Source: Paramacrobiotus metropolitanus
Lineage: Eukaryota > Tardigrada > Eutardigrada > Parachela > Macrobiotidae
Assembly (NCBI RefSeq): GCF_019649055.1
Contig: NW_026570277.1
Location: forward strand, 558,001-622,000
DNA length: 64,000 nucleotides
Direction: 5' to 3'
The notes under the pieces: generated by a model
Told to the model about the DNA's origin: nothing
Database searches by the model: none
The model's input: only the letters and a program-made list of their open reading frames with translations
Shown: positions 1-64,000 of the stretch, piece after piece
Layout: each line of letters starts with the position of its first letter
Numbering within the stretch: the stretch's first letter is position 1
Program-made: the position numbers and the translations under genes

Positions 1-2148
1 GAAAGCAACTTTGAGAAGGTTTTATCGTTTTTACGTATATCTCGGAAACATCGGATGTCCCGCATCCAGCTGGATGCGATGCTGAAGTTTTTTGGTCAGA
101 TATCCGGACAGGAATTTCCCGACAATCTTTATAAGTTAGACAAGATCTTGCAACCACACCTGCTACCAGCCGAAAAGCATTTTTATTGTCCTGCTCATGG
201 AAATTATATTGGAGAAGATTCTTCTTTGATCGAGCCATTGTCCTGTACAAGCGCTGATTGCGAGTCGACTCGCAAAACGAAAAAAGAGCTGGAGGATATC
301 GGTGGCGTTTTCTACGTGTTCCCCATGTTGGAAAGCATAACAAGATATCTGAGCCTTCAGAAAAATAGAAGTGAAGTTTTCTCAAGGAAGCCGCAGGACA
401 CGCGCATGTTGGACGTTCAAGATGGAAAGCGATACAAAGAGCTACTTGTTGGGGCCGCCGATTTAACAATTACGTTTCATATGGATTCTGGAAACGTCTT
501 CGGGATTGGCGGCAGTGAAAACGGCTGCGTGACAATTTTCGACTATCTGATTAATGAACTTCCGCCAAGAAAGCGGTACCGTCGGCCATTTTTGTATGCC
601 ATTGCAGTGGGAAAGATCCAGCCGAGTTCGCAGATTTTGCTTCAATTATTTACGACTGAGTGCAAGCGCCTTTGTGTGTCGACACACAATACTTTTAGAA
701 TTATCCCTGCATTGTTTATTGCTGATGCCGTTGCAAGGATGGATGCTATGCTCCACGTATCATTCTTAGCGGAGTACGGCTGCACTTACTGCCTGCATCC
801 TGGTGAAATTGTAGCTGGGGTCCGTGTGTATCCTTGCGGTGTGGGTGGAGCATTTATACTGAAGACTAAATCAGTGTATTTGGAATCTTCGAAGGATGCA
901 GTACGTGACGGACACCCTGTTACGGGCTGCAACGGACCTTCCCAAATACTGCGGTTAACGTCGATCGATCCCTCTATGTCATGTCCACCCGATGTACTTC
1001 ACGCAATATGCCTGGGACAAATGAAGAAAATTCTACAGTACTGGACGAAAGATAGCATGAAGTCTTTGGCAGCATATGCTGCAATGTCAGACGAAAGGAA
1101 AAAAGTGTTAAACAATGCTCGCCTTGTGGAGGTCGACCTCCAAATTTCAAGAATTAAGTTTCCATCTGAATTTTCCCGCTCCATTCCACCTCTTTCAGCA
1201 AGCGGATACTACCACGGTACTGAATATCTCAATCTGCTGCTGTACGGCGCATTTTACGTCTTCGATGGCCAAGTGCCTCATGTCCTATACGAAAATTTAA
1301 TGGATCTTGTAATGGCTGTGCACCTTTTGTTAACGGATCACCAACTGTATCACGGAAATTTGCAAGAACATTCCGAATTGGTGCGGAAACTTGTGGAGAA
1401 GTTTTCTGGGCAATTCGAAAAACTGTATGGAAAACGCAAAATGCTGTACAATACGCACCAGTTAAATCATTTTGCACAAGCGCTGTGTAACTGGGGTCCA
1501 GCCTACCAATGGTCAACTTTCTATGCCGAGGATTTCTTAGGCCAGCTGAACCGTTCGGTCCATGGAAGCACGGATGTTTGCTCACAAATTATTCGAAACT
1601 ATCAGCACATCGAGTTGTTGCGACGATATGAAGATAACATTTCCAAAGCGGTGTTGAGCCATCATGGAGCAAAATATCACTTTGCGGGTCGACCCGCAGA
1701 AAAACCCCCGCTTTTATCAAAGGAAGAAGCGGCGATTTTGAACTTTCTTGCTGCAGATGAAGTGCCAGCAACTCTTCAGTTTTATAGCGCAGTTGTCAGA
1801 GATGACAATGTGATTTTTGAGTGCCGAGGATATGGAAAAAAAATCCGTAGGATCAACAGTTGGATTCAAACTGTTGCCCATGAAGTGGCACAGCTCCTTG
1901 TGTTTTTTTACGACGCGGATGCCCATATTTTCGGAGCGGTTGTTGACATCATCCCGAGTGTTGCATTCAAAAAGTTTAAATTGCCTAGCGGAGAAAGCCC
2001 AGAATTTTTTAGGAAATGTTCGCGACGCCGAGAATGTGTGGCAATTAATGTCAGTTCGATATTTCGCCATGCTGTTGTCATTATTGATCCAGTGATAGGA
2101 TTGCCTACGTTTGCTGTGTTTATTCCTAATAATCAGTACATTCTGTAA
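1..2148 (+). CDS. CACTA/EnSpm-type (TNP2-like) transposase, 5' end outside window
   Basis: Likely a DNA transposase of the CACTA/EnSpm (TNP2-like) group, which cuts and re-joins transposon ends in the nucleus. The frame is open from base 1, so the ATG at 55 (697 aa) is probably internal and the true start lies off the left edge. Family-like signatures: a Cys/His cluster near the start (FYCPAHG, then CTSADCE); LPPRKRYRRPFLYAIAVG near residue 165; DVLHAICLGQMKKILQYW near residue 310, matching the family's D-x-x-H-x-x-x-L-G-x-x-K-x-L block; FPSEFSRS; and YNTHQLNHF near residue 475. I cannot assign the catalytic acids with certainty. The CDS carries four of the 18-base hairpins and a fifth lies 5 bases after the stop. 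No frameshift is visible, so it may be functional. Assignment is from remembered family motifs, not a search. Confidence 0.7.
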   Translation, partial: ESNFEKVLSFLRISRKHRMSRIQLDAMLKFFGQISGQEFPDNLYKLDKILQPHLLPAEKHFYCPAHGNYIGEDSSLIEPLSCTSADCESTRKTKKELEDIGGVFYVFPMLESITRYLSLQKNRSEVFSRKPQDTRMLDVQDGKRYKELLVGAADLTITFHMDSGNVFGIGGSENGCVTIFDYLINELPPRKRYRRPFLYAIAVGKIQPSSQILLQLFTTECKRLCVSTHNTFRIIPALFIADAVARMDAMLHVSFLAEYGCTYCLHPGEIVAGVRVYPCGVGGAFILKTKSVYLESSKDAVRDGHPVTGCNGPSQILRLTSIDPSMSCPPDVLHAICLGQMKKILQYWTKDSMKSLAAYAAMSDERKKVLNNARLVEVDLQISRIKFPSEFSRSIPPLSASGYYHGTEYLNLLLYGAFYVFDGQVPHVLYENLMDLVMAVHLLLTDHQLYHGNLQEHSELVRKLVEKFSGQFEKLYGKRKMLYNTHQLNHFAQALCNWGPAYQWSTFYAEDFLGQLNRSVHGSTDVCSQIIRNYQHIELLRRYEDNISKAVLSHHGAKYHFAGRPAEKPPLLSKEEAAILNFLAADEVPATLQFYSAVVRDDNVIFECRGYGKKIRRINSWIQTVAHEVAQLLVFFYDADAHIFGAVVDIIPSVAFKKFKLPSGESPEFFRKCSRRRECVAINVSSIFRHAVVIIDPVIGLPTFAVFIPNNQYIL
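258..275 (+). repeat. Covarying hairpin 1 (NNN = CGA)
   Basis: TTGCGAGTCGACTCGCAA, a perfect 18 bp palindrome inside the transposase CDS. Variable arms CGA/TCG pair; loop TCGA. Confidence 0.85.
672..689 (+). repeat. Covarying hairpin 2 (NNN = TGT)
   Basis: TTGTGTGTCGACACACAA, a perfect 18 bp palindrome in the transposase CDS. Arms TGT/ACA pair; loop TCGA. Same codon phase as hairpin 1. Confidence 0.85.
1126..1143 (+). repeat. Covarying hairpin 3 (NNN = GAG)
   Basis: GTGGAGGTCGACCTCCAA. The inner 16 bp are perfectly palindromic and the outermost pair is G/A. Arms GAG/CTC pair. The codon phase differs from hairpins 1 and 2, so the protein sequence does not explain the conservation. Confidence 0.85.
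1682..1699 (+). repeat. Covarying hairpin 4 (NNN = CGG)
   Basis: TTGCGGGTCGACCCGCAG. Arms CGG/CCG pair and the outermost pair is T-G, a wobble if read as sense RNA. It lies in the third codon phase within the transposase CDS. Confidence 0.85.
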
Positions 2149-2153
2149 CTGTA

Positions 2154-2171
2154 TTGCTTGTCGACAAGCAG
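2154..2171 (+). repeat. Covarying hairpin 5 (NNN = CTT), 3' UTR
   Basis: TTGCTTGTCGACAAGCAG, starting 5 bases after the transposase stop codon. Arms CTT/AAG pair; outermost T-G wobble. Confidence 0.85.
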
Positions 2172-2218
2172 AAATATCGTTTGTTATTCCTCAGTTGGTG
2201 CTGTTCACTCTTCGCAAT

Positions 2219-2224
2219 AATAAA
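2219..2224 (+). terminator. Candidate poly(A) signal of the transposase gene
   Basis: AATAAA about 70 bases after the transposase stop, with a second AATAAA near 2236. AATAAA is common in AT-rich DNA, so this is suggestive only. Confidence 0.4.
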
Positions 2225-2649
2225 TAATGAATGGAATAAATTTTCGCAAATTTTGTTCAGGTATTTGCCATTTCACCGGAGTTCGCCTGTAAATATATAC
2301 AGCTAAAAAGCAGCTTTTACGGTTTGACATCTTTTATTTAAAATTGTAATTAATTGACCAATCTGGTAATGCAAGGCCATTAATACTGTTTGTTTACGAA
2401 CGCCTTGGGGGTGGGACATCTGCATAAAGACCGTCGGTTACTTTGATCCTAAAGGAACCGAAAGGCCGTGCGCGCGGCCCGGCAATTGGACCGTTTCTTA
2501 AACGTATAAAATGCAGTATGATTCGTACATACGAATCCGTTTGTTCTCGTTCTTCACGCTAATGATATCTAACACCTGGAAACTTTCAGACGCAAAATAA
2601 ACCTTTCCTTTTCTTATTATTTTTTTGTAATTTAATCTTCCCGGCTGTT
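2225..2649. other. Intergenic region between transposase and lysine-rich protein genes
   Basis: No gene is visible. It contains a GC-rich patch near 2466-2485 and the candidate TATA box described separately. Confidence 0.4.
2505..2510 (+). promoter_or_regulatory. Candidate TATA box
   Basis: TATAAA in the context ACGTATAAAATGC, 140 bases upstream of the ATG at 2650 and just downstream of a GC-rich patch. Plausible promoter for the lysine-rich protein gene. Confidence 0.35.
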
Positions 2650-3224
2650 ATGGATTGTGCGGATTTCGTTGACAGTGGTTTGCGCGTCGACGCGCAGGAA
2701 ACCACCATATCGTCGGCATTGGCAACAGGTACCTTGACGCTTGCTGTTACGAGTGAAGTGATAAAATTTCGTTTATAGATTTTGTTGTGAAGCATGTTTG
2801 CAGGTTTTCTAATGTTTGACTACAACCTTTAGAGATCCGGCCTACTTCATCTAGCCCGCATGCTGATTCCGATTCAACTAACCAGCAGTCAACCCTTCCG
2901 CCGGAACCAACTGCAGATGCTGTAACCCTTCCGCCGGAACCAACTGCAGATGCTGTTAACCACGGGCAGCGTAAAACTTACGCTTGGCGTTTAAAGCCGG
3001 GCATGAGTATACACAATCCGCGTTCTCGCATTGTTCTTCCCGCCAGAGGGGTCGTTTATTCGGACGAAGAAGATGAGTCCGAGGTTGCAAAAAAAAAGGC
3101 GAAAGGCAACGATTTGCGTGTCGACACGCAGCAGACGGACAGCTCCAAAATTCCGGAAAAGAATGAAAAGGAAATTCGTAAATCTGCGCTCCCCAAAAAG
3201 CCGAAGAAGAAGGGATTCATGTGA
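2650..3224 (+). CDS. Small lysine-rich protein, two exons (hairpin-tagged)
   Basis: Exon 1 is 2650-2728 (ATG at 2650, donor CAG/GTACCT); exon 2 is 2833-3224 (acceptor CCTTTAG). The phase-1 junction joins in frame to give 156 aa. The protein has an acidic stretch (SDEEDESEV), several lysine clusters (AKKKAK, then KKPKKKGF at the C-terminus) that look like nuclear localisation signals, and an 11-residue tandem repeat TLPPEPTADAV. I do not recognise the family. Its place beside the transposase and its basic character would fit an accessory DNA-binding protein like plant TnpA, but that is inference from position. Each exon carries one hairpin, read in the same phase as L-R-V-D-A/T-Q. Confidence 0.6.
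2680..2697 (+). repeat. Covarying hairpin 6 (NNN = CGC)
   Basis: TTGCGCGTCGACGCGCAG in exon 1 of the lysine-rich gene. Arms CGC/GCG pair; outermost T-G wobble. Confidence 0.85.
2891..2956 (+). repeat. In-frame 33 bp tandem duplication
   Basis: Two identical adjacent 33 bp units (2891-2923 and 2924-2956) encode the duplicated TLPPEPTADAV segment of the lysine-rich protein. Confidence 0.9.
3114..3131 (+). repeat. Covarying hairpin 7 (NNN = CGT)
   Basis: TTGCGTGTCGACACGCAG in exon 2 of the lysine-rich gene. Arms CGT/ACG pair; outermost T-G wobble. Confidence 0.85.
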
Positions 3225-3289
3225 ATGGTTGAAATCATCGTTACGTGACTTTTGGGTCCTGTTATTAATACGTGAAATAGTTTCTTAAC

Positions 3290-4830
3290 TTTGCCGAATC
3301 AAAATTCATTAACGTTTGTTTGCCTAGAGGTTACTTGGTTAGGTTACCGGAGCTTTTCTGTTACTTTAGCTTCTTCCTCTCAATGTTATCGAGTTTACAT
3401 AATTACATTAAGTTACGCAGGGTTTCGTTTGTTGACGTTAGTCCTATGATTTCTTGATTCTGGTTACTGATGTTACGAAACTAAGGCCCATTAACAACGC
3501 TTGGTTACCTTTGGTTACCTTAAATACCGGATGAGTTTAAGTAACGGTAGTTACAATACAGCATTAGTGGCTTACAATACCTTCGGTTAATTGAATTACC
3601 GGTTTAGCTTTAGGTCATTTTTCAGCGTTCAGACTTTTTTAGGTTACGTTGGTGTAAATTAAATTACTTTGGTTACCTTAATTACCGATAAAGTTAGCTA
3701 ACGTTGCAATTGTAAGACTTCTTCAGGTAACACTTTGTTACGTTGAATCCCACTTGATGACCTTTGGTAACTCCTACTAACCGGCTAAGTTTCAGTAACG
3801 TCACAACGTTAAGACTTCTTGAGGTTGCACTGGTTTACCCTTAATCCCATTTGATGACCTTTGGTTACTTTAATGAAGTGACGTTACCACGTTAAGTCAA
3901 CTTTAGGTCATGTTGGTGTAGGTTAAATCGCCTTCGTTTACTTTAGTTACCGGTTGAGTTAAGTAACGTTGCCACCTTAAAAGTCCTCTTGGTTACATCG
4001 GTGTACGTTGTTTTCTGCATGGTAACCTTTCGTTACTTCAATTGCTGGATCAGTTAAGTAACGTTACCACGTTGAATCCCACTTGATGACCTTTACCGAT
4101 GTTGGTTACTTTACAAAGGGGTTGACTTTGAGTAACGTCACAACGTTACGACTTCTTGAGGTTGCACTGGTTTACCTCAAACCCCACTTATTGACCTTTG
4201 TTTTCCTTAAAATTATGATTAAGTTTCAGTAAAGTCACAACGTTACTAAAACTGTTATACTGATTTTGTGAAACTGTTTATACGTGACATATCTTGTGCT
4301 CAGTGTTATTTTGGTTATTTTGTTATATAATGTTACGTTACAGGATCTAAGGTCACACTTACGTACAATTGTTTCCGCTTGGTTTCGTCTGTATACTTAA
4401 GTTACTAGCTTATTTTAGGTAAAAATATTATAACAATACGACTTCTTTAAATTACGTTGGTATGCGCTAAATCCCTCTTTGTCACCTGTCGTTTCCTTCA
4501 TTACTAGTTCAGTTGAAGTTTAGGCTGTTTTGGTTGCACTAGCTTGCATTGAATTCCGTTTAGTGCCCTTTGGTTACCTAAATTACCGGTTGAGTTAAAA
4601 CAGCGTTACAACGTGAAGAATCCTTTAGGTTACATCGGTGCACGTCGAATTCCGCTTGGTGACCTTTGGTTACTTCAGTTGCTGATTGAGTTTAATAACG
4701 TTACCGCGTTAAGAATCCTCTTAATTACATCGGTGCACGTCAAATTCCGCTTGGTGACCTTAGGTTACTTTAATTACCGGTTCAGAAATTACGTTACAGC
4801 ATTAAGACTCTTTTAGGTTACGTTTAACTT
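3290..4830. repeat. GGTTAC-rich degenerate tandem repeat array
   Basis: About 1.5 kb built from shuffled short words such as GGTTACCTT, AATTACCGG, AACGTTACAACGTTAAGAC and TGACCTTTGGTTAC. At the right end the unit is clearer: the word CGCTTGGTGACCTT recurs near 4656 and 4749, a period of roughly 95 bp. No gene is supported. CACTA-type transposons carry subterminal arrays of short transposase-binding repeats, so this could be the subterminal region of the element encoding the transposase; no terminus was located. Confidence 0.75.
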
Positions 4831-4834
4831 TATG

Positions 4835-5490
4835 TGGACCTAACGATGCGCCATAGAACAGCTCCGGCGGTACTGCTTCAAACGAAGCTCTATAGTTCTA
4901 TACCAAATGAAAACGGCAATCAGGTCTTATTGTTTTTTACCATAATTTTATCAGGGTCTATATTATAGCGAATCCGTAATTCTACATCTGTGTTTAGGAA
5001 ATTATCTGAAAAAGCTAAAATTAGCTTTGGCGACAGTTCATAATACCAGTTACCCTTACGGCTATACACACCGGAACGGCTTAGGCGTAAAACACAGGAC
5101 AATAAAAATTCAGTCCAGTCTTCATGCTTAGTCAATTTAAAACTGTTCCACGGTCGAAAATTTAAAAAAACCCCTTTTATTAATTAGTTTATTTCGTTTC
5201 CCGTTTACGCTTTATCCACGCTTCAGTTTCTGCTCGCAAATTGTCAGCAGGTTTGACTTGGTCCATCGTCCGGTAACACTGACGATTAAATGGATCCGAC
5301 TTTACGGATAACAAGTGCCGAGCGATGGTGGTGATGGCGAGCTTGTGATGACAGAATCTTCAATCAGTAATCGCCGTACAAATTTCCGCCTAAAATACCA
5401 GCTTAATTAGCATTTGTCGGGTCTAATTTTAGCGTTATCAAAATAACCAGCCTGACGACAAATCCGCACAGCCGGATCGATCATTATCAC
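4835..5490. other. No recognised feature
   Basis: Short open frames only, with no motif I recognise. It separates the repeat array from the transporter pseudogene. Confidence 0.3.
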
Positions 5491-5529
5491 CATTTATTTT
5501 CCTTGTAATAAGATGAAATATAAACTGAA

Positions 5530-6411
5530 ATCCTTAAACAAACTGTAAATTCCTCTAACCTGATTGCCAAACACTCGAAAAGCCGCCGCCCCCGACACCT
5601 CCTTGGTGCAGAACCAGAAGGGCAGACAGGCGCGCCTGAAGTCCCAGAATGAAGATCTGCGACATGGCCGCAACGGTCTGCCCGACGAAAGTAACCACGT
5701 AGCACTTGGAGACAGCGCTGAAGCACTTAATTGCGCTGCCGATGAAATTCCCTAATGATCCGATTAAAGCCACCACCCGCAAGCCTTTTCTATCCAGCCG
5801 CCACGTCGCCGGAAACACCAGCGGAATATACGTCAGCATGTAAATCATGGACAGCCAGTCCACCGACAGCGGCGAGACGCCGTAGTAGAATACCATCTTA
5901 TCGCTAATAATCCCGTATTCAATACACTGAAAGGCATTGCTCGTGGCATACAGACAGAAAGCATAATCAAACGCCGGGGTGTGGTGCGGTTCAGCGGCGG
6001 TTAAGATTCGTCCACAATCGGAATATCCCCGTCGGTGGTCTCGCGTTCCTCCTTGCCGCAGATCTGTCGGACAATACGGGCGAACAAGTCGGAGAAATTG
6101 AAGGCGAAAGCGTTGGATTCGCGGCGCTGCAGACGCTTATTGGGTACATCGACCGGACTGCCCTCGGCGCGCGGCTCCATCTTTTGGTAACTACGGCTGG
6201 GTCCTGTCGGTGATCCGACGGAGGGTGAGGAATATTCTCGTAATTCAGCATTGTCGTTATTAAGTCCATTAGGCCTGATATTACCCGTCGTGCCAGCGGC
6301 GGTAAATACGCTGTCGTCGGCTGGCCTAGACGTGCTAATCACAATTCTTGGCGATTTCGCTGTTTGCAGCGGGACTTTGGCCTTGGCTTCTTCGTCGCTG
6401 TCAAATGCCAT
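5530..6411 (-). pseudogene. FLVCR-family (MFS) transporter, N-terminal half, frameshifted
   Basis: FLVCR-type proteins are 12-TM major facilitator transporters of haem or choline in animal membranes. On the minus strand a Ser/Pro-rich N-terminus begins at 6411 (MAFDSDEEAKAKVP) and stops at 6001. In another frame follow YATSNAFQ and EYGIISDKMVFYYGVS, then SVDWLSMIYMLTYIPLVFPA and KGLRVVALIGSLGNFIGSAI, matching TM1-TM3 of the family. Near 5625 the frame shifts again; the continuation (TKEVSG, then FRVFGNQ) lies in a third frame, and homology ends by about 5535. At least two frame changes and loss of the C-terminal half argue for a pseudogene. An intron near 6000 could explain the first change but not the second. 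Confidence 0.7.
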
Positions 6412-7600
6412 TCTGTCACATTGACAATCAGGAATGTGGGCCCGGACACCGCAGCTGTGGAAAACGAGGAGATAACCTGCAAATTTTGCAACAATGTACG
6501 CTCCGCTTTGTCCTAGTTAACACGTTGGACAATATGTGCAGAAACACGGGCACTTGTCAACCGTGGGAAAATGCAAACGTTAATAATTCTACTTAGATTT
6601 TGTAGAATATTTTGGCATCGACCCGTATTTACGAAATTCCTCAAGACTGGCAATAATGGGTCTCACAAGACAACACGTCAGCGAGAACACGACGCAAAAA
6701 ATACAAACGAAGAGAACCGCTAACTTGCTTGCATAGGAAGTTCTCTCAAAGACAGTCTGGCAAAAATGATAAATACTACCAGAAAAGAATCAATCGGAAC
6801 TCGGTCTTATTCTTTCAAGTCAAGAAACTAGGAAATATCGACCGATTCAGCAGCTCGTTAGGCACTGCTACAAGTATGAAATTCACTCAGAAAACTGGAC
6901 GCCATTTCACTTACATAATTACATTAACCCACGAACCGAAACTCAACTTATAATTCTTTGCAGACGGAGAAACGTTTATCTAAAAAGAACACAATCAGAA
7001 GTAACAAAAAAGCGAATTTCATCCAGACTAAATTAGAAACAAGACAACCGCATACCAGTTGAATTATGCCTTGATACAGAAACAATAATTATGACATAAA
7101 TTGATGCGTCTGAACAGTAGCGCCTTATAGTGATTTTATAGTTTCTGCCGTTTCAAAGACTTCCGGTGCTTAAAGTAGTCGTAACCGCCCGGTTCGGCAG
7201 CGTAATGCAGTATTGTTTGCCACCCGCCATGGGGCGAGCTTTTAATGTGGCGCACGTGCTGTTGCGTCAGCGGCCATATTGGTTTTCAGTTTTGACTGCA
7301 ACGCCGCAAACGAAGATCTTCAGTGATGTGGAGATAGCTTTTCAGAGCTCTTGATTTCGTTTCATTGTATGGTTCACCTAGATTTCCTTTATGTTTAAAT
7401 TACATATTTCAGAATGAATTTCTAACGGTTATCATTGCGTCTGTCGACTTATGTTTTGTATACGTCAAACTTATAGTGAGTATGCCAAAATGTGTTAGGA
7501 ATGTGATGACACGGTCGAAACCAGTTTCCGGGGCTCGAAGATCTGAATGCAGTGCATGGTTTAATTTAACTTTGTCTTGGGATTATACTAAAAATCAATA
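6412..7600. other. No recognised feature
   Basis: About 1.2 kb with only short open frames and no motifs I recognise. Confidence 0.3.
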
Positions 7601-7605
7601 TGCTT

Positions 7606-7740
7606 ATTTGCAGCTAAACCCTTTTTGAAGAACGTGATGATCGAGTAACGGCATTTGTGGAGCCCTTCGTGATTTTGCTTATTCTTATTGTTGATGCAGT
7701 CGTGACTCGTCGGAGTGTGGCATGTAAGAAAATCACCGTG
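7606..7740 (+). pseudogene. Second partial copy of SERCA exon(s)
   Basis: The sequence from the splice-like TTATTTGCAG through about 7728 repeats the two SERCA-like exons found at 8066 and 8435, but fused: the first bases of the upstream exon (CTAAACCC) run straight into the body of the second (TTTTTGAAGAACG). The exon body, intron and start of the next exon are missing between two CCCTT words, as expected from a microhomology deletion. The frame is broken (GAACGTGATGATCGAGTAA). Confidence 0.65.
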
Positions 7741-8065
7741 TTTTTCGTTGAGAAACTCTGGTATTTTATTCTCTGTCGTACGTTTATTCAGTTGTTAGTT
7801 TTCTTCAAATTTTTATTTATTAAATGAGAGAAAGTTTCACGAGATTGTGGCGTTTTCATCGCTCACCTCGTCAGCTGTATGAATGCGCAGATTGGTCACT
7901 ATTCGCGGATAGCGCACGTCTGTTTGACGTGTAGAAAAAATAATCCGATTTTATTACTGTAATCGTTTTATTGTACGTTTTCGAATTTCCACGGTTTCGA
8001 CAGCTTTCGGGTTTGTTTGCACAGGACATCGTTAGCCGTTGTTTATGGTTTATTTTTATTTGCAG

Positions 8066-10405
8066 CTAAACCCTTATGGGCCCTTATTTTGGAACAATTC
8101 GACGATTTATTAGTCGAGATTCTCTTGCTCACGGCTATCATTTCCTTTGTAAGTACCCTGATTAATATTGCTATTTAAATTTGACAAAATTGTTCTAACT
8201 GTTCTGCAACCGAATTCGATATTAATACAGCGAGAGATTTTCTCGTTGAGTTTTTATTTGATTAATGACGGTTGATTCAGTCGGTTTCCGCATGGCAGAT
8301 GGTGATACATGATTGATATATGCTGCCATGTGATGTATTTCATTTGATTTCCGCTATTGTGAGTTTTTATATAATTTTCATTAGAATTGTTGCTTTGGAA
8401 TCGCAATTCAATTACATGATTCCTGTTTGTACAGGTTCTCGCCCTTTTTGAAGAACATGCTGAACGAGTAACGGCATTTGTGGAGGCCTTCGTGATTTTG
8501 CTTATTCTTATTGCTAATGCAGTCGTCGGAGTGTGACAGGTAAGAAAACCATTAGTATTTTGCCAAAAAATTCTTTTTCAATTTTTTACTGATTGGAAAT
8601 TAATGTTAATTTCGCAGTTCATTTTTGTTTCAATATTTTACGGGTTTTCAGTATTGTGAGATTAATGAGTTTGTCTCATTGATAATTTGGCGGTGCTACA
8701 TTCGAAAATTAGGACATTCCAGGCCGATTTTCAATCGTCGCCTTGAACCTTGATTTTTGTTCCACGGCAGTCAAAGTTGCGCGCATCAGCACGATATGGG
8801 GTGTTGTTCCGATTTAGAACGCGGGATCATAGGAGGAATGCGCGAGTCTGAGAATGTTTAATGAGAAAGAAGAAACGCTATTAATAAATTCAGGAGTGAT
8901 AAGTAATAGAATGTCAGAATGTGTGTGTACAGAGTGCTGTAGTACATAGCTTGTATGGTGTGCTGTTGCTGCTGCTGGTGTGTGTTATAAATGACATTTT
9001 CCTCTTCAGGAGTGATGTAACGCCTTGTCTAAACAAGTAGTTTGTCGCGAAATGCAGCAGAGAGTCTGCGCTCGGCTTGGAGCTGTGAGAACTTGCATGG
9101 AAGAATGCAGCGAGGGTTCGTTACGGCGCTGTGCCTGTAGAGAAAGGCATAATTATGCGGTGATCGCTCAAGAAGGCGAAAATATGCGGCTAGAAGTAAA
9201 GGAGTTAGCAGCGTAGCATCCGTGTACGTAGGTTTAGGTATTTTTTTCGACGAAGAGTTGAGGAGAACGAGAGACTTCTTAATAAACTCTTTAATGTTTA
9301 TAGAAACTAAAAATTTTTTGAAGCGGTGAATAATTGCGTGTACATGAAGGCATTTTCAAGGTGGAACGCTGTGTGTGAGGATGTAGAATTTCGCGTTTGC
9401 TGCGTTGGAAGAGCCCGACGTTACGTTATTTGCGATTAACTTGTTTTTTATGGCTCTAAGAAATAAATACTCGGAATCAGTATTTCGCAAATTTTGAATG
9501 CTGGCCTGTGTGAAAGAATTTCCCATTCTTTTTATTTTATGTTTTCAACGCAGATACATACTTGTTATACATCGCTTACAGGTACATGCCTTACGTCGCA
9601 GTTTTGTTGATATTCTACTTTTTGTAACTTAATAAATTTGGCGGGGAATTTTTAACTGGGTGACAAAGTAGCTGGCATGAGAAAACAGCAAAAATGAATA
9701 ATGGTCTTGATGTGATCCGAACAATTAGCTACAGTAGCTGTCTGTTAATTGAGCACTATTAACGTGCGAGTATTTTTAGATGTTAATATAATTAGTTGTG
9801 CGATAAAGCATTAGTTTGTGCTGATCGCAAAATGCCTTCATGCTTTTTGCCGGTTGTACATGGGCTGACATTGACAATGCGCGCGCTACGAGCCGAGATC
9901 ATGTGCAGGCGATGTTATGCAACAATGTTTGCTTGTGGGAACGTTTAGAATTTCAAGATTGATAATTTCAAGGCGGTTTTATGGTATCACATAGGGTAAA
10001 TTTCAGTTCTAACCACCTGATACAGTTGTTGCACAAATGGTTTCAACATTTACATTAGCGTAAAATAGGGTGGTATTTTGAAAATGTCTGTGCGATTATC
10101 GTAGGAAGGGAACGCCGAAAGCGCCATTGAACCGCTGAAGGTGTATGAGCCAGAAACTGCCAATCATCTGATCAGATAAGCACGGTATCCAAAGAATACG
10201 AACCAACCAAATTGTACCGGGTGATTTGTTTGAAATCAGTGGTAAGTATGGCGATTTTTGTGAATTTGAATTCTATAATACTGATTTTAATTTGGCTGTG
10301 TTCTAAACAGTTATCGTGAGTTATATGTTGATTTTATTTTGGCTGTATTTTCAACAGTTGGTGACAAGATTCCCGCGGACATTTGTCTCACGAAAATTAT
10401 ATTGA
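8066..10405 (+). pseudogene. SERCA-type Ca2+-ATPase pseudogene, four exon remnants
   Basis: SERCA pumps Ca2+ into the endoplasmic reticulum; this matches its M1-M2 and early actuator region. Exon remnants: 8066-8148 (KPLWALILEQFDDLLVEI), 8435-8539 ([17 protein letters not shown], then [14 protein letters not shown]), 10105-10241 (NAESAIEPLKVYEPE, later RIRTNQIVPGDLFEIS) and 10358-10405 (VGDKIPADICLTKI). Introns with good donors and acceptors remain, so this is a genomic copy, not a retrocopy. Lesions: the Trp codon of the GVWQ motif is TGA at 8534-8536, a frameshift gives a stop at 10177-10179, and the pump's phosphorylation, nucleotide-binding and most membrane segments are absent. The intron between exons 2 and 3 is about 1.6 kb. 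Confidence 0.8.
8941..10080. other. Large intron of the SERCA pseudogene, no clear gene
   Basis: Contains a short CTG-rich run near 8966-8980 and a 63-codon open frame (9025-9216) with no recognisable domain. Nothing else supported. Confidence 0.3.
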
Positions 10406-10407
10406 CG

Positions 10408-12302
10408 ATGGCAGATCTCAAGAATATCAAAAGAAACGCGGAGGTATGTTCTATTTTACCTAGCTATTTTTTAGAATAGCTGTTTTAATTAGCACAAGTT
10501 ATTTACACATGTAAATGAATTAAATACAATTTGTGATTTCTCGCACTCGTGGGATAAACTGTCGATTGGCCTTTTGCAGATCTGAGTTCTCTGATCTAGA
10601 TTTATTTCAGTATAAAATGCTTAAACGTGCTTTCTATCTGATGTTCATGTCTTACAGCGTGCCCGCGACTCGTTTAAATGTATGGTACATCAGACGCCTG
10701 ACGGAGACGACTACAACATAACGCCGTGCTGTGGAAACATTATGTGCACGGCATGCTTTGCGATGCTAGTGCAGAGTGAATTAGATAAAAACAAGGACAA
10801 GAAAGCGGGAGAGAAGTTATTCCAACATCTGTGCCCCAGCTGTCGCAGGTACGTTAGTTTTATTAATTTAAGTTTAGTCCTATACTTCTCATTTTCTTGA
10901 TTCTTGCGTGTATGATTGTTTTCTTTTTTACGCGCAGCCCGAACTGGAAGGCGCTACGCAATCTCGGCTGGATAAAAGGAGCAGCTGATGACAGCGGCAA
11001 AACAGTGGACAGTATCCAGGCCGCAATCGCCGTTGGCGGTCGACCGCCATGCCTGGATGCTGATGCCCAAACCGTTCTTCCGATTACTGCACAGGCTCCT
11101 CAGTCGCACATGCTATTTTGTCGACACGTGTCTGAATTGGTGTTCCCTCTTTTGGACGAGCGCGCTGTCCAAAACGGATACATATTGCTGACGGGAGTTG
11201 AACTACGACTACTTTACCTGCTGGACCTTGCCGCCGCGGATTACGCTTTCTATAAGCAAGTTCACTGCAGTATAAATTTAAAATCATAATTTTAGCAGGC
11301 TTTTAATTATTTGTTTTTTGTAGATCGGAGAAGAATTACTTGGAAGCAACTGGAACACAGTATTACAAATTGTTCTAGAGCAATGAAGCGACGATATTCG
11401 AGTACGGCAATCTGGCAAGGCTGATGGAGAAGCTCGGGACACCCTTAGAAGTCGTGAAGTCTGCGGCTCTTCCAGAATTCCTTTTTCCTCCATCGGTTTT
11501 GAAGAATAATAGAGATTCAACTGAATTTGTTATGCAGTGGGTTGGACCTTTTGCTGTTGAAGGAAAAACGGAGGTAGTATTTGGATGTCAACATCCATAA
11601 GCAAATTACTACCTCGCTGTACTTTTTTGTTACAGTATGTTACGATGTTATTCGAACGTTTTGGGTTGGCGTCCCTCCGCAAGCCAATTGCATTCAATAA
11701 ACCGCACGCTACAAAGGGCTCGTGCAAGCCTAAATGCGCGAAATGTCGGGTGAACGGCGCCATCAGAAACGAAGAAGAACATGCTTATAAAATGTGTGTA
11801 ATCAATTATTATACCTATTTAAAAAATATTTTAGTGCTTATTGCTATTTATTATTCCAGGGAAGCGGATTTGCCGTACCGGATCATGTGCGCTTTGTGCG
11901 GTATTGATATCGAGTGGAATGAGATGCAGTATCATGTCCGAACAGTACATAAGGTGGGTGTACTGTGCCCCGATAAAATCGACTTTATTTACGGTGTATA
12001 AAATGTAGGTCAACCTACAGTGTTTTATTTTCTAGGACGCCACCTGGAATGTGTGCCGATGCTGGGCTCCTCTCGCTGGCCAGTATGCGCCGAGCACGCC
12101 GCACGGAGTGAGCTGTCCGCTGCGAACATTTCCCCTGATGACTGGCAAGCGCGGGGAACGATACCGGCACAAACCGTTCCCGCCGACCATAGAGAAACGC
12201 CCCGAGCCGACATTTCCGGACAAAAAAGAAACTGTTCGCGTGAATCTCGGGCTTGTTGTCCGAGAAGGTCGCGCTTGGTGGCAACTAACGTGGCCTTTAT
12301 GA
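10408..12302 (+). CDS. RING and C2H2 zinc-finger protein, seven exons (hairpin-tagged)
   Basis: Exons 10408-10443, 10658-10848, 10938-11259, 11379-11573, 11636-11793, 11860-11953 and 12036-12302 join in frame to 420 aa. N-terminal RING-like cluster: C20, then TPCCGNIMCTACF and CPSC near residues 71-74, spacing typical of ubiquitin-ligase RINGs though not a perfect C3HC4. C-terminal part: KPKCAKC, then C-x2-C-x11-H-x4-H (CALCGIDIEWNEMQYHVRTV plus H), then a basic proline-rich tail. Function beyond zinc binding is not known to me. Exon 1 lies directly after the last SERCA remnant. It carries four hairpins: one in exon 3, one in each of introns 4 and 6, one just after the stop. That links it to the transposase and lysine-rich genes. 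Weak points: the short first exon and the weak donor GTTCAC after 11259. Confidence 0.6.
11033..11050 (+). repeat. Covarying hairpin 8 (NNN = GCG)
   Basis: TTGGCGGTCGACCGCCAT in exon 3 of the RING gene. The inner 16 bp are a perfect palindrome; arms GCG/CGC pair. Confidence 0.85.
11571..11613 (+). repeat. Hairpin spanning the 5' splice site of RING-gene intron 4
   Basis: Outer arms GAGGTAGTA (11571-11579) and TACTACCTC (11605-11613) are exact reverse complements and enclose hairpin 9 (TTGGATG-TCAA-CATCCAT). The left outer arm is the end of exon 4 plus the intron donor (GAG/GTAGTA). Confidence 0.75.
11581..11598 (+). repeat. Covarying hairpin 9 (NNN = GAT), loop TCAA
   Basis: TTGGATGTCAACATCCAT in intron 4 of the RING gene. 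Arms GAT/ATC pair. The centre is TCAA, which breaks the DNA palindrome but would lie in the loop of a hairpin. Confidence 0.8.
12003..12020 (+). repeat. Covarying hairpin 10 (NNN = TAG), loop TCAA
   Basis: ATGTAGGTCAACCTACAG in intron 6 of the RING gene, 14 bases before the acceptor TTTTCTAG. Arms TAG/CTA pair; loop TCAA. Confidence 0.8.
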
Positions 12303-12303
12303 A

Positions 12304-12321
12304 GTGTCGGTCGACCGACAG
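12304..12321 (+). repeat. Covarying hairpin 11 (NNN = TCG), 3' UTR
   Basis: GTGTCGGTCGACCGACAG, beginning one base after the RING gene stop (12300-12302). The inner 16 bp are palindromic; arms TCG/CGA pair. Confidence 0.85.
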
Positions 12322-12699
12322 ATTGCTGTTCTTGCCATTACTTTGCTTTTTCGTTGTATTTCTGTTTTTGTTTGGCAAAAAAACTGTTCTTGACGGGCGA
12401 TTTTGTTTGATCTTGTTTTTTTTAATGGGAAACGATGGATTAACATGTTATTTTTGATTGGGAAACCACGGATTAACAGTTTATGTAAATTTTGATTTGG
12501 CGTATAACGTGGATACAGATTTCATGTTGATATAAATCACTGTTCTATTCTGCTGCCCAAATCTCGCCGTTAATATAGTTTATGATGAACTGTTTAACAC
12601 CTGAGGCATTTTGATGTAGTTTCGAAAATACTTTTTGACGAGGGGGTGAGTCTGCAGCCTCGTAATTTTCATGAGTAGCTTAGCCGCAATAAGACATCG

Positions 12700-13170
12700 T
12701 GCTGCCTTTTCACTTGACACCCACCGTTTGCGTCACGGGCAACTGATCTGAATTCACTTTTAGCAGCAGCAGCAGGCAGCACTCTGGGAAGCGGTTTAAT
12801 TACGGTATGGCAGATATGCAAAAACTCCTGGCCTACGGATTAATTCCTCGGAAAATGTCATGCGGCCGAAGAAACGATCAATCGCTTATCGATAATCCCT
12901 GCCTCATATATGAATTCATATTCTAACGACAAGCAATGCTTTTTTCTTAACCTTGTCTATTCGTTTTTGCATCTCGTAAAGATGATATACATTATTTATG
13001 GTCGCGAAGAAGATACATGCACTTATAATTGTGAGATCTCCAAGGACCCGCGTTATGTCGGTTTTCTACGCCACTGATCTGATCTACTAATCGAAAACAA
13101 TTCCGGGATCACCGTGTGGTGTTCGAATGTCACAAGTCACGGTCGACAAATAATCCCAGTGACTGCAACT
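12700..13170 (-). pseudogene. Decayed paralog of the 21.4-21.9 kb sequence
   Basis: Words in the same order and strand as 21380-21870: GTTTGCGTCAC, GCAAAAACTCC, GGATTAATTCCTCG and AATTCCGGGATCA. Read on the minus strand it gives broken peptides (for example MTFSEELI, EHHTVIPE) parallel to the better-preserved copy, with several stops. A GCAGCAGCAGCAGGCAGCA run lies at 12762-12780. Identity unknown. Confidence 0.5.
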
Positions 13171-13189
13171 TAGCATGTTGGCCTGAACA

Positions 13190-13840
13190 TCGTTTTTACA
13201 CCGAACCCAGCTTCCATCATGTTTTTGAAATTTTGAAAATGAATTTCAACAAATGAAAAACTTACTTTAAATTTGGGGACAATGTTGTAAACCTGGTTCG
13301 GTATCCGGGCTCGTTAAAACCGATCCTTATGCTAATGTGCGTTTTAGCGTAAAATTTGGTTCATAATGAGACGGGACATCTGAATGAGTTTAAACTTTTG
13401 TAATTTCCACACAGCCATTACCGGATCTTGCGCGCATAAACGGCTTTCACGCCAATGTATAATCTATCATTTTTTTCGCTACTTCGATTTAAACATTATT
13501 TGAACGGCCATTTTAATTAGTTTTACAAAGTTACACTGTTTTTATAAAGATACACAATTTCTTTTAAAGTTAAAATAAATATGAGAATTATTAGAATTTA
13601 TTTTAAAATTCGGGAAATCAATTCGGAAAGAAAAATGCAAGAACCGTGGTTCGGCGTAAAAACGATCCTCATGTATATGTGCATTTCCATGCAAAATTTG
13701 GAGAAGATCGATTGAGAGACTTTCGGTACACCGGAATGCATTTAAACTTTTTTGAACTTTTCTTGCAGCCATAACTCCCGTAGCGGATGTTATACGCACA
13801 AACGGTTTTCAGGCTTACGTATGCAAATCCTCTCGCTATA
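13190..13840. repeat. Two copies of a dispersed repeat (family with 14868-15230)
   Basis: Copies near 13200-13475 and 13560-13840 share a block of T-rich sequence, then GCCATwACyCCsG, then CGGATsTTrCGCGCAwAAACGG-like sequence. A third copy ends at about 15230. No coding potential seen. Confidence 0.6.
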
Positions 13841-14021
13841 GAATTTTGTAAAACACAGCAAGAAAGTGAATTTCGTCCATGTACAAGTACACGAATTTGA
13901 TACCATGAGTCAGGCCACTTCCCTTAAATAAGTGAATACGACTTATACGAGTAGAAACAGACACAGAAATTTACGGTAAAATTAATCCCATCAATGTGCC
14001 AGTTCAGTAGACCGTTATTTA

Positions 14022-14222
14022 AATTGTTTAATTTAGATTTAATTGTATATTTTAGTTATAATTTTCTTACAGAAGTACTACTTATGAAAACCTATATAGG
14101 TTTTCTATATATAATTTTCTTACAGAATTACTACTTATGAAAACCTATATAGGTTTTCATAAGTAGTAATTCTGTAAGAAAATTATAACTAAAATATACA
14201 ATTAAATTTAAATTAAACAATT
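14022..14222. repeat. Large AT-rich palindrome
   Basis: A near-perfect palindrome centred on CCTATATAGG near 14148. The inner arms (about 14110-14147 and 14149-14186) include ACAGAATTACTACTTATGAA and its complement. The outer left part (14041-14106) is a second copy of the left arm, so the whole reads arm, partial arm, inverted arm. MITE-like fold-back; no target duplication identified. Confidence 0.8.
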
Positions 14223-14867
14223 ATAGATATTAACTGGTAACATAGTACTCTGTACTTGCTATGTACAGCAAATTTCGCAGTACTTGCGCCTTGCGGTAGG
14301 TATTTTCGTTGAGAAATTGTGGGTTAAGTGAATATACTATAGTTGTTAGTGCAGTACCATGAAGTACTTGAAAGTCACCGTAAGAAGAAGACGTGAGAAT
14401 CTCTGTAGTGTTTTTTTCCATGAAGATTTTTGTATTAAGGTAATGCCATTCCTGTGTAATATAGCCACGTGAGAATTTCTGTAGCACTGCCAAGGCTATT
14501 TGCGTTCCTTTTCGGAATGGATCCTGGAACGGCCACTTTTGAGCAGGGTCTGATGCGAAATTGCGGACACACTTGGTGGCCGCTAATGAAGCATGTAACC
14601 GACATCATTTCCACTTGCATCAAGCCGCGTAGAAAACCTCTGAGTCGTAAAACAAAGTATCTGTAACTATTTCTATGAGTAGATTATGGCACATGAAAAA
14701 TATGTCAGAAACCGGTCGAAAAACCTGTTGTGGTTGAATAAGACCTGGAAAATTATAAATGTTACGACTAAAATTCGAAATCATAAAAAATTGAATTATT
14801 GCCGTGCACACAGCTAACACCCGTGTTTCCCCGTGCACACAGCATCGACCAAAGTTTACATGCAATG

Positions 14868-15230
14868 GTGTGCACGAAAAGTCTGGTTATGATCCGATCT
14901 CCTTGAAACTTTGCTATAAAAGACACATGGCCATAAAGTCAAAAGTGAACCAATATCAGATTTATAGAATTTTTTTCCGATTTTAAAATGAATTTCAAAA
15001 AGTTGAAAATTCATTTTAAATTATGGAAAACTGTTAGGAACTTGAAATTGGTTCACTATCGACTTTAGGGCCATGTGTCTTTTATAGCAAAGTTTCAAGA
15101 AGATAGGCTGATAACCAGACTTTTGGTACCCAACAATGCAATTAAACTTTTCACCATTTTAGTACGCCATATCTCGGCAACCGGATGTTGCGTGCGCAAA
15201 TGGTTCCAGAACAATGTTTACAAATTGTTA
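14868..15230. repeat. Fold-back repeat element
   Basis: Arms of about 80 bp (around 14872-14955 and 15048-15128) are inverted copies; CTTTGCTATAAAAGACACAT on the left is matched by its complement on the right. They are separated by about 90 bp and followed by the dispersed-repeat block seen at 13.2-13.8 kb. Confidence 0.7.
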
Positions 15231-15239
15231 AGCTTTAGA

Positions 15240-15975
15240 ATGATCTAAAGTATTGCAAAAAAGAGATTCGGACTACGCGAAAGCGAAAGTTTTAGTGCAT
15301 GTATCCCATTTTTGACACTATGTACCGGGCTATTTTTTTTAAGTGGGTCCCTTGTTCCTGGATCGCTACAAACATGCAGTGTCATGGAAATCTCGCGTAA
15401 TCTACGCCTCACATTGTAGCAGGATCTATTGCTGCCCGTATTCAAAAGAACCGGAAGACAACTATTGGTACAGACTGCTTTCGGCAGGCGTATGGCGCAC
15501 AAAACGACAACATACGAGTACAATGTGCATTGTACGGTGACGTACATACATATATCTGAGGGCTGAGGTCACTTCCATGATTTTGTCCAGTGGATGCACT
15601 GGTCTGTACTGAAGCAGAACACCAAAATACATACTTCCGATTTCAAACTAAGCAAAACTCTCAAAAAATGGAATCCGCCTTTATTATTATCGGAGGATTC
15701 ACAACAAACGCGAACATCAGCAGAAGCAGCATAAAAAACACCAAACATGCAAACTACTGTAGAGCCCGAATCCACACTAGGTATGGCGCTTTAAAACCGT
15801 ATGCACGAGTTCACAGGTACACTGAGAATAAAATAATTATTATGTAGCAAACAGAATGACTCAATATAAATCAATTCAGATTGTGAAGAGATCATAAAAA
15901 TCCGATACGTTGAAAAAAAATTTTATAAACTGCGGAAACTGAGTGTTCCGACAAAAACGTTAAATCTTAACCCGA
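15240..15975. other. No recognised gene
   Basis: Short open frames on both strands without domains or paralogs in the window. This is the 3' flank of array gene A. Confidence 0.3.
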
Positions 15976-15978
15976 AAG

Positions 15979-18900
15979 TTATTTCGTCACATGCTCTTCT
16001 TCGAGTTTCAGCGCATCAGTCCAATCAAAAAACCGCTTGGTAGCGGCCTTTTCTTTGTCATGTTCAGCTTTATCATGGCGTCGTTTATCAAGGAGACTCT
16101 CCAGGAAGCGCCACTGCACCCACATACAAGCCACGCTCCACAACAGTAGGATACCGGCTACTTGCAAGCGTTCTGCTAGGACCAATTCCGTAACCGGGAA
16201 CGGCAGAAACAGCCAGACGAAAGCCTCTTTGAGGTACACAAAGCCAGCACCGAATATCCCAGCGAGTTCGCAGGTACAACGCCGTCCAATAAAAGCCGTT
16301 GGCTCGCGTACGACGCCACAGAGCGGACAATCCATTGGGCGGTCTCGTAACTCATACGGATCGGTGACCGTCGCATCGACAGAGTCGTCATTAACTTTAA
16401 TCCACTCGGAACACACTCTACATCCATCGCAAGAAACGTGATTTCGCGGGACCACTGTATCGACTCCCACCGTTTTCTTGCTGCCATCCCGCCGAGTTTC
16501 GGCGTTGTCCCTGTTAACAGTATCATGATTTGCTTATGCCAAGAGAAGAAAAATAAAATACACCTCGGCAGCCTTAAGTTTTAGGTTCGTGCCAAAAACA
16601 AATTTTCAGAGAACCCGGCTTGCAAAAAAAAGTGCAACATGCTTCGGGCTAGAGAACCGCTTCGGGTAAAGTGTTAGCGGTTGCTAGCTCGGAACGCTTT
16701 TGCCCGGGCTTGATATTCGTATTGTGAACTCGATTTCATATCTCAGAACTGGGAAAAATCAAAAATCAGTGCGCGACAGAAGCATGAAATGCTTTTTCTA
16801 CATGCATACGGCAGTTTTCCGCGCATGACAAATCTACCGTGGTGTTTCTACTCACTCTTCTTCGTCGGGCTCCGGTGCAACGGTTATCAGCCAATACAGT
16901 TTCAGGCCCACCCAGTGGGAACCGGCAATACAACAGCGCACAAACGGCCCCAGTATCGTGGCTATCGTGAGTAAGATCGGGCCGAGCAAGACGACGGCCA
17001 AGAGAGAGCCGCTCCATACTAGCCACACAAATCCGAAGAACCACGAGAACGGAGAGAGCCGTGCATGAATACCGTCATGCATATTTCCATGGCGGCTGTA
17101 ATCTAGCTCTACCCAGTAGGAAAGGATTGCCGTTATCCGTCCAAAACCCTAACAACATGCCGGAATGGGCAATACAATTACATGCAGCATTACAGCCGGA
17201 TGGGCATTACAATTTGCACTGCATAGCAACCGAATCATCTCTTCCATCTGTGATTTTTACCGTATCAGCAGCTGTGTTCGGGCATCCGGTACCGTAGTCC
17301 ACTACCCGACCAGTGGAATCCCATTCTCTGTTCCCGGGGAATCCCGCAAACAGTTTTAGCACACTGGTGGTGAAGATTACAGTGCTGCTGATCAAAATTA
17401 AAGATCGAAACTCAATCTGTTGCCGTGGCTGTGAACAGTTGCCAGCCGGTGTTGAAACAACTTCCGTCTGATCTTCGGGATCTTCCTTGGCACCTGGATG
17501 TTGTCTGACCAAGCTCACACTGGAAGAAAAAACTCTGAGCAACTCTACTAGGCATCTATTTTATCCTGTACATACAAACTATGTATATATTATGCAATAA
17601 GAATTTATAAGGTGGTTAACAGTCTAAAGATTCTCGGAAACGTTTTCTGGATTTTTATTTTCACTGCTATGCCCACAAACCAGACATATGCACTCAGCAG
17701 AATTGATATGATGTGAACTGTGAAGTGAACTTTTGAGCGCTTTTTTGTTAAGTTAGAGCGCGCTTTAAGAAATAATTTAAAATCGCTTCTAAGCCTTAAC
17801 TCTCAGTACTAAAATTCTGGTTCGATGATTCCGGGTTAAAAGTTGTAAGTCAACCAAGTTCATTGTCAAAACCAGGAAACAACGTTGTCTGACAGTCCAC
17901 TGTACCACAAAGTAGGAGAGAGACGTCACATGGCTCTCACAGACCTCAAACCATGTCTGCAGGAGGTGTTCTTAAATAGTGCAAATTGGACGGGAATTGC
18001 ACTTTTTTAATTCAATACCTTAACAAACTTGCGTCGCAGTAATTATGCACTACTGATCATGAGGCGCTTCGTACCGTAGCTTCTGGGTAATCCACTGCAG
18101 ATAAGTGACGTTTAACCACAATCCCCAAATCCTTCCCGCACTATACATGGCCAGTAATGGGAGCATAACAGCACAACAAGGTAGCACGGCTTGCACTCCA
18201 CAAGCGCTGATTATGGCCATGGCGACGCCTCCCGCCAACATCACTAACGGGAGCATGCCGACAACCAGCCAGAGGAATTCAAAGACCAATAACCCCGCAG
18301 CGAACATAACACCGAGGAAAATAAAAGGCAGAACGTTGAGAATGGACAGTGACCGCGGGGTATGCTGGTGGCAGAAACGCAGATGCCGCGACAATGGTAT
18401 GAGATTCCAGTGCCGGTTAACGATCAGCGAGCACATGACGGATACCGCTAGGAAAATGGCGGCAGACACGATGAGAAACGTTCCAAGGTATCCAAAATTC
18501 ACCGGTACAGTGACCGTGGAGATAGTATGCGAAGCATTCACACCCTGAGTGGTGATCGTCCCGGGTTCCGTCCAGGGTAATGCCACATGATCCCAAAGGC
18601 AGCCGCTGATGTTCTGGCCAAGCAACGAAATACCCGTATAAATACCGAAAAAACATTTTTTGTTATTTTACTCACTTCTTCATTATACTCACTATTTTCA
18701 TTGTTTTATTCGAGCACAACAGCGCAACAAAGTGTGCGCGGTTCCGTAAACTGGTGAACTTGTATTAACGGTTTATCAAGAAACCAGTTCTGTAACACAG
18801 TATACCGCCCGCGCAAACTAAATGCTTATAGCTATAGGAACCACGCAAAAAATTCGTAAATTTCATCAATTTCACGCAGTTTTTTTTGCGGAAACCATTA

Positions 18901-21236
18901 TAGGACCACATACCTATCCGCGGATTTTCTGAAAATGGCAGTTCTAATGAAAAAACTAATACAATAAAAAAATTACATTTCAGCATAAAATATTAATGAA
19001 TTAATTAAAGGTGACTGCTATGCGCCCCGACAAACCGGGCGCATAGAATTTAGCTATGCGCCCCGATGTCCGGGCGCACAGAATTTGGCTTTGCGCCCCG
19101 AATGTCCGGGCGCAGAAATATCGGCGATTTGCTGTTTTTCCGAAGGTTTTTTATGTTGTATTTGGCTTCTTTTACTGTATTTATTTAACAACTCCATTTT
19201 CCTGTTGTATTGTCATAAACAGGGCAGCTTACATATACCTCAACCTGTAAATTTATTGGCTTTAACGCGGCCTACGGCAACAACAGCGACGATGCGTAAT
19301 TATTAAGATTTATCTGAGCACTGGATGAAGACACTAGCACCGGAACACGCGTCACCGGTGCAACTGACTCCGTCGTCCTTGCTAAAGCCAACCCCCAGTC
19401 TCCTCTCAAAAGAATATGGAATGGGGGGGGGGGCAACTGCATGATACTAGTACATGAAAATAATCTTAACTGATACTAAAGTGGAATTACTGCAGTGGAA
19501 ACAATAGCAGCTAAAATGAACTAAACACAAATGTGCAATCAGTATGCGACATTGTCAGTCAGAGTTGCATTGCTCCCCGATTATCGGGATGAACATCCCA
19601 ACGACACACCCTAATGGCTTTTCTCGGCTTGACACTGGTCATCCAAGTCGTCCAGCCTTGCAACTACCTCCGCTACGTTAAAGGAAGTGGCCCAGTACAT
19701 GGTACAGTAAAACCTGCGTACTTTGAACACCTACAGTTCCAAATTTTTCGTTCAATGTTGACGCCTGTTCGATGTACAGAACAGCTGCCCCCAGGGGGGC
19801 CGCCCTTGGAGACAATGCTTATGCGTTCCATGCGCTTATGCGTAGCTGCCCCTGAAAGCGAAAAGGCGCCGCCTCAAGGGGGACAGCCCTGTTAGCAAGC
19901 CTTTTTTAAGCAATTTTCGCGCATACAAAATCAAAAACCATGTGGAGTTAATGCGTAACCAGCGAATGTCTAGTAAACTCTGGTCCGTTATGCGCTTTTT
20001 CTCTGTTTTTTTTTTCTTAAAACCAGATTCCGATGCTTTGTTCATTCTCAAAAGGTCTAAATATTAGTAAATAACTAGATCCGTTCCAGCTAATTTGTTC
20101 AATGTTCACTTTTGGGAGTTGTTCAATATACGCGAGGTCCCCCTTGTGTTATAGTCTACGAGACGCGCCGGTTCCGTAATAACCGTTCAATGTACACCAG
20201 TGTTTAATTTACGCGAGTGTTCAAAGTCACAGGTTTTACTGTACCATATTCGTGTACATACACGAAATCTTTCACTTTCGCGTACTTGCTGTAAAGTTGC
20301 TGAAAATCAGGATCTCTCAGACTGATTCCGTGATGTTTTGAGTAAGCTTTTCAATAAACCATGCGATAAAATGGGAAATGGGTTAATCGAGTAAAAAAAT
20401 CAATCAGTTGCCGGAAAAACATAAAAACTTCGATATTTCTGCGCCCGGACATTCGGAACGCAAAGCCAAATTCTGCGCGCCCGAGCACTCGGGGCGCACA
20501 GCTAAAATCTATGCGCCCGGTTTGTCGGGGCGCACAGCCATTTCGTTAATTAAATTCACTTGTTCTTCTTTATGAAATTACTGTTGCATTCACAATAAAT
20601 CTACGGAAAATTTTACATGCACTTTTATTTCAGATCACACAAAAAACCTTCCTTAATTTGGCTACAGTTGATGGAAGACCACAAGAGCAGTTGAGATGAA
20701 GCTGAAGGTGGCTTATATGATTTATGCGAACACATCTCAACTAATAACGACCAAAAAAACAATTACAAAAATTAACAGATGGTAGCTGTTGTCAAAAAAC
20801 CTTGTTTCAGTTTGCAGGTATCTTATTAGCTTTATACATTAACGCCGTTCCGAATTCGATTTATTTTGAAAAAAGATTAGAGAAAATTCGAGAAAACGTA
20901 AAAAATACCGTGACGAAAGAACATATCGCAAATGGAACTGATGGCGAACTGGTGCAAGTTACCCTAGCAGAATTAACAGGGCGTATAACGACATTACGAC
21001 TGTAGTACTCTTACGATTAATCGCGCTATCCAGAGCAAAGGTTCCGGGCCAAAGACGTTTTCCCCATTGCGGTCCACGCGGTCATCCTGCCATTCCGGAA
21101 GAAAGCGATATCCCAGTCTGACGGCCACCTGACTGGCCAACCACAAGACAAACATCGCTTCTGCCATGATTTCCTGGTACGCCCATGCTGACTTTTTATC
21201 CAGACGATTCCGGACACCTTGGACTCTTTCCATCAT
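15979..21236 (-). CDS. Array gene A: multi-pass membrane protein, five exons
   Basis: Exons in coding order: 21236-21015, 18613-18075, 17534-17261, 17148-16856, 16510-15979. Phases 0, 2, 0, 2 agree and give 619 aa. Exon 1 has the family block AWAYQEIMAEAMFVLWLASQ followed by RFLPEWQ; exon 2 has GCLWDHVALPW, a TM ending in NRHW, further TMs, and SAGRIWGLWLNVTY; exon 4 has a double TM; exon 5 has a Cys-rich stretch (CDGCRVCSEW, CPLCGVV, CTCE), a TM pair with FLPFPVTELVLAE, and a charged tail. I count about 8-10 hydrophobic segments. I do not recognise the family. Intron 1 (2.4 kb) is enlarged by a 1.5 kb transposable element. The start was chosen at the first ATG of an ATGATG pair. Confidence 0.75.
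17580..18070. other. Intron 2 of array gene A
   Basis: AT-rich intron; nothing else recognised. Confidence 0.4.
19001..20553. mobile_element. Non-autonomous inverted-repeat transposon with GC-rich modules, in intron 1 of gene A
   Basis: Bounded by TTAATTAA at 19001-19008 and 20546-20553 (candidate target duplication; it is itself a palindrome). About 110 bp inverted terminal regions each hold three modules of the form GCGCCCCGA-n-CCGGGCGCA, themselves inverted repeats, separated by AGAATTTGGCT-like spacers. The interior (about 1.3 kb) has a G run near 19425 and no transposase. The TTAA-containing site would fit TTAA-targeting families, but the type is unassigned. Confidence 0.8.
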
Positions 21237-21380
21237 ATCACATATGGTTTTTCTATGAAACTGGCTGACAAGCAATTAGTAAAAAGGGCCTACTAAAATA
21301 ATGGACTGAGACGCAAAACAGATAGGGTTCCGCTTACGGCTACCGCATACTTAATTCGGCTAGATTTCAGCCTCATGATT

Positions 21381-21881
21381 TCACTGCTGGGCGCAGCCGC
21401 ATAAATGGTTGTGCGTTTTGGTTGTCCCTAGGCGCCCATCGTTTGCGTCACAGACAATTGGCTTGTATAACCTTCTGGAAACATCCCCCCGGGAAGCAGT
21501 TTTATTTTCAGTGTGGTAAATAGGCAAAAACTCCATTTCATATGGATCAATTCCTTCGAGATGCCATGCGACGAGAGAAATAGTCAATTGTCTGCCTATA
21601 TAATACCAGTCTGGCTTGTACGCAATTTAATCAAAATGAAATACTTTTTTTCATGTCTTTGCCTTATCCTTTTTACTTATTGAATAGGTCTTGTGGAAAT
21701 ACCTGCGTACGTTTGTAAAGCAGTTATTCTTTAAGAGACACGCAATCTTGTATAATTCCAAATGTTGTTGACTCGCATTTGTCGCATATATCATTGTGCG
21801 ACGCGATTGATCAACTAATCCATGAAATTCCGGGATCATCGAGCGGTTTACTGCATGGTGAAAGAAAAGGGCGACCGACAA
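21381..21881 (-). CDS. Possible small gene, two open segments; paralog of 12.7-13.2 kb relic
   Basis: Two minus-strand open segments, 21881-21651 (76 codons, HAVNRSMIPEFHGLVDQ) and 21587-21381 (68 codons, MTISLVAWHLEGIDPYEMEF then CDANDGRLGTT), lie 60 bases apart and could be exons. The same order is seen in the decayed copy at 12.7-13.2 kb, which supports past coding. No domain recognised and no splice sites chosen. Confidence 0.3.
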
Positions 21882-21885
21882 TAGT

Positions 21886-21922
21886 TAGTTTAATTAATAA
21901 CCGGTAAATTAATTAATAACCG
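21886..21922. repeat. Short tandem repeat
   Basis: Two copies of TTAATTAATAACCGG with different joining bases. Confidence 0.7.
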
Positions 21923-22633
21923 GGCGACCGGTAATTTTGTTTTCTGGTATTGTTTGGATTAAAGGGAGCAAAGTGTCACGATAATTATGATCAAAGGTTG
22001 TTACTAATGCTTATATGTGCAGTTCAAAACTTCAAAGATATTTGTCAATTGTCACTGCAAAGTAGATTTCCAACACTTAACAAGCTAACGACTACGAATT
22101 ATGTTTTGCGCAGTAATTGTCTGGCTAACGGGCAACTGTAATGTGTTTCAGAAAACGGGGTTGTTATTATAATTTTTGCGCGTTGTTATTATACTGGAGT
22201 ATCAAAACAAATTCAAAAAATAACATTCAAGTTAACAAACGATTTCGGGTTACGGTTTCGTGTGACAAACCTGCAAAATCTCAGTTCGCGGTGGTCTGTG
22301 GTTTCCATATTGGGCATCCTTTCCGTGTGCGCATGACACGGGATAGAACAAAGCACGCGGTTCCTCAGAATCTAGTTGAAATGCTAGTGTAGCATTATTC
22401 CTTCAGTTTATAATTTATTAGAATGTGCGCGCGCTAACATCTGAACTACACATGCAGTTTGCCGGTTTATGTTAGATTCCGGAACATCATTATATCGCTG
22501 TATAGCGAATGACTTGAAACAGACAACGATCTGAGATTATAAGAAAATCAAATTTTTTCTGTACTCGTATGCATTATCCTGCAAACAGCAGTAATACGAG
22601 TATATTGCCAGGATCTACTGTTCATCGGATCAA

Positions 22634-22948
22634 ATGTCCACAGACTGGCTGAAGCTGCAGTTACGTTTCCCGTTTGCCCATCAGGGCAGCAAGGATCAGA
22701 TCAGCACTGAATACGTCCCGATCTACGGACAATCACCTGGAGGAAATCACTGCCTAATATACTCGTTTGCCTTTGCCTATGACCTGCTATTGGACAAGCA
22801 GATTCCAAACGCCAACTATGTCCAGGAGGACGAACTACGCCTCTGGTTTTTAACCATACACGAAACCGACACATTGGCGCCTTCCCCAGATCGCTGGGGC
22901 GTAATCCTCGAACGAAAACCGCGGCGAACGATCATAACTTCACAGTAA
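22634..22948 (+). CDS. Possible small single-exon protein, 104 aa
   Basis: ATG at 22634, stop at 22946-22948. The segment is GC-richer than its flanks and the peptide is evenly composed (SPGGNHCLIYSFAFAYDLLL in the middle, ERKPRRTII at the end). No family recognised and no paralog in the window. Could be an exon or relic of a larger gene. Confidence 0.35.
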   Translation: MSTDWLKLQLRFPFAHQGSKDQISTEYVPIYGQSPGGNHCLIYSFAFAYDLLLDKQIPNANYVQEDELRLWFLTIHETDTLAPSPDRWGVILERKPRRTIITSQ

Positions 22949-22949
22949 C

Positions 22950-25490
22950 AGCAGCAGATACGGTGGAAATACACCGGCGTTTGCATATGTCTAGCGGATA
23001 CAGAACAGTATCACTGCGAATATTGCTTGCATACTCAACGATGCAATAACTGTCGATCGTGCTTCTTAACTACCACCTCAAGAAATAACAAATTTGACGT
23101 ACGGGGACGTAAGTTTAAAAAATTAACTGAAAGAACCGTTCAGTTTTCAGTTTCTACCATAACTAGTGGTTGAAAATATTACGCAAGATATTCTCGCGCG
23201 GTTTTATCTCTCTCAAACTTTTTGTTCGTATTTTTATTGTGCGGGGAAAAACTCTCAGACTGGCTGTAACTTTCGTTTGACCTTCTGGATCTTTCACGGA
23301 ATCTGCTGGTTTACTCGTAATCTTCCTATCATTTTGTGTACAACGAAAGTTGACCTCTAGGCGCCTATCATGCACTTTTTGATCTAATCAGCTTAAATTG
23401 CCGCTCCAAATTTTGGTGATTATTTTGCTCCTTTCGCTCCGTTAAAATGGACGAATTTGGATTTTTACCTAGTGGACGTTGCCGGATTAATGAATAGTAC
23501 TGTAAAATTTTATCGAAACGAAGTAGTGTAATCTGTGCGTGGGTGTGAGCGCGGCAAGAAAGCCGGCTGAATTCGATCGCGATTGACGATTCTCGCCAGG
23601 ATGGTACCCTGTGGCGGTTGGCAGCCGTGCGCCTACGGTGCGCCGGGAAGTCATCGTAGGCCCATAACAACAAGTGCTTATCCCGGCACTTTTTGAACAG
23701 CGCGCGTTCGCAAATTACGTTGTTGGTTAACTGGGCAGATACATGAAAATTTACAGAAAACCATCCTCTGCAAACGAGGAAAAAATGTGTGATAAAAATG
23801 TTTATGGTATTATTAAATTTAGCGCTGATGTTGTGGCCATTGTATTGCATTACCGCCTCGAAAATTGTAGCACACAAACAGAAACAGAGCGAATGCATAA
23901 TTCTCCTGTTGGCGCACTCCAAAATCCCTGTTTGTTAGTGACGTCAAAATGACACACTGCCAGTCGGCAGTCTCGGCGAGAATCACGAATTCCTGCTGTT
24001 ACGAGGAACCGTAATCTGAAGCGACACGTAATCTGAAGCGACAAGCTTGTGCAATAACTCAAAATCACTCCACTTTGAAGTCCTATCTGAGATATCAAAC
24101 CCATGCATGATATACCCCATGCAATATCAAACTTTATTAAACAGTTGTAGGGAAGCATATGAAAACATCAGGAAATCGCGTACCAACTGTGTGGGTGGTG
24201 TGCGTTAAGTGCAATATCTGTTGGTATTCCAGTTTGTACGGAAATCAAATCTGCAGCTTTTCGCCACTAACTCTGCAGTTTGCTGCAGGTTAGAAGAACG
24301 CCCGCTTCTTTCTGTCTGGCTTGGTTAAAATCTCGCATCCCGGTGAGCTCGACGGATGAATCATAGCCATGTTTTTTATTACCTGCTGATGTATGTATGC
24401 ACATGGATCTGCAGCCAGTTTTCTAAAAAAGTAATCCTGTGCATAAAATCCGTACAAGTTACAAGTACAGATACCAGCCGGCACTTTCGGTATTGGACAA
24501 AACATTAAATTTATTGAACCTTGTTTATTGTAGTCTGCGGAATTGCGAAACTAGCGAAACGGGCGTTACCAAAAAGCCACCCAATAGTATAGAATTGCAC
24601 ATCTTTGAAGTACAACGGTACTGTTTTTAACAATAAAAAATGTCTGGTGTTCGTTGCGTTCTGGCGCCGAAAACGGTATAATCATTGGGTCAGCCTCGAA
24701 GTTTTTGAATAGGCTGATTGGTCTCTCACGCTTCGAAAATCCGACGTTAGGGTCGTTCGAAGCAGTCGTCTACAAACCACCGAGCAAAGCAGTTATCACC
24801 GTGGACTATGAAAGAGTCCAGGACGGAAGCCCAGACTGACAGGACTCCGTAGAATGTAAAACGTGTCGTACTAGGGATGAAATGCGCAACGCACGATATC
24901 CAGACTACGTTGTACAATTTATTGGCGTTCTCAATCATGAAAATCAACACACTGACGTTCAATGCTCAGTGAGCTAACGTCTACCAAATATCTCTCATAC
25001 AAACTGCACGGCGCATAGTGAACACAGTGAACAGCAGCCGTCAGCCAATCAGAAGAGAGCCACGCCACAGACGGTAATTCCATGGGGAATCCCCAGTGCG
25101 TAGTGCAACGAAGCAGTCCCCCAACTCCAGTAGCGTCACTAAGGTGGACGCAGGGGAGCCATCGCCTCACACAGTCATTACGTAAATCAAATCAGAACGG
25201 AATTCATAAGGTTATTTTTCCTCTGTCTGTCAAAGCTTAAAAACAAGAAGTTTCAGTCGTATACTGTACAATAAAATAAAATTCAAGCTAACCATATTGG
25301 CAATATAGCCCCAAGGAAACCATCCGATGAAATGGTTAAAGATTAAAAAACAAAACAGAAAATCACAATGTGAACATGTTATTGCATAATAATCATCATT
25401 TCTTCATCCCCAAAATGTCGATATGTTGGAACTGGCTACGGTACGAGTACGGAAATGAAGACAAACAACGATTCTATGGTGTCATGCAGA
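22950..25490. other. No confident gene
   Basis: A 184-codon minus-strand open frame (23368-23922) has no domain and I do not trust it. A 71-codon minus frame at 24290-24505 (CTCNLYGFYAQDYFF) faintly resembles one at 62940-63170 (INLYCAESLYPHFQ). A direct repeat of CGTAATCTGAAGCGACA lies at about 24007-24041. Nothing else supported. Confidence 0.3.
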
Positions 25491-25495
25491 CCAGT

Positions 25496-28400
25496 TCACG
25501 CTTCAACCATTAACCGCTGGTTAGTTTTATTAGCGAACTGCCCCTTAACGAAACTGGTTATCCAGGGTGCATAGGCGGTCGTACAATAGTCAAACACGAA
25601 CAGCGTTATCCAGGCCGTCAATTCCACAGACACCCGGCGCACTCCGTAGCGGCTGCCCTTCTCCCGGAACCATTTCTTCCGACAATATCGGTACACTTCC
25701 CATGTCGACTGTACAAATCGCCAGGTTAGCCACGCCGTGTATCCGGTTAATATGAACAAAATACCCTGCCATTGGAATTTTCTAGGCATGAGTAGTTGTG
25801 CGGCGGGTACCGGGAGTAACAACCAGAAAGCCCAGCGGCGCACATTCGTGAAAAGGAGAGTATGAATTTCCGTCCACAACGTGCATATGCAGAGAGCTTC
25901 TGTGGTTGGTAGACGGGACGCGGGCATATAATTTTGCTGGCCGTCCACCCAAACGAGGCCGGATTCTTCAGTTTCCTGTTGTCCATATTCATCCGTCTTC
26001 TTTGGATTGCTACTGTGCGATGCGGAATGATTTGTGCCTCCGACAAACACCATCAGTAGCGCGTACTGGGCACTGTAAAAATTCCATGGTTTTTGGCAGG
26101 AAGGTTTTAGAGAATATTCTAAGCAGAATTGTATTTTGTATTCTAGCGTCCGCCTGATTCAAATATGTTTCAAATTCTCTATTTGTAATTGACTGTCGGT
26201 TACTTGTCATCCTCCACTTACCGTAGAAAAGCAAATCCGTCTCGGCTCATCAGTTTGTTAATTACGTGACCCATAAAGCAGCCGGATACCATGGTGTGGA
26301 CAAACCATAGCATTCGACGCAGGGCCAGTTGTGATGTGTCGGTAATGACAATAAGAGCGGCGCTCCAGTACACCGATGCCGGGTTCACGCTGCGGGTGTT
26401 GGCGTATCCTTGACCTGAAAATTCGGCAGTATCGGCAGCTGATATACTCCATGACGTCATATTAGGATGAACGGCTGCCTAAAACATATACACTGCTGAA
26501 AATCTGCCAGCAACGCAGCGTCCTAACTGTTACAGGATTCGAGCGACGTTTCTGGAGCCCAAGCAACCTTCGAGATGTGCACCACGTAACTTTTACTGCA
26601 TTTCTAAGCAGAGTCGTGTGGGACAGTGGGAGACTCTGTAAACCTGTTCTTAGTACTCCTGACGCGGTGAATTTGGCTCGCGAGGTCACGGCTGGGCTTC
26701 GATTCGATACGGCTTTTACTGGCTACGATAATAATCGTCAGCGCTAAAGAAAGCGTTTCCAGTACAAAGACTGCATACCGTTGCTGAATTTCGCTCCGCA
26801 TAGAGTACCCCACAAATTCCCGTACCGGTACTCCATCCGTACTGCGCTTTCCGTAAAAGTGCCTGGCTGTGAAGGTATACCGTCAAATATCCAAGAAGTA
26901 GCGCCAGAGTTGCCGTGCAGAACACGGCTCGCGGTGACCGCCGATCACATTTTTTTGCTGTGGATGCATCGTATGTCGATGATTTCAACAAGGAATCAGT
27001 TGATGGTTTTGCATCCAGGCATCGTTTTCTAAACAATCCGACGCAAGCAAAAATACTTGAACGCAGAACAAATAAATAAATTTCTCCCGTTTATTTGTAT
27101 AACGGGAGAAATTTGACAAAGCTTATCCGTACAAATTAAAAGCAGGAGGATACTCACTCCGAGTCACTCGCATAGTACCGTAATTATCGAATTTGTGGCT
27201 CCCCCCGCAATAAGAGCCCCCCCTGAAATAAGCCCCCCTCCCCGATCCCGTTTGAAAAATAATGCCACCCCCCGAAATTACGCCCCAGGGGGCCGTTATT
27301 AAATGTCAAGCGCTGCAAAATGATAGGTATACCACAAATTTCTTCCTAATAATTGTTATGATTCGATGGGTAAACAGTAAACGGACATCAACATAATGTG
27401 GTATTTGTTGGCGAACAGTTGCATAGGTAGGAAACTAGGAATATACTACCGGAGTACCGGTAACTATTGCGTTCAATTCCACTAGAACAACATTCGCAGT
27501 TGTTTGAAATATAATGCCCCTCTCCAAAATGTGCCGTTTGAAAAATGATGCCACCCCCCGAAATTGCGCCCCCTCCCCGAAATAAGCCCCCCTCCGCCAT
27601 GACGTTCGAACTATTTGCACCCCAGGGCCACAAATTCGATAATTACGGTATATCATAAGCACAGACGAGCGATATGTTATGTCGATAAAAAAGGCTGAGT
27701 GGGAGCCAGATTTTGAGTTGGTATTAATTAAAGCCGTTTTATGCAGTGCCATATCTAAGTGCGCATGTATTGTATAGGCAATATGGCACAGCACGGACAA
27801 AAACGGTTCAACAAGTACAAGTGCTCCTATATTTATAGATATCAGGTATGCGCAACCGTAGCGTACGCTACGGTTAGCATAAAATTTTGGTTTGCTGATC
27901 CAGAGAAGCAACCACTGTTCTACATTCCTTTACTTTAATTTTACCGGATTTTATTACGAATCCATGTTGTATAGCTGTCACTTATCCACCATCCCCAAAT
28001 CCTCCCGGTACAGTGAATAGCCAATGATGAAACCAGCATTACACAGCCCGGGAACAATGCAGCTTTGCCGTATACCGTGGCCATGTTATTGAGAGCCGCA
28101 CCCACCACAATGACAATCGGTATGACGATGGTCAGTACCCGCAAAATGATGCATACGCCGTTCAGGACGAACAGCGCACAAAACGTTATAACAAATTTTA
28201 TCCGACATCCGCAGACATGGAAGAAATCCTGGCCATTCTCCACATTATAGGCCAAGAGCGTGGTCAGCGGAGCGCAATTGGTACAGTGGCGCTGTGGTGC
28301 TGTTGACGGTCGGTGGCGGTTAACTAATAATCCACCGACGAGGGAAACGCCCAAAATGATCGTACAGCACCACAGCATGTACGCCGCCAGATAGCCGACG

Positions 28401-29051
28401 GTGCGCCGGCTACCGGCCGGACTGTGGCTTCCATAAGCAAGGTGGACTGACTGGGTCCAGGGCTGTACCATACGATCCCAGATGCAATCGTCAGTATTCT
28501 GCAGTACAACAGATCACAAAGCTTAATCTCGTGCTATGCATCACTCAAATGACGTTACGCTGTTGGTTGATATCATAATGAAATTTCGAACCACAAACTG
28601 ACTGATGCATTTCTTAGTTCACCAACTCTGTGGTTTAACTCTAACAAGGCAGAATCGCTAAACCGCCATCTGCCCAATGCAGTTTCAAATATGCATGTAC
28701 TTAATCACAGCATGGTTGCGATTTTTGTAATCTCTTCGCCAAGTAATTATTTCACTCCGTATGTCCTACAGAGGTAGATAGGGTATTACCGCTCCGTCCC
28801 AAGGATAATATCAAATAATACAAAAATAAATGCACAAGAGCATACTCAGTACTCACAAATCCGAATATCTCCAGGACGGGATCAATGTCCGTCACACTGT
28901 TCGGATCAAGTCCACTGGACTGCCACTCCGGGAAGAGACGGCATCCCAGTTTCATGGAGATGGGCACTGCTAGCCACAAGACCAGCACGGCCTGCACTAA
29001 GATATCTTCATAAGCCAGGTTCACATTTAACTCCGCCAGTTGTTTCGCCAT
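25496..29051 (-). CDS. Array gene B: multi-pass membrane protein, five exons
   Basis: Exons in coding order: 29051-28857, 28498-27945, 27028-26809, 26478-26222, 26072-25496, giving 600 aa in frame. Exon 1 keeps VLVLWLAVPISMKLG followed by RLFPEWQ; exon 2 starts NTDDCIWDRMVQPW and ends CTGRIWGWWISDSYTTW; exon 4 ends with GHVINKLMSRDGFAFLR, close to gene C, making B and C a sub-pair; exon 5 has CICTLWTEIHTLLF, then the LLLPVPAAQLLMP membrane hairpin. The exon 3 donor (GGG/GTACTC) is the least certain site, chosen because only it restores phase 0. Intron 2 contains a 475 bp inverted-repeat element. Function unknown; probable plasma or internal membrane protein. Confidence 0.7.
27176..27650. mobile_element. 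475 bp inverted-repeat element with C-rich interior, in intron 2 of gene B
   Basis: A perfect 24 bp terminal inverted repeat beginning TACCGTAATTATCGAATTTG (27176-27199) and its complement (27627-27650). If the outer TA is the target duplication, this fits a Tc1/mariner-like TA site. The interior repeats AATAAGCCCCCC, TGCCACCCCCCGAAAT and TCCCCGA modules several times. No coding capacity. Confidence 0.85.
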
Positions 29052-29059
29052 GAAACAAT

Positions 29060-30281
29060 ATTAACAAATGTTGTAAATTAAATTTTTAGCCGAGATGTAT
29101 CCGACGAATGCTTTGGTCCTCTCTATCCAGCGTTACTATCAAACTCGATAAATATTAAACATCCCACTGTCAAAAATTTCTGAAAAGTGCATGCCCATGT
29201 CATTTTCTAGCGCAGGTTGTCGTCATATCGCAGCTTGCGATCGGTTTACATATTGCCACAGTACAAATACACTAACCCGTCTTATTTTGCTTCCCAGTTT
29301 TTCTAAGATTAGAACCTCGCTGAACGGCAGCCAAGTGACTATCCGGGAAATGTTTACAGGGGGGTAAGACATTCCCTGATGTAACTACTCGGTCTTTCCT
29401 CGCTTCCTTGTTTTGATACCAGGAGATTAATTTCTACAATTGAAAAATCGATTATAGCTCTGATTTCACGGCAGACGCGGTGACCGCGCTTGATCGCTGC
29501 GGACGTCTTTTCTCGCCAAAGGTATTAACGCGGCAATACGATCTCCTCCTATCTGGCAACGGCTGCTTTCAAATTCTCTTGATTTTACCGGCATTACATA
29601 ATGGCAGTATACCTACGTGTGTAAATAACCAAGGCCGCCTTTTAGGTGCATCGTACTGCACATACAGGAGTAGCAATGTGTATCGATTAACCATTTTCAT
29701 CTCGGATTTGCACGACATACCAAAACCAAGAATATAAGCTGAAGGAACACCTGGATTCCAGCTAATGGTTGCACATTACATGAAGACAAACCTTATGGTA
29801 CAGGTTTGGTACATATTCAATGTTTCTGTATTTATAAGACAAATATTAATAAATGCAGATATAGAGTAGTATATGCAATAATCAGCGGTATGGGTTTGTG
29901 TTGGATCAGTGCGATCCGCGTGACGGTCAACGTAGTCCGGTCGCCATTGTGTAAGCCGACAAGCCCTCGAATACATAATATAATATATCAAGAGAACTGA
30001 AAGTAGCAGAGATAGTTCAAGTTGACTGGATATGAAGTACGACAATTAACAATTACAGAGTAAACCCGACCAATAAACCAAAGAAAACACGATGCTTCTC
30101 GAAACCAACTTATTACAACCAATAACGGTTCACGAAGGCATCACACACAATGTGTGTATGTGAACGAAAAGCAAGCATTATTTCGTTGAAAATCTGACGG
30201 TACAGTAGACAGAATGCCATATGAAAGGTGCAAAGATAGCTTTCAGCACTCATATTGGGTGTAACACTTCTTAGTGATCCA
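29060..30281. other. Spacer between array genes B and C
   Basis: Only short open frames (for example 29480-29737, plus strand), with no domain or paralog. Confidence 0.35.
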
Positions 30282-33200
30282 TCAGGAACGCGTATATTCA
30301 ACCGCCCAGTGGGTGCAACGATCCATTAGGACAGCACTTGCCCAAGCGAACACGTGCGACATCCCCATTCGCACTCCACAAAATATGCAATAATCCTGAA
30401 ACCACGTCTTCATCCAGTGGCAGAATTGATCCCACGCTGACACCAGCCACTGTGACACCAACCACACCGTGTAGCCACTCAACAGCAGCATCAGACAGGG
30501 CAGTTGTAATCCATCCGGCAGGAATAACTCCGCGGCCGGTAATGGAAGGAGAAACCAGAAAGCCACATGCCGCACACTGACCAGTACCACAGCCTGTATC
30601 TGTGTCCATTCAGTGCATGCACAGCGGATGTCGTCCGTGGGTGGATGGTCAAAGTCCATGACAATTTTGCCGTCCATTAGGATATTCCAGTAATCTACCG
30701 CATCCAGCGGTTCTTCGAAGTTGTCTTCGTCATTATCATTTACTGGCATTATCCGATGCTTTCTACCGTGAAAAGCGGCCTTCAGAGATCCGTAATACGT
30801 TCTACAAAAATATTTTAACACGGGTACTTCGGTTTTTGAAAATATATTGTATTTACACGTGTTTGGAAATTGATAACTCACGTATCTTAATATCTAAACA
30901 CAGCGAAACTGTGAAAAATGGTTGTTTTTAGTATTGATATAAAAACCTCAATCATCAAACTCAGCTTGATAACTGTGCAGAGCCTTGACAAGTTTTTATA
31001 GCAAAAGCACAGTGAAATTAAACTCGAGACTAGATACAAAAACGTACGCGATCGCGGTTTAAATCGCGCGGTCTTCCCCAACGGTATGCAACCGAGGGCC
31101 AGTTTATGAAACGTATACGGGTACAAAAAGACTTGACTGTGTGCTGTGCGATAAATGTGACGGGAGTAGGTTACGTTCTCAATTTCTGACTAAGCATTTG
31201 CACCAATTGCACGTATTATAGCGGATGAAGCATATCTAATCCTGTGGATGGAAAATAAACCAACTACTGTAATTATCTGATTTTACTATGATTCGTGTAC
31301 TCGTTTAAAAAAAAGGTGTGTTCAATTATTGTAAACTAACATTCTACGAGCCAACGACTTACGCGCTATCAACTGTACCGTGTACGAGCTAGCAATACCG
31401 ACGAGCTATTCTAACTGCTTTCGAGCTGTGCTAATAGACTAAAATCCGATTTCACTATCACGCCTACGTAAAGGTTACAGTCTTCCTGGAGCGGCACATA
31501 GGTCTGCCAAATACAATCGACGTTACTATTCAGCAATGAGGTTTTTCTCGGCAATTGCCAAGAACCAGTTTTCCCATATTTGAAATTCAAAATACCCAGC
31601 AGAAGTCCGTTTAACCGAAAAACCCTTAAATCCGCTTACCGCAATAAAGCACGTCCCTCCGTTCTGAAGGACAGGTTGCCGATCACATGGCCCGCACCAA
31701 AACCACAGAACCGATGGGCAAACAGTATCAGTTTCGCTGTGTATTCGCTGGAGCGGTATGCGATTGGAAGAAGCATCTGTAAGCAGTACAGCGGGAAAAG
31801 AAATTCAATAACACTGCCTTCTGGAGCCGGCCAATAGGAGGGCCAGAAATCGTTCGCGCATCCATTTGCGTCTACGGTCACTATGCCCACAATACGTTTA
31901 CGACGAACTGTCGTGGAACCAGTTGGATCCTAAAATACTAAAATATTAGTGTTTAGGCTTTAGAGAATGATCAACTGTTCGAGACATTGAGTGGCTGCAT
32001 GTTGACCAATTCATCTTGACCGAAGAAACCGAAAAGCAACCATACTGAAAGTCTTACTATTCGCTTGCTTGTTTTCTCATCAGAATGTTTCTGCTTTACT
32101 TATTATAAAACGTGCCAACAAAGTTCACAATTACCAAACCCCACTCGTGTTTTATCCTCTTTTTGTGAATTCACTGCACAGATTTGTGATGTAGTAAAAA
32201 TGACGTCAGTGTATCCCATCAAGGCATACTTTCGATTGCTGAGATGGTGATTCACTTAATTAGACCGACAGATGCTGATAGTTATTGTATTGTGTTGTAC
32301 CGTTGTAGAGTTAACGTAACTCTCAGCGCGAGCTGTCCCACTTCCCGAATTTGGTTCTTCCGAACTTAGCTCTTCGCCTCCCGAACTGAGTTCCCCGAAC
32401 AGTGCCAAGAGCTGCCAGACATGAAACATTACGATCAACCAGCCTAGAATAAGTGTCACTGATGCCAGGAACAGATCTTTCCGGGGCGGTCGAGAACCGT
32501 TAGCTTCCGCTGCCGGTCGGTTCTTTGGCGGTTCCGGTAAGTCATCGTTAGATTTTTTGCATGGTGATTTTGTCGCATTCCACCGATTCCTATGCAAAGA
32601 ATAATTAAAAATGTCCAAAATATTGGCTTCGCGTATGTGCCGTTAATATGCTTTATATTACCGACAGACCCTGCTGCCCCTCTCCCACCGCCAGCAGTAA
32701 TGTTCCCCGCGGCGGACACTTGTGACAGTGCACCGGCGAATACTGACCGCACTCGCAGTTTGGTATATTTTTATTTTAATTTATTTTTATTTACTTTTTT
32801 CAATCTTTAAGTTTAGAAACTGGATGAGGTGCTGTCCACATCGTTTTGGCACTTCCCTCACGCGCACTCTGGCAGATTATTTCAATTGACTTTGCTGATA
32901 TTTTACTCCTACGGCGTTGCCGAAAGTGCTTTTGCATAAAAACCAACTTTGTAGTTAACATTTTAGTATGGTAGAATTGGCAAGATCACAGATTGACCTG
33001 AAAATAAGCCATCCTACACAGAATCTCTGTGTACGCTTTCTGACATGGTTGCTATTATATGATTCTGGCAATGGCGATAGGTCAAAAAAGGGTCAAACAT
33101 TTCCGAGGCAAATTTCTGCCGGTTAAACACTAATTTACCACAGTGCACTGCGAATCCATGTGGCATAACTGTTTTTCATCCACAGTCTCCAAAGTCGTCC

Positions 33201-34165
33201 GGTACTGTATACCATCAGCGCACATAAGATCCCCACACAACACGGAAACACAACAACATCCCCGTGCGTCGCCAAGCGCAGCAGAACGGTTGCTACCACC
33301 ATAACGGGAAGGGCTGTCACACCCACGAGAAGTAAACGCATAAACATCCAATACACATTAAGCTCGAAGAAGGCGCAGTAGATCATAATTCGTTTTAACC
33401 GACAGCCCCACAAATGGAAGAAATCCCGCCGATACTCCACATTGTACGCCAGTATCCGGCCTGTCAGCACAAAACACGTCCGAGGGTGCTGAAAACGAAG
33501 GGGCGGGGTCCAGTGGCGGTTAACGAACAGGGATGCCAGCAGCGATATACCCAAAACTATTGTGCAAATCCACATTACATAGGCGCCACGATATCCGGTG
33601 AACCAAGGCACTGCGGTGGCGCTCTGATCGGTACAATTGGTGCTTCCGCTAAAGACTTTCCAGGGTTGTACCACAAGGCCCCAAATACCGTGGTTTATGT
33701 TCTGTTAAAAGATTACTGTTTAATTAACCTGGCCTTCGAAAAAGCAGACATTTTCAGGAAAAAAAGATATCCGGCCTTAACAGGAACAGGAATGTTCAGA
33801 AGGATATAAAACTATATAAATGCAGCGCATCAAGGCGCACTTTTATTGATTTTTCTTCTACAAATCGGCCGTCCGAGTTTCGAGTAGCGACTGTTATGAC
33901 TCATACGATAGTCAGTGGGTTTAGTCTAAAGTTGGAAGACTGAGCTGGCTAACGTTTGAACGGTACTTACGTATCCAAATTTCTTCAGAAGCCAGTCAAT
34001 TTCCGATGCCGTATCTGGACAGTCGCATCTGGTCTGCCACTCTGGAAAGAGTCGTGATCCAAGTTTCATGGATATCTGCAGGGCCAGCCACAAAACCAAG
34101 ATGGCTTCCAGCGCGATTTCTTGGTAAATGGGAAAGGAATGCTTCAACGGATTTCTCAGCGCCAT
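30282..34165 (-). CDS. Array gene C: multi-pass membrane protein, five exons
   Basis: Exons in coding order: 34165-33971, 33701-33139, 32589-32301, 31929-31640, 30801-30282, giving 618 aa with phases 0, 2, 0, 2. Exon 1 has YQEIALEAILVLWLALQ followed by SRLFPEWQ; exon 2 has HGIWGLVVQPW, a TM before NRHW, then VYSTGRLWRLWMKNSY; exon 3 is short and polar apart from one TM (LASVTLILGWLIVMF); exon 4 ends FGAGHVIGNLSFRTEGRALL, like gene B; exon 5 has CACTEWTQIQAVVL and LLPLPAAELFLPDGLQLP. No lesion seen. Family unknown. Confidence 0.75.
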
Positions 34166-34239
34166 TGTGTATTTGCGGAAATCCTTCGGTAATATCGCCA
34201 GAGTTTAAAGGACTGATATTCCTCTAAGAAACAGTTTTA

Positions 34240-35405
34240 GCGACACAAACTTGGGCGATCAACCGTAACACGGTTAAACTGATTGAGTTAAGACGCTCCC
34301 GCTGGTGCTCTGAGACAGTGCGGCGGTTTGTTTAGGAAAATGGGGGCGTCCCAGTCACGAACGATTATTGCCCTCCAAAAACCCATAAATAAACCAGTAT
34401 TGCTCATCCCCGGCAACATATCTGTGTACGAGCACACTTAGAGCACATCATTCTCATTATATCAGTGCCGCTTTCGGATTGGGGAAAGACGCCAGTTGCG
34501 AATCCATAAATTGATCGCGATTGTGACGCGACTGTCTACCTGCTACCGATCTGACTCGATTGGAGTATGAGATTTGATTTACGAAGCTGAAGACCACCGG
34601 CACAAACGTACATTGCCAGTTAACTGTTCCGTGGAACCCAATGGTTCTCTGTGTGAATTATAACAGCGTATCCCGTGTGTTTCGATATGGCGTTGTACGT
34701 CAAGACGATCGATAATCGATATTCACGGGTAAATTGTATTTTGCAAGCAGCTGCTCGAGTGTTCTATTAGGAACACCTCGGTCTGTCATTTGATTCGAAA
34801 TTTTTTAAACGTTCGAAAAAAACGCCTTTTAATAAATGTTTGCGTCGGTGTTCACGAACTGCCCTATCTATGGTGGTTTCCCGCATTCCTCAAAACAGCC
34901 AGAAAACGACCTCTCTTTCCACAAAAAATGTAGTACAAAACTTCAAATTTTTAATGCATAAAACAATACTAGTACAAGCGAGTGCTTCTGTGTTCTGTGA
35001 AGTATGTCAGTACAATACTTTAACAGGTAAGTACTGTATTATAATATGCTAAATGTAAGTCATGTGCACCGTAGTGAGCTAGCATGAAGAATAACAACAA
35101 GTACGACCGGAAAATTTAAGAAGCAAAACAATAGTTGTTAGGCCGACAACAAACAGTCCAACACGACATCTACCTAGCGAATGTGATACTTAATTACGTA
35201 TTACTAATGAATAATAAATGTGTACAGTATATAAAGAAACTTAAGCCTGAAAATGGTAGTTACTAGTTGGTGCTGGCTTGTAAATTATTTTACTACTGCC
35301 GCAAAAAGTGAATAAAGCGGCATCATGACGCAAACAGTGTAGCAAACGGATGAAAACTCTTTCAAAAATGTGCAAGGTTAGCAGTCTTGCACAAATACGG
35401 CAAAC
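34240..35405. other. Spacer between array genes C and D
   Basis: No gene-like signal beyond short open frames. Confidence 0.35.
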
Positions 35406-35409
35406 CAAA

Positions 35410-38400
35410 TTATACGGCGGTAGGTGCTGGCGCGTTTTTCTGCAGTTCCGATACCACCGTTCTGCACTCATACATCACAAAAATCGTTCGCGGATCTCTT
35501 CCTTGCATCATATAATTAGCAGAACCCGGTTTGAAGATCGCTTGCCACAGGTTGTGTACCCGTTCCCACAATATCTTGTCCTCTAATTTTTCCTCTACTT
35601 TGTGCCGCCACCAGTCCCGCAGGGACTCCCAGTACTGTCCGAATATAAATGCCGTGTAGGTGGTCAGAATTGTCAACAGGATAGGTAATTGCCAGCTTTC
35701 GGGCACCACACACTGCGATACCGGCAGCGGCAGCAGCGTCCAGAACAGCAGTTCTTTTAGTCCAACAAAGCTCACGCAAACGATCTTGGTCATGTTATTG
35801 CAGGCGCAGGGCATATCCAGTTCGAGGATGTCAGGCGGAAGCCGCAGCACCCGACATACATAGCACACTAGCCGGCGGCCGCGGAGCACCGAGATATCCA
35901 CCGGACCGGTAAGGTCCGCTGCGTAATTGGCGGTCATCCATGCAGCGCACGCTTCGCAACAGTCAACGTGTGCATAATGTTCTCTATACGATGCATCCGC
36001 CGAATTATCGGATATTTGCAGGAAAGCTTGGGCTTCGTGGCGTTGCGCCTCGGCATCATAGGACCGTTCAGCTTCATCCAGCCAGTCGATTGGTCGATCC
36101 CTAAAAAAGAAAACCGGTTCGCGTATTACCAGATAATAATATTTTAACTGCTGAGTTATCCTCATATACTATTGACTATTTGCTTTTTGCAGTTCTGAAA
36201 AAAACCTTAATTGAATTGATGATTACACACGTAATGCGAACTTATGCGATATGTTTTCCCAACCGGCTAGCTTGGGGATTCCCGCCTTGCATTATTTTTC
36301 AAGTTGCATTTCTCTGTTGCTTATTCTGCTTTGCTTAACATATCGCGAGTTCGACTGCCGATTAGTTCAACCGGACTGTTATAAACAGCCAAGCTTCCGA
36401 AGGGCTAAGTTCCGTTTGTTCACAGCAAGAAAATTATTTGATGGTTATGTCGGAACTGCCATCTGATATTTGTCAACCTGTCTAGTACAAAAAGGAGCAA
36501 ATCGTAGCGCAACAAGAGAAGAATTCAGCGGCGACTTCTACACGAGAAGGGTTCCCTCTGATCACATCAGAAGGAACTTATGTAGAAGAGTCTAAGGAAG
36601 TTATTCTCATAACGCAAACAGTTTATTTCACGTTAGCACCCCATCGGTTGTCCCAGCTGTCTTCATTTACTTCTATACTAGCTGCCTATTACTTACGGTA
36701 CATCCAGTTTTGCTTTCTTCAAACCGAAAAGCGAGTAACACTTGGTTTTGCAAACGACAAAGCAGCTAATTGGCGTCCAGAACAGTAAAAACCCGATCCA
36801 GCGGAGCACCATACATCCAGATATTAGACAACTGACAATCGAGAGCGTTGCACTCCAGAACAGAAAGGTCAGTCCCGTGGTTCGCGCAAAAGGTGACAGT
36901 TCAAGCAAGCCATCCACGTGACCCGCAGTAAACGCTTTCGAATCTACCCAGTAGGACACGATAGCCGGAATATGCTCCAGTCCCTAGAACGCGTAAATTG
37001 TTAAGATTAGAATTTCGAAGACCGGCACTGTATAGCATCACTGTACAGTGTGCACTGCAAGTATAGGCTGAATGGAGTACACTGTGGGTCTTTACGCTTC
37101 TTTTGAGAGCATAAAGAAATTAATCGCTGTCAAATTCGAATTTGCCACAGTGGGGCGTGAATACCTTCCATGTGCTTCAATCGGAATGTGCGATGCGGTA
37201 GTTCGTAAGTAGTGTGTTCTATTCACTTCATTGTCATTGTCAGTCAGTAATTATTGGCCTAGTACTGTAAACAATTATTACCTATTTTACGGTACGACTA
37301 CTTACCTTTGCATTGGAATCATCGCAGCAGTCGTTCAGTTCAACGGCATCAAAACGTCGATAGCCAAGGTGCGGAAAACTGAGAAACAGCTTGTAGCAAA
37401 CGTTGTATGCGACTGCGGTGCTTCCGGCAGTCAGCACACACATTCGCAGCAGGTACTGTTTGCGGGGCGCCGACGGAAGACGCAGTTGCGTTTTCTTACC
37501 GCGTCCCGATCGATCGAGAAGGAGCTGCACTCCACATGTATCCCTAATTCAAATCAACAACATCATGTGTCTCTACGAAATGTTGCAAAAGTCATGCAAC
37601 AATATTTTTCCTCGGTGCACCTTAGTGTTCGAATAATATAGGACAAATACGTCTCGTTCATCCAAAATCCCCAGAGTCGCCCCGTACAATGAACAGATAA
37701 AACGCAGCTCGTAGTAATACAACAGGGAAACACAGCCACTTCCCCGCATAACACAATTATCGCAGTAACCACGCATCCTGCCATAATCACCACAGGCAAA
37801 ACGACGATAACTAGCCATAAAACGCCGAGGAAAAGCGAAGAAACCCAGAGAAAAATAGAATCGATAATCCAAGAGGCGCTGCAGTAGAAACACTCCGCCA
37901 TGTAATCATCTGTAGAGACACCGAATCCGAAAAACATCGAGATTTTCTTGCAGCAGGAAAAATGCTGTTGGGTTGAGGGCAAGCTCCAGTGACGGTTAAT
38001 AAAGGCGGAGCATACAATGGAGGCGGCGACAATGTAGGTCATTGCTAGCGTTAGAAATGTACCGGTGTAGCCAAAGGTCGCCTCCGTCTCCATAGCTGGA
38101 CTGATTGCACAATCATCTAGCAATTTGGACATTCTCGGGTTATTCCATGGCGCTGCGATACGATCCCACAAGCATCCGCTGACATTCTGAAAAATTGCTA
38201 TCTAATGCATAATTAGAACATTTCATGCAAAATAACAGAAACTAATATTATATAGTATTATACGTTGAAATACTCGTATGTGCAACTGCCTAGTCACTGC
38301 GGATCTATGAGCATTTTGTAAGAAATCTGAAAACAGTTGCTCATCTGAACATATGTAGTTAGCATTGCAATAAGGCATTAATCTTTTAGCGGCCGAAAGC

Positions 38401-38651
38401 TTCATTTCTTTAGAATACTTGTGCGTATCCGAACTTACGTATCCGAAGAAGTGAATCAGTTGATCCAAATCAGTCACAGCATTCCGATTCACTCGGCTAT
38501 CCTGCCATTCCGGCAAGAAACGGGAGCCCATTTTCATAGCTATTTGGCTGCTGAACCACAGCACAATAACAGCCTCCATCAGCATCTCCTGATAAACCCA
38601 TGCTGACCTTTTGTTCAGAAAAGCGCATACAGCTTTCTTAATATTTGCCAT
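35410..38651 (-). CDS. Array gene D: multi-pass membrane protein, five exons
   Basis: Best-resolved copy. Exons in coding order: 38651-38439, 38186-37621, 37543-37306, 36983-36697, 36100-35410. Every junction agrees in phase, giving 664 aa. Exon 1: SAWVYQEMLMEAVIVLWFSS then SRFLPEWQ and FFGY before the GTAAGT donor. Exon 2: NVSGCLWDRIAAPW, NRHW, TMs, CTGRLWGFWMNETYL. Exon 3: one TM. Exon 4: a TM pair and a basic tail. Exon 5: a cytoplasmic-looking Cys-rich segment (CCEACAAWM, CYVCRV, CACNN), a TM hairpin with LLPLPVSQCVVPESWQLP, and a long charged tail. Other copies were aligned to this one. The segment at 45.1-45.3 kb and the relic at 41.4 kb align to its exon 1. Function unknown. Confidence 0.8.
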
Positions 38652-38719
38652 TGCCAACAGGTAAAATTTGCTAGCAGAATGTTCACCGAGGTCGAGGAGC
38701 CATAACGCAGATTCCAAGA

Positions 38720-39440
38720 TAAACCGTTTCCAGAAGAGGTTTAATCTGTGATATGATATGCGTGAGCCCGAGTGCTCTGCTTAGTGTCATGCGAAACTAT
38801 AAGGGACTGCAATCGATCACACGAATCACTACGCAGTCCCCGTTATAAATCCTCATTATCCGACTTGCATGACACCTTCTGACGTCGAAGCAGTTCTTTC
38901 ATGGTTCCGTGTAATCTGCGCGAAAATCTGGCAAGAGCGCAACTGATACACCACTCACACAAATTAACAATGTTGATGGGAACAGCTCCACCAGGAGAAA
39001 ATTTAGATCAATTGTCCTCTGTTCCTAGAAATCCCAAGCCTGCTTTCTGTTGGTTGAGTGTAATGCTTTATAATGCTAACTAACTGTTTTCTCTAAATTG
39101 TAACTGAATACAATTAAACTGGAAAATACAATGTTAATGGTATTGCAGTCTGTTTTTCTATGCCGATATTTTCCCAGTAAAATTAAGGTTTAAAACGTTG
39201 AGCACGTGGCATAAGTTGTAGCTGGACAAGTGAAGCAGTGGAAGCGCAATTCATTGCTGCTCTTTGCTGGAAGCTGTTCAGAGGAAGTCGGAAACTGTAT
39301 GGAAGAGTCTGTGAAAAATTCACGGCGAAACTGATAATTATGAAGACTGTCTAATGTTACAAATTTAAACTCAAGGTCAAACAGCAATAAAACGCGTTAT
39401 TTAACGGAATGCTGATATAGGCAACCACTTTAATCTGCTT
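38720..39440. other. Spacer between divergently placed gene D and 7TM receptor 1
   Basis: Intergenic between the minus-strand gene D start and the plus-strand receptor, so it probably holds promoters for both. No specific element identified. Confidence 0.35.
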
Positions 39441-39540
39441 TGGCATGAACATAAAACGGGAAGACACATCGAATTACGCAAGCCACTTAGAAATGCACCC
39501 ATTTATCCGTAGAAGCGCCTGTCCTCAAGCTCTTTTTGTG
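39440..39540 (+). promoter_or_regulatory. Receptor upstream module, copy 1
   Basis: AACGGGAAGACACAT, then AGCCACTT and GCACCCATTTATCCGTAGAA. Related modules lie near 41150, 46210 and 48199, in two cases about 300-400 bases upstream of a receptor start. Likely 5' flank or untranslated leader copied with the gene. Confidence 0.45.
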
Positions 39541-39823
39541 TCGCTACCAAGACAGAAATAAAAACCCAGATGCTGCTTCCGCTGTAATTAAATATACTTC
39601 ACTAACTCTTCGAGAGAACAATTTATTTCCGGTTACCGCTCTCAAACGCTGCCCTGTGTACTGTTTGCTCCTGCCCACTTTAGATCGTCAGTCTAGGGAA
39701 TCGCCTAATTGGGTAACTACTGGCCGTTACCAAACCCATTCCCGGCGTGGCACAGAGTATCAGTAAATTTGTGTTTTGAATTTCGCTGAAGCGCAGTACG
39801 GACATCTTCTATTCAACGGAAAG

Positions 39824-40875
39824 ATGTTGAACGCATCTGCAGATAATGTTACGAATATCTCTCGCATCAGTAACAGCACTCATGTTGAAGGAGTGCCGAT
39901 AATTATGAAGTACGTGCTGGCGGTGTTGGCCCCTTTGCAGCTATGTTATCAAGCGCCGATCGTTGTGCTGTTTGTATCATATCAACGCCTCCGTACCGCA
40001 TTCAACGTTTATCTCATCAACCTCATGATATGCTTTATCACGATACTTTTAGTGGAATACGTTAGCCTGGTGCAAATATTGGCTACCGGCGATGTTGCGC
40101 CGAGTGACAAGGTTTCCTGCGGACTGTCCATTCTTCCAGAAGGCGTGTTGATACACACGGTAGCGACTGGTATGTTTTTGGTGGCTCTTAACCGAATTTG
40201 GGCTGTGACGTTTCCGCTTTCCTATCGCAAGTGTCATACCGTCCGCTTGGCTGTTGTTGCCTGCATTGTTGCAAATATTCTAACCACCATCTTTCGTCTA
40301 CCCTATTTAATACTGGCTCTGGAAGCCTTTCCCGGCAACGTTGAAACGTGTTTTGAGCCACCGTATCATACAGCACCTTCATATTTTGCTATAGCCAAAT
40401 TTGTGTATGTGCCAGTTTTTATTTTGGTTTTCGGGTCGCCAGCTTATGTCGCTATCATGCGGCATATTAAACGGAGAAATGTTGCCGGTTAGTAGTACTG
40501 TAACGAGTATTTACTGCAGTTACGGGCATATAAATGGATGTTTTTATGGTTTACGAGTACAATGTTACAGGTGGAAATACCGGCACGGCGAGACAACCCA
40601 GCAGCAGCAGTTTCACAATATATTTTGGGACTTCGTTAATTAGTTTTGTCACATTCTGCTTTACGTTTCTGGCTCAGTATTACTTCCCACGGGGAAAACT
40701 ACTGGACGAGATTGGACGCCAGATAGGGAACCTCAACTCAGTTTTGGAAGCAACGCTTTTTGTGCTTTGCGCGCCCTTGGCAAGAGAACTCACAGCCCGG
40801 AAATTAGGCATACGTAGCAAAAGTGGACGCATATCTGCCGTGGCATCGCAAAAAAGAATGACAACCTCAGTTTAA
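39824..40875 (+). CDS. 7TM receptor 1 (rhodopsin-like), two exons
   Basis: Exons 39824-40487 and 40571-40875 (donor GCCG/GTTAGT, acceptor TTACAG) give 322 aa. The ATG at 39824 matches the start of the 46.6 kb copy; upstream in-frame sequence lacks an ATG. The N-terminus has N-glycosylation motifs (NAS, NVT, NIS, NST). Seven hydrophobic segments follow. TM3 ends FLVALNRIWAVTFPLSY, where NRI replaces the DRY motif. TM5 runs into basic MRHIKRR. Exon 2 carries TM6 (FVTFCFTFLAQYYFP) and TM7 (LEATLFVLCAPLAREL). The usual NPxxY is absent. Ligand unknown; nematode- or tardigrade-type chemoreceptors are comparable in form only. Confidence 0.7.
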
Positions 40876-41148
40876 GTCGCAAAAAAGTAGATGCTTCGTA
40901 TTCACTCATGCTGCGCATAAAAGAGCTTCACAGAATTATGCGGATGTACTTCTGTTGAACGCAGTTGCAAAAACCTATGCCAATCTTGATCCCAGTGCAG
41001 CATAATGCCGGAAACAAAAAGACATTTTGGCAATGTGTACTTGTACGAATAACATTCTCAAGATCAAATTGTGGTTAAACGCATTGGTTAGCGCAACGGT
41101 TACTTACACAGTTAAATTACGTAATCGTGGTACACCGGTACACCATGA

Positions 41149-41245
41149 GACCATAAAAGGGAGGACACATGTGCTTTGCAAACCACTTTGTTACAGCATT
41201 CAACTATCTGTATTTGTGGAAGCGTCTGTCCGCGCTCCACTACTG
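41149..41245 (+). promoter_or_regulatory. Receptor upstream module, copy 2 (orphan)
   Basis: GAGACCATAAAAGGGAGGAC, then GTGCTTTGCAAACCAC and TATCTGTATTTGTGGAAGCG. Same module as at 39440 and 46210, but no receptor follows on the plus strand. Confidence 0.45.
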
Positions 41246-41397
41246 TTTCGCTTAAACCCGACGAGAATTAAGAGCCCAGGTGCTGCTTTCACCTTTAATA
41301 GGTCTAATTCACATCCTCTTCGGCAGTATAATTGGTTTCGGGTTTGCTGTCCATCGCCGGTATGTGCAGTGTCAATTCTTGTACTGTTCCTGTAGCT

Positions 41398-41510
41398 TTG
41401 TATTTGGCTGCAGAACCACAGCACAAACAAAGCCTCCATTAGCACCTCCTGATAATCCCATGCTTACCTTATGTTTAGAAAATCGTACACAGCCTACTTA
41501 ATTTTTGCAA
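41398..41510 (-). pseudogene. Relic of array-gene exon 1
   Basis: The minus strand reads AWDYQEVLMEALFVLWFCSQ, nearly identical to gene D exon 1, preceded by a decayed N-terminus with stops. Homology ends shortly after the first TM; no other exons are present nearby. It is a truncated seventh member of the array. Confidence 0.8.
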
Positions 41511-41600
41511 GTACCAAATAGTGCTCTTACAGGCAGAATTGTTTGCTAAATACCTTTTCTCGTATATCTGTACAGACTGTACTTGCAACGAAATACGAGT

Positions 41601-41734
41601 TACTGTATTTACACGATATTAAGGGACAGAGAAATCCCCTGGACCGTCCGCACTAGGCGTCGGCTTCACTGATGTCAAAGAAACCGACTGTCACTGGGGA
41701 TTTCTGTGTCCCTTAATATCGTGTAAATACAGTA
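41601..41734. mobile_element. 134 bp inverted-repeat element (MITE-like)
   Basis: The arms TACTGTATTTACACGATATT (continuing AAGGGACA, 28 bp exact) at 41601 and their complement ending at 41734 continue after one mismatch as AGAAATCCCC. No coding capacity; no clear target duplication. Confidence 0.85.
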
Positions 41735-41908
41735 CATGCCAATAATCTGGGCATCGCAGGGTGTAATGTGGTGGGCGAAACGCTTTGATGGTCTGCGCTA
41801 CTTTTTCAGTTGTACTCGTACCAATTTTGTGTTTGATAAGTGAATGTTAGTGGCTTTTTTACATTTCAGTGCGAGTACTGTACAAATACTTGCTTGATAT
41901 AAGTAGTT

Positions 41909-42214
41909 ATGTTACGAAGATACATGCAATCGCGCCAGCGAGGAAGTTTTTCTGCAAACTTTAAGCACTTTGATATCCAAGCCAGGCGCTGTGCTAAGCA
42001 CGGTAAGCAACAAGCACGTCATCAGCCCAACCGTTTTTGGCAACGAAGTGGGCAAAGCAACTTGGTTCGATTAGCAAAAAGAAAACGGGCCAACAGTTTT
42101 GGTACAGTACATTACGATTCACAGCAAAACATCGTCAAGAGAAGCCCAACTGTTTCAGGTTTTGAAACAATGTCATATCAGCAGCACTTTCCGAAAATTA
42201 ATAAGTACAAGTGA
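41909..42214 (+). CDS. Doubtful small basic protein, 101 aa
   Basis: ATG-initiated open frame with many Arg, Lys and Gln (NLVRLAKRKRANSF) and no recognised domain or paralog. It lies just downstream of gene E's 3' end on the other strand. May be chance. Confidence 0.2.
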   Translation: MLRRYMQSRQRGSFSANFKHFDIQARRCAKHGKQQARHQPNRFWQRSGQSNLVRLAKRKRANSFGTVHYDSQQNIVKRSPTVSGFETMSYQQHFPKINKYK

Positions 42215-42303
42215 CTGTAAAACTGTACGGTAATAGTCAGAAATTTCTACAATAAAACAGGCGGAAATAATATCAGAAGAAAACATTGTTATGGTCGGCA
42301 CCG

Positions 42304-45300
42304 TTATGATTTTCTTTGCCATGGCTTGACGGTTAATGAAATACTGGAGTTAAATTTCCAAACGCTCAGAATCGAAGAGAAAAAGCTCCAGGTCTGATAC
42401 ACTGTGAATCCCAAAAACAGGAGGAGAAGCAACGGCCACTGTAGGTGTTCCGCGAAGAGAATCTCTACGTAGGGAAGGGGCACCAGCATCCAAAAGGCGA
42501 ACACCATAAAACAATAAGGAACGTAGCCATCAATTGCCGTCCACAGCGCACATGCACATCGCGGGGCTCTCTTTGCTGAAGCACGGAAAACGGGTCGTTG
42601 ATCGCGTTGATTCATCGGTTGAGGCTCTCCGTACATGAGCTGACAGAGAAGTGTGCTCAAAGCACTCAACCTAATAATAAATGAATAAAATTGGACAATC
42701 ACATCTATGGCCTCGTTATTCTTGTGTGCACTTCGACTTTTTTGCATTCTGCGTTTGCGTTCATATATGACTTACATCATGATCTCTTTCCTCCAGCCGT
42801 ATAAGAAACTTACCGTTAATTAAAGACTTAATTTTTATTGTTTTTATTGAGTTGAAAAAGTCGGTTCAACAAATCTATGGTATCCTGGCTACATAAACTT
42901 CTTAGTAAAATTGCAGGAAGATTTTGTAACGATCCCTTACCCACGCAACCCATACGCGCAGCGACCGGTAAACAAGACAAAACCCATAGAAATCAGCAGC
43001 AGTGTTGCTGGTTGCAGCCAGTCAGCAATCATCGTAGCGTACATCAGTGCCGAGGCCAAAAAGCGAAGCGCACGTCCCGTCAGCACCGTTACAGCTTCCG
43101 GTGGAAAGTGGAGCCATTCTCTCTCTGTGACATCTCCGATAATTGTCTCCATAAATTCCCAGTGCGATCGCATTGCCACACTGTGATCCATGCCCTGCAA
43201 AAAAGATAGCGCAAAATGAGCTCAACACTTGTCATATGAATTCCCTTCCACAATCACAAATTAATTTAAATAAGCTTTGTTTTTTTGACCGTTAAACGCC
43301 TAAAATTTTGCTTGCCGTAACTATAATCCTGGAAGTATTATATAGCCCCACGCATGGTGCAAGGTTAGGAGACTGGGTCTGTCCGTTATATAACGTCACC
43401 ACATTGCAATACACCGCCCAGCAGCCGTACACCCATGTAATCGCGCTGATCCACAGATAATGCTTGCAAAACCATGCGTTCTCCAAGAGTACAGACTGCA
43501 CATGCGCTGCTGTCTGGTTTGCTACGACGGATGTCGGTTTCTCTTCGTTCCGGTCCTTCTGTTCATGAGAATATAGTAAAATGTTGGTTTCTGTTGAATC
43601 CTTTTATGACTCCGCATCCTTCTCCATCCCAGGTTGTTCTTTCTTAGCCGTCTTGTTGTTTTTGGTTAGTGTATCATTTGGCTGACAGCTATCACAAAAT
43701 TTGAGAAGAAAATTAATACCTAGTTAAAAATTGTCAGGATTGGTGAATTTGAAAAACATTACCACAGTTTTCTAATAAAATTCGCCAAGTAAGGGTCGCT
43801 CATCCACACTTCGTTCACTCGTCCGGAGCAGTACAAATTGACAACACACAGCAGCACCAAAACACATGGATACAATGAGAAATCGCCCATCCTTTGATAC
43901 GCGGCATAATAAAGAATTATTCCTATGTTGCTACTGAATAAAAGAACGGGAAACACCACATCAACCAACAGTTTTAGTAAGCTTAGAACGAGAAAGCCAC
44001 ATCCAATTATCCACAGCGTTAAAATATGCTGCAGTTTACTTCGTGCTTTATCTCCCGCGTGGAACTCACTGTTCCCCAAAGTCAGAATCTGTGTGAGCTG
44101 AACGCAAACGCCGGCATGACCTTTCCACTGAGGTGGCTCCCAGTGGCGGTTGGCCACCCTGGAGACGAGCACAGCCGCTCGCTGTAAGGTTAAGAACACG
44201 TACAAGACGCTAATTCCGATGGCTGCAGTAAGTTGGCGTGAAAAGGCGGAAAATTCTTTTTCGGATAGGTTTAGTCGGCCGGAGAGGGAGCTATCAGAAA
44301 CCAGCCAGGGGTCCGTTATGCGATCCCAGATGCAGCGTTCCGGTGTCTATTTACGAGAACACTAATGCTTGAAATACCGTTGGGCAGACGTCGGACTTGA
44401 TGTGAAACAAACTTTATGCTACGTAGTACTGAAAAAATTGACTTTACAAATTGCAAATCTACAAACTCGGCGCTGTTAAATGGTATACGCGGACATTCAA
44501 CATAAACTGGTCTCAGAAAATGGGGTCGAACTAGAATTTACTTTATTAGGCTTATTTTATTATTATAAAGATATGCAGGGAATATTAGATATTACTAATA
44601 GTAATTCGAGTATAAGAAAATTATGTTCAGTAAATTCTATACGAGTACACCTTCGACGTTTTCGTATTCCGGACATTTTGACAATACGGATTCGGGTACC
44701 GGATACCAGAGACACGGTAGTCCCTTGTTGTTCCTCATGACAAAAACCGTTCGAAAATTGATTAGATGACAATTATTACCGTTTCTAAACAAGCTTGTAC
44801 AGTACACGCCAATAATAAAATTTTGGATGTTTTTAAATGTGGAGCAACGTGGAGAAAGCCGTGTCTCTGGTATCCGGTACAAGAATTCTTATCGTCACAG
44901 ACTCACAGTGTATGAAATTCGAAGAAACCTAGAATCAATGCTGGTTTTATTATCTTGATACAGCAGCTCTTTGTGGTGCAACAATCATCGGCATTTCATT
45001 AGGCGTTTGTACTTGAACCGCATACGGCATATTTATTCCATATTATTTGAATATACAGATATACTGTAATTATCGCATCTACAGACAGCAGTTATTATTT
45101 TCCAGCTAAGTCTTGAGTGCACTTACCAAAGTCCATGTCGACAGGAAGATATCGAGATCGGTTATGGCATTAACGTCCACGCGCGTTGTCTCCCGGTCGG
45201 GAGAAAATCGTGCGTCCAACTTCATACCGACTTCATTGGACAATCACAAAACGACAATTGCTTCTAACATAATCCCATAATAACGCGGAGCCGATGACGA

Positions 45301-45339
45301 GGTGACATGTTTGGAGAGAAATGCATCAACGTTCTCCAT
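42304..45339 (-). pseudogene. Array gene E: full five-exon copy with two in-frame stops
   Basis: Exons in coding order: 45339-45127, 44346-43763, 43688-43316, 43194-42941, 42670-42304. All splice sites and phases are kept and the rest is open. A TGA at 45246-45244 replaces the conserved Trp of the VLWLS block in exon 1, and a TAA at 43606-43604 lies in the polar start of exon 3. Conserved parts include EAIVVL, RCIWDRITDPW, NRHWEPP, YCSGRVNEVWMSDPY, WAVYCNVV, CACALWTAIDGYVP and LVPLPYVEILFAEHLQWP. Intron 3 uses a GC donor (ACG/GCAAGC), as in gene F, its closest relative. It was probably inactivated recently; alternative exon use around the stops is less likely but possible. Confidence 0.75.
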
Positions 45340-45344
45340 TTTAT

Positions 45345-46205
45345 GCAATGAAAGGTCATAAAATCAGTGCCAATAGCAGAGTAAACTCATGCACAAATGT
45401 TAAAATTTCTACAAACGGTCGGTAATATAGTACGACTTTTAAAGGGAGGATTTGAATGGTACTGAACGTTGCTAACTGATGGTAAGGAAAATAACGCTTC
45501 ATCGTCTGGATGAGTAGATTAACGGTTTCAGCTGATGGCAGTTCGCAGCGACCGTTTCATTACAAACATGGAAAAAGTCTGTCTGACAGTACAACTTCCT
45601 GGCACTGTATGCAGCTGTCATGATGTCAACAGCTGCAGCTCCTCTTTTTTTGCCATTTTAATTAACCTGCGACTGTAATAGTCAGTGCCTGTGGTGGTAG
45701 TGTCTTCATAATACTGTCGGCAAATATATGGAGGTATTAGACAAACAGATGGTTCACGAAATGTAAATAATTGAAGATCAGTTTACTAACGACCGAACGC
45801 CGTTTTCTGCTACACAAAGTTAGGAAAGATAATTATTATTATTGATCGCTCCAGTATGCATGGTACGTTTTTCTCATTATATTCAGCCCCTGCACGTTTT
45901 GATCCAAAGTTTGCTGAATTAGTTACCCTGAAAACGCTAGCTTCTACTCTCATAAATGAAGTACAATATTTTGTGAAGTTGCGAAAAGATCCTTAACCTG
46001 GGCATCAGTGAAATTACTCATTGTGGAAGGACAGAAACGGCAGGGTGACATAATTATCAAGTCAGCTACTTAATAATTGCCTAGGTGTCTGACGAAGAAT
46101 TTTTGCCATTGCCTATGTTTGCGAATTAAACCTCATGGTCTGATACTGTAATGTTAAAAACTCCTTGTATAGCGCATTATTGATATAAACCGTGATGTAA
46201 TCTCT
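45345..46205. other. Spacer upstream of gene E and receptor 2
   Basis: No gene-like signal. Confidence 0.35.
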
Positions 46206-46209
46206 GGTA

Positions 46210-46320
46210 CATCCTGAACCAGGAAATAGGAAGACACATGTGTTTCACAAACCACTTAAAGAAGCGCCCATTTATATATGGAACAGTGGAAGGTGGAAGC
46301 GTCTACCCTCCGTCGTTTTC
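46210..46320 (+). promoter_or_regulatory. Receptor upstream module, copy 3
   Basis: AATAGGAAGACACATGTGTT, then TCACAAACCACTT and GGTGGAAGCGTCTACCC, about 400 bases before receptor 2's ATG, paralleling the module at 39440. Confidence 0.45.
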
Positions 46321-46611
46321 TATTTCGTTGCAACTACGTGAAAATAAAGATCCAGGTGCTACTTCACTATAATTAGTTATATTTAAGTAACTCTTCGAGA
46401 GCGTAATTAGTTTCCGGTTACAGCTCTCCATCGTCGGCAAGTATGCTGTTAGCTCGTGAACACGTTAGGTAACCAGTCTTAGAAACCTTTGAAATAGGCC
46501 ATTATTTTCCGTTAGGCAACCGCATTTCGATTTCGCAACCGCAAGCGCATTAGTAAATTTGAATTCAGATCTCGCTCAAGCAAAATACCGACATCTTTTA
46601 TCAACGCGAAG

Positions 46612-47646
46612 ATGCTAAACTTGTCTAGTCTTTTGAATATCTCAAACATCAAAAACAGCAGCCAAGTTGAACAGGTGCACGAAATTATATATTACGTTCT
46701 GGCTGTGTTGACACCTTTGCAATTATGTTATGAAGTGCCGATTGTTATGCTGTTCCTATCGCATCAACGCCTGCGTACCGCGTTCAACATCTATCTCATA
46801 AACCTCATGATGTGCTTCATCACGATACTTTTTGTGGAATGCATTAGCCTGTGGCAAATCTTGGTCTTGCGGACTGGCCGTGCTTCCGGAAGGCGTGCTG
46901 ATACACACGATATCGGCTGCTAATTGTCTGGTGGCTCTTAACCGAATTTGGGCGGTGACGTTTCCTCTCTCCTATCGCACTTATCATACGGTCCGCTTGG
47001 CTGTGTTTTGCCTGTGTTTTTGCAAATATTTTGACCGTCACCTTTCGTCTGCCCTATTTGATACTGACAGAAGTATTTCCCGGCAACGTCGTAACGTGTC
47101 CCGAGCCACCGTATCATAAAGCACCGGCGTATTTCGATACAGCCAAATTTGTATACGTACCAGTTTTTGTGTTTGTTTTCGGATCGCCAATTTATGTCGT
47201 TGTCATGCGACACATCAAACGAAGAAATTTTGCCGGTTAGTACAGTAATTACGATATAAAGAGTCTCTACTGCAACATATGAATATTATTACCGTACGGT
47301 TAACAAATTTATTAATGTTTCAGGCGGAAATGCAGCTACGGCGAGACAGCCTAGCAGCAGCAGCAGCAGTTTCACAATCTATTTTGGTTCGTCATTAATC
47401 AGTTTTGTCACAGCCTGTGTTGCCTTTTTGGTTCAGTACTACTTCCCTCGGGGAAAACTATTCGAACAGATTGGACACCAGATAGCCAATCTCAATTCGG
47501 TTTTGAATGCAACGGTTTTTGTGCTTTGCGCTTCTTTGGCACGAGAAGTCCTTGCCCGGAAATTAGGCATAAGAAGCGTAACTGGACGCGTATCTGCCAT
47601 GGTATCGCAAAAGAGAATGACAGCTTCAATCAAGTCCACCGGTTGA
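46612..47646 (+). pseudogene. 7TM receptor 2, frameshifted copy of receptor 1
   Basis: ATG at 46612, exon 1 to about 47235 (GCCG/GTTAGT), exon 2 from the TTTCAG acceptor near 47323 to 47646. The protein would parallel receptor 1 (YVLAVLTPLQLCYEVPIVML, LVALNRIWAVTFPLSY, FVYVPVFVFVFGSPIYVV, LNATVFVLCASLAREV). After FVECISLWQIL a deletion removes the segment matching GDVAPSDKVS and shifts the frame. A second shift lies near 47005 after TVRLAVF, so TM1-2, TM3-4 and TM5 lie in different frames. Exon 2 remains open. Confidence 0.75.
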
Positions 47647-47654
47647 ATTCACCA

Positions 47655-48900
47655 TGAATGCGCTGCACAGTGGTGACTGGTTTAGCTGCAGGTCTTGCGA
47701 TATACAACTTCAAACTCAAAAAATTTAATAATGTTTCCCATGTGGGAGAAAATTTCGAAACGTTAGAATTTATGTACTTATTGCTCTCATCAAGTTTTCA
47801 TTAATGAATTTATTAAACAAGTGCCGCCGAATATAATGTGTGACAAAAAAAATGGCTGCTTCTTTTCACGTATTACTGCGCGCACAAGTGCTTCTTAGAT
47901 TTATCATTTATGAGCACCGGATGTATTCCTGTTGGACACAGGTGCAAATATTAACAGATTCGAACCAATGAAATTACTGCCTAAAATTCTATGTAAACTT
48001 TGCGCGTATGCACTGTAGTCTGTACTCGTACAAATGTTGTCCCAAATAAGTGCGTTGGCACTTTGATGATTTGCTGTATCATCTCTTTCTGCACTGTTTT
48101 CATTGATTGGCTTAACTAGAAATTTTTGAAAAAGTCAAATTGTAGTAAAACGCATTTGTTAGCGCAGCGTTAGCGTCGACAGTTAAAGTAATTGTGCATC
48201 ATGAGACCGGGAAAGGGAAGGCACAGGTGTTTCGCGAACCACATCGTTAAAGCATTCAGTTATCTGTGGAAATTTCCACCAATTTTCACACGCTATCTCA
48301 ATAACAATCACAATCCTTGCCGGCGCTCGTTCGGAGGTTTTATATATTTTTTTCCTTTTGTATGTATTTTACTATTTTTGTTGCGTTGATAATTTTATAT
48401 TGCAAAACGGAATAGATGTTGTGGGATTGTTGTGGTGGTACAATGAATATACTGTTACGTATTCCGTGAGCGCCACATCCGTTGACCTGTAAGACTAACA
48501 ATTTTGTTTTTAATTTCCCCGATTTTTCTTATCACTATATCAAAGTTATTTCCGTTTGTTGTATTTTCAAAGTGTTGTTTTACGTTGCTTTATGAATTCG
48601 TTTTTATTCTTTACATTTCGTATCTCCTTAACGTAATTCTTTTCGTTTTACTTAGTCCCAGTTTATTTTCTACGCTGTTTTGTGAATTCGTTTTTTGGCT
48701 ACAACCTAAAAACAGATTCACACAACAACCGAAATAAAACTGAAAACATTATGATTACCTCAATTTTATTTAGGTTTATTTTCACTTTTGTCGCCTTATT
48801 TTTTTTAGATCCATCTGGTATTGTTCTCATGTTATTAAAATGGAAGGTATTGATTGCCCGGTCATACATAATGACAGTGAAAGATGTTAGGGGCAATATT
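47655..48900. other. Spacer containing an orphan receptor upstream module
   Basis: Apart from the module near 48199 there are only short T-rich open frames. TGAATTCGTTTTT occurs twice (about 48593 and 48682). Confidence 0.35.
48185..48285 (+). promoter_or_regulatory. Receptor upstream module, copy 4 (orphan)
   Basis: CATCATGAGACCGGGAAAGG, then GGTGTTTCGCGAACCAC and ATTCAGTTATCTGTGGAA. Closest to copy 2 at 41149, including the preceding 150 bases. No receptor follows directly. Confidence 0.45.
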
Positions 48901-48914
48901 AAATTGGCGTCATT

Positions 48915-49132
48915 TCTGCTGGAATTGCCGGGAAAAAAGAAGAGTTATCTGGCGTTTTCCCGAAGGAGAAGGTGGTTCACCTGAAGTCATATGCCGAGTA
49001 CAATATGCGCGAATTCACCGAGGATGAGGTCTACGTCTTCGCGGCCAGTGTCGACCGGTCGCAGTCCGAATCGCTGACCGTCGACAAAGCCCAAAGCGAA
49101 GGTACTGCGCATGGCCGAAACCCTCGTTAGCG
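48915..49132 (+). pseudogene. Orphan coding fragment, host-gene-like
   Basis: A GC-rich stretch open on the plus strand from about 48908 to a TAG at 49130 reads GKKEELSGVFPKEKVVHLKS, YAEYNMREFTEDEVYVFAAS, then VDRSQSESLTVDKAQS. Its codon-like composition differs sharply from the T-rich flanks. There is no start codon, no visible continuation and no paralog in the window. I do not recognise the parent gene. Best read as an exon fragment of a duplicated or captured host gene. Confidence 0.45.
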
Positions 49133-49586
49133 TCTCTTTCCGGTCTGCTGCAGTTTTGCACATAAATGCTGCAGCCGGATTACTCGGTTGCAAAAACTTA
49201 GCTGGAATATAGTATTATAATTTTTATCGAAATCTCCTGGAATTTTTTTATTGAATTATTTAACGACCGCATTGCTTTGTCGGTACGGTGCTGCTTTCGC
49301 TTATATAATTAATTGTATGCTTAGCCTTACGGCCTTACCAATACTGCTTCAGCAAATTTGTGCTGTGGGAAAGGTGAACTGCTTTCTTTGCATTTTTATC
49401 ATGTACATTGTTTTTGCTCAGTTTTGTTTCTTGTCTGTGGTCTGAACTTTAAATGAATCACTGTCAGTAGAAGAAGGGCGTATGTTAGGGAAGTGTTTGA
49501 ACAAAAAATTTAGCTCACAGATTCAAAGACGGTTGTCATACTGTCATAGAAGACAAGGTTAGAAATACCGGTGGTTGTTAACCACA

Positions 49587-50804
49587 TTAACGATGTATTC
49601 GAGAAACGCCGACAAGGTTTTGGGGCATATGGCCAGCCTCGGCTCGGCCGCGGAGTCTCGTGGAAAACGTCAGAACATGCTCGGCCACCGGAAGGAGCGT
49701 ATACGTGTTATCGCGAGCAGTGCCACCTGGTCCGTGGCCAGGTGACCCCCTGATTCGTGGCCAGGGGTCGAGGACACCTGATTCGTGGCCAGGTGATACC
49801 CTGATTCGTGGCCAGGGAGTGAGCTGGATCCTGATACGTGGCCAGGATGTTGCGGCTGCCTTCCGGTGCGGTTCTGTGCGTACCATAGCGAGAGAGCAGC
49901 GCGAGTGAGGGGGAGCCCCAAACAAGAATGGTACGCGCAGACGTTGCGGGCGGATGTAACGCTTAAACGAGGACGATTTCCACCGTCCCCGTTCACATAT
50001 GGCGTCAGCTGACAGGCCATCGGCGGCAGCCGAAGTGGCACCGCCAATTCGAAAAGAATGGGATGAGTAGCGGGCGCGGTCCTCCCCATCAGGAAGGGTC
50101 GTCTTCAGTGCCCGTGTAAGGTCAATCCGCGTGAGGAAGCGGCCGCTGCTATGGATAAAAAATGGCAAATCAGAAGGCTGTCGATGCTGACGCTGCTGGG
50201 CATAGGTGACACAGGCGTTGTGGATGATCGGAGCTTCGCTAGCTGTCAAAGACAGCGTAGCTCCTTTCCCGTGCTGGTCTGTTTTCGACTGCTTGATGGA
50301 AAGCTGCAGCATAGAGTCGTTCCAACGCACGTCCCGTAGCAGGAGGGTGGCAGACATCCCAAACGTTGTTGGTGATGGCGATGTCAGTTCCGACACTCGC
50401 AGCAAGAAATGATGAGCCATCGTGAAAGCGGCCCAAATCATCTGTTGGTCGTACTGTGTGGGGAAGGTTAGATGTAATCGGCTTGGAAGGCGTCCCAATA
50501 ACTGAGAAGTGACCGGAAGTCGTTGATACGGTTGCGTTCCAGTCAGTCGGCGGGCGCCTGCCACAATCTGCTTCAGTCTGGGGTTGGCTGTCGGATCGGC
50601 CAGTTTCTGCGATACGTGACGTCTGGCGACAGCGGCTACATACACATTTATAGTTGACGATGACGACTTTCGGTTGAACAAGTATGCCACATAATCTTCG
50701 ACTGTTTCCGGAGTGGCGGGCCATGGTTGTTTCATTACTGATCTGCAAAACTGCTCGAAGCTTCGCTCTCCATTTGCGTAAGCTCTTCGGGTAGAAGTAG
50801 CCAC
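49587..50804 (-). CDS. Tyrosine recombinase of the YR retroelement
   Basis: Phage-integrase-type recombinase expected to join the circular cDNA to the genome. The N-terminal SAM-like part begins MATSTRRAYANGERSFEQF; the catalytic part shows the first Arg in HHFLLRVSELTSP, a Lys in IKQSKTDQHGKG, the HxxR box in YSSHSFRIGGATS, the second His/Trp position in GRWKSSSF, and the Tyr in KRYIRPQ. After the catalytic Tyr the frame continues about 110 residues through a GC-rich minisatellite encoding PWPRIR/GHES repeats, an unusual C-terminal extension. The frame overlaps the preceding RNase H segment by about 70 bases. Confidence 0.8.
   Translation of the reverse strand: MATSTRRAYANGERSFEQFCRSVMKQPWPATPETVEDYVAYLFNRKSSSSTINVYVAAVARRHVSQKLADPTANPRLKQIVAGARRLTGTQPYQRLPVTSQLLGRLPSRLHLTFPTQYDQQMIWAAFTMAHHFLLRVSELTSPSPTTFGMSATLLLRDVRWNDSMLQLSIKQSKTDQHGKGATLSLTASEAPIIHNACVTYAQQRQHRQPSDLPFFIHSSGRFLTRIDLTRALKTTLPDGEDRARYSSHSFRIGGATSAAADGLSADAICERGRWKSSSFKRYIRPQRLRVPFLFGAPPHSRCSLAMVRTEPHRKAAATSWPRIRIQLTPWPRIRVSPGHESGVLDPWPRIRGSPGHGPGGTARDNTYTLLPVAEHVLTFSTRLRGRAEAGHMPQNLVGVSRIHR
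49734..49850 (-). repeat. Minisatellite in the recombinase 3' end
   Basis: Five units of about 25-30 bp around the core CTGATTCGTGGCCAGG (plus strand), with variable joining bases (GTGACCCC, GGTCGAGGACAC, TGATAC and others). Read on the minus strand they stay in frame with the recombinase. Confidence 0.8.
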
Positions 50805-52697
50805 TCCGGCGGCGAAAAGGTCACCGGGGCCGAGGTTGTTATGGGAGGCTCCTTTCCAGTCAGAAATGGTTTCAGGCGTGTTAGCAAATCCGGTACTGCC
50901 GTGCCGTTGGTGTTCGCTGAAGGATGGAGCTGGCGAAAGCGTTGCAGCTGGAATCGAGACAATGCATCAGCAATGCTATTATCAATGCCCGCGATGTGTG
51001 CAATTCTGACAACAAAATTAAACCTCGCCGTAACAAAATGAATTCTGCGTATAAGCTCCATTACCGCTGGGTTTCTACAACTGCCAGTTGACCATGTCTG
51101 AGCTGTCCCTGTATTATCGCAATGAAAAAGCACTCGTTTTCCGTACAGTTTTTCACTCCAAACAACACACGCTACATAGATCGGGTACATTTCGAGGAAC
51201 GTTATCGGTGGGTTCACTTTAAGCAGCCATGATGGCTCCTTGAAACCATTCATTAGCTAGCGCGCCACCAAAACCTATCGAGCCCGCCGCGTCAGTGTAT
51301 AAATGCAATACACTTGCCGGCAACCATTCTGGTTGTATAAAACCGGCCGTCCCGTTCCAAGCTGGTAAGAACTCTCTCCACCACGCAATATCACGACGAA
51401 ATCCCTCCGTCAATTTAATCCTGTGAAACAGCCGGTTCACCTTACAGCTCAGCTCGATCATGCGTCTCAGAAAAATTCGGCTTGCTGGTATACATTTCGT
51501 CACGAACGACAACTTGCCAATCAAACTCAAGAGCTCACGTTTTGTGCACTGCGTACACGCGGAAAAGTTTTCGAGCAACGCAGTCAACTCTGCTAAGCGT
51601 GCGGCAGATACTGACAGAGTGAAGTTTTCACTGTTGATCTCAATACCCAAAAATTCGATTATGGTAGCTGGGCCAACTAGCTTTTTCTCATTAATCGGAA
51701 CACCCAAATACTTACACACTGACTGTACCTGCATCACCAACCGCCCACATGCTGAACCCACTGCTTTATCGCACATGAAAAAATCGTCAAGAAAATGCAG
51801 AAACGTATCGCTACCAGTGCATTTTCTGAATATCCACTCTAGCATGCGAGCGAACGTATCGAATAAAAACGGGCCTGACCGTAAGCCGAACGGGACTACT
51901 ACGTCATAATAGAACTGTCCATCCCATTCGTATCCCAACAAATGCCAGTCTGCCTGTCTGACGGGTAGATTACGGAACGCATTTTGAATGTCAACTTTTG
52001 CCATTAACGAACCGCGACCATGGAACATCACCATTTTCACCGCATCGTCTACGCCTACGTAAGTAAGCGAATACTTATCTTTTGAGATAAAGTCGTTCAC
52101 GCTGAATTCGAAAGGCTGCGACAGGTCCATTATCACCCGGTGGCCTAATGGTCTTTTTGGGCGCAGTCCCAGCGGATTTACGACGAAATGCGGATGCGGT
52201 TCCACCGGAAACGGACCTTTTGTGTGGTTAGCCTGTAATTCTTTAGTGATCATCACCGTGATGACATGCGGGTCAAGTAGAGCTGAACGTGCGTTAGCTG
52301 TAAATCGGCGAATCTGCGGGCCTTCGTAGCCGATGGCGAAACCAAACCTGAAACCCTGTAAAAGGAAACACACAGACTCGCGGTCGTTATGCTCTACCAG
52401 TAATTCAGCGAGTCTCTCGACGAAAACGGGTGTCGCTACTTCCGGCTTTGGCGTTGATACTAGTGGCAGACTTCTGCTGGGCTGAATCGTGCTCGTGGAC
52501 GGTGTGGTCAGCCGCTCTGCATGTTCCACACAAATGCTTAAAGCGGCAGTTTGACCCGTTGGTGCATCTCCCGTTGTTCCAGTTCCTGCACAAGTCTGGC
52601 GGGATGTGTCGAAAGGGCCGATCCCCCTTTGCGTCTTTCTGACCGTGTGCAGTAATCTGGAGCTTTTTCGGGCAGTCTTGGTCCGTATGGTCCGCAA
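50735..52697 (-). CDS. Reverse transcriptase/RNase H of the YR retroelement, frameshifted
   Basis: Two open segments, 52697-51219 and 51253-50735. RT motifs in order: RVIMDLSQPF, MAKVDIQNAFRNLP (first Asp), VVPFGLRSGPFLFD, and LHFLDDFF (the catalytic xxDD), then LLSLIGKLSF. RNase H begins LYTDAAGSIGFGGALANEWF, then the frame ends in a stop near 51219. The continuation (WLLKVNPPITFLEMYPIYVA, HCDNTGTAQTW, AHIAGIDNSIADALSR) lies in another frame, explained by a small insertion around 51236. The first ~90 residues of the upstream segment overlap Gag in another frame and are probably not translated from that start. Confidence 0.8.
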
Positions 52698-53580
52698 TGC
52701 TGCAGTCGCGACATAATGGCAGATGAGCGCGAAGCGGATGTCGGGCTATACAGCGGTCCAGCAGGTTTCGGTCCAGCAGGTTCCATTGATCATGGTTAGT
52801 GACATCACGGATGCGGCAGGCACGGAAAGTCTTATCATACTCCAACCACACCGGCGGCAGGTAGACACCCGCCATTTCAGTCATAATGGTATGGTAGGAG
52901 TCGAGCGGTTGCTGAAGAGCGGGATGGTAACAACTGCGCACACGGCGAAACACAATAAACGCTTCGTTCCACAGAGTGAACGAAGTAATCGTAATTTTCT
53001 TAGGCTTCGAGTCAGAAAGAATAAAGTTTCCATCTCTAATCTCGAATTTAGCTTCTCCCTGAATCGGTGACATGATGGTGTTCGCTCTAAGCAGTTTATC
53101 TAAGTCAACGTTCACCGTGAGATCGTACAGGTCTTCAAGACATTTCTCACTGACAATTGGGAACCCAGCCGGCAACGGTGGCGGTTTCTTACTGTTACTC
53201 GCTCCGGAGCTGGTGGACGGCGTCGCCTGGGCCTCGTTGACTTTCTGAGTGAGCTGGGCAAGCTGATTCTGCTGATTCATCATGAGCTGAATCAGCATAG
53301 TCGTTTCCGTCGGTGGTGGCTGGGGAGGCTGTGATGGTGGTGCCTCTGATGTCGACAGGACCGGGATGGCGTCCGCGTCCTTCTGCGCTAACAGTGACTG
53401 CAAGTGCTGCCTTGCCATGGCAATCTGAGCATTCAGGTTTCCTGTGCTTCCTGCGCTAAAACTTCCGCCTGTTGCCGTCGGGCGGGCAACAGGGTTCGCG
53501 CGCGCGCGCGGACGGCCGCGAGCTGGCCGTGTCGCAGGTGGTCCGGGCGCATTAGATCTCCTACCGCGCCGTCCGGTCAT
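52405..53580 (-). CDS. Gag-like zinc-finger protein of the YR retroelement
   Basis: ATG at 53580, 391 aa. The N-terminus is Arg/Pro-rich (basic), followed by a Gln-rich likely coiled coil (QLMMNQQNQLAQLTQKVNEA), a central globular part, and near the C-terminus CRDCSIADHTDQDC, then a CCCH finger of spacing C-x7-C-x5-C-x3-H (CRNWNNGRCTNGSNCRFKH) and CGTCRAADHTVHEH. CCCH-plus-knuckle modules upstream of RT are common in animal YR elements. Probably binds the element RNA. It overlaps the RT frame. Confidence 0.75.
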   Translation of the reverse strand: MTGRRGRRSNAPGPPATRPARGRPRARANPVARPTATGGSFSAGSTGNLNAQIAMARQHLQSLLAQKDADAIPVLSTSEAPPSQPPQPPPTETTMLIQLMMNQQNQLAQLTQKVNEAQATPSTSSGASNSKKPPPLPAGFPIVSEKCLEDLYDLTVNVDLDKLLRANTIMSPIQGEAKFEIRDGNFILSDSKPKKITITSFTLWNEAFIVFRRVRSCYHPALQQPLDSYHTIMTEMAGVYLPPVWLEYDKTFRACRIRDVTNHDQWNLLDRNLLDRCIARHPLRAHLPLCRDCSIADHTDQDCPKKLQITAHGQKDAKGDRPFRHIPPDLCRNWNNGRCTNGSNCRFKHLCGTCRAADHTVHEHDSAQQKSATSINAKAGSSDTRFRRETR

Positions 53581-53599
53581 ACTTTATGCGAAACACACT

Positions 53600-54180
53600 G
53601 CTGAAAATTGCAAACGTTAACTTTCAATGGTCAACATCCAAATCTGACACACATGAAAAGTGAGGATAACAGGCAAAAGACTCGCACATGCCGAAAAAAC
53701 ACCAATGCGATAAATGCAACTAGGCCAGCATGAGATAAAAACTGGCGGTTAGGTAGTCCGTAGGCAAAAAGGCAGTTTGCACACCGTCCGCAAACAGGAA
53801 AGGCAGGCGATTCGCTGGCACACAAGCTGGTGCTACATTCCAGGAGGGAGGAGAAAATACATCCGTCGGTTCGCTCAAAGTCCGGCGGCTAATCATTAAT
53901 GTCCTGTGCAGAAAGAGAGACTAGCTCTTGCCGGCGTTTCTCTCGCACCGTTATCCAGCAACAAAGCGGTAACTGTGGACGCAGGTGTGCAAAAATTAGC
54001 CACCTTCTAGAAGCCAATTGATTTCCGGTTAAAGTTCATTAAATCCGGCAAACGCACAGAGTACTACCTCACGTCTTTAGACAGCCATGTCTTAGAAACT
54101 TGCTAATCTGGCCAGTATTTTCTGCCACCCAACCGTATACCCCAGAAATAGAGGAAAATTTCAAGGGGCGTTCAAGCGGC
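53600..54180. other. Flank of the YR retroelement and degraded receptor-3 leader
   Basis: From about 54085 the sequence resembles the leader just upstream of receptor 2 (TTTTC-TGCCACCCAACCG versus TTTTCCGTTAGGCAACCG). No gene otherwise. Confidence 0.35.
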
Positions 54181-54725
54181 GCTGGTTCCTTTGGAAATAT
54201 GCTACGTAGTGCCAATTGTTGTGCTGTTCCTATCATATCATATCAACATCATGCTGTGTTTTATCACGACACTATCAATGAAATGCGGTAGCCTATGGAA
54301 CGTATCTGCACTGGTCAAGGACACGGTTACGGTGAATGACAAGGTTTTCTGCGGACTGACTATAATGCAATAAGGCGTGCTGGAGCACATGATAGCGGCT
54401 GGCTACTGTCTGGTGGCTCTCAACCGTATTTGGGCCGTGACTTTTCCTTTTCCTATCGGAAGCACCATACCAACCGCTTGGCTGTAGCAGCCTGTGTTGC
54501 TGCCAATATTTTGACCGTTGCCTTTCGTCTGCCCTATTTACCGCTGGCCTTGGAGGAATTTGAAGTAATTTCCCGACGAGGTGGAAGCGCCCTGCATTGT
54601 GCCGTACCATAAAGCGCCGATGTATTTTGCAATAGCGAAACTTGTATTCATACCGGTTTTTATATTGCTTTTCGGGTCACCAATTTATGTTACTGTCATG
54701 CGACATGTCAAACGGAGAAGTACAA

Positions 54726-55674
54726 GTGTGCGGCAGCCAAGTTGAAGACAGTTGGGAGAGATTTTTTCCCATTTCAGATTTTGGCGTTATTAACCGTTTA
54801 TCGGCTGAAACCAGTAAAGCTAGGTGTGGGAAGCTTAAAAAAGGCTGTTATATGATAGCCGAACTCAGTCTGGAATTTTGGGATTTTTTTCCCATTTGCC
54901 CCCCTAAGTTTGAACACTGACCACTTCGCATATTGCACACAGGGTAGGGCGGCAAAATAAATTTCGTTAAAATCCAAATTGTCTGTGACTTGACGATACT
55001 CTTCGTTTCTAAAGAGCCTAATACTGACACCATGGATTAAAACAAATTTTAACGAGATAAAGATTGGAATCAACAACGGTTTCTGGAGGGAGTCCCGAAA
55101 GGAAGAATCCTGGATGAAATAGAGGGTCTTGGTTTTCGTAGTACAACTGTTACAGATATCGCTCAAACTAAAAGCTGCTATAAAAAGCAATCTCCTAGGA
55201 GCTTAGGTTTTGCATCATTATGCCGGCAGGAGGCAGATGATGCCTCATAATTATACATGGAATTTTTTTCGATTACTCTAAAAAAACTGCTAAAGTTTTG
55301 AAAACAGCTAGTTTTTGTAAAACATTTTCTCATGTGAAACGAAACGAATTTTCTCATGTGAAGTACTTAACTATTTTTTTTCTCAAAGAATGCGTAAAAG
55401 TACACAGAAGAAAAAATTATCAGCTAATTCGAGCAAGTTGCTGAGTAGCTATAAAACAAAAACCTCGAGAAATGCTGGTCAATTTAAATTTTACCGGAAA
55501 TGAAATTATAATGCGAAACGCATCGGACCTGTACGAAGGACAGCCAATAGTTTGGCGATTAAACGTCTAGGAGGGTCTGCACCATAATTTGTGTGCATAC
55601 AGCAAGAAGAATTCGTACAGGGAAATAATGGATTGAATTAAATCTGCATTGTCTTCAACTTGGCTGCCGCACAC
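54726..55674. mobile_element. 949 bp inverted-repeat element in receptor 3
   Basis: A perfect 25 bp terminal inverted repeat (starts GTGTGCGGCAGCCAAGTTGA) at 54726-54750 and 55650-55674. The interior has short T- and A-rich frames and no transposase. No target duplication was recognised. It interrupts receptor 3 immediately after the MRHVKRR segment. Confidence 0.8.
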
Positions 55675-55761
55675 ATACCCAGGTATAGCCGGTTAGTCAG
55701 AGTGGTTTATGGATGCTCCAGTCTGCACGTATAATTTTTATTAAAATTTTTAATGTTTTAG

Positions 55762-56491
55762 GAGAAAACTAGTGATGTGCTACTAAATAAAACTAAATAA
55801 ATGCTATTTAATTAGTAAAAGCTTCCCTAAAATTAAATGTGTAGTAAACAGTAAAGTTTTACAGGTAAAATTAGTAAAAATAAGTAAGTATTCAGCTACA
55901 ATAGTAAATAGTAAGTAAATAGTAAGATTTTGCTTTCACTAAATAAAAGCTATTTACTATTCATTTACTAATCGCATTTTAGCAAATAACCAGAAGACTC
56001 GTTGCTGTACAGTACTGGGGCAGGTTCATCATTAACGGTGTTGCACACTAAAGTTGGTGCCTTAACAGACGGTGGTATTGCTGTTCACGTAAACGCAATG
56101 TACCGCCAACCCGAAACTGCGGTTACATTACGTATAATCTTTATGAATTTGAAATGCAGCAGCATGGCAAGCTGATTGTGCAGCACAGTTGTACTGCTTG
56201 ATTTTGCGCCTTTACAGTCCGTAGATTCGCATAAAGCCATAAAGTATAGTATATTTGATTCCTTCATGAAAAGCGCAAGCGTCCCAGTTCTTATAACAGT
56301 GAATTAAAAATTGAAATAAATTTATTTAGTATAATTAGTAAGTAATTGGTTGGGAAAAATGGAAATAGTAAGTAATAGTAAGTATGCGAAAAATTTTGGG
56401 ATTAATAGTAAGTAATAGTAAGTAAATGTTTCGGACGATTAGTAAATAGTAAGGTTGCAGGAAGCTGTAGTAGCACATCACTAGAGAAAAC
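55762..56491. mobile_element. Non-autonomous hAT element with 8 bp target duplication GAGAAAAC
   Basis: Element 55770-56483 (714 bp) with 14 bp terminal inverted repeats TAGTGATGTGCTAC / GTAGCACATCACTA, typical of hAT elements, and an exact 8 bp duplication GAGAAAAC at 55762-55769 and 56484-56491. The interior is rich in AGTAAATAGTAAG words in both orientations and has no transposase. It sits 8 bases into receptor 3's second exon (acceptor TTTTAG at 55756-55761). Confidence 0.92.
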
Positions 56492-56834
56492 CCCGGTATA
56501 GGGAGGCAACCCAACAGCAGCGTCACTATTTATTTTGGAGCTACTGCAGTTAATTTTATTACGTGGGGTTTTGAGGCTACGGCTCAACATTATTTCCCTC
56601 AGTGGAAGCTACTTTCGGAGCTTGGAAGACTGATAGTCGACCTCAACTCGGTATTGGACGCAACGCTGTTTGTGTTCTGCTCTCCTCTGGCTAGAGAATT
56701 CCTGGCACGGAAATTAGTAAGGCGAAGACAAGTGGACGTGTATCTATGATGCCTTCGCAAAACAAAATCTAGAACCGCACTGTGAACTGTGGTTGAATGC
56801 GATATGAATAACGGCATGCAGTATCACAGCAAAA

Positions 56835-57104
56835 ATGAAAAAAGCAACTACTTATACCTATATCTGCGCTGGGTTGTGTACAGCGGTGCATTTACTAGCC
56901 ATACTCGTACCGGAAGTCTTGATGCGGCTTATTCGTGAGCCAAAGGGGATTCCCACCTGCGCATCCGACTACTGGAAAACCAATTACAGCGATCTATCAT
57001 TACCTACATTCGGATTCCTGATTTTCTTCTTTATCGCTTGCACCCGTTTATTTTACCGAGTATTGTTTGAAACAGCCTTCTACAGCACCGGACTTCCCAT
57101 ATAA
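56835..57104 (+). CDS. Unrecognised membrane protein fragment, 89 aa
   Basis: ATG at 56835. A hydrophobic segment (TYICAGLCTAVHLLAILVP), a polar middle (REPKGIPTCASDYWKTNYSD), a second hydrophobic segment (FGFLIFFFIACTRLFYRVLF), then a stop. Could be two TMs of a receptor-like gene or a separate small protein. It follows receptor 3 directly and another open segment lies at 57190. Confidence 0.3.
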   Translation: MKKATTYTYICAGLCTAVHLLAILVPEVLMRLIREPKGIPTCASDYWKTNYSDLSLPTFGFLIFFFIACTRLFYRVLFETAFYSTGLPI

Positions 57105-57189
57105 AAATGAACAGTCAGTTTCACGGAGCAGCACCTAATATTACATTTCGGCCAAGTGAACCAGTCGTTGGCATTGTTAACTTTTATCA

Positions 57190-57453
57190 ATGAGCGTAGC
57201 TGGTAGTAGTATAGTGGAAGTAGCAATGTACTGTATGCTGACTAATTCGCTTTTGTACCTCAGCGCTTTACGACTAACGAAGTTTGCTATTGATAATTAT
57301 GGCAAGACTCTGACAATGAGCAGTCTCGAAACCGTGTCTGACTGTTATTGGAATTGGATAGCTTTACTGCGGCATGTGCGTAACTGCTGGTGGCGGACGC
57401 TGTCAAAACTGAAAACTGCGTCTGCGCAGTTCAATAATATTACATCATGCTGA
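57190..57453 (+). CDS. Unrecognised open segment, 87 aa
   Basis: ATG at 57190 (MSVAGSSIVEVAMYCMLTNS) with one hydrophobic N-terminal stretch and a Trp-rich C-terminal part (NCWWRTLSKLK). It may belong with the 56835-57104 segment as exons of one gene, but I could not choose splice sites. Confidence 0.25.
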   Translation: MSVAGSSIVEVAMYCMLTNSLLYLSALRLTKFAIDNYGKTLTMSSLETVSDCYWNWIALLRHVRNCWWRTLSKLKTASAQFNNITSC

Positions 57454-57743
57454 GTACATTGATCACGCTATCAATTTTCACCGGATTCCCAACGCTCCAG
57501 GAAATGTTGAACCTTTGTGGAACTAGAAATGTCAGCTTAGATATATATTGAGCCATACATTTATGGCAAAGGCAAAGTATACCTTTCACATTTAAAGTAC
57601 GTAGACTACAGGCATATGTAGTTATTACCTCGTACTTAGCAGTTAGCACCTACAAAATCGAAAGCCTTGCAAAATTAATTAATTCTTTTACTCAATATGA
57701 CTGGTTTGTTGGCTAGAATTTGTTTTATGGTAACGGATGCGAA

Positions 57744-58766
57744 ATGGCTAATCAATCATTCGTTGTTTCGTTTCGTTTAACGAATATCACGACTTCTCTC
57801 GAGAATTATTATATTGTATTTGATGGTTCGCCTAACTTAGCGAACATTACAACCTCTCTTTGGAATTATGACGCTATTGCGCCAGTTATTTGGTGGTGTC
57901 TGGTTCTGCTATCAAATGGTTTCCTCCTGGTCCTCTTTGCACTGCATCGACATCTTATCACACCTTTCATGGTCTACACGATCTCTTTGCTAATTTCAAA
58001 CATTCTTGGCGATAACGTTAGCATGCTGCCATATTCCATCCTTTCAACGACCATTCCCTTAGAATACACGGAGATACATTCTGCAATCTTTGTTTTGAAT
58101 GGATACGGCGCCTGGATTATCACAAGCGTAACAGAGTACAGCCATGTTTTGATTGCCATAAATAGACTGTGGGCTATCCGTTTTCCGATCCACTATCGAG
58201 TGCATCATAACCGGCGACTGGCGATTGGTGTTTGTATAGCGCTGTGGATAGCGGTACATGTGCTGACCGTTCCGGCATTCGTTATGCAGTGTCAGGACGA
58301 ATTATACGGCCCGTCTAATCGCACTCTAGAGGAAATAATGGGAGACGCGTACCTAGTAGTTTGTAATGGTTGTCCTCTGGTTATAATCCTCGTTGCGTAC
58401 ATCGCTATTCTTGAAAGTAGCTCCAGTCGACGACAGCAGAGAAGGGCGAATCGCCAAGCGAATGGTGCAACTTCCGCTGTGCCGGAACCGATCAACCACA
58501 AAGAGCGCAAATTAGATGCTCGGGAATCTACGCGATCGTTAGCTATCATGACTTTCATGACGATTAGTGTGTTCGCTTGTTATTTGCCGTCTAATCTGCC
58601 GCTTATCATAGGTGGCTTTACCGAGCTGACGGATTCAGACTGGTTTTGGTGTTTTCAAGACGCACTGTATTACATACAAGCCGTTCTTGATCCGTTGATA
58701 TTTGGATTCTGTATCAAAGAAGTTCGCGAAGATATATTCCGCGTCTTTTCTAAATCTTCTCCATAA
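57744..58766 (+). CDS. 7TM receptor 4 (rhodopsin-like GPCR), single exon
   Basis: ATG at 57744, 340 aa, no introns. Extracellular N-terminus with NQS and repeated NITTS motifs. TM1 VIWWCLVLLSNGFLLVLFAL; TM2 YTISLLISNILGDNVSML; TM3 ends HVLIAINRLWAIRFP (NRL in place of DRY); TM4 IALWIAVHVLTVPAF; TM5 VVCNGCPLVIILVAYIAIL; a polar third intracellular loop of about 45 residues; TM6 MTFMTISVFACYLPSNLPLI; TM7 ALYYIQAVLDPLIFGFC, a DPLIF variant of NPxxY. A class A GPCR of unknown ligand, distinct from receptors 1-3 in sequence and gene structure. Confidence 0.85.
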   Translation: MANQSFVVSFRLTNITTSLENYYIVFDGSPNLANITTSLWNYDAIAPVIWWCLVLLSNGFLLVLFALHRHLITPFMVYTISLLISNILGDNVSMLPYSILSTTIPLEYTEIHSAIFVLNGYGAWIITSVTEYSHVLIAINRLWAIRFPIHYRVHHNRRLAIGVCIALWIAVHVLTVPAFVMQCQDELYGPSNRTLEEIMGDAYLVVCNGCPLVIILVAYIAILESSSSRRQQRRANRQANGATSAVPEPINHKERKLDARESTRSLAIMTFMTISVFACYLPSNLPLIIGGFTELTDSDWFWCFQDALYYIQAVLDPLIFGFCIKEVREDIFRVFSKSSP

Positions 58767-58779
58767 ATATATGTATTTC

Positions 58780-59435
58780 TTTTCTGTAAATATATTGCCC
58801 ATGGTAGTAGCGCGCTGACTACGACTGGTTCTGGGCTTTTGCACATTACGTTACTCAGGACGTTACTCAGGTTCAAGTGACAGTCAAATGCCCAAGCTAC
58901 TGTACGTGATGTAATTCTGAATAAAAATTTTCATTTTCTTATTTTCTTACATCAGTGTCTTGCATGTTTTACTTATAATGTTCGCATGCTGCAAATAAAG
59001 GAGCATCTAATTTTTATTTCTCCAAAATATACGGAATAATGTAAGAGTAAACAATAAAACGGGATCCCGTAGAGACCTTACGGCTGGACAGATTCAGTGA
59101 GTACTTTGCTAATGTTTATCGTAAAATCAGCAGGCCATCTGCAAATTTAACATGTTCCTCGTACCAGTAAACCATTACCTTTGGGAAACAGCGAACGCGG
59201 AAGTACGCGAAACAAAAAACACCGCTGTTCCGCAGGTGTGACATAATAGTTAATTACTCTTGCTAATAGTGACATAGTTAATTCCAGAGCTTCGCTGCTT
59301 CTCTGGATTTCCTGTTAAGTGATTTTATGCAGTAAATTAAGTAAATTCAATCTTCTACCAATGTAATAATACGTGTTGTACGATAACCCAAATCAATAGA
59401 CATTGACGGTGACTTGAAACCGCCTCAAATAACGG
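58780..59435. other. Spacer between receptor 4 and gene F (tail to tail)
   Basis: No gene. AATAAA signals occur near 58919 (plus strand side). Confidence 0.35.
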
Positions 59436-59438
59436 ATA

Positions 59439-62204
59439 TCAGTTACAACTCTGCCAACAGCGCCGCGCCGAATTCAGGAATCCCCAGTAAGTCCGCAGTG
59501 CGAAGCCGGTCAAGATAAAGAGCAGCGACGGCCATTGCGCTTTTTCCGGCAGAAGATATTCAAGTGCCGGACGTGGTAACAGCATCCAGAAAGTGAACAC
59601 TACAAAACTGTGTGGAATAATCCCGTCAATGGCCGCCCACAGTGTACAGGCGCAGTGCGGAATCTTGGTTGGTGAACCTGTGGCGTTAAGGGAACAACCG
59701 TCTCCGTTCTTTGTTTCGAGATCACCGTACATGAGATTGTGCAGTATGTCTTTAACAGCACAGATTTTACTACAACCACAAACAGTTGTCAAAAATCATC
59801 CTTTAGCATGATACCGATAGCACTAGTACTACCAGCCTGTCACCACGTTGCTATCTTGATTACTATGCCCCGGTTGGCGCTGGTCAGGCAAGATGCGCAG
59901 TACATTCTTTTACTGTACTCTGGAATTGACCTTTATGGATCTTTTTGATGTTAGTTGAATATAGTTCTAAGGAAAGCGTACCCACGCACGGCCGAAATGC
60001 AGGCTATCAAAAACAAAAGAAATCCAGCGAGAATCAGCGTCGACAATGTAGACGGCGGCAGCCATTGCGTAAAGTTCGTCAGGTGTATCATTCCGAGCGC
60101 CCGGCCCCGCAGCATTAAACCGGTCACCACTGTGGCACCATCCGGCGGCAAATATGGAGTCGGCAACGTGCTGATATTTCCAAGAATGAGGGACGCTGAT
60201 TGCCAGTGAGATAGCATCGCAACACGGTAATCCAACCCCTAAAAACCCAAATTGTTTTAAAATACCGGACACGGAAAACCAGTATCGGCCCGGTTTCCGA
60301 AACGTTTGGTAACCTGTTGGTCTGTCGATAAATTTTGATAAAGTAAAGTATTGTAACTCGCGACTGAGATTAGACAATAACTTGCACTCGTTTCGTGGCT
60401 TTATTAAGTATCACGGATAAACAAATCAGACTTGCCGTAGTGGTCCGTGTGTAGCGACCCGTACAGCTGCCCAGCTGGGCTTTCTGCGGCAACCCGTTGT
60501 CGATCGCAGCCACGTTGCAGTACACGGCCCAGCTGCTGTATATGAAAGCCAGTCCGTTCATCCACAAATAGTGCAAACGAAACCATCGATTGTTCAGCAC
60601 TGGCGTTGTTTTTGCTCCTTTTTGGCTGGTAGTCGGTTCCGCCACGCACGTGTTTTGCAGGCAATCGCATTCACATACTGCCAGATTATTTGTTGCCGTT
60701 TCGGTCTCTGTCGGCTCACTCTCATCTTCCCTAAAACTTATGAGAAACGGAAGAGAACACATGTCAAATTTCCTTTAAATTCTTTGAATCTTCCCCAACT
60801 CTTCCCCAACGAACGAAGGTCTTTTGTTATGACCTTTTCCCGATAGAGACATAGAATAACTTTTTTGTGGCACTAATTGAGAAGAAAATTGTATTAGAGA
60901 TATGCAGTAGAAATACCGTATATTGGAGAAAGTATTTTTATTTCATAACCACACTGAACGAGAAATTTGTATTTCGTTTCAACGTTACCAGCGTTCCTTA
61001 AAGTATGTCCAATACGAATCCACCATCCAGCGTTCGGCAATTCGTCTTCCGCAGTATATGTTTAAAATAATTAGGACGAACAAGAGTGACACATACAACG
61101 TCATATCACCGATTGATTGGAAGCTGGCATAGATGTAGATGCCCGTATTCAGACCAATGAAGGCTGTAACTAAAAAAGACTGCCCCACCATTTTAACCAA
61201 ACTCAACACGACAAATCCGCTACAAGTCAAACACAGCGATATGGCGTTCTTCACGAATCTCCGCCAGCTGTTACTCGCAAAGAATTCGGTGTGCCCGAAC
61301 GTCAGGATATGCGTCAATTGGTGGCACACGGATAGATGACCATTCCATTGCGGTGACCTTCCGTGTCGGTTGGCAATCAGTGAACCGATGAGATGGATGC
61401 GTGAAAACTGCATGGACACGTACAGTACAACCAAGCCAAAGCGGCCAAAAAGCTTACGCGAGCCAACTGGAAATTGATTTTCTGTTGGGTTAGCGCGATG
61501 ACTGAATCGTGGCTTTGAAATTCTTGCACCATCAGCCAGGAGCCATGGATCCATTATGCAGTCCCATACGCAGTAGTCGTTCGTCTTATTACCAGAAAAG
61601 GAACCGCGTCGTATTAAATATATACAGTCTCTATTATAATTATGGTTGTATCTTAAGCTGCAAAATACTGCAACGAGTTCGCTCTGATGACTACTTTACT
61701 TATTCTGCAATGAAGCGTGCCTCCATGTTTGCTACATATCAGGAGGTGTATGTTCTGTAACTTCTGACCAGCTTAGCATCGGAGCGCAGCATGGTTGTAC
61801 GAAATCATCGAAAGCTGTTCTAGTTAATTTTAAACTTGACGTCAGTTTTCGTTTAATCGTAATATTATAGCCTAGAGGCCAGTTCAAAAAGAGGTTACAA
61901 TGAGTAATGAAATGCTAAAATTAAATTTAAATTACAATTTAAATATGTATTAAAAATTATTTTGTCGGCTAGCTGGAACAGGAGCTGCACTTACCAGTCC
62001 GACGCTATTCAGTAAGCTATCAACGCCGGTTAGGGCGTTCACATCAACACGAGTGACTCGCATCTCGGGATAAAAGCGTGCGTCAAATTTTTCACTCATC
62101 TCAATAGAGAGCCACACAACCAGTACGGCTTCCAGCATGGTCTCATGGTAAACTAGCCACGACCTTCTGGCCCATTGGGAAACTATGTTGTCTATATATT
62201 CCAT
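59439..62204 (-). CDS. Array gene F: multi-pass membrane protein, five exons
   Basis: Exons in coding order: 62204-61995, 61584-60989, 60730-60436, 60238-59982, 59769-59439, giving 562 aa in phases 0, 2, 0, 2. Exon 1: SWLVYHETMLEAVLVVWLS. Exon 2: NDYCVWDCIMDPW, a TM before NRHGRSPQW, then YCGRRIAERWMVDSYW. Exon 3: an acidic Thr/Glu-rich start, then HYLWMNGLAFIYSSWAVYCN. Exon 4: LDYRVAMLSHW and two TMs. Exon 5: CACTLWAAIDGIIP and LLPRPALEYLLPEKAQWP. The intron 3 donor is GC (ACG/GCAAGT), matching gene E. The shortest member; it lacks the charged C-terminal tail of gene D. No lesion. Confidence 0.75.
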
Positions 62205-62209
62205 AATAT

Positions 62210-63740
62210 TTATATTATACTACCTCTGTATACTATAAGAAGCCAACAACACTGTTAGTTTTAGTCGACAAAAATATACAAAACGGATGGTTTGGGTTCT
62301 TGTGGTTACTGCAAGTTGCACTATAAAGTTTAAATAAGGTCGGTACCGTGAAGAGACGATACAGTTGTACTAACAGTATTCAAGACTGAAACAGCGGACA
62401 TTAAAACAACTCGTCCATGCTGTTACTTTAATTTAGGCAGAACAATGTACAAAGCAAAACGACCAATCATTCAAATAGGAAAAACTCTGCCGTTGATTAA
62501 AGCCTGCTGATTATACAGTGCATGCATGGAAAGTGCGTGTAGAACTGTCAGCTGTGTCACAGCTGGCAGTTTTTAATGAAACTTGGATGAACACCCAGTA
62601 GAAAACACAAGCTTTCGTGAGCGCAGCGCTATAATAATCCAGTTGCCGATAATGCTCAAACAGAAGCTTCGCGTAAAGTAAATAATACTTCGTTATAGGC
62701 TTATAGCTCTTTTTTTCCGTGCTAACAACGAAATTAATCCGTCTGATCATATGAAGTTTTATGTAAACATGTATTGATCTCTGTATAGACATCAGACAGG
62801 ATGTCAACTGAACCTCCCTAACCATACCGGTACCTCTACACCGTACTTTCTTGTTTTATCGAAATAAAACGAGCTACATAATTATTAACCAACTTCGAAG
62901 TTATTTTCAGCTTTCTTCTTTTACATGAGTGACGGCTGGTCAATAATTATTCGAATACACCGAGGAGCGTTTTGAAAGAGCCGTTAAATTTTCGTGCATA
63001 TTAGGGCTGTAGCAAAATCCAGTCGCATGACAAATTTTTGAGTATAACTGAAAATGCGGATACAGACTTTCGGCACAGTACAAATTAATGTGCGGAAGTT
63101 CTTTACTATAAAAGACTCCGCTCCAGCTTGTGCACGAGCTGTATCTTTGAACCTCTTCGTAAGCTGACAATAATTTTACTGAGATTTTTTATTAGGAGAT
63201 TAAAGCGTACGAATAATAAGTCTCGGCCTAAGTCACATTCTTATACATAGCTCGGCGTGCAATAAGTCCCTTACATTAATTCGAAAGTAGAGAAAAAATA
63301 TTTATCTCTTCTAATCAAGCGGCATGCACTGAGCAGTACAGACTGTATTTATATAATTCGGTCTATGTAATTATCGGTTAAATGGCACGCAGTAGTTTTA
63401 ACCAAGATAAATCTACAGCAGAAAGTCGGGCTTAACAGCGGCGGGCTTTGCTCTGTTTTCACCTATTGACAATAGTTATTGCAAGTAATGCAATGAGAAT
63501 TCAAGCAAGGGCTGATAACAGGCAACAGCCGATAAATTTGACAAAGGCCTTTTTAACAAACAAAAATATTAATGAACATTCTTCAAATTATTATCATGGT
63601 TCGCGCTATTATAACACTCCAACGAAGTTCTGCAGCATTCTGCACTGCAGATATATTTACGTGTTATTTTTCCGTTCCAAAATATTTATTGTCATCCAAA
63701 GGTTCGTACCACGTTTGAACAGTTCAGCCACCACAACAGT
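62210..63740. other. No confident gene
   Basis: Short minus-strand open frames (62511-62825, 62940-63170) without domains. The second faintly resembles 24290-24505. Confidence 0.3.
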
Positions 63741-63747
63741 GCTTATT

Positions 63748-64000
63748 ATGGAAGCGCAAATCAATTTCGCCATAACGCTGCTTTTTTTCGGTGTGACCGC
63801 TGGTAGTGCTGTTAAATTGACATCTCCCTTGCGACCAGCCGTGGGCGTGGTCAGCGAGAAAATATCTGCAGTGAACGGTTCCTCATCGCGTCGTACGACA
63901 GACACGATTGAGATGCCGGTCGGCGGGGGAACAGCACTGGGATACTTGGAAGACCTGGATTTGGGCTACACCGCTTCCCATGAACTTAAGGCCGTGTGCA
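63748..64000 (+). CDS. Secreted or membrane protein, N-terminus only
   Basis: ATG at 63748, open to the right edge (84 codons). It starts with a signal peptide (MEAQINFAITLLFFGVTAGS, likely cleaved after Ala/Ser), then a polar segment with one N-glycosylation motif (NGSS) and RRTTDTIEMPVGGG. Codon and GC content are higher than in the flank. No family recognised from this short piece. Confidence 0.6.
   Translation, partial: MEAQINFAITLLFFGVTAGSAVKLTSPLRPAVGVVSEKISAVNGSSSRRTTDTIEMPVGGGTALGYLEDLDLGYTASHELKAVC

Follow-up and report, generated by a model that had tools for sequence, protein, structure and literature searches.

Evenly spaced palindromes with freely varying arms in a probably CACTA-related DNA transposon of Paramacrobiotus metropolitanus

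A 17.2-kb DNA transposon (C57:553451-570644) carries 23 palindromes of 16 bp each at regular intervals. The usual DNA-binding site conserves its sequence; here the symmetry is conserved while the sequence of the arms is free, and this holds in exons, in introns, in copies without genes and in elements of two superfamilies. The explanation that we favour, with moderate confidence, is that the palindromes form an evenly spaced array of double-stranded, dyad-symmetric, cis-acting DNA sites bound by a homodimer, the transposon itself being probably CACTA-related. Explaining such sites takes either a DNA-binding protein that reads structure or some new means by which large transposons remain mobile. 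Since the arms differ, individual sites can be tracked between copies, which makes the question directly testable.

The array and its element

The window, that is, the whole stretch of 64,000 nucleotides analysed here (C57:558001-622000), comes from a genome of 169.8 Mb in 533 contigs. Its matches to the pattern TGNNNGTCRACNNNCA number 11, with no others, and the NNN arms are complementary in 11 of 11 (Table 1), exactly as an earlier note on this DNA had described. The note had also judged them to be beyond chance, and 60 first-order Markov simulations of the window indeed yielded no paired motif (mean 0, maximum 0). It had further confined the sites to three genes of the window; the array in fact extends to 23 sites, in an element that begins left of the window, in the adjoining segment L005 (C57:548001-558000), and ends at window position 12644. 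L005 adds 11 intact palindromes, nine with TG..CA and two with TT..AA ends, and a twelfth at L005:8816 that is broken by a G-T second pair and is included both in the count of 23 and in the spacing test. A weak site of the same element at element index 761 (TAAGGTTGACCTTA, 5-bp arms) is excluded from the 23.

The commonest form of the site is TG-NNN-GTCRAC-N'N'N'-CA, and the six-base arms take 17 different sequences across the array. The NNN positions form Watson-Crick pairs in 23 of 23 sites and the outer two pairs do so in 22; the next position outward is Watson-Crick at only 3 of 23, so pairing ends there. The earlier note had seen a T-G wobble at this outer position. It exists, at 5 of 23 sites, but it is not enriched, T standing opposite A or G at 8 of 23 sites against about 9.7 predicted from the make-up of the two columns (14 T, 16 A/G). 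The core GTCGAC occurs 23 times in the element, with all three flanking positions paired in 20 (shuffled mean, 1.6) and the other three not being array sites; of the 11 occurrences elsewhere in the window, none is paired.

Intervals between sites (element ends included, gap excluded) have a mean of 403 bp and an SD of 83 bp (CV 0.205; minimum, 257; maximum, 556), a regularity equalled by none of 100,000 random placements. By hand count, the four sites in the main transposase exon fall in codon phases 0, 0, 1 and 2. The array is not a single repeated motif clustered by both ends in the CACTA style; sites are spread through the element except in a gap of 7.9 kb, which contains degenerate GGTTAC-rich repeats and a transporter-like gene fragment, and in which a search for other palindromes found seven, scattered and of 10-12 bp.

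Table 1. Features of the element, in window coordinates unless prefixed L005 (C19, C122 and C116 are the three long copies)
Feature	Position	Strand	Remarks
Companion gene	L005:8650-5858	-	Diverges from transposase; common to clades A, B and C
Transposase main exon	1..2148	+	715 codons; gene start upstream, L005:9611
TGCGAG-TCGA-CTCGCA, transposase exon	259..274	.	Identical in C19, C122, C116; homologous place in clade B reads GGGTCGACCC
TGTGTG-TCGA-CACACA, transposase exon	673..688	.	Identical in C122, C116; last base differs in C19; clade B has TGGGTCGACCCA close by, alignment gapped there
TGGAGG-TCGA-CCTCCA, transposase exon	1127..1142	.	Identical in 3 copies; AGGTCGACCT in clade B; broken in dead copies L022, L024
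TGCGGG-TCGA-CCCGCA, transposase exon	1683..1698	.	Identical in C19, C122; paired change TGCAGG/CCTGCA in C116; GGGTCGACCC in clade B copies C105, C46, C214 (C82 unaligned there)
TGCTTG-TCGA-CAAGCA, directly 3' of transposase stop	2155..2170	.	Identical in C19, C116; loop TTGA in C122
Gene 2, small basic protein, two exons by eye	2650..3224	+	Homologues in C19, C122, C116
TGCGCG-TCGA-CGCGCA, gene 2	2681..2696	.	Identical in 3 copies
TGCGTG-TCGA-CACGCA, gene 2	3115..3130	.	Identical in 3/3 copies, flanks 63-70% identical
Palindrome-free gap	3131..11033	.	7.9 kb
Gene 3, multi-exon by eye	10410..12302	+	Weakly RING-like zinc finger
TGGCGG-TCGA-CCGCCA, gene 3	11034..11049	.	Stem shared with matching part of C19 (among matches listed) and C116
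TGGATG-TCAA-CATCCA, gene 3 intron (by eye)	11582..11597	.	Same stem with TCGA in C19 (among matches listed) and C116
TGTAGG-TCAA-CCTACA, gene 3 intron (by eye)	12004..12019	.	C19 near corresponding place (among matches listed): TGCCGGTCAACCTGCA, one broken pair
TGTCGG-TCGA-CCGACA, right-most palindrome	12305..12320	.	Intact stem stands closest to this end in 11/18 short copies (hand count), the remainder having an imperfect one or none
Right terminal inverted repeat, CCCTCGTCA	12636..12644	-	Left copy L005:5451-5459
Target-site duplication GGT, 3 bp	12645..12647	.	Left copy L005:5448-5450

The ends of this element are common to the short copies L009 and L010. The terminal repeat CCCTCGTCA is found at both ends of the window's own element and of L008, L009, L010, L040, L041, L042 and L050, and the right end reads CCCACGTCA in L007 and L047. 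A 3-bp duplication, within the 2-3 bp expected of CACTA/TRC elements, flanks 8 of 10 elements, namely our own and seven of the nine short copies for which both ends were fetched, and is absent from L007 and L010. Genome matches to the two ends number 38 and 32, those that can be paired lying mostly 2.0-3.0 kb apart.

Relatives of the transposase exon form clade A (identity to the window copy: C19, 93%; C122, 91%; C116, 79%), clade B (C105, C46, C214 and C82; 45-48%) and clade C (C76 and C11; 41%). The main exon in the window has no Pfam match. Pfam and NCBIfam gave no meaningful match to nine transposases; Transposase_21/tnp2 matched none of the nine, and the one PF02992 match of the genome is on C117. 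When the best 7999 word-sharing candidates of a protein collection were scored against the transposase, none reached an E value of 0.001 or better, and among 50 pattern matches in viral contigs there was no relative. The AlphaFold model of the protein was too poor to use (pLDDT 40.6). The best Pfam match of gene 3 (22 bits) fell below its cut-off of 50, and pieces of this gene are conserved in C116, C105 and C11.

Judged from its sequence, the element is probably a CACTA-related, TRC-like DNA transposon. The terminal repeats of animal TRC elements begin with CCC, as described for SmTRC1 and for TRCs of Tribolium and Aedes (PMC1636069), and our element resembles the SmTRC1 type of TRC/CACTA (En/Spm) element, as that account presents it, in its CCC ends, its short target duplication and its shortened copies. 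It differs from that type in a 3-bp rather than 2-bp duplication, in the absence of a detectable Transposase_21 and in its length of 17 kb with extra genes (PMC1636069). This superfamily is thus likely rather than proved, since the CCC-starting ends fit TRC/CACTA, yet no transposase HMM matches.

Conservation of the sites between copies

Sites diverge 6-13 times less than their flanks across the three long copies examined. Mismatches to the window element in C19, C122 and C116 were 4/288, 6/288 and 4/192, respectively, in sites and 162/1394, 178/1397 and 226/852 in flanks; this comparison took 18, 18 and 12 of 19 sites, the four right-hand sites and the weak TAAGGTTGACCTTA site being left out and seven sites of C116 being unaligned, although palindromes with such arms occur there.

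Eighteen short copies were chosen, from the matches listed, for showing palindromes. None of the 18 matches an element protein, and their longest stop-to-stop stretch is 79-200 codons. In these copies the GGAT site (17 entries) varies by 2.2% and its flanks by 32%; for the GGCT site (16 entries) the figures are 0.4% and 28%. A site was counted only if one arm was perfect and the summed mismatches were at most two. A countable GGAT site is missing in L042 and L044 and a countable GGCT site in L044 and L052, and the 17 GGAT entries include the one-change GCAT site of L043. Other site types are less conserved (fully paired: 14/26 of the GTCG type, 24/35 of the GCAT type), and some of the imperfect entries of these two types are a recurrent half-site. 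Because copies without genes keep the sites, the constraint falls on the DNA, in cis, and we infer that it serves transposition.

The earlier note had looked to compensated change between copies, and some arms do change in this way: CGGG has become CAGG in C116, the other arm changing to match, and at site 1 clade A has GAG where clade B has GGG, again paired. In the stop-riddled copies L022 and L024, on the other hand, the palindromes have decayed, losing their pairing with no compensation. The note had named such loss as a result that would speak against it, yet loss of selection predicts it too.

Clade B carries a shorter version of the palindrome. In its copy C105, both nearest positions around GTCGAC are paired at 22 of 26 occurrences (6.1 after shuffling); counted outward from the core, pairing is 24/26, then 22/26 and, at the third position, 13/26. 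The commonest form in this clade, GGAGTCGACTCC, occurs at least 74 times in the genome against at least 4 for its reversed control. Each of the four sites in the transposase exon has a counterpart in clade B, at an identical or almost identical codon position. Exon sites 3 and 4 coincide with the peptides VDL and GRP, which are conserved among the transposases, so the conservation of these two sites across clades may be partly coding.

Clade C has the companion gene and no clear array, so the companion does not imply an array. C76 has three GTCGAC in 14 kb. C11 has eight (1.7 expected), of which two have both positions paired, where shuffling gives 0.4, and GGGTCGACCC in this copy lies inside the conserved GRP codon stretch. 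A search of C76 and C11 for arrays of other k-mers found none.

What may read the sites

In the explanation that we favour, a homodimeric DNA-binding protein would occupy the array, and the occupied array would keep the length of the element compacted and synapsed, or open against silencing, for transposition. The conserved companion gene might encode the binder, or the binder might be a host factor exploited by several transposons. Against this explanation, an additive dimer model fails to predict variable arms that match, and 7.9 kb of the element is free of sites.

By eye, the C-terminal domain of the companion is BEN-like. BEN domains bind short motifs, some of them palindromic or containing CpG, and in the cited accounts their sites have given sequences, which sets them apart from the sites here (PMC11472053, PMC10206803, PMC7764960). 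Each HMM test of the BEN identity failed: the companion had no Pfam or PDB match, and the BEN model matched none of these loci.

Two kinds of transposon offer partial parallels in the accounts cited. In Spm, TNPA recognises subterminal repeats as cis-determinants, and the soybean CACTA elements Tgmt* likewise have internal cis sites that can form palindromes and for which binding of an element protein was proposed (PMC2613891). As that paper describes them, the palindromes of Tgmt* use a single stem motif over and over and lie no farther than 159 and 732 bp from the ends, whereas here the arms vary from site to site and most of the element, exons included, is covered. VANC, a protein encoded by its transposon, binds short motifs and causes methylation to be lost throughout that transposon (PMC5735166); VANDAL elements share with ours the short internal motifs, and motif and protein diverge between related VANDALs (PMC5735166, PMC10398659). 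The VANC motifs are near-fixed sequences within tandem repeats of non-coding regions, and the portions of those two papers drawn on here describe no palindromes with free arms. A limited survey of the literature, judged by titles, found no arrays with free but matching arms.

Integrases recognise attC sites as folded hairpins, and a protein might similarly read the present sites as single-stranded or cruciform DNA, each folded into a 6-bp stem and a TCRA/TYGA loop. We consider this unlikely, though of the rival explanations it fares best. It accounts for arms that are free yet paired and for the tolerant central two bases, and DNA folding gives -2.8 to -5.1 kcal/mol for five clade A sites. Of the four clade B sites folded, the two that have 4-bp stems reach -2.0 and -2.4 kcal/mol, but the other two reach only -0.2 kcal/mol, and pairing in C105 is strong for just two positions beyond the core. 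We also know of no single-stranded step in DDE cut-and-paste elements, which we count against folded DNA. Duplex sites bound by a dimer are favoured because hairpin DNA fits clade A and the clade B sites with 4-bp stems, but not the shortest clade B sites.

A mutational process in which one arm is rewritten from the other, through template switching or hairpin opening, combined with selection on the core only, would yield arbitrary but matching arms, and compensated changes do exist. We nevertheless regard it as improbable: in the short copies the GGAT and GGCT arms are about as conserved as the core and no variant is changed in both arms, and the decay in dead copies is asymmetric.

RNA hairpins in sense transcripts, the model of the earlier note, now seem very improbable. 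The sites do occur in exons and introns as well as in untranslated stretches; folded as RNA, three clade A sites give -3.7 to -7.4 kcal/mol and two clade B sites -1.1 and -4.7 kcal/mol; and the small number of single changes in long copies includes two, in our own L005:8816 and in one C122 site, that are second-pair G-T combinations, which RNA would tolerate. Against this model, the sites are conserved in gene-less short copies, the shortest clade B sites barely fold, no G-U occurs among the NNN pairs of the 23 sites, the outer wobble is not in excess, and Rfam has no match in the window at the gathering score. Nor are the loop variants always on the sense strand, as the note had held: they occur on both, GTCAAC in C122 being antisense to the transposase (L013:1483) and our own L005:7160 reading GTTGAC in the minus-strand companion gene.

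Chance or protein-coding constraint may contribute at C11, with its GGGTCGACCC in the GRP stretch, and at exon sites 3 and 4 on their conserved peptides, but for the array as a whole it is refuted by the spacing, short-copy, shuffling, Markov and site-versus-flank results and, as the earlier note had rightly argued of coding, by sites in three codon phases and in introns, to which the sites in gene-less copies now add.

Palindromes in other elements

A hAT-family transposase gene on C54 (L054, L059) carries six palindromes of the same kind. Its product matches Dimer_Tnp_hAT at 23.0 bits, above the cut-off of 21.4, and DUF659 at 24.7 bits, below the cut-off of 34.7. The arms are TGCTGG, TTTGGG, TGTAGG, TGTAGG (with a TCAA loop), TAGGG and TGAAGG, two of them without the outer TG, and the palindromes are spaced by 321, 452, 526, 296 and 517 bp. 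In a second hAT copy, C120, which is 82% identical over 905 bp, the TGAAGG site is unchanged (0.9 kb compared).

The C54 and C120 loci are absent from the transposase, companion and end matches, which means that use of the code goes beyond a single element; a search of 6.2 kb at the hAT locus for a companion homologue found none. The earlier note had the sites tagging one mobile element or regulon, which holds in so far as mobile elements are marked but not as to one element only. More speculatively, several unrelated superfamilies of DNA transposons might share a genome-wide code of evenly spaced palindromes whose symmetry is read by a common factor that licenses or shields an element throughout its length, a possibility that we rate as less likely than not. 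If true, such a protein, selecting for self-complementarity and not for sequence, would recognise DNA in a new way.

Two other candidates were set aside. The TGGTTG palindromes at C21 and C27 were treated as chance, since each locus has a single GTCGAC palindrome in 1.1 kb of a coding gene present in two copies, and TGCCTG at C38 (L053) is likewise a lone palindrome. Further paired sites are present, among the matches listed, at C2, C3:1575336, C8, C11:1521930, C14, C22, C29:578544, C45 and C83:488809.

Gene fragment and repeats within the element

The palindrome-free gap of the element holds a fragment of a transporter gene, with a likeness to FLVCR. The fragment may have been captured from the host, since the sequence around it (element positions 9479-11009) is nearly unaligned in the fetched parts of the other long copies, on contigs C19 (32 of 1531 bases aligned), C122 (0 of 1531) and C116 (0 of 1531). 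Degenerate and tandem repeats of several kinds also lie in the element, one of them within the gene for a small basic protein (gene 2).

Features of the element, in window coordinates
Feature	Position	Strand	Remarks
Major-facilitator transporter gene fragment	5555-6136	-	MFS_1 match, E 1.7e-5, below cut-off
GGTTAC-rich degenerate repeats	3240-4850		Inside element
95-bp tandem unit	4551-4779		Part of GGTTAC-rich region
33-bp tandem repeat	2891-2961		In gene 2; encodes PPEPTADAVTL

Companion gene and related copies

The companion gene, which diverges from the transposase gene just left of the window (L005:8650-5858, minus strand), may be dead in this element, because its final domain is out of frame relative to the C19, C122 and C116 copies. 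Searches with the element ends placed the two end matches of the C122 copy 37 kb apart (C122:96443-133718), a span that perhaps reflects a large nested insertion or cargo. As listed in the same end search, a left end at C29:134384-134763 is 100% identical to that of the window's element over 380 bases. Companion-gene exons adjoin it, and this locus is possibly a recent relative.

Palindromes outside the element

Two further loci, L060 (C21) and L061 (C27), carry the two copies of one gene, 93% identical and Polinton-like by eye. Each has one 20-bp TTTGGTTGTCGACAACCAAA palindrome, with no second site of this type in 1.1 kb at either locus. In the window, 1.5 kb outside the element, there is a 60-bp perfect palindrome (14119-14178), a fold-back adjoined by a 20-bp palindrome at 14086.
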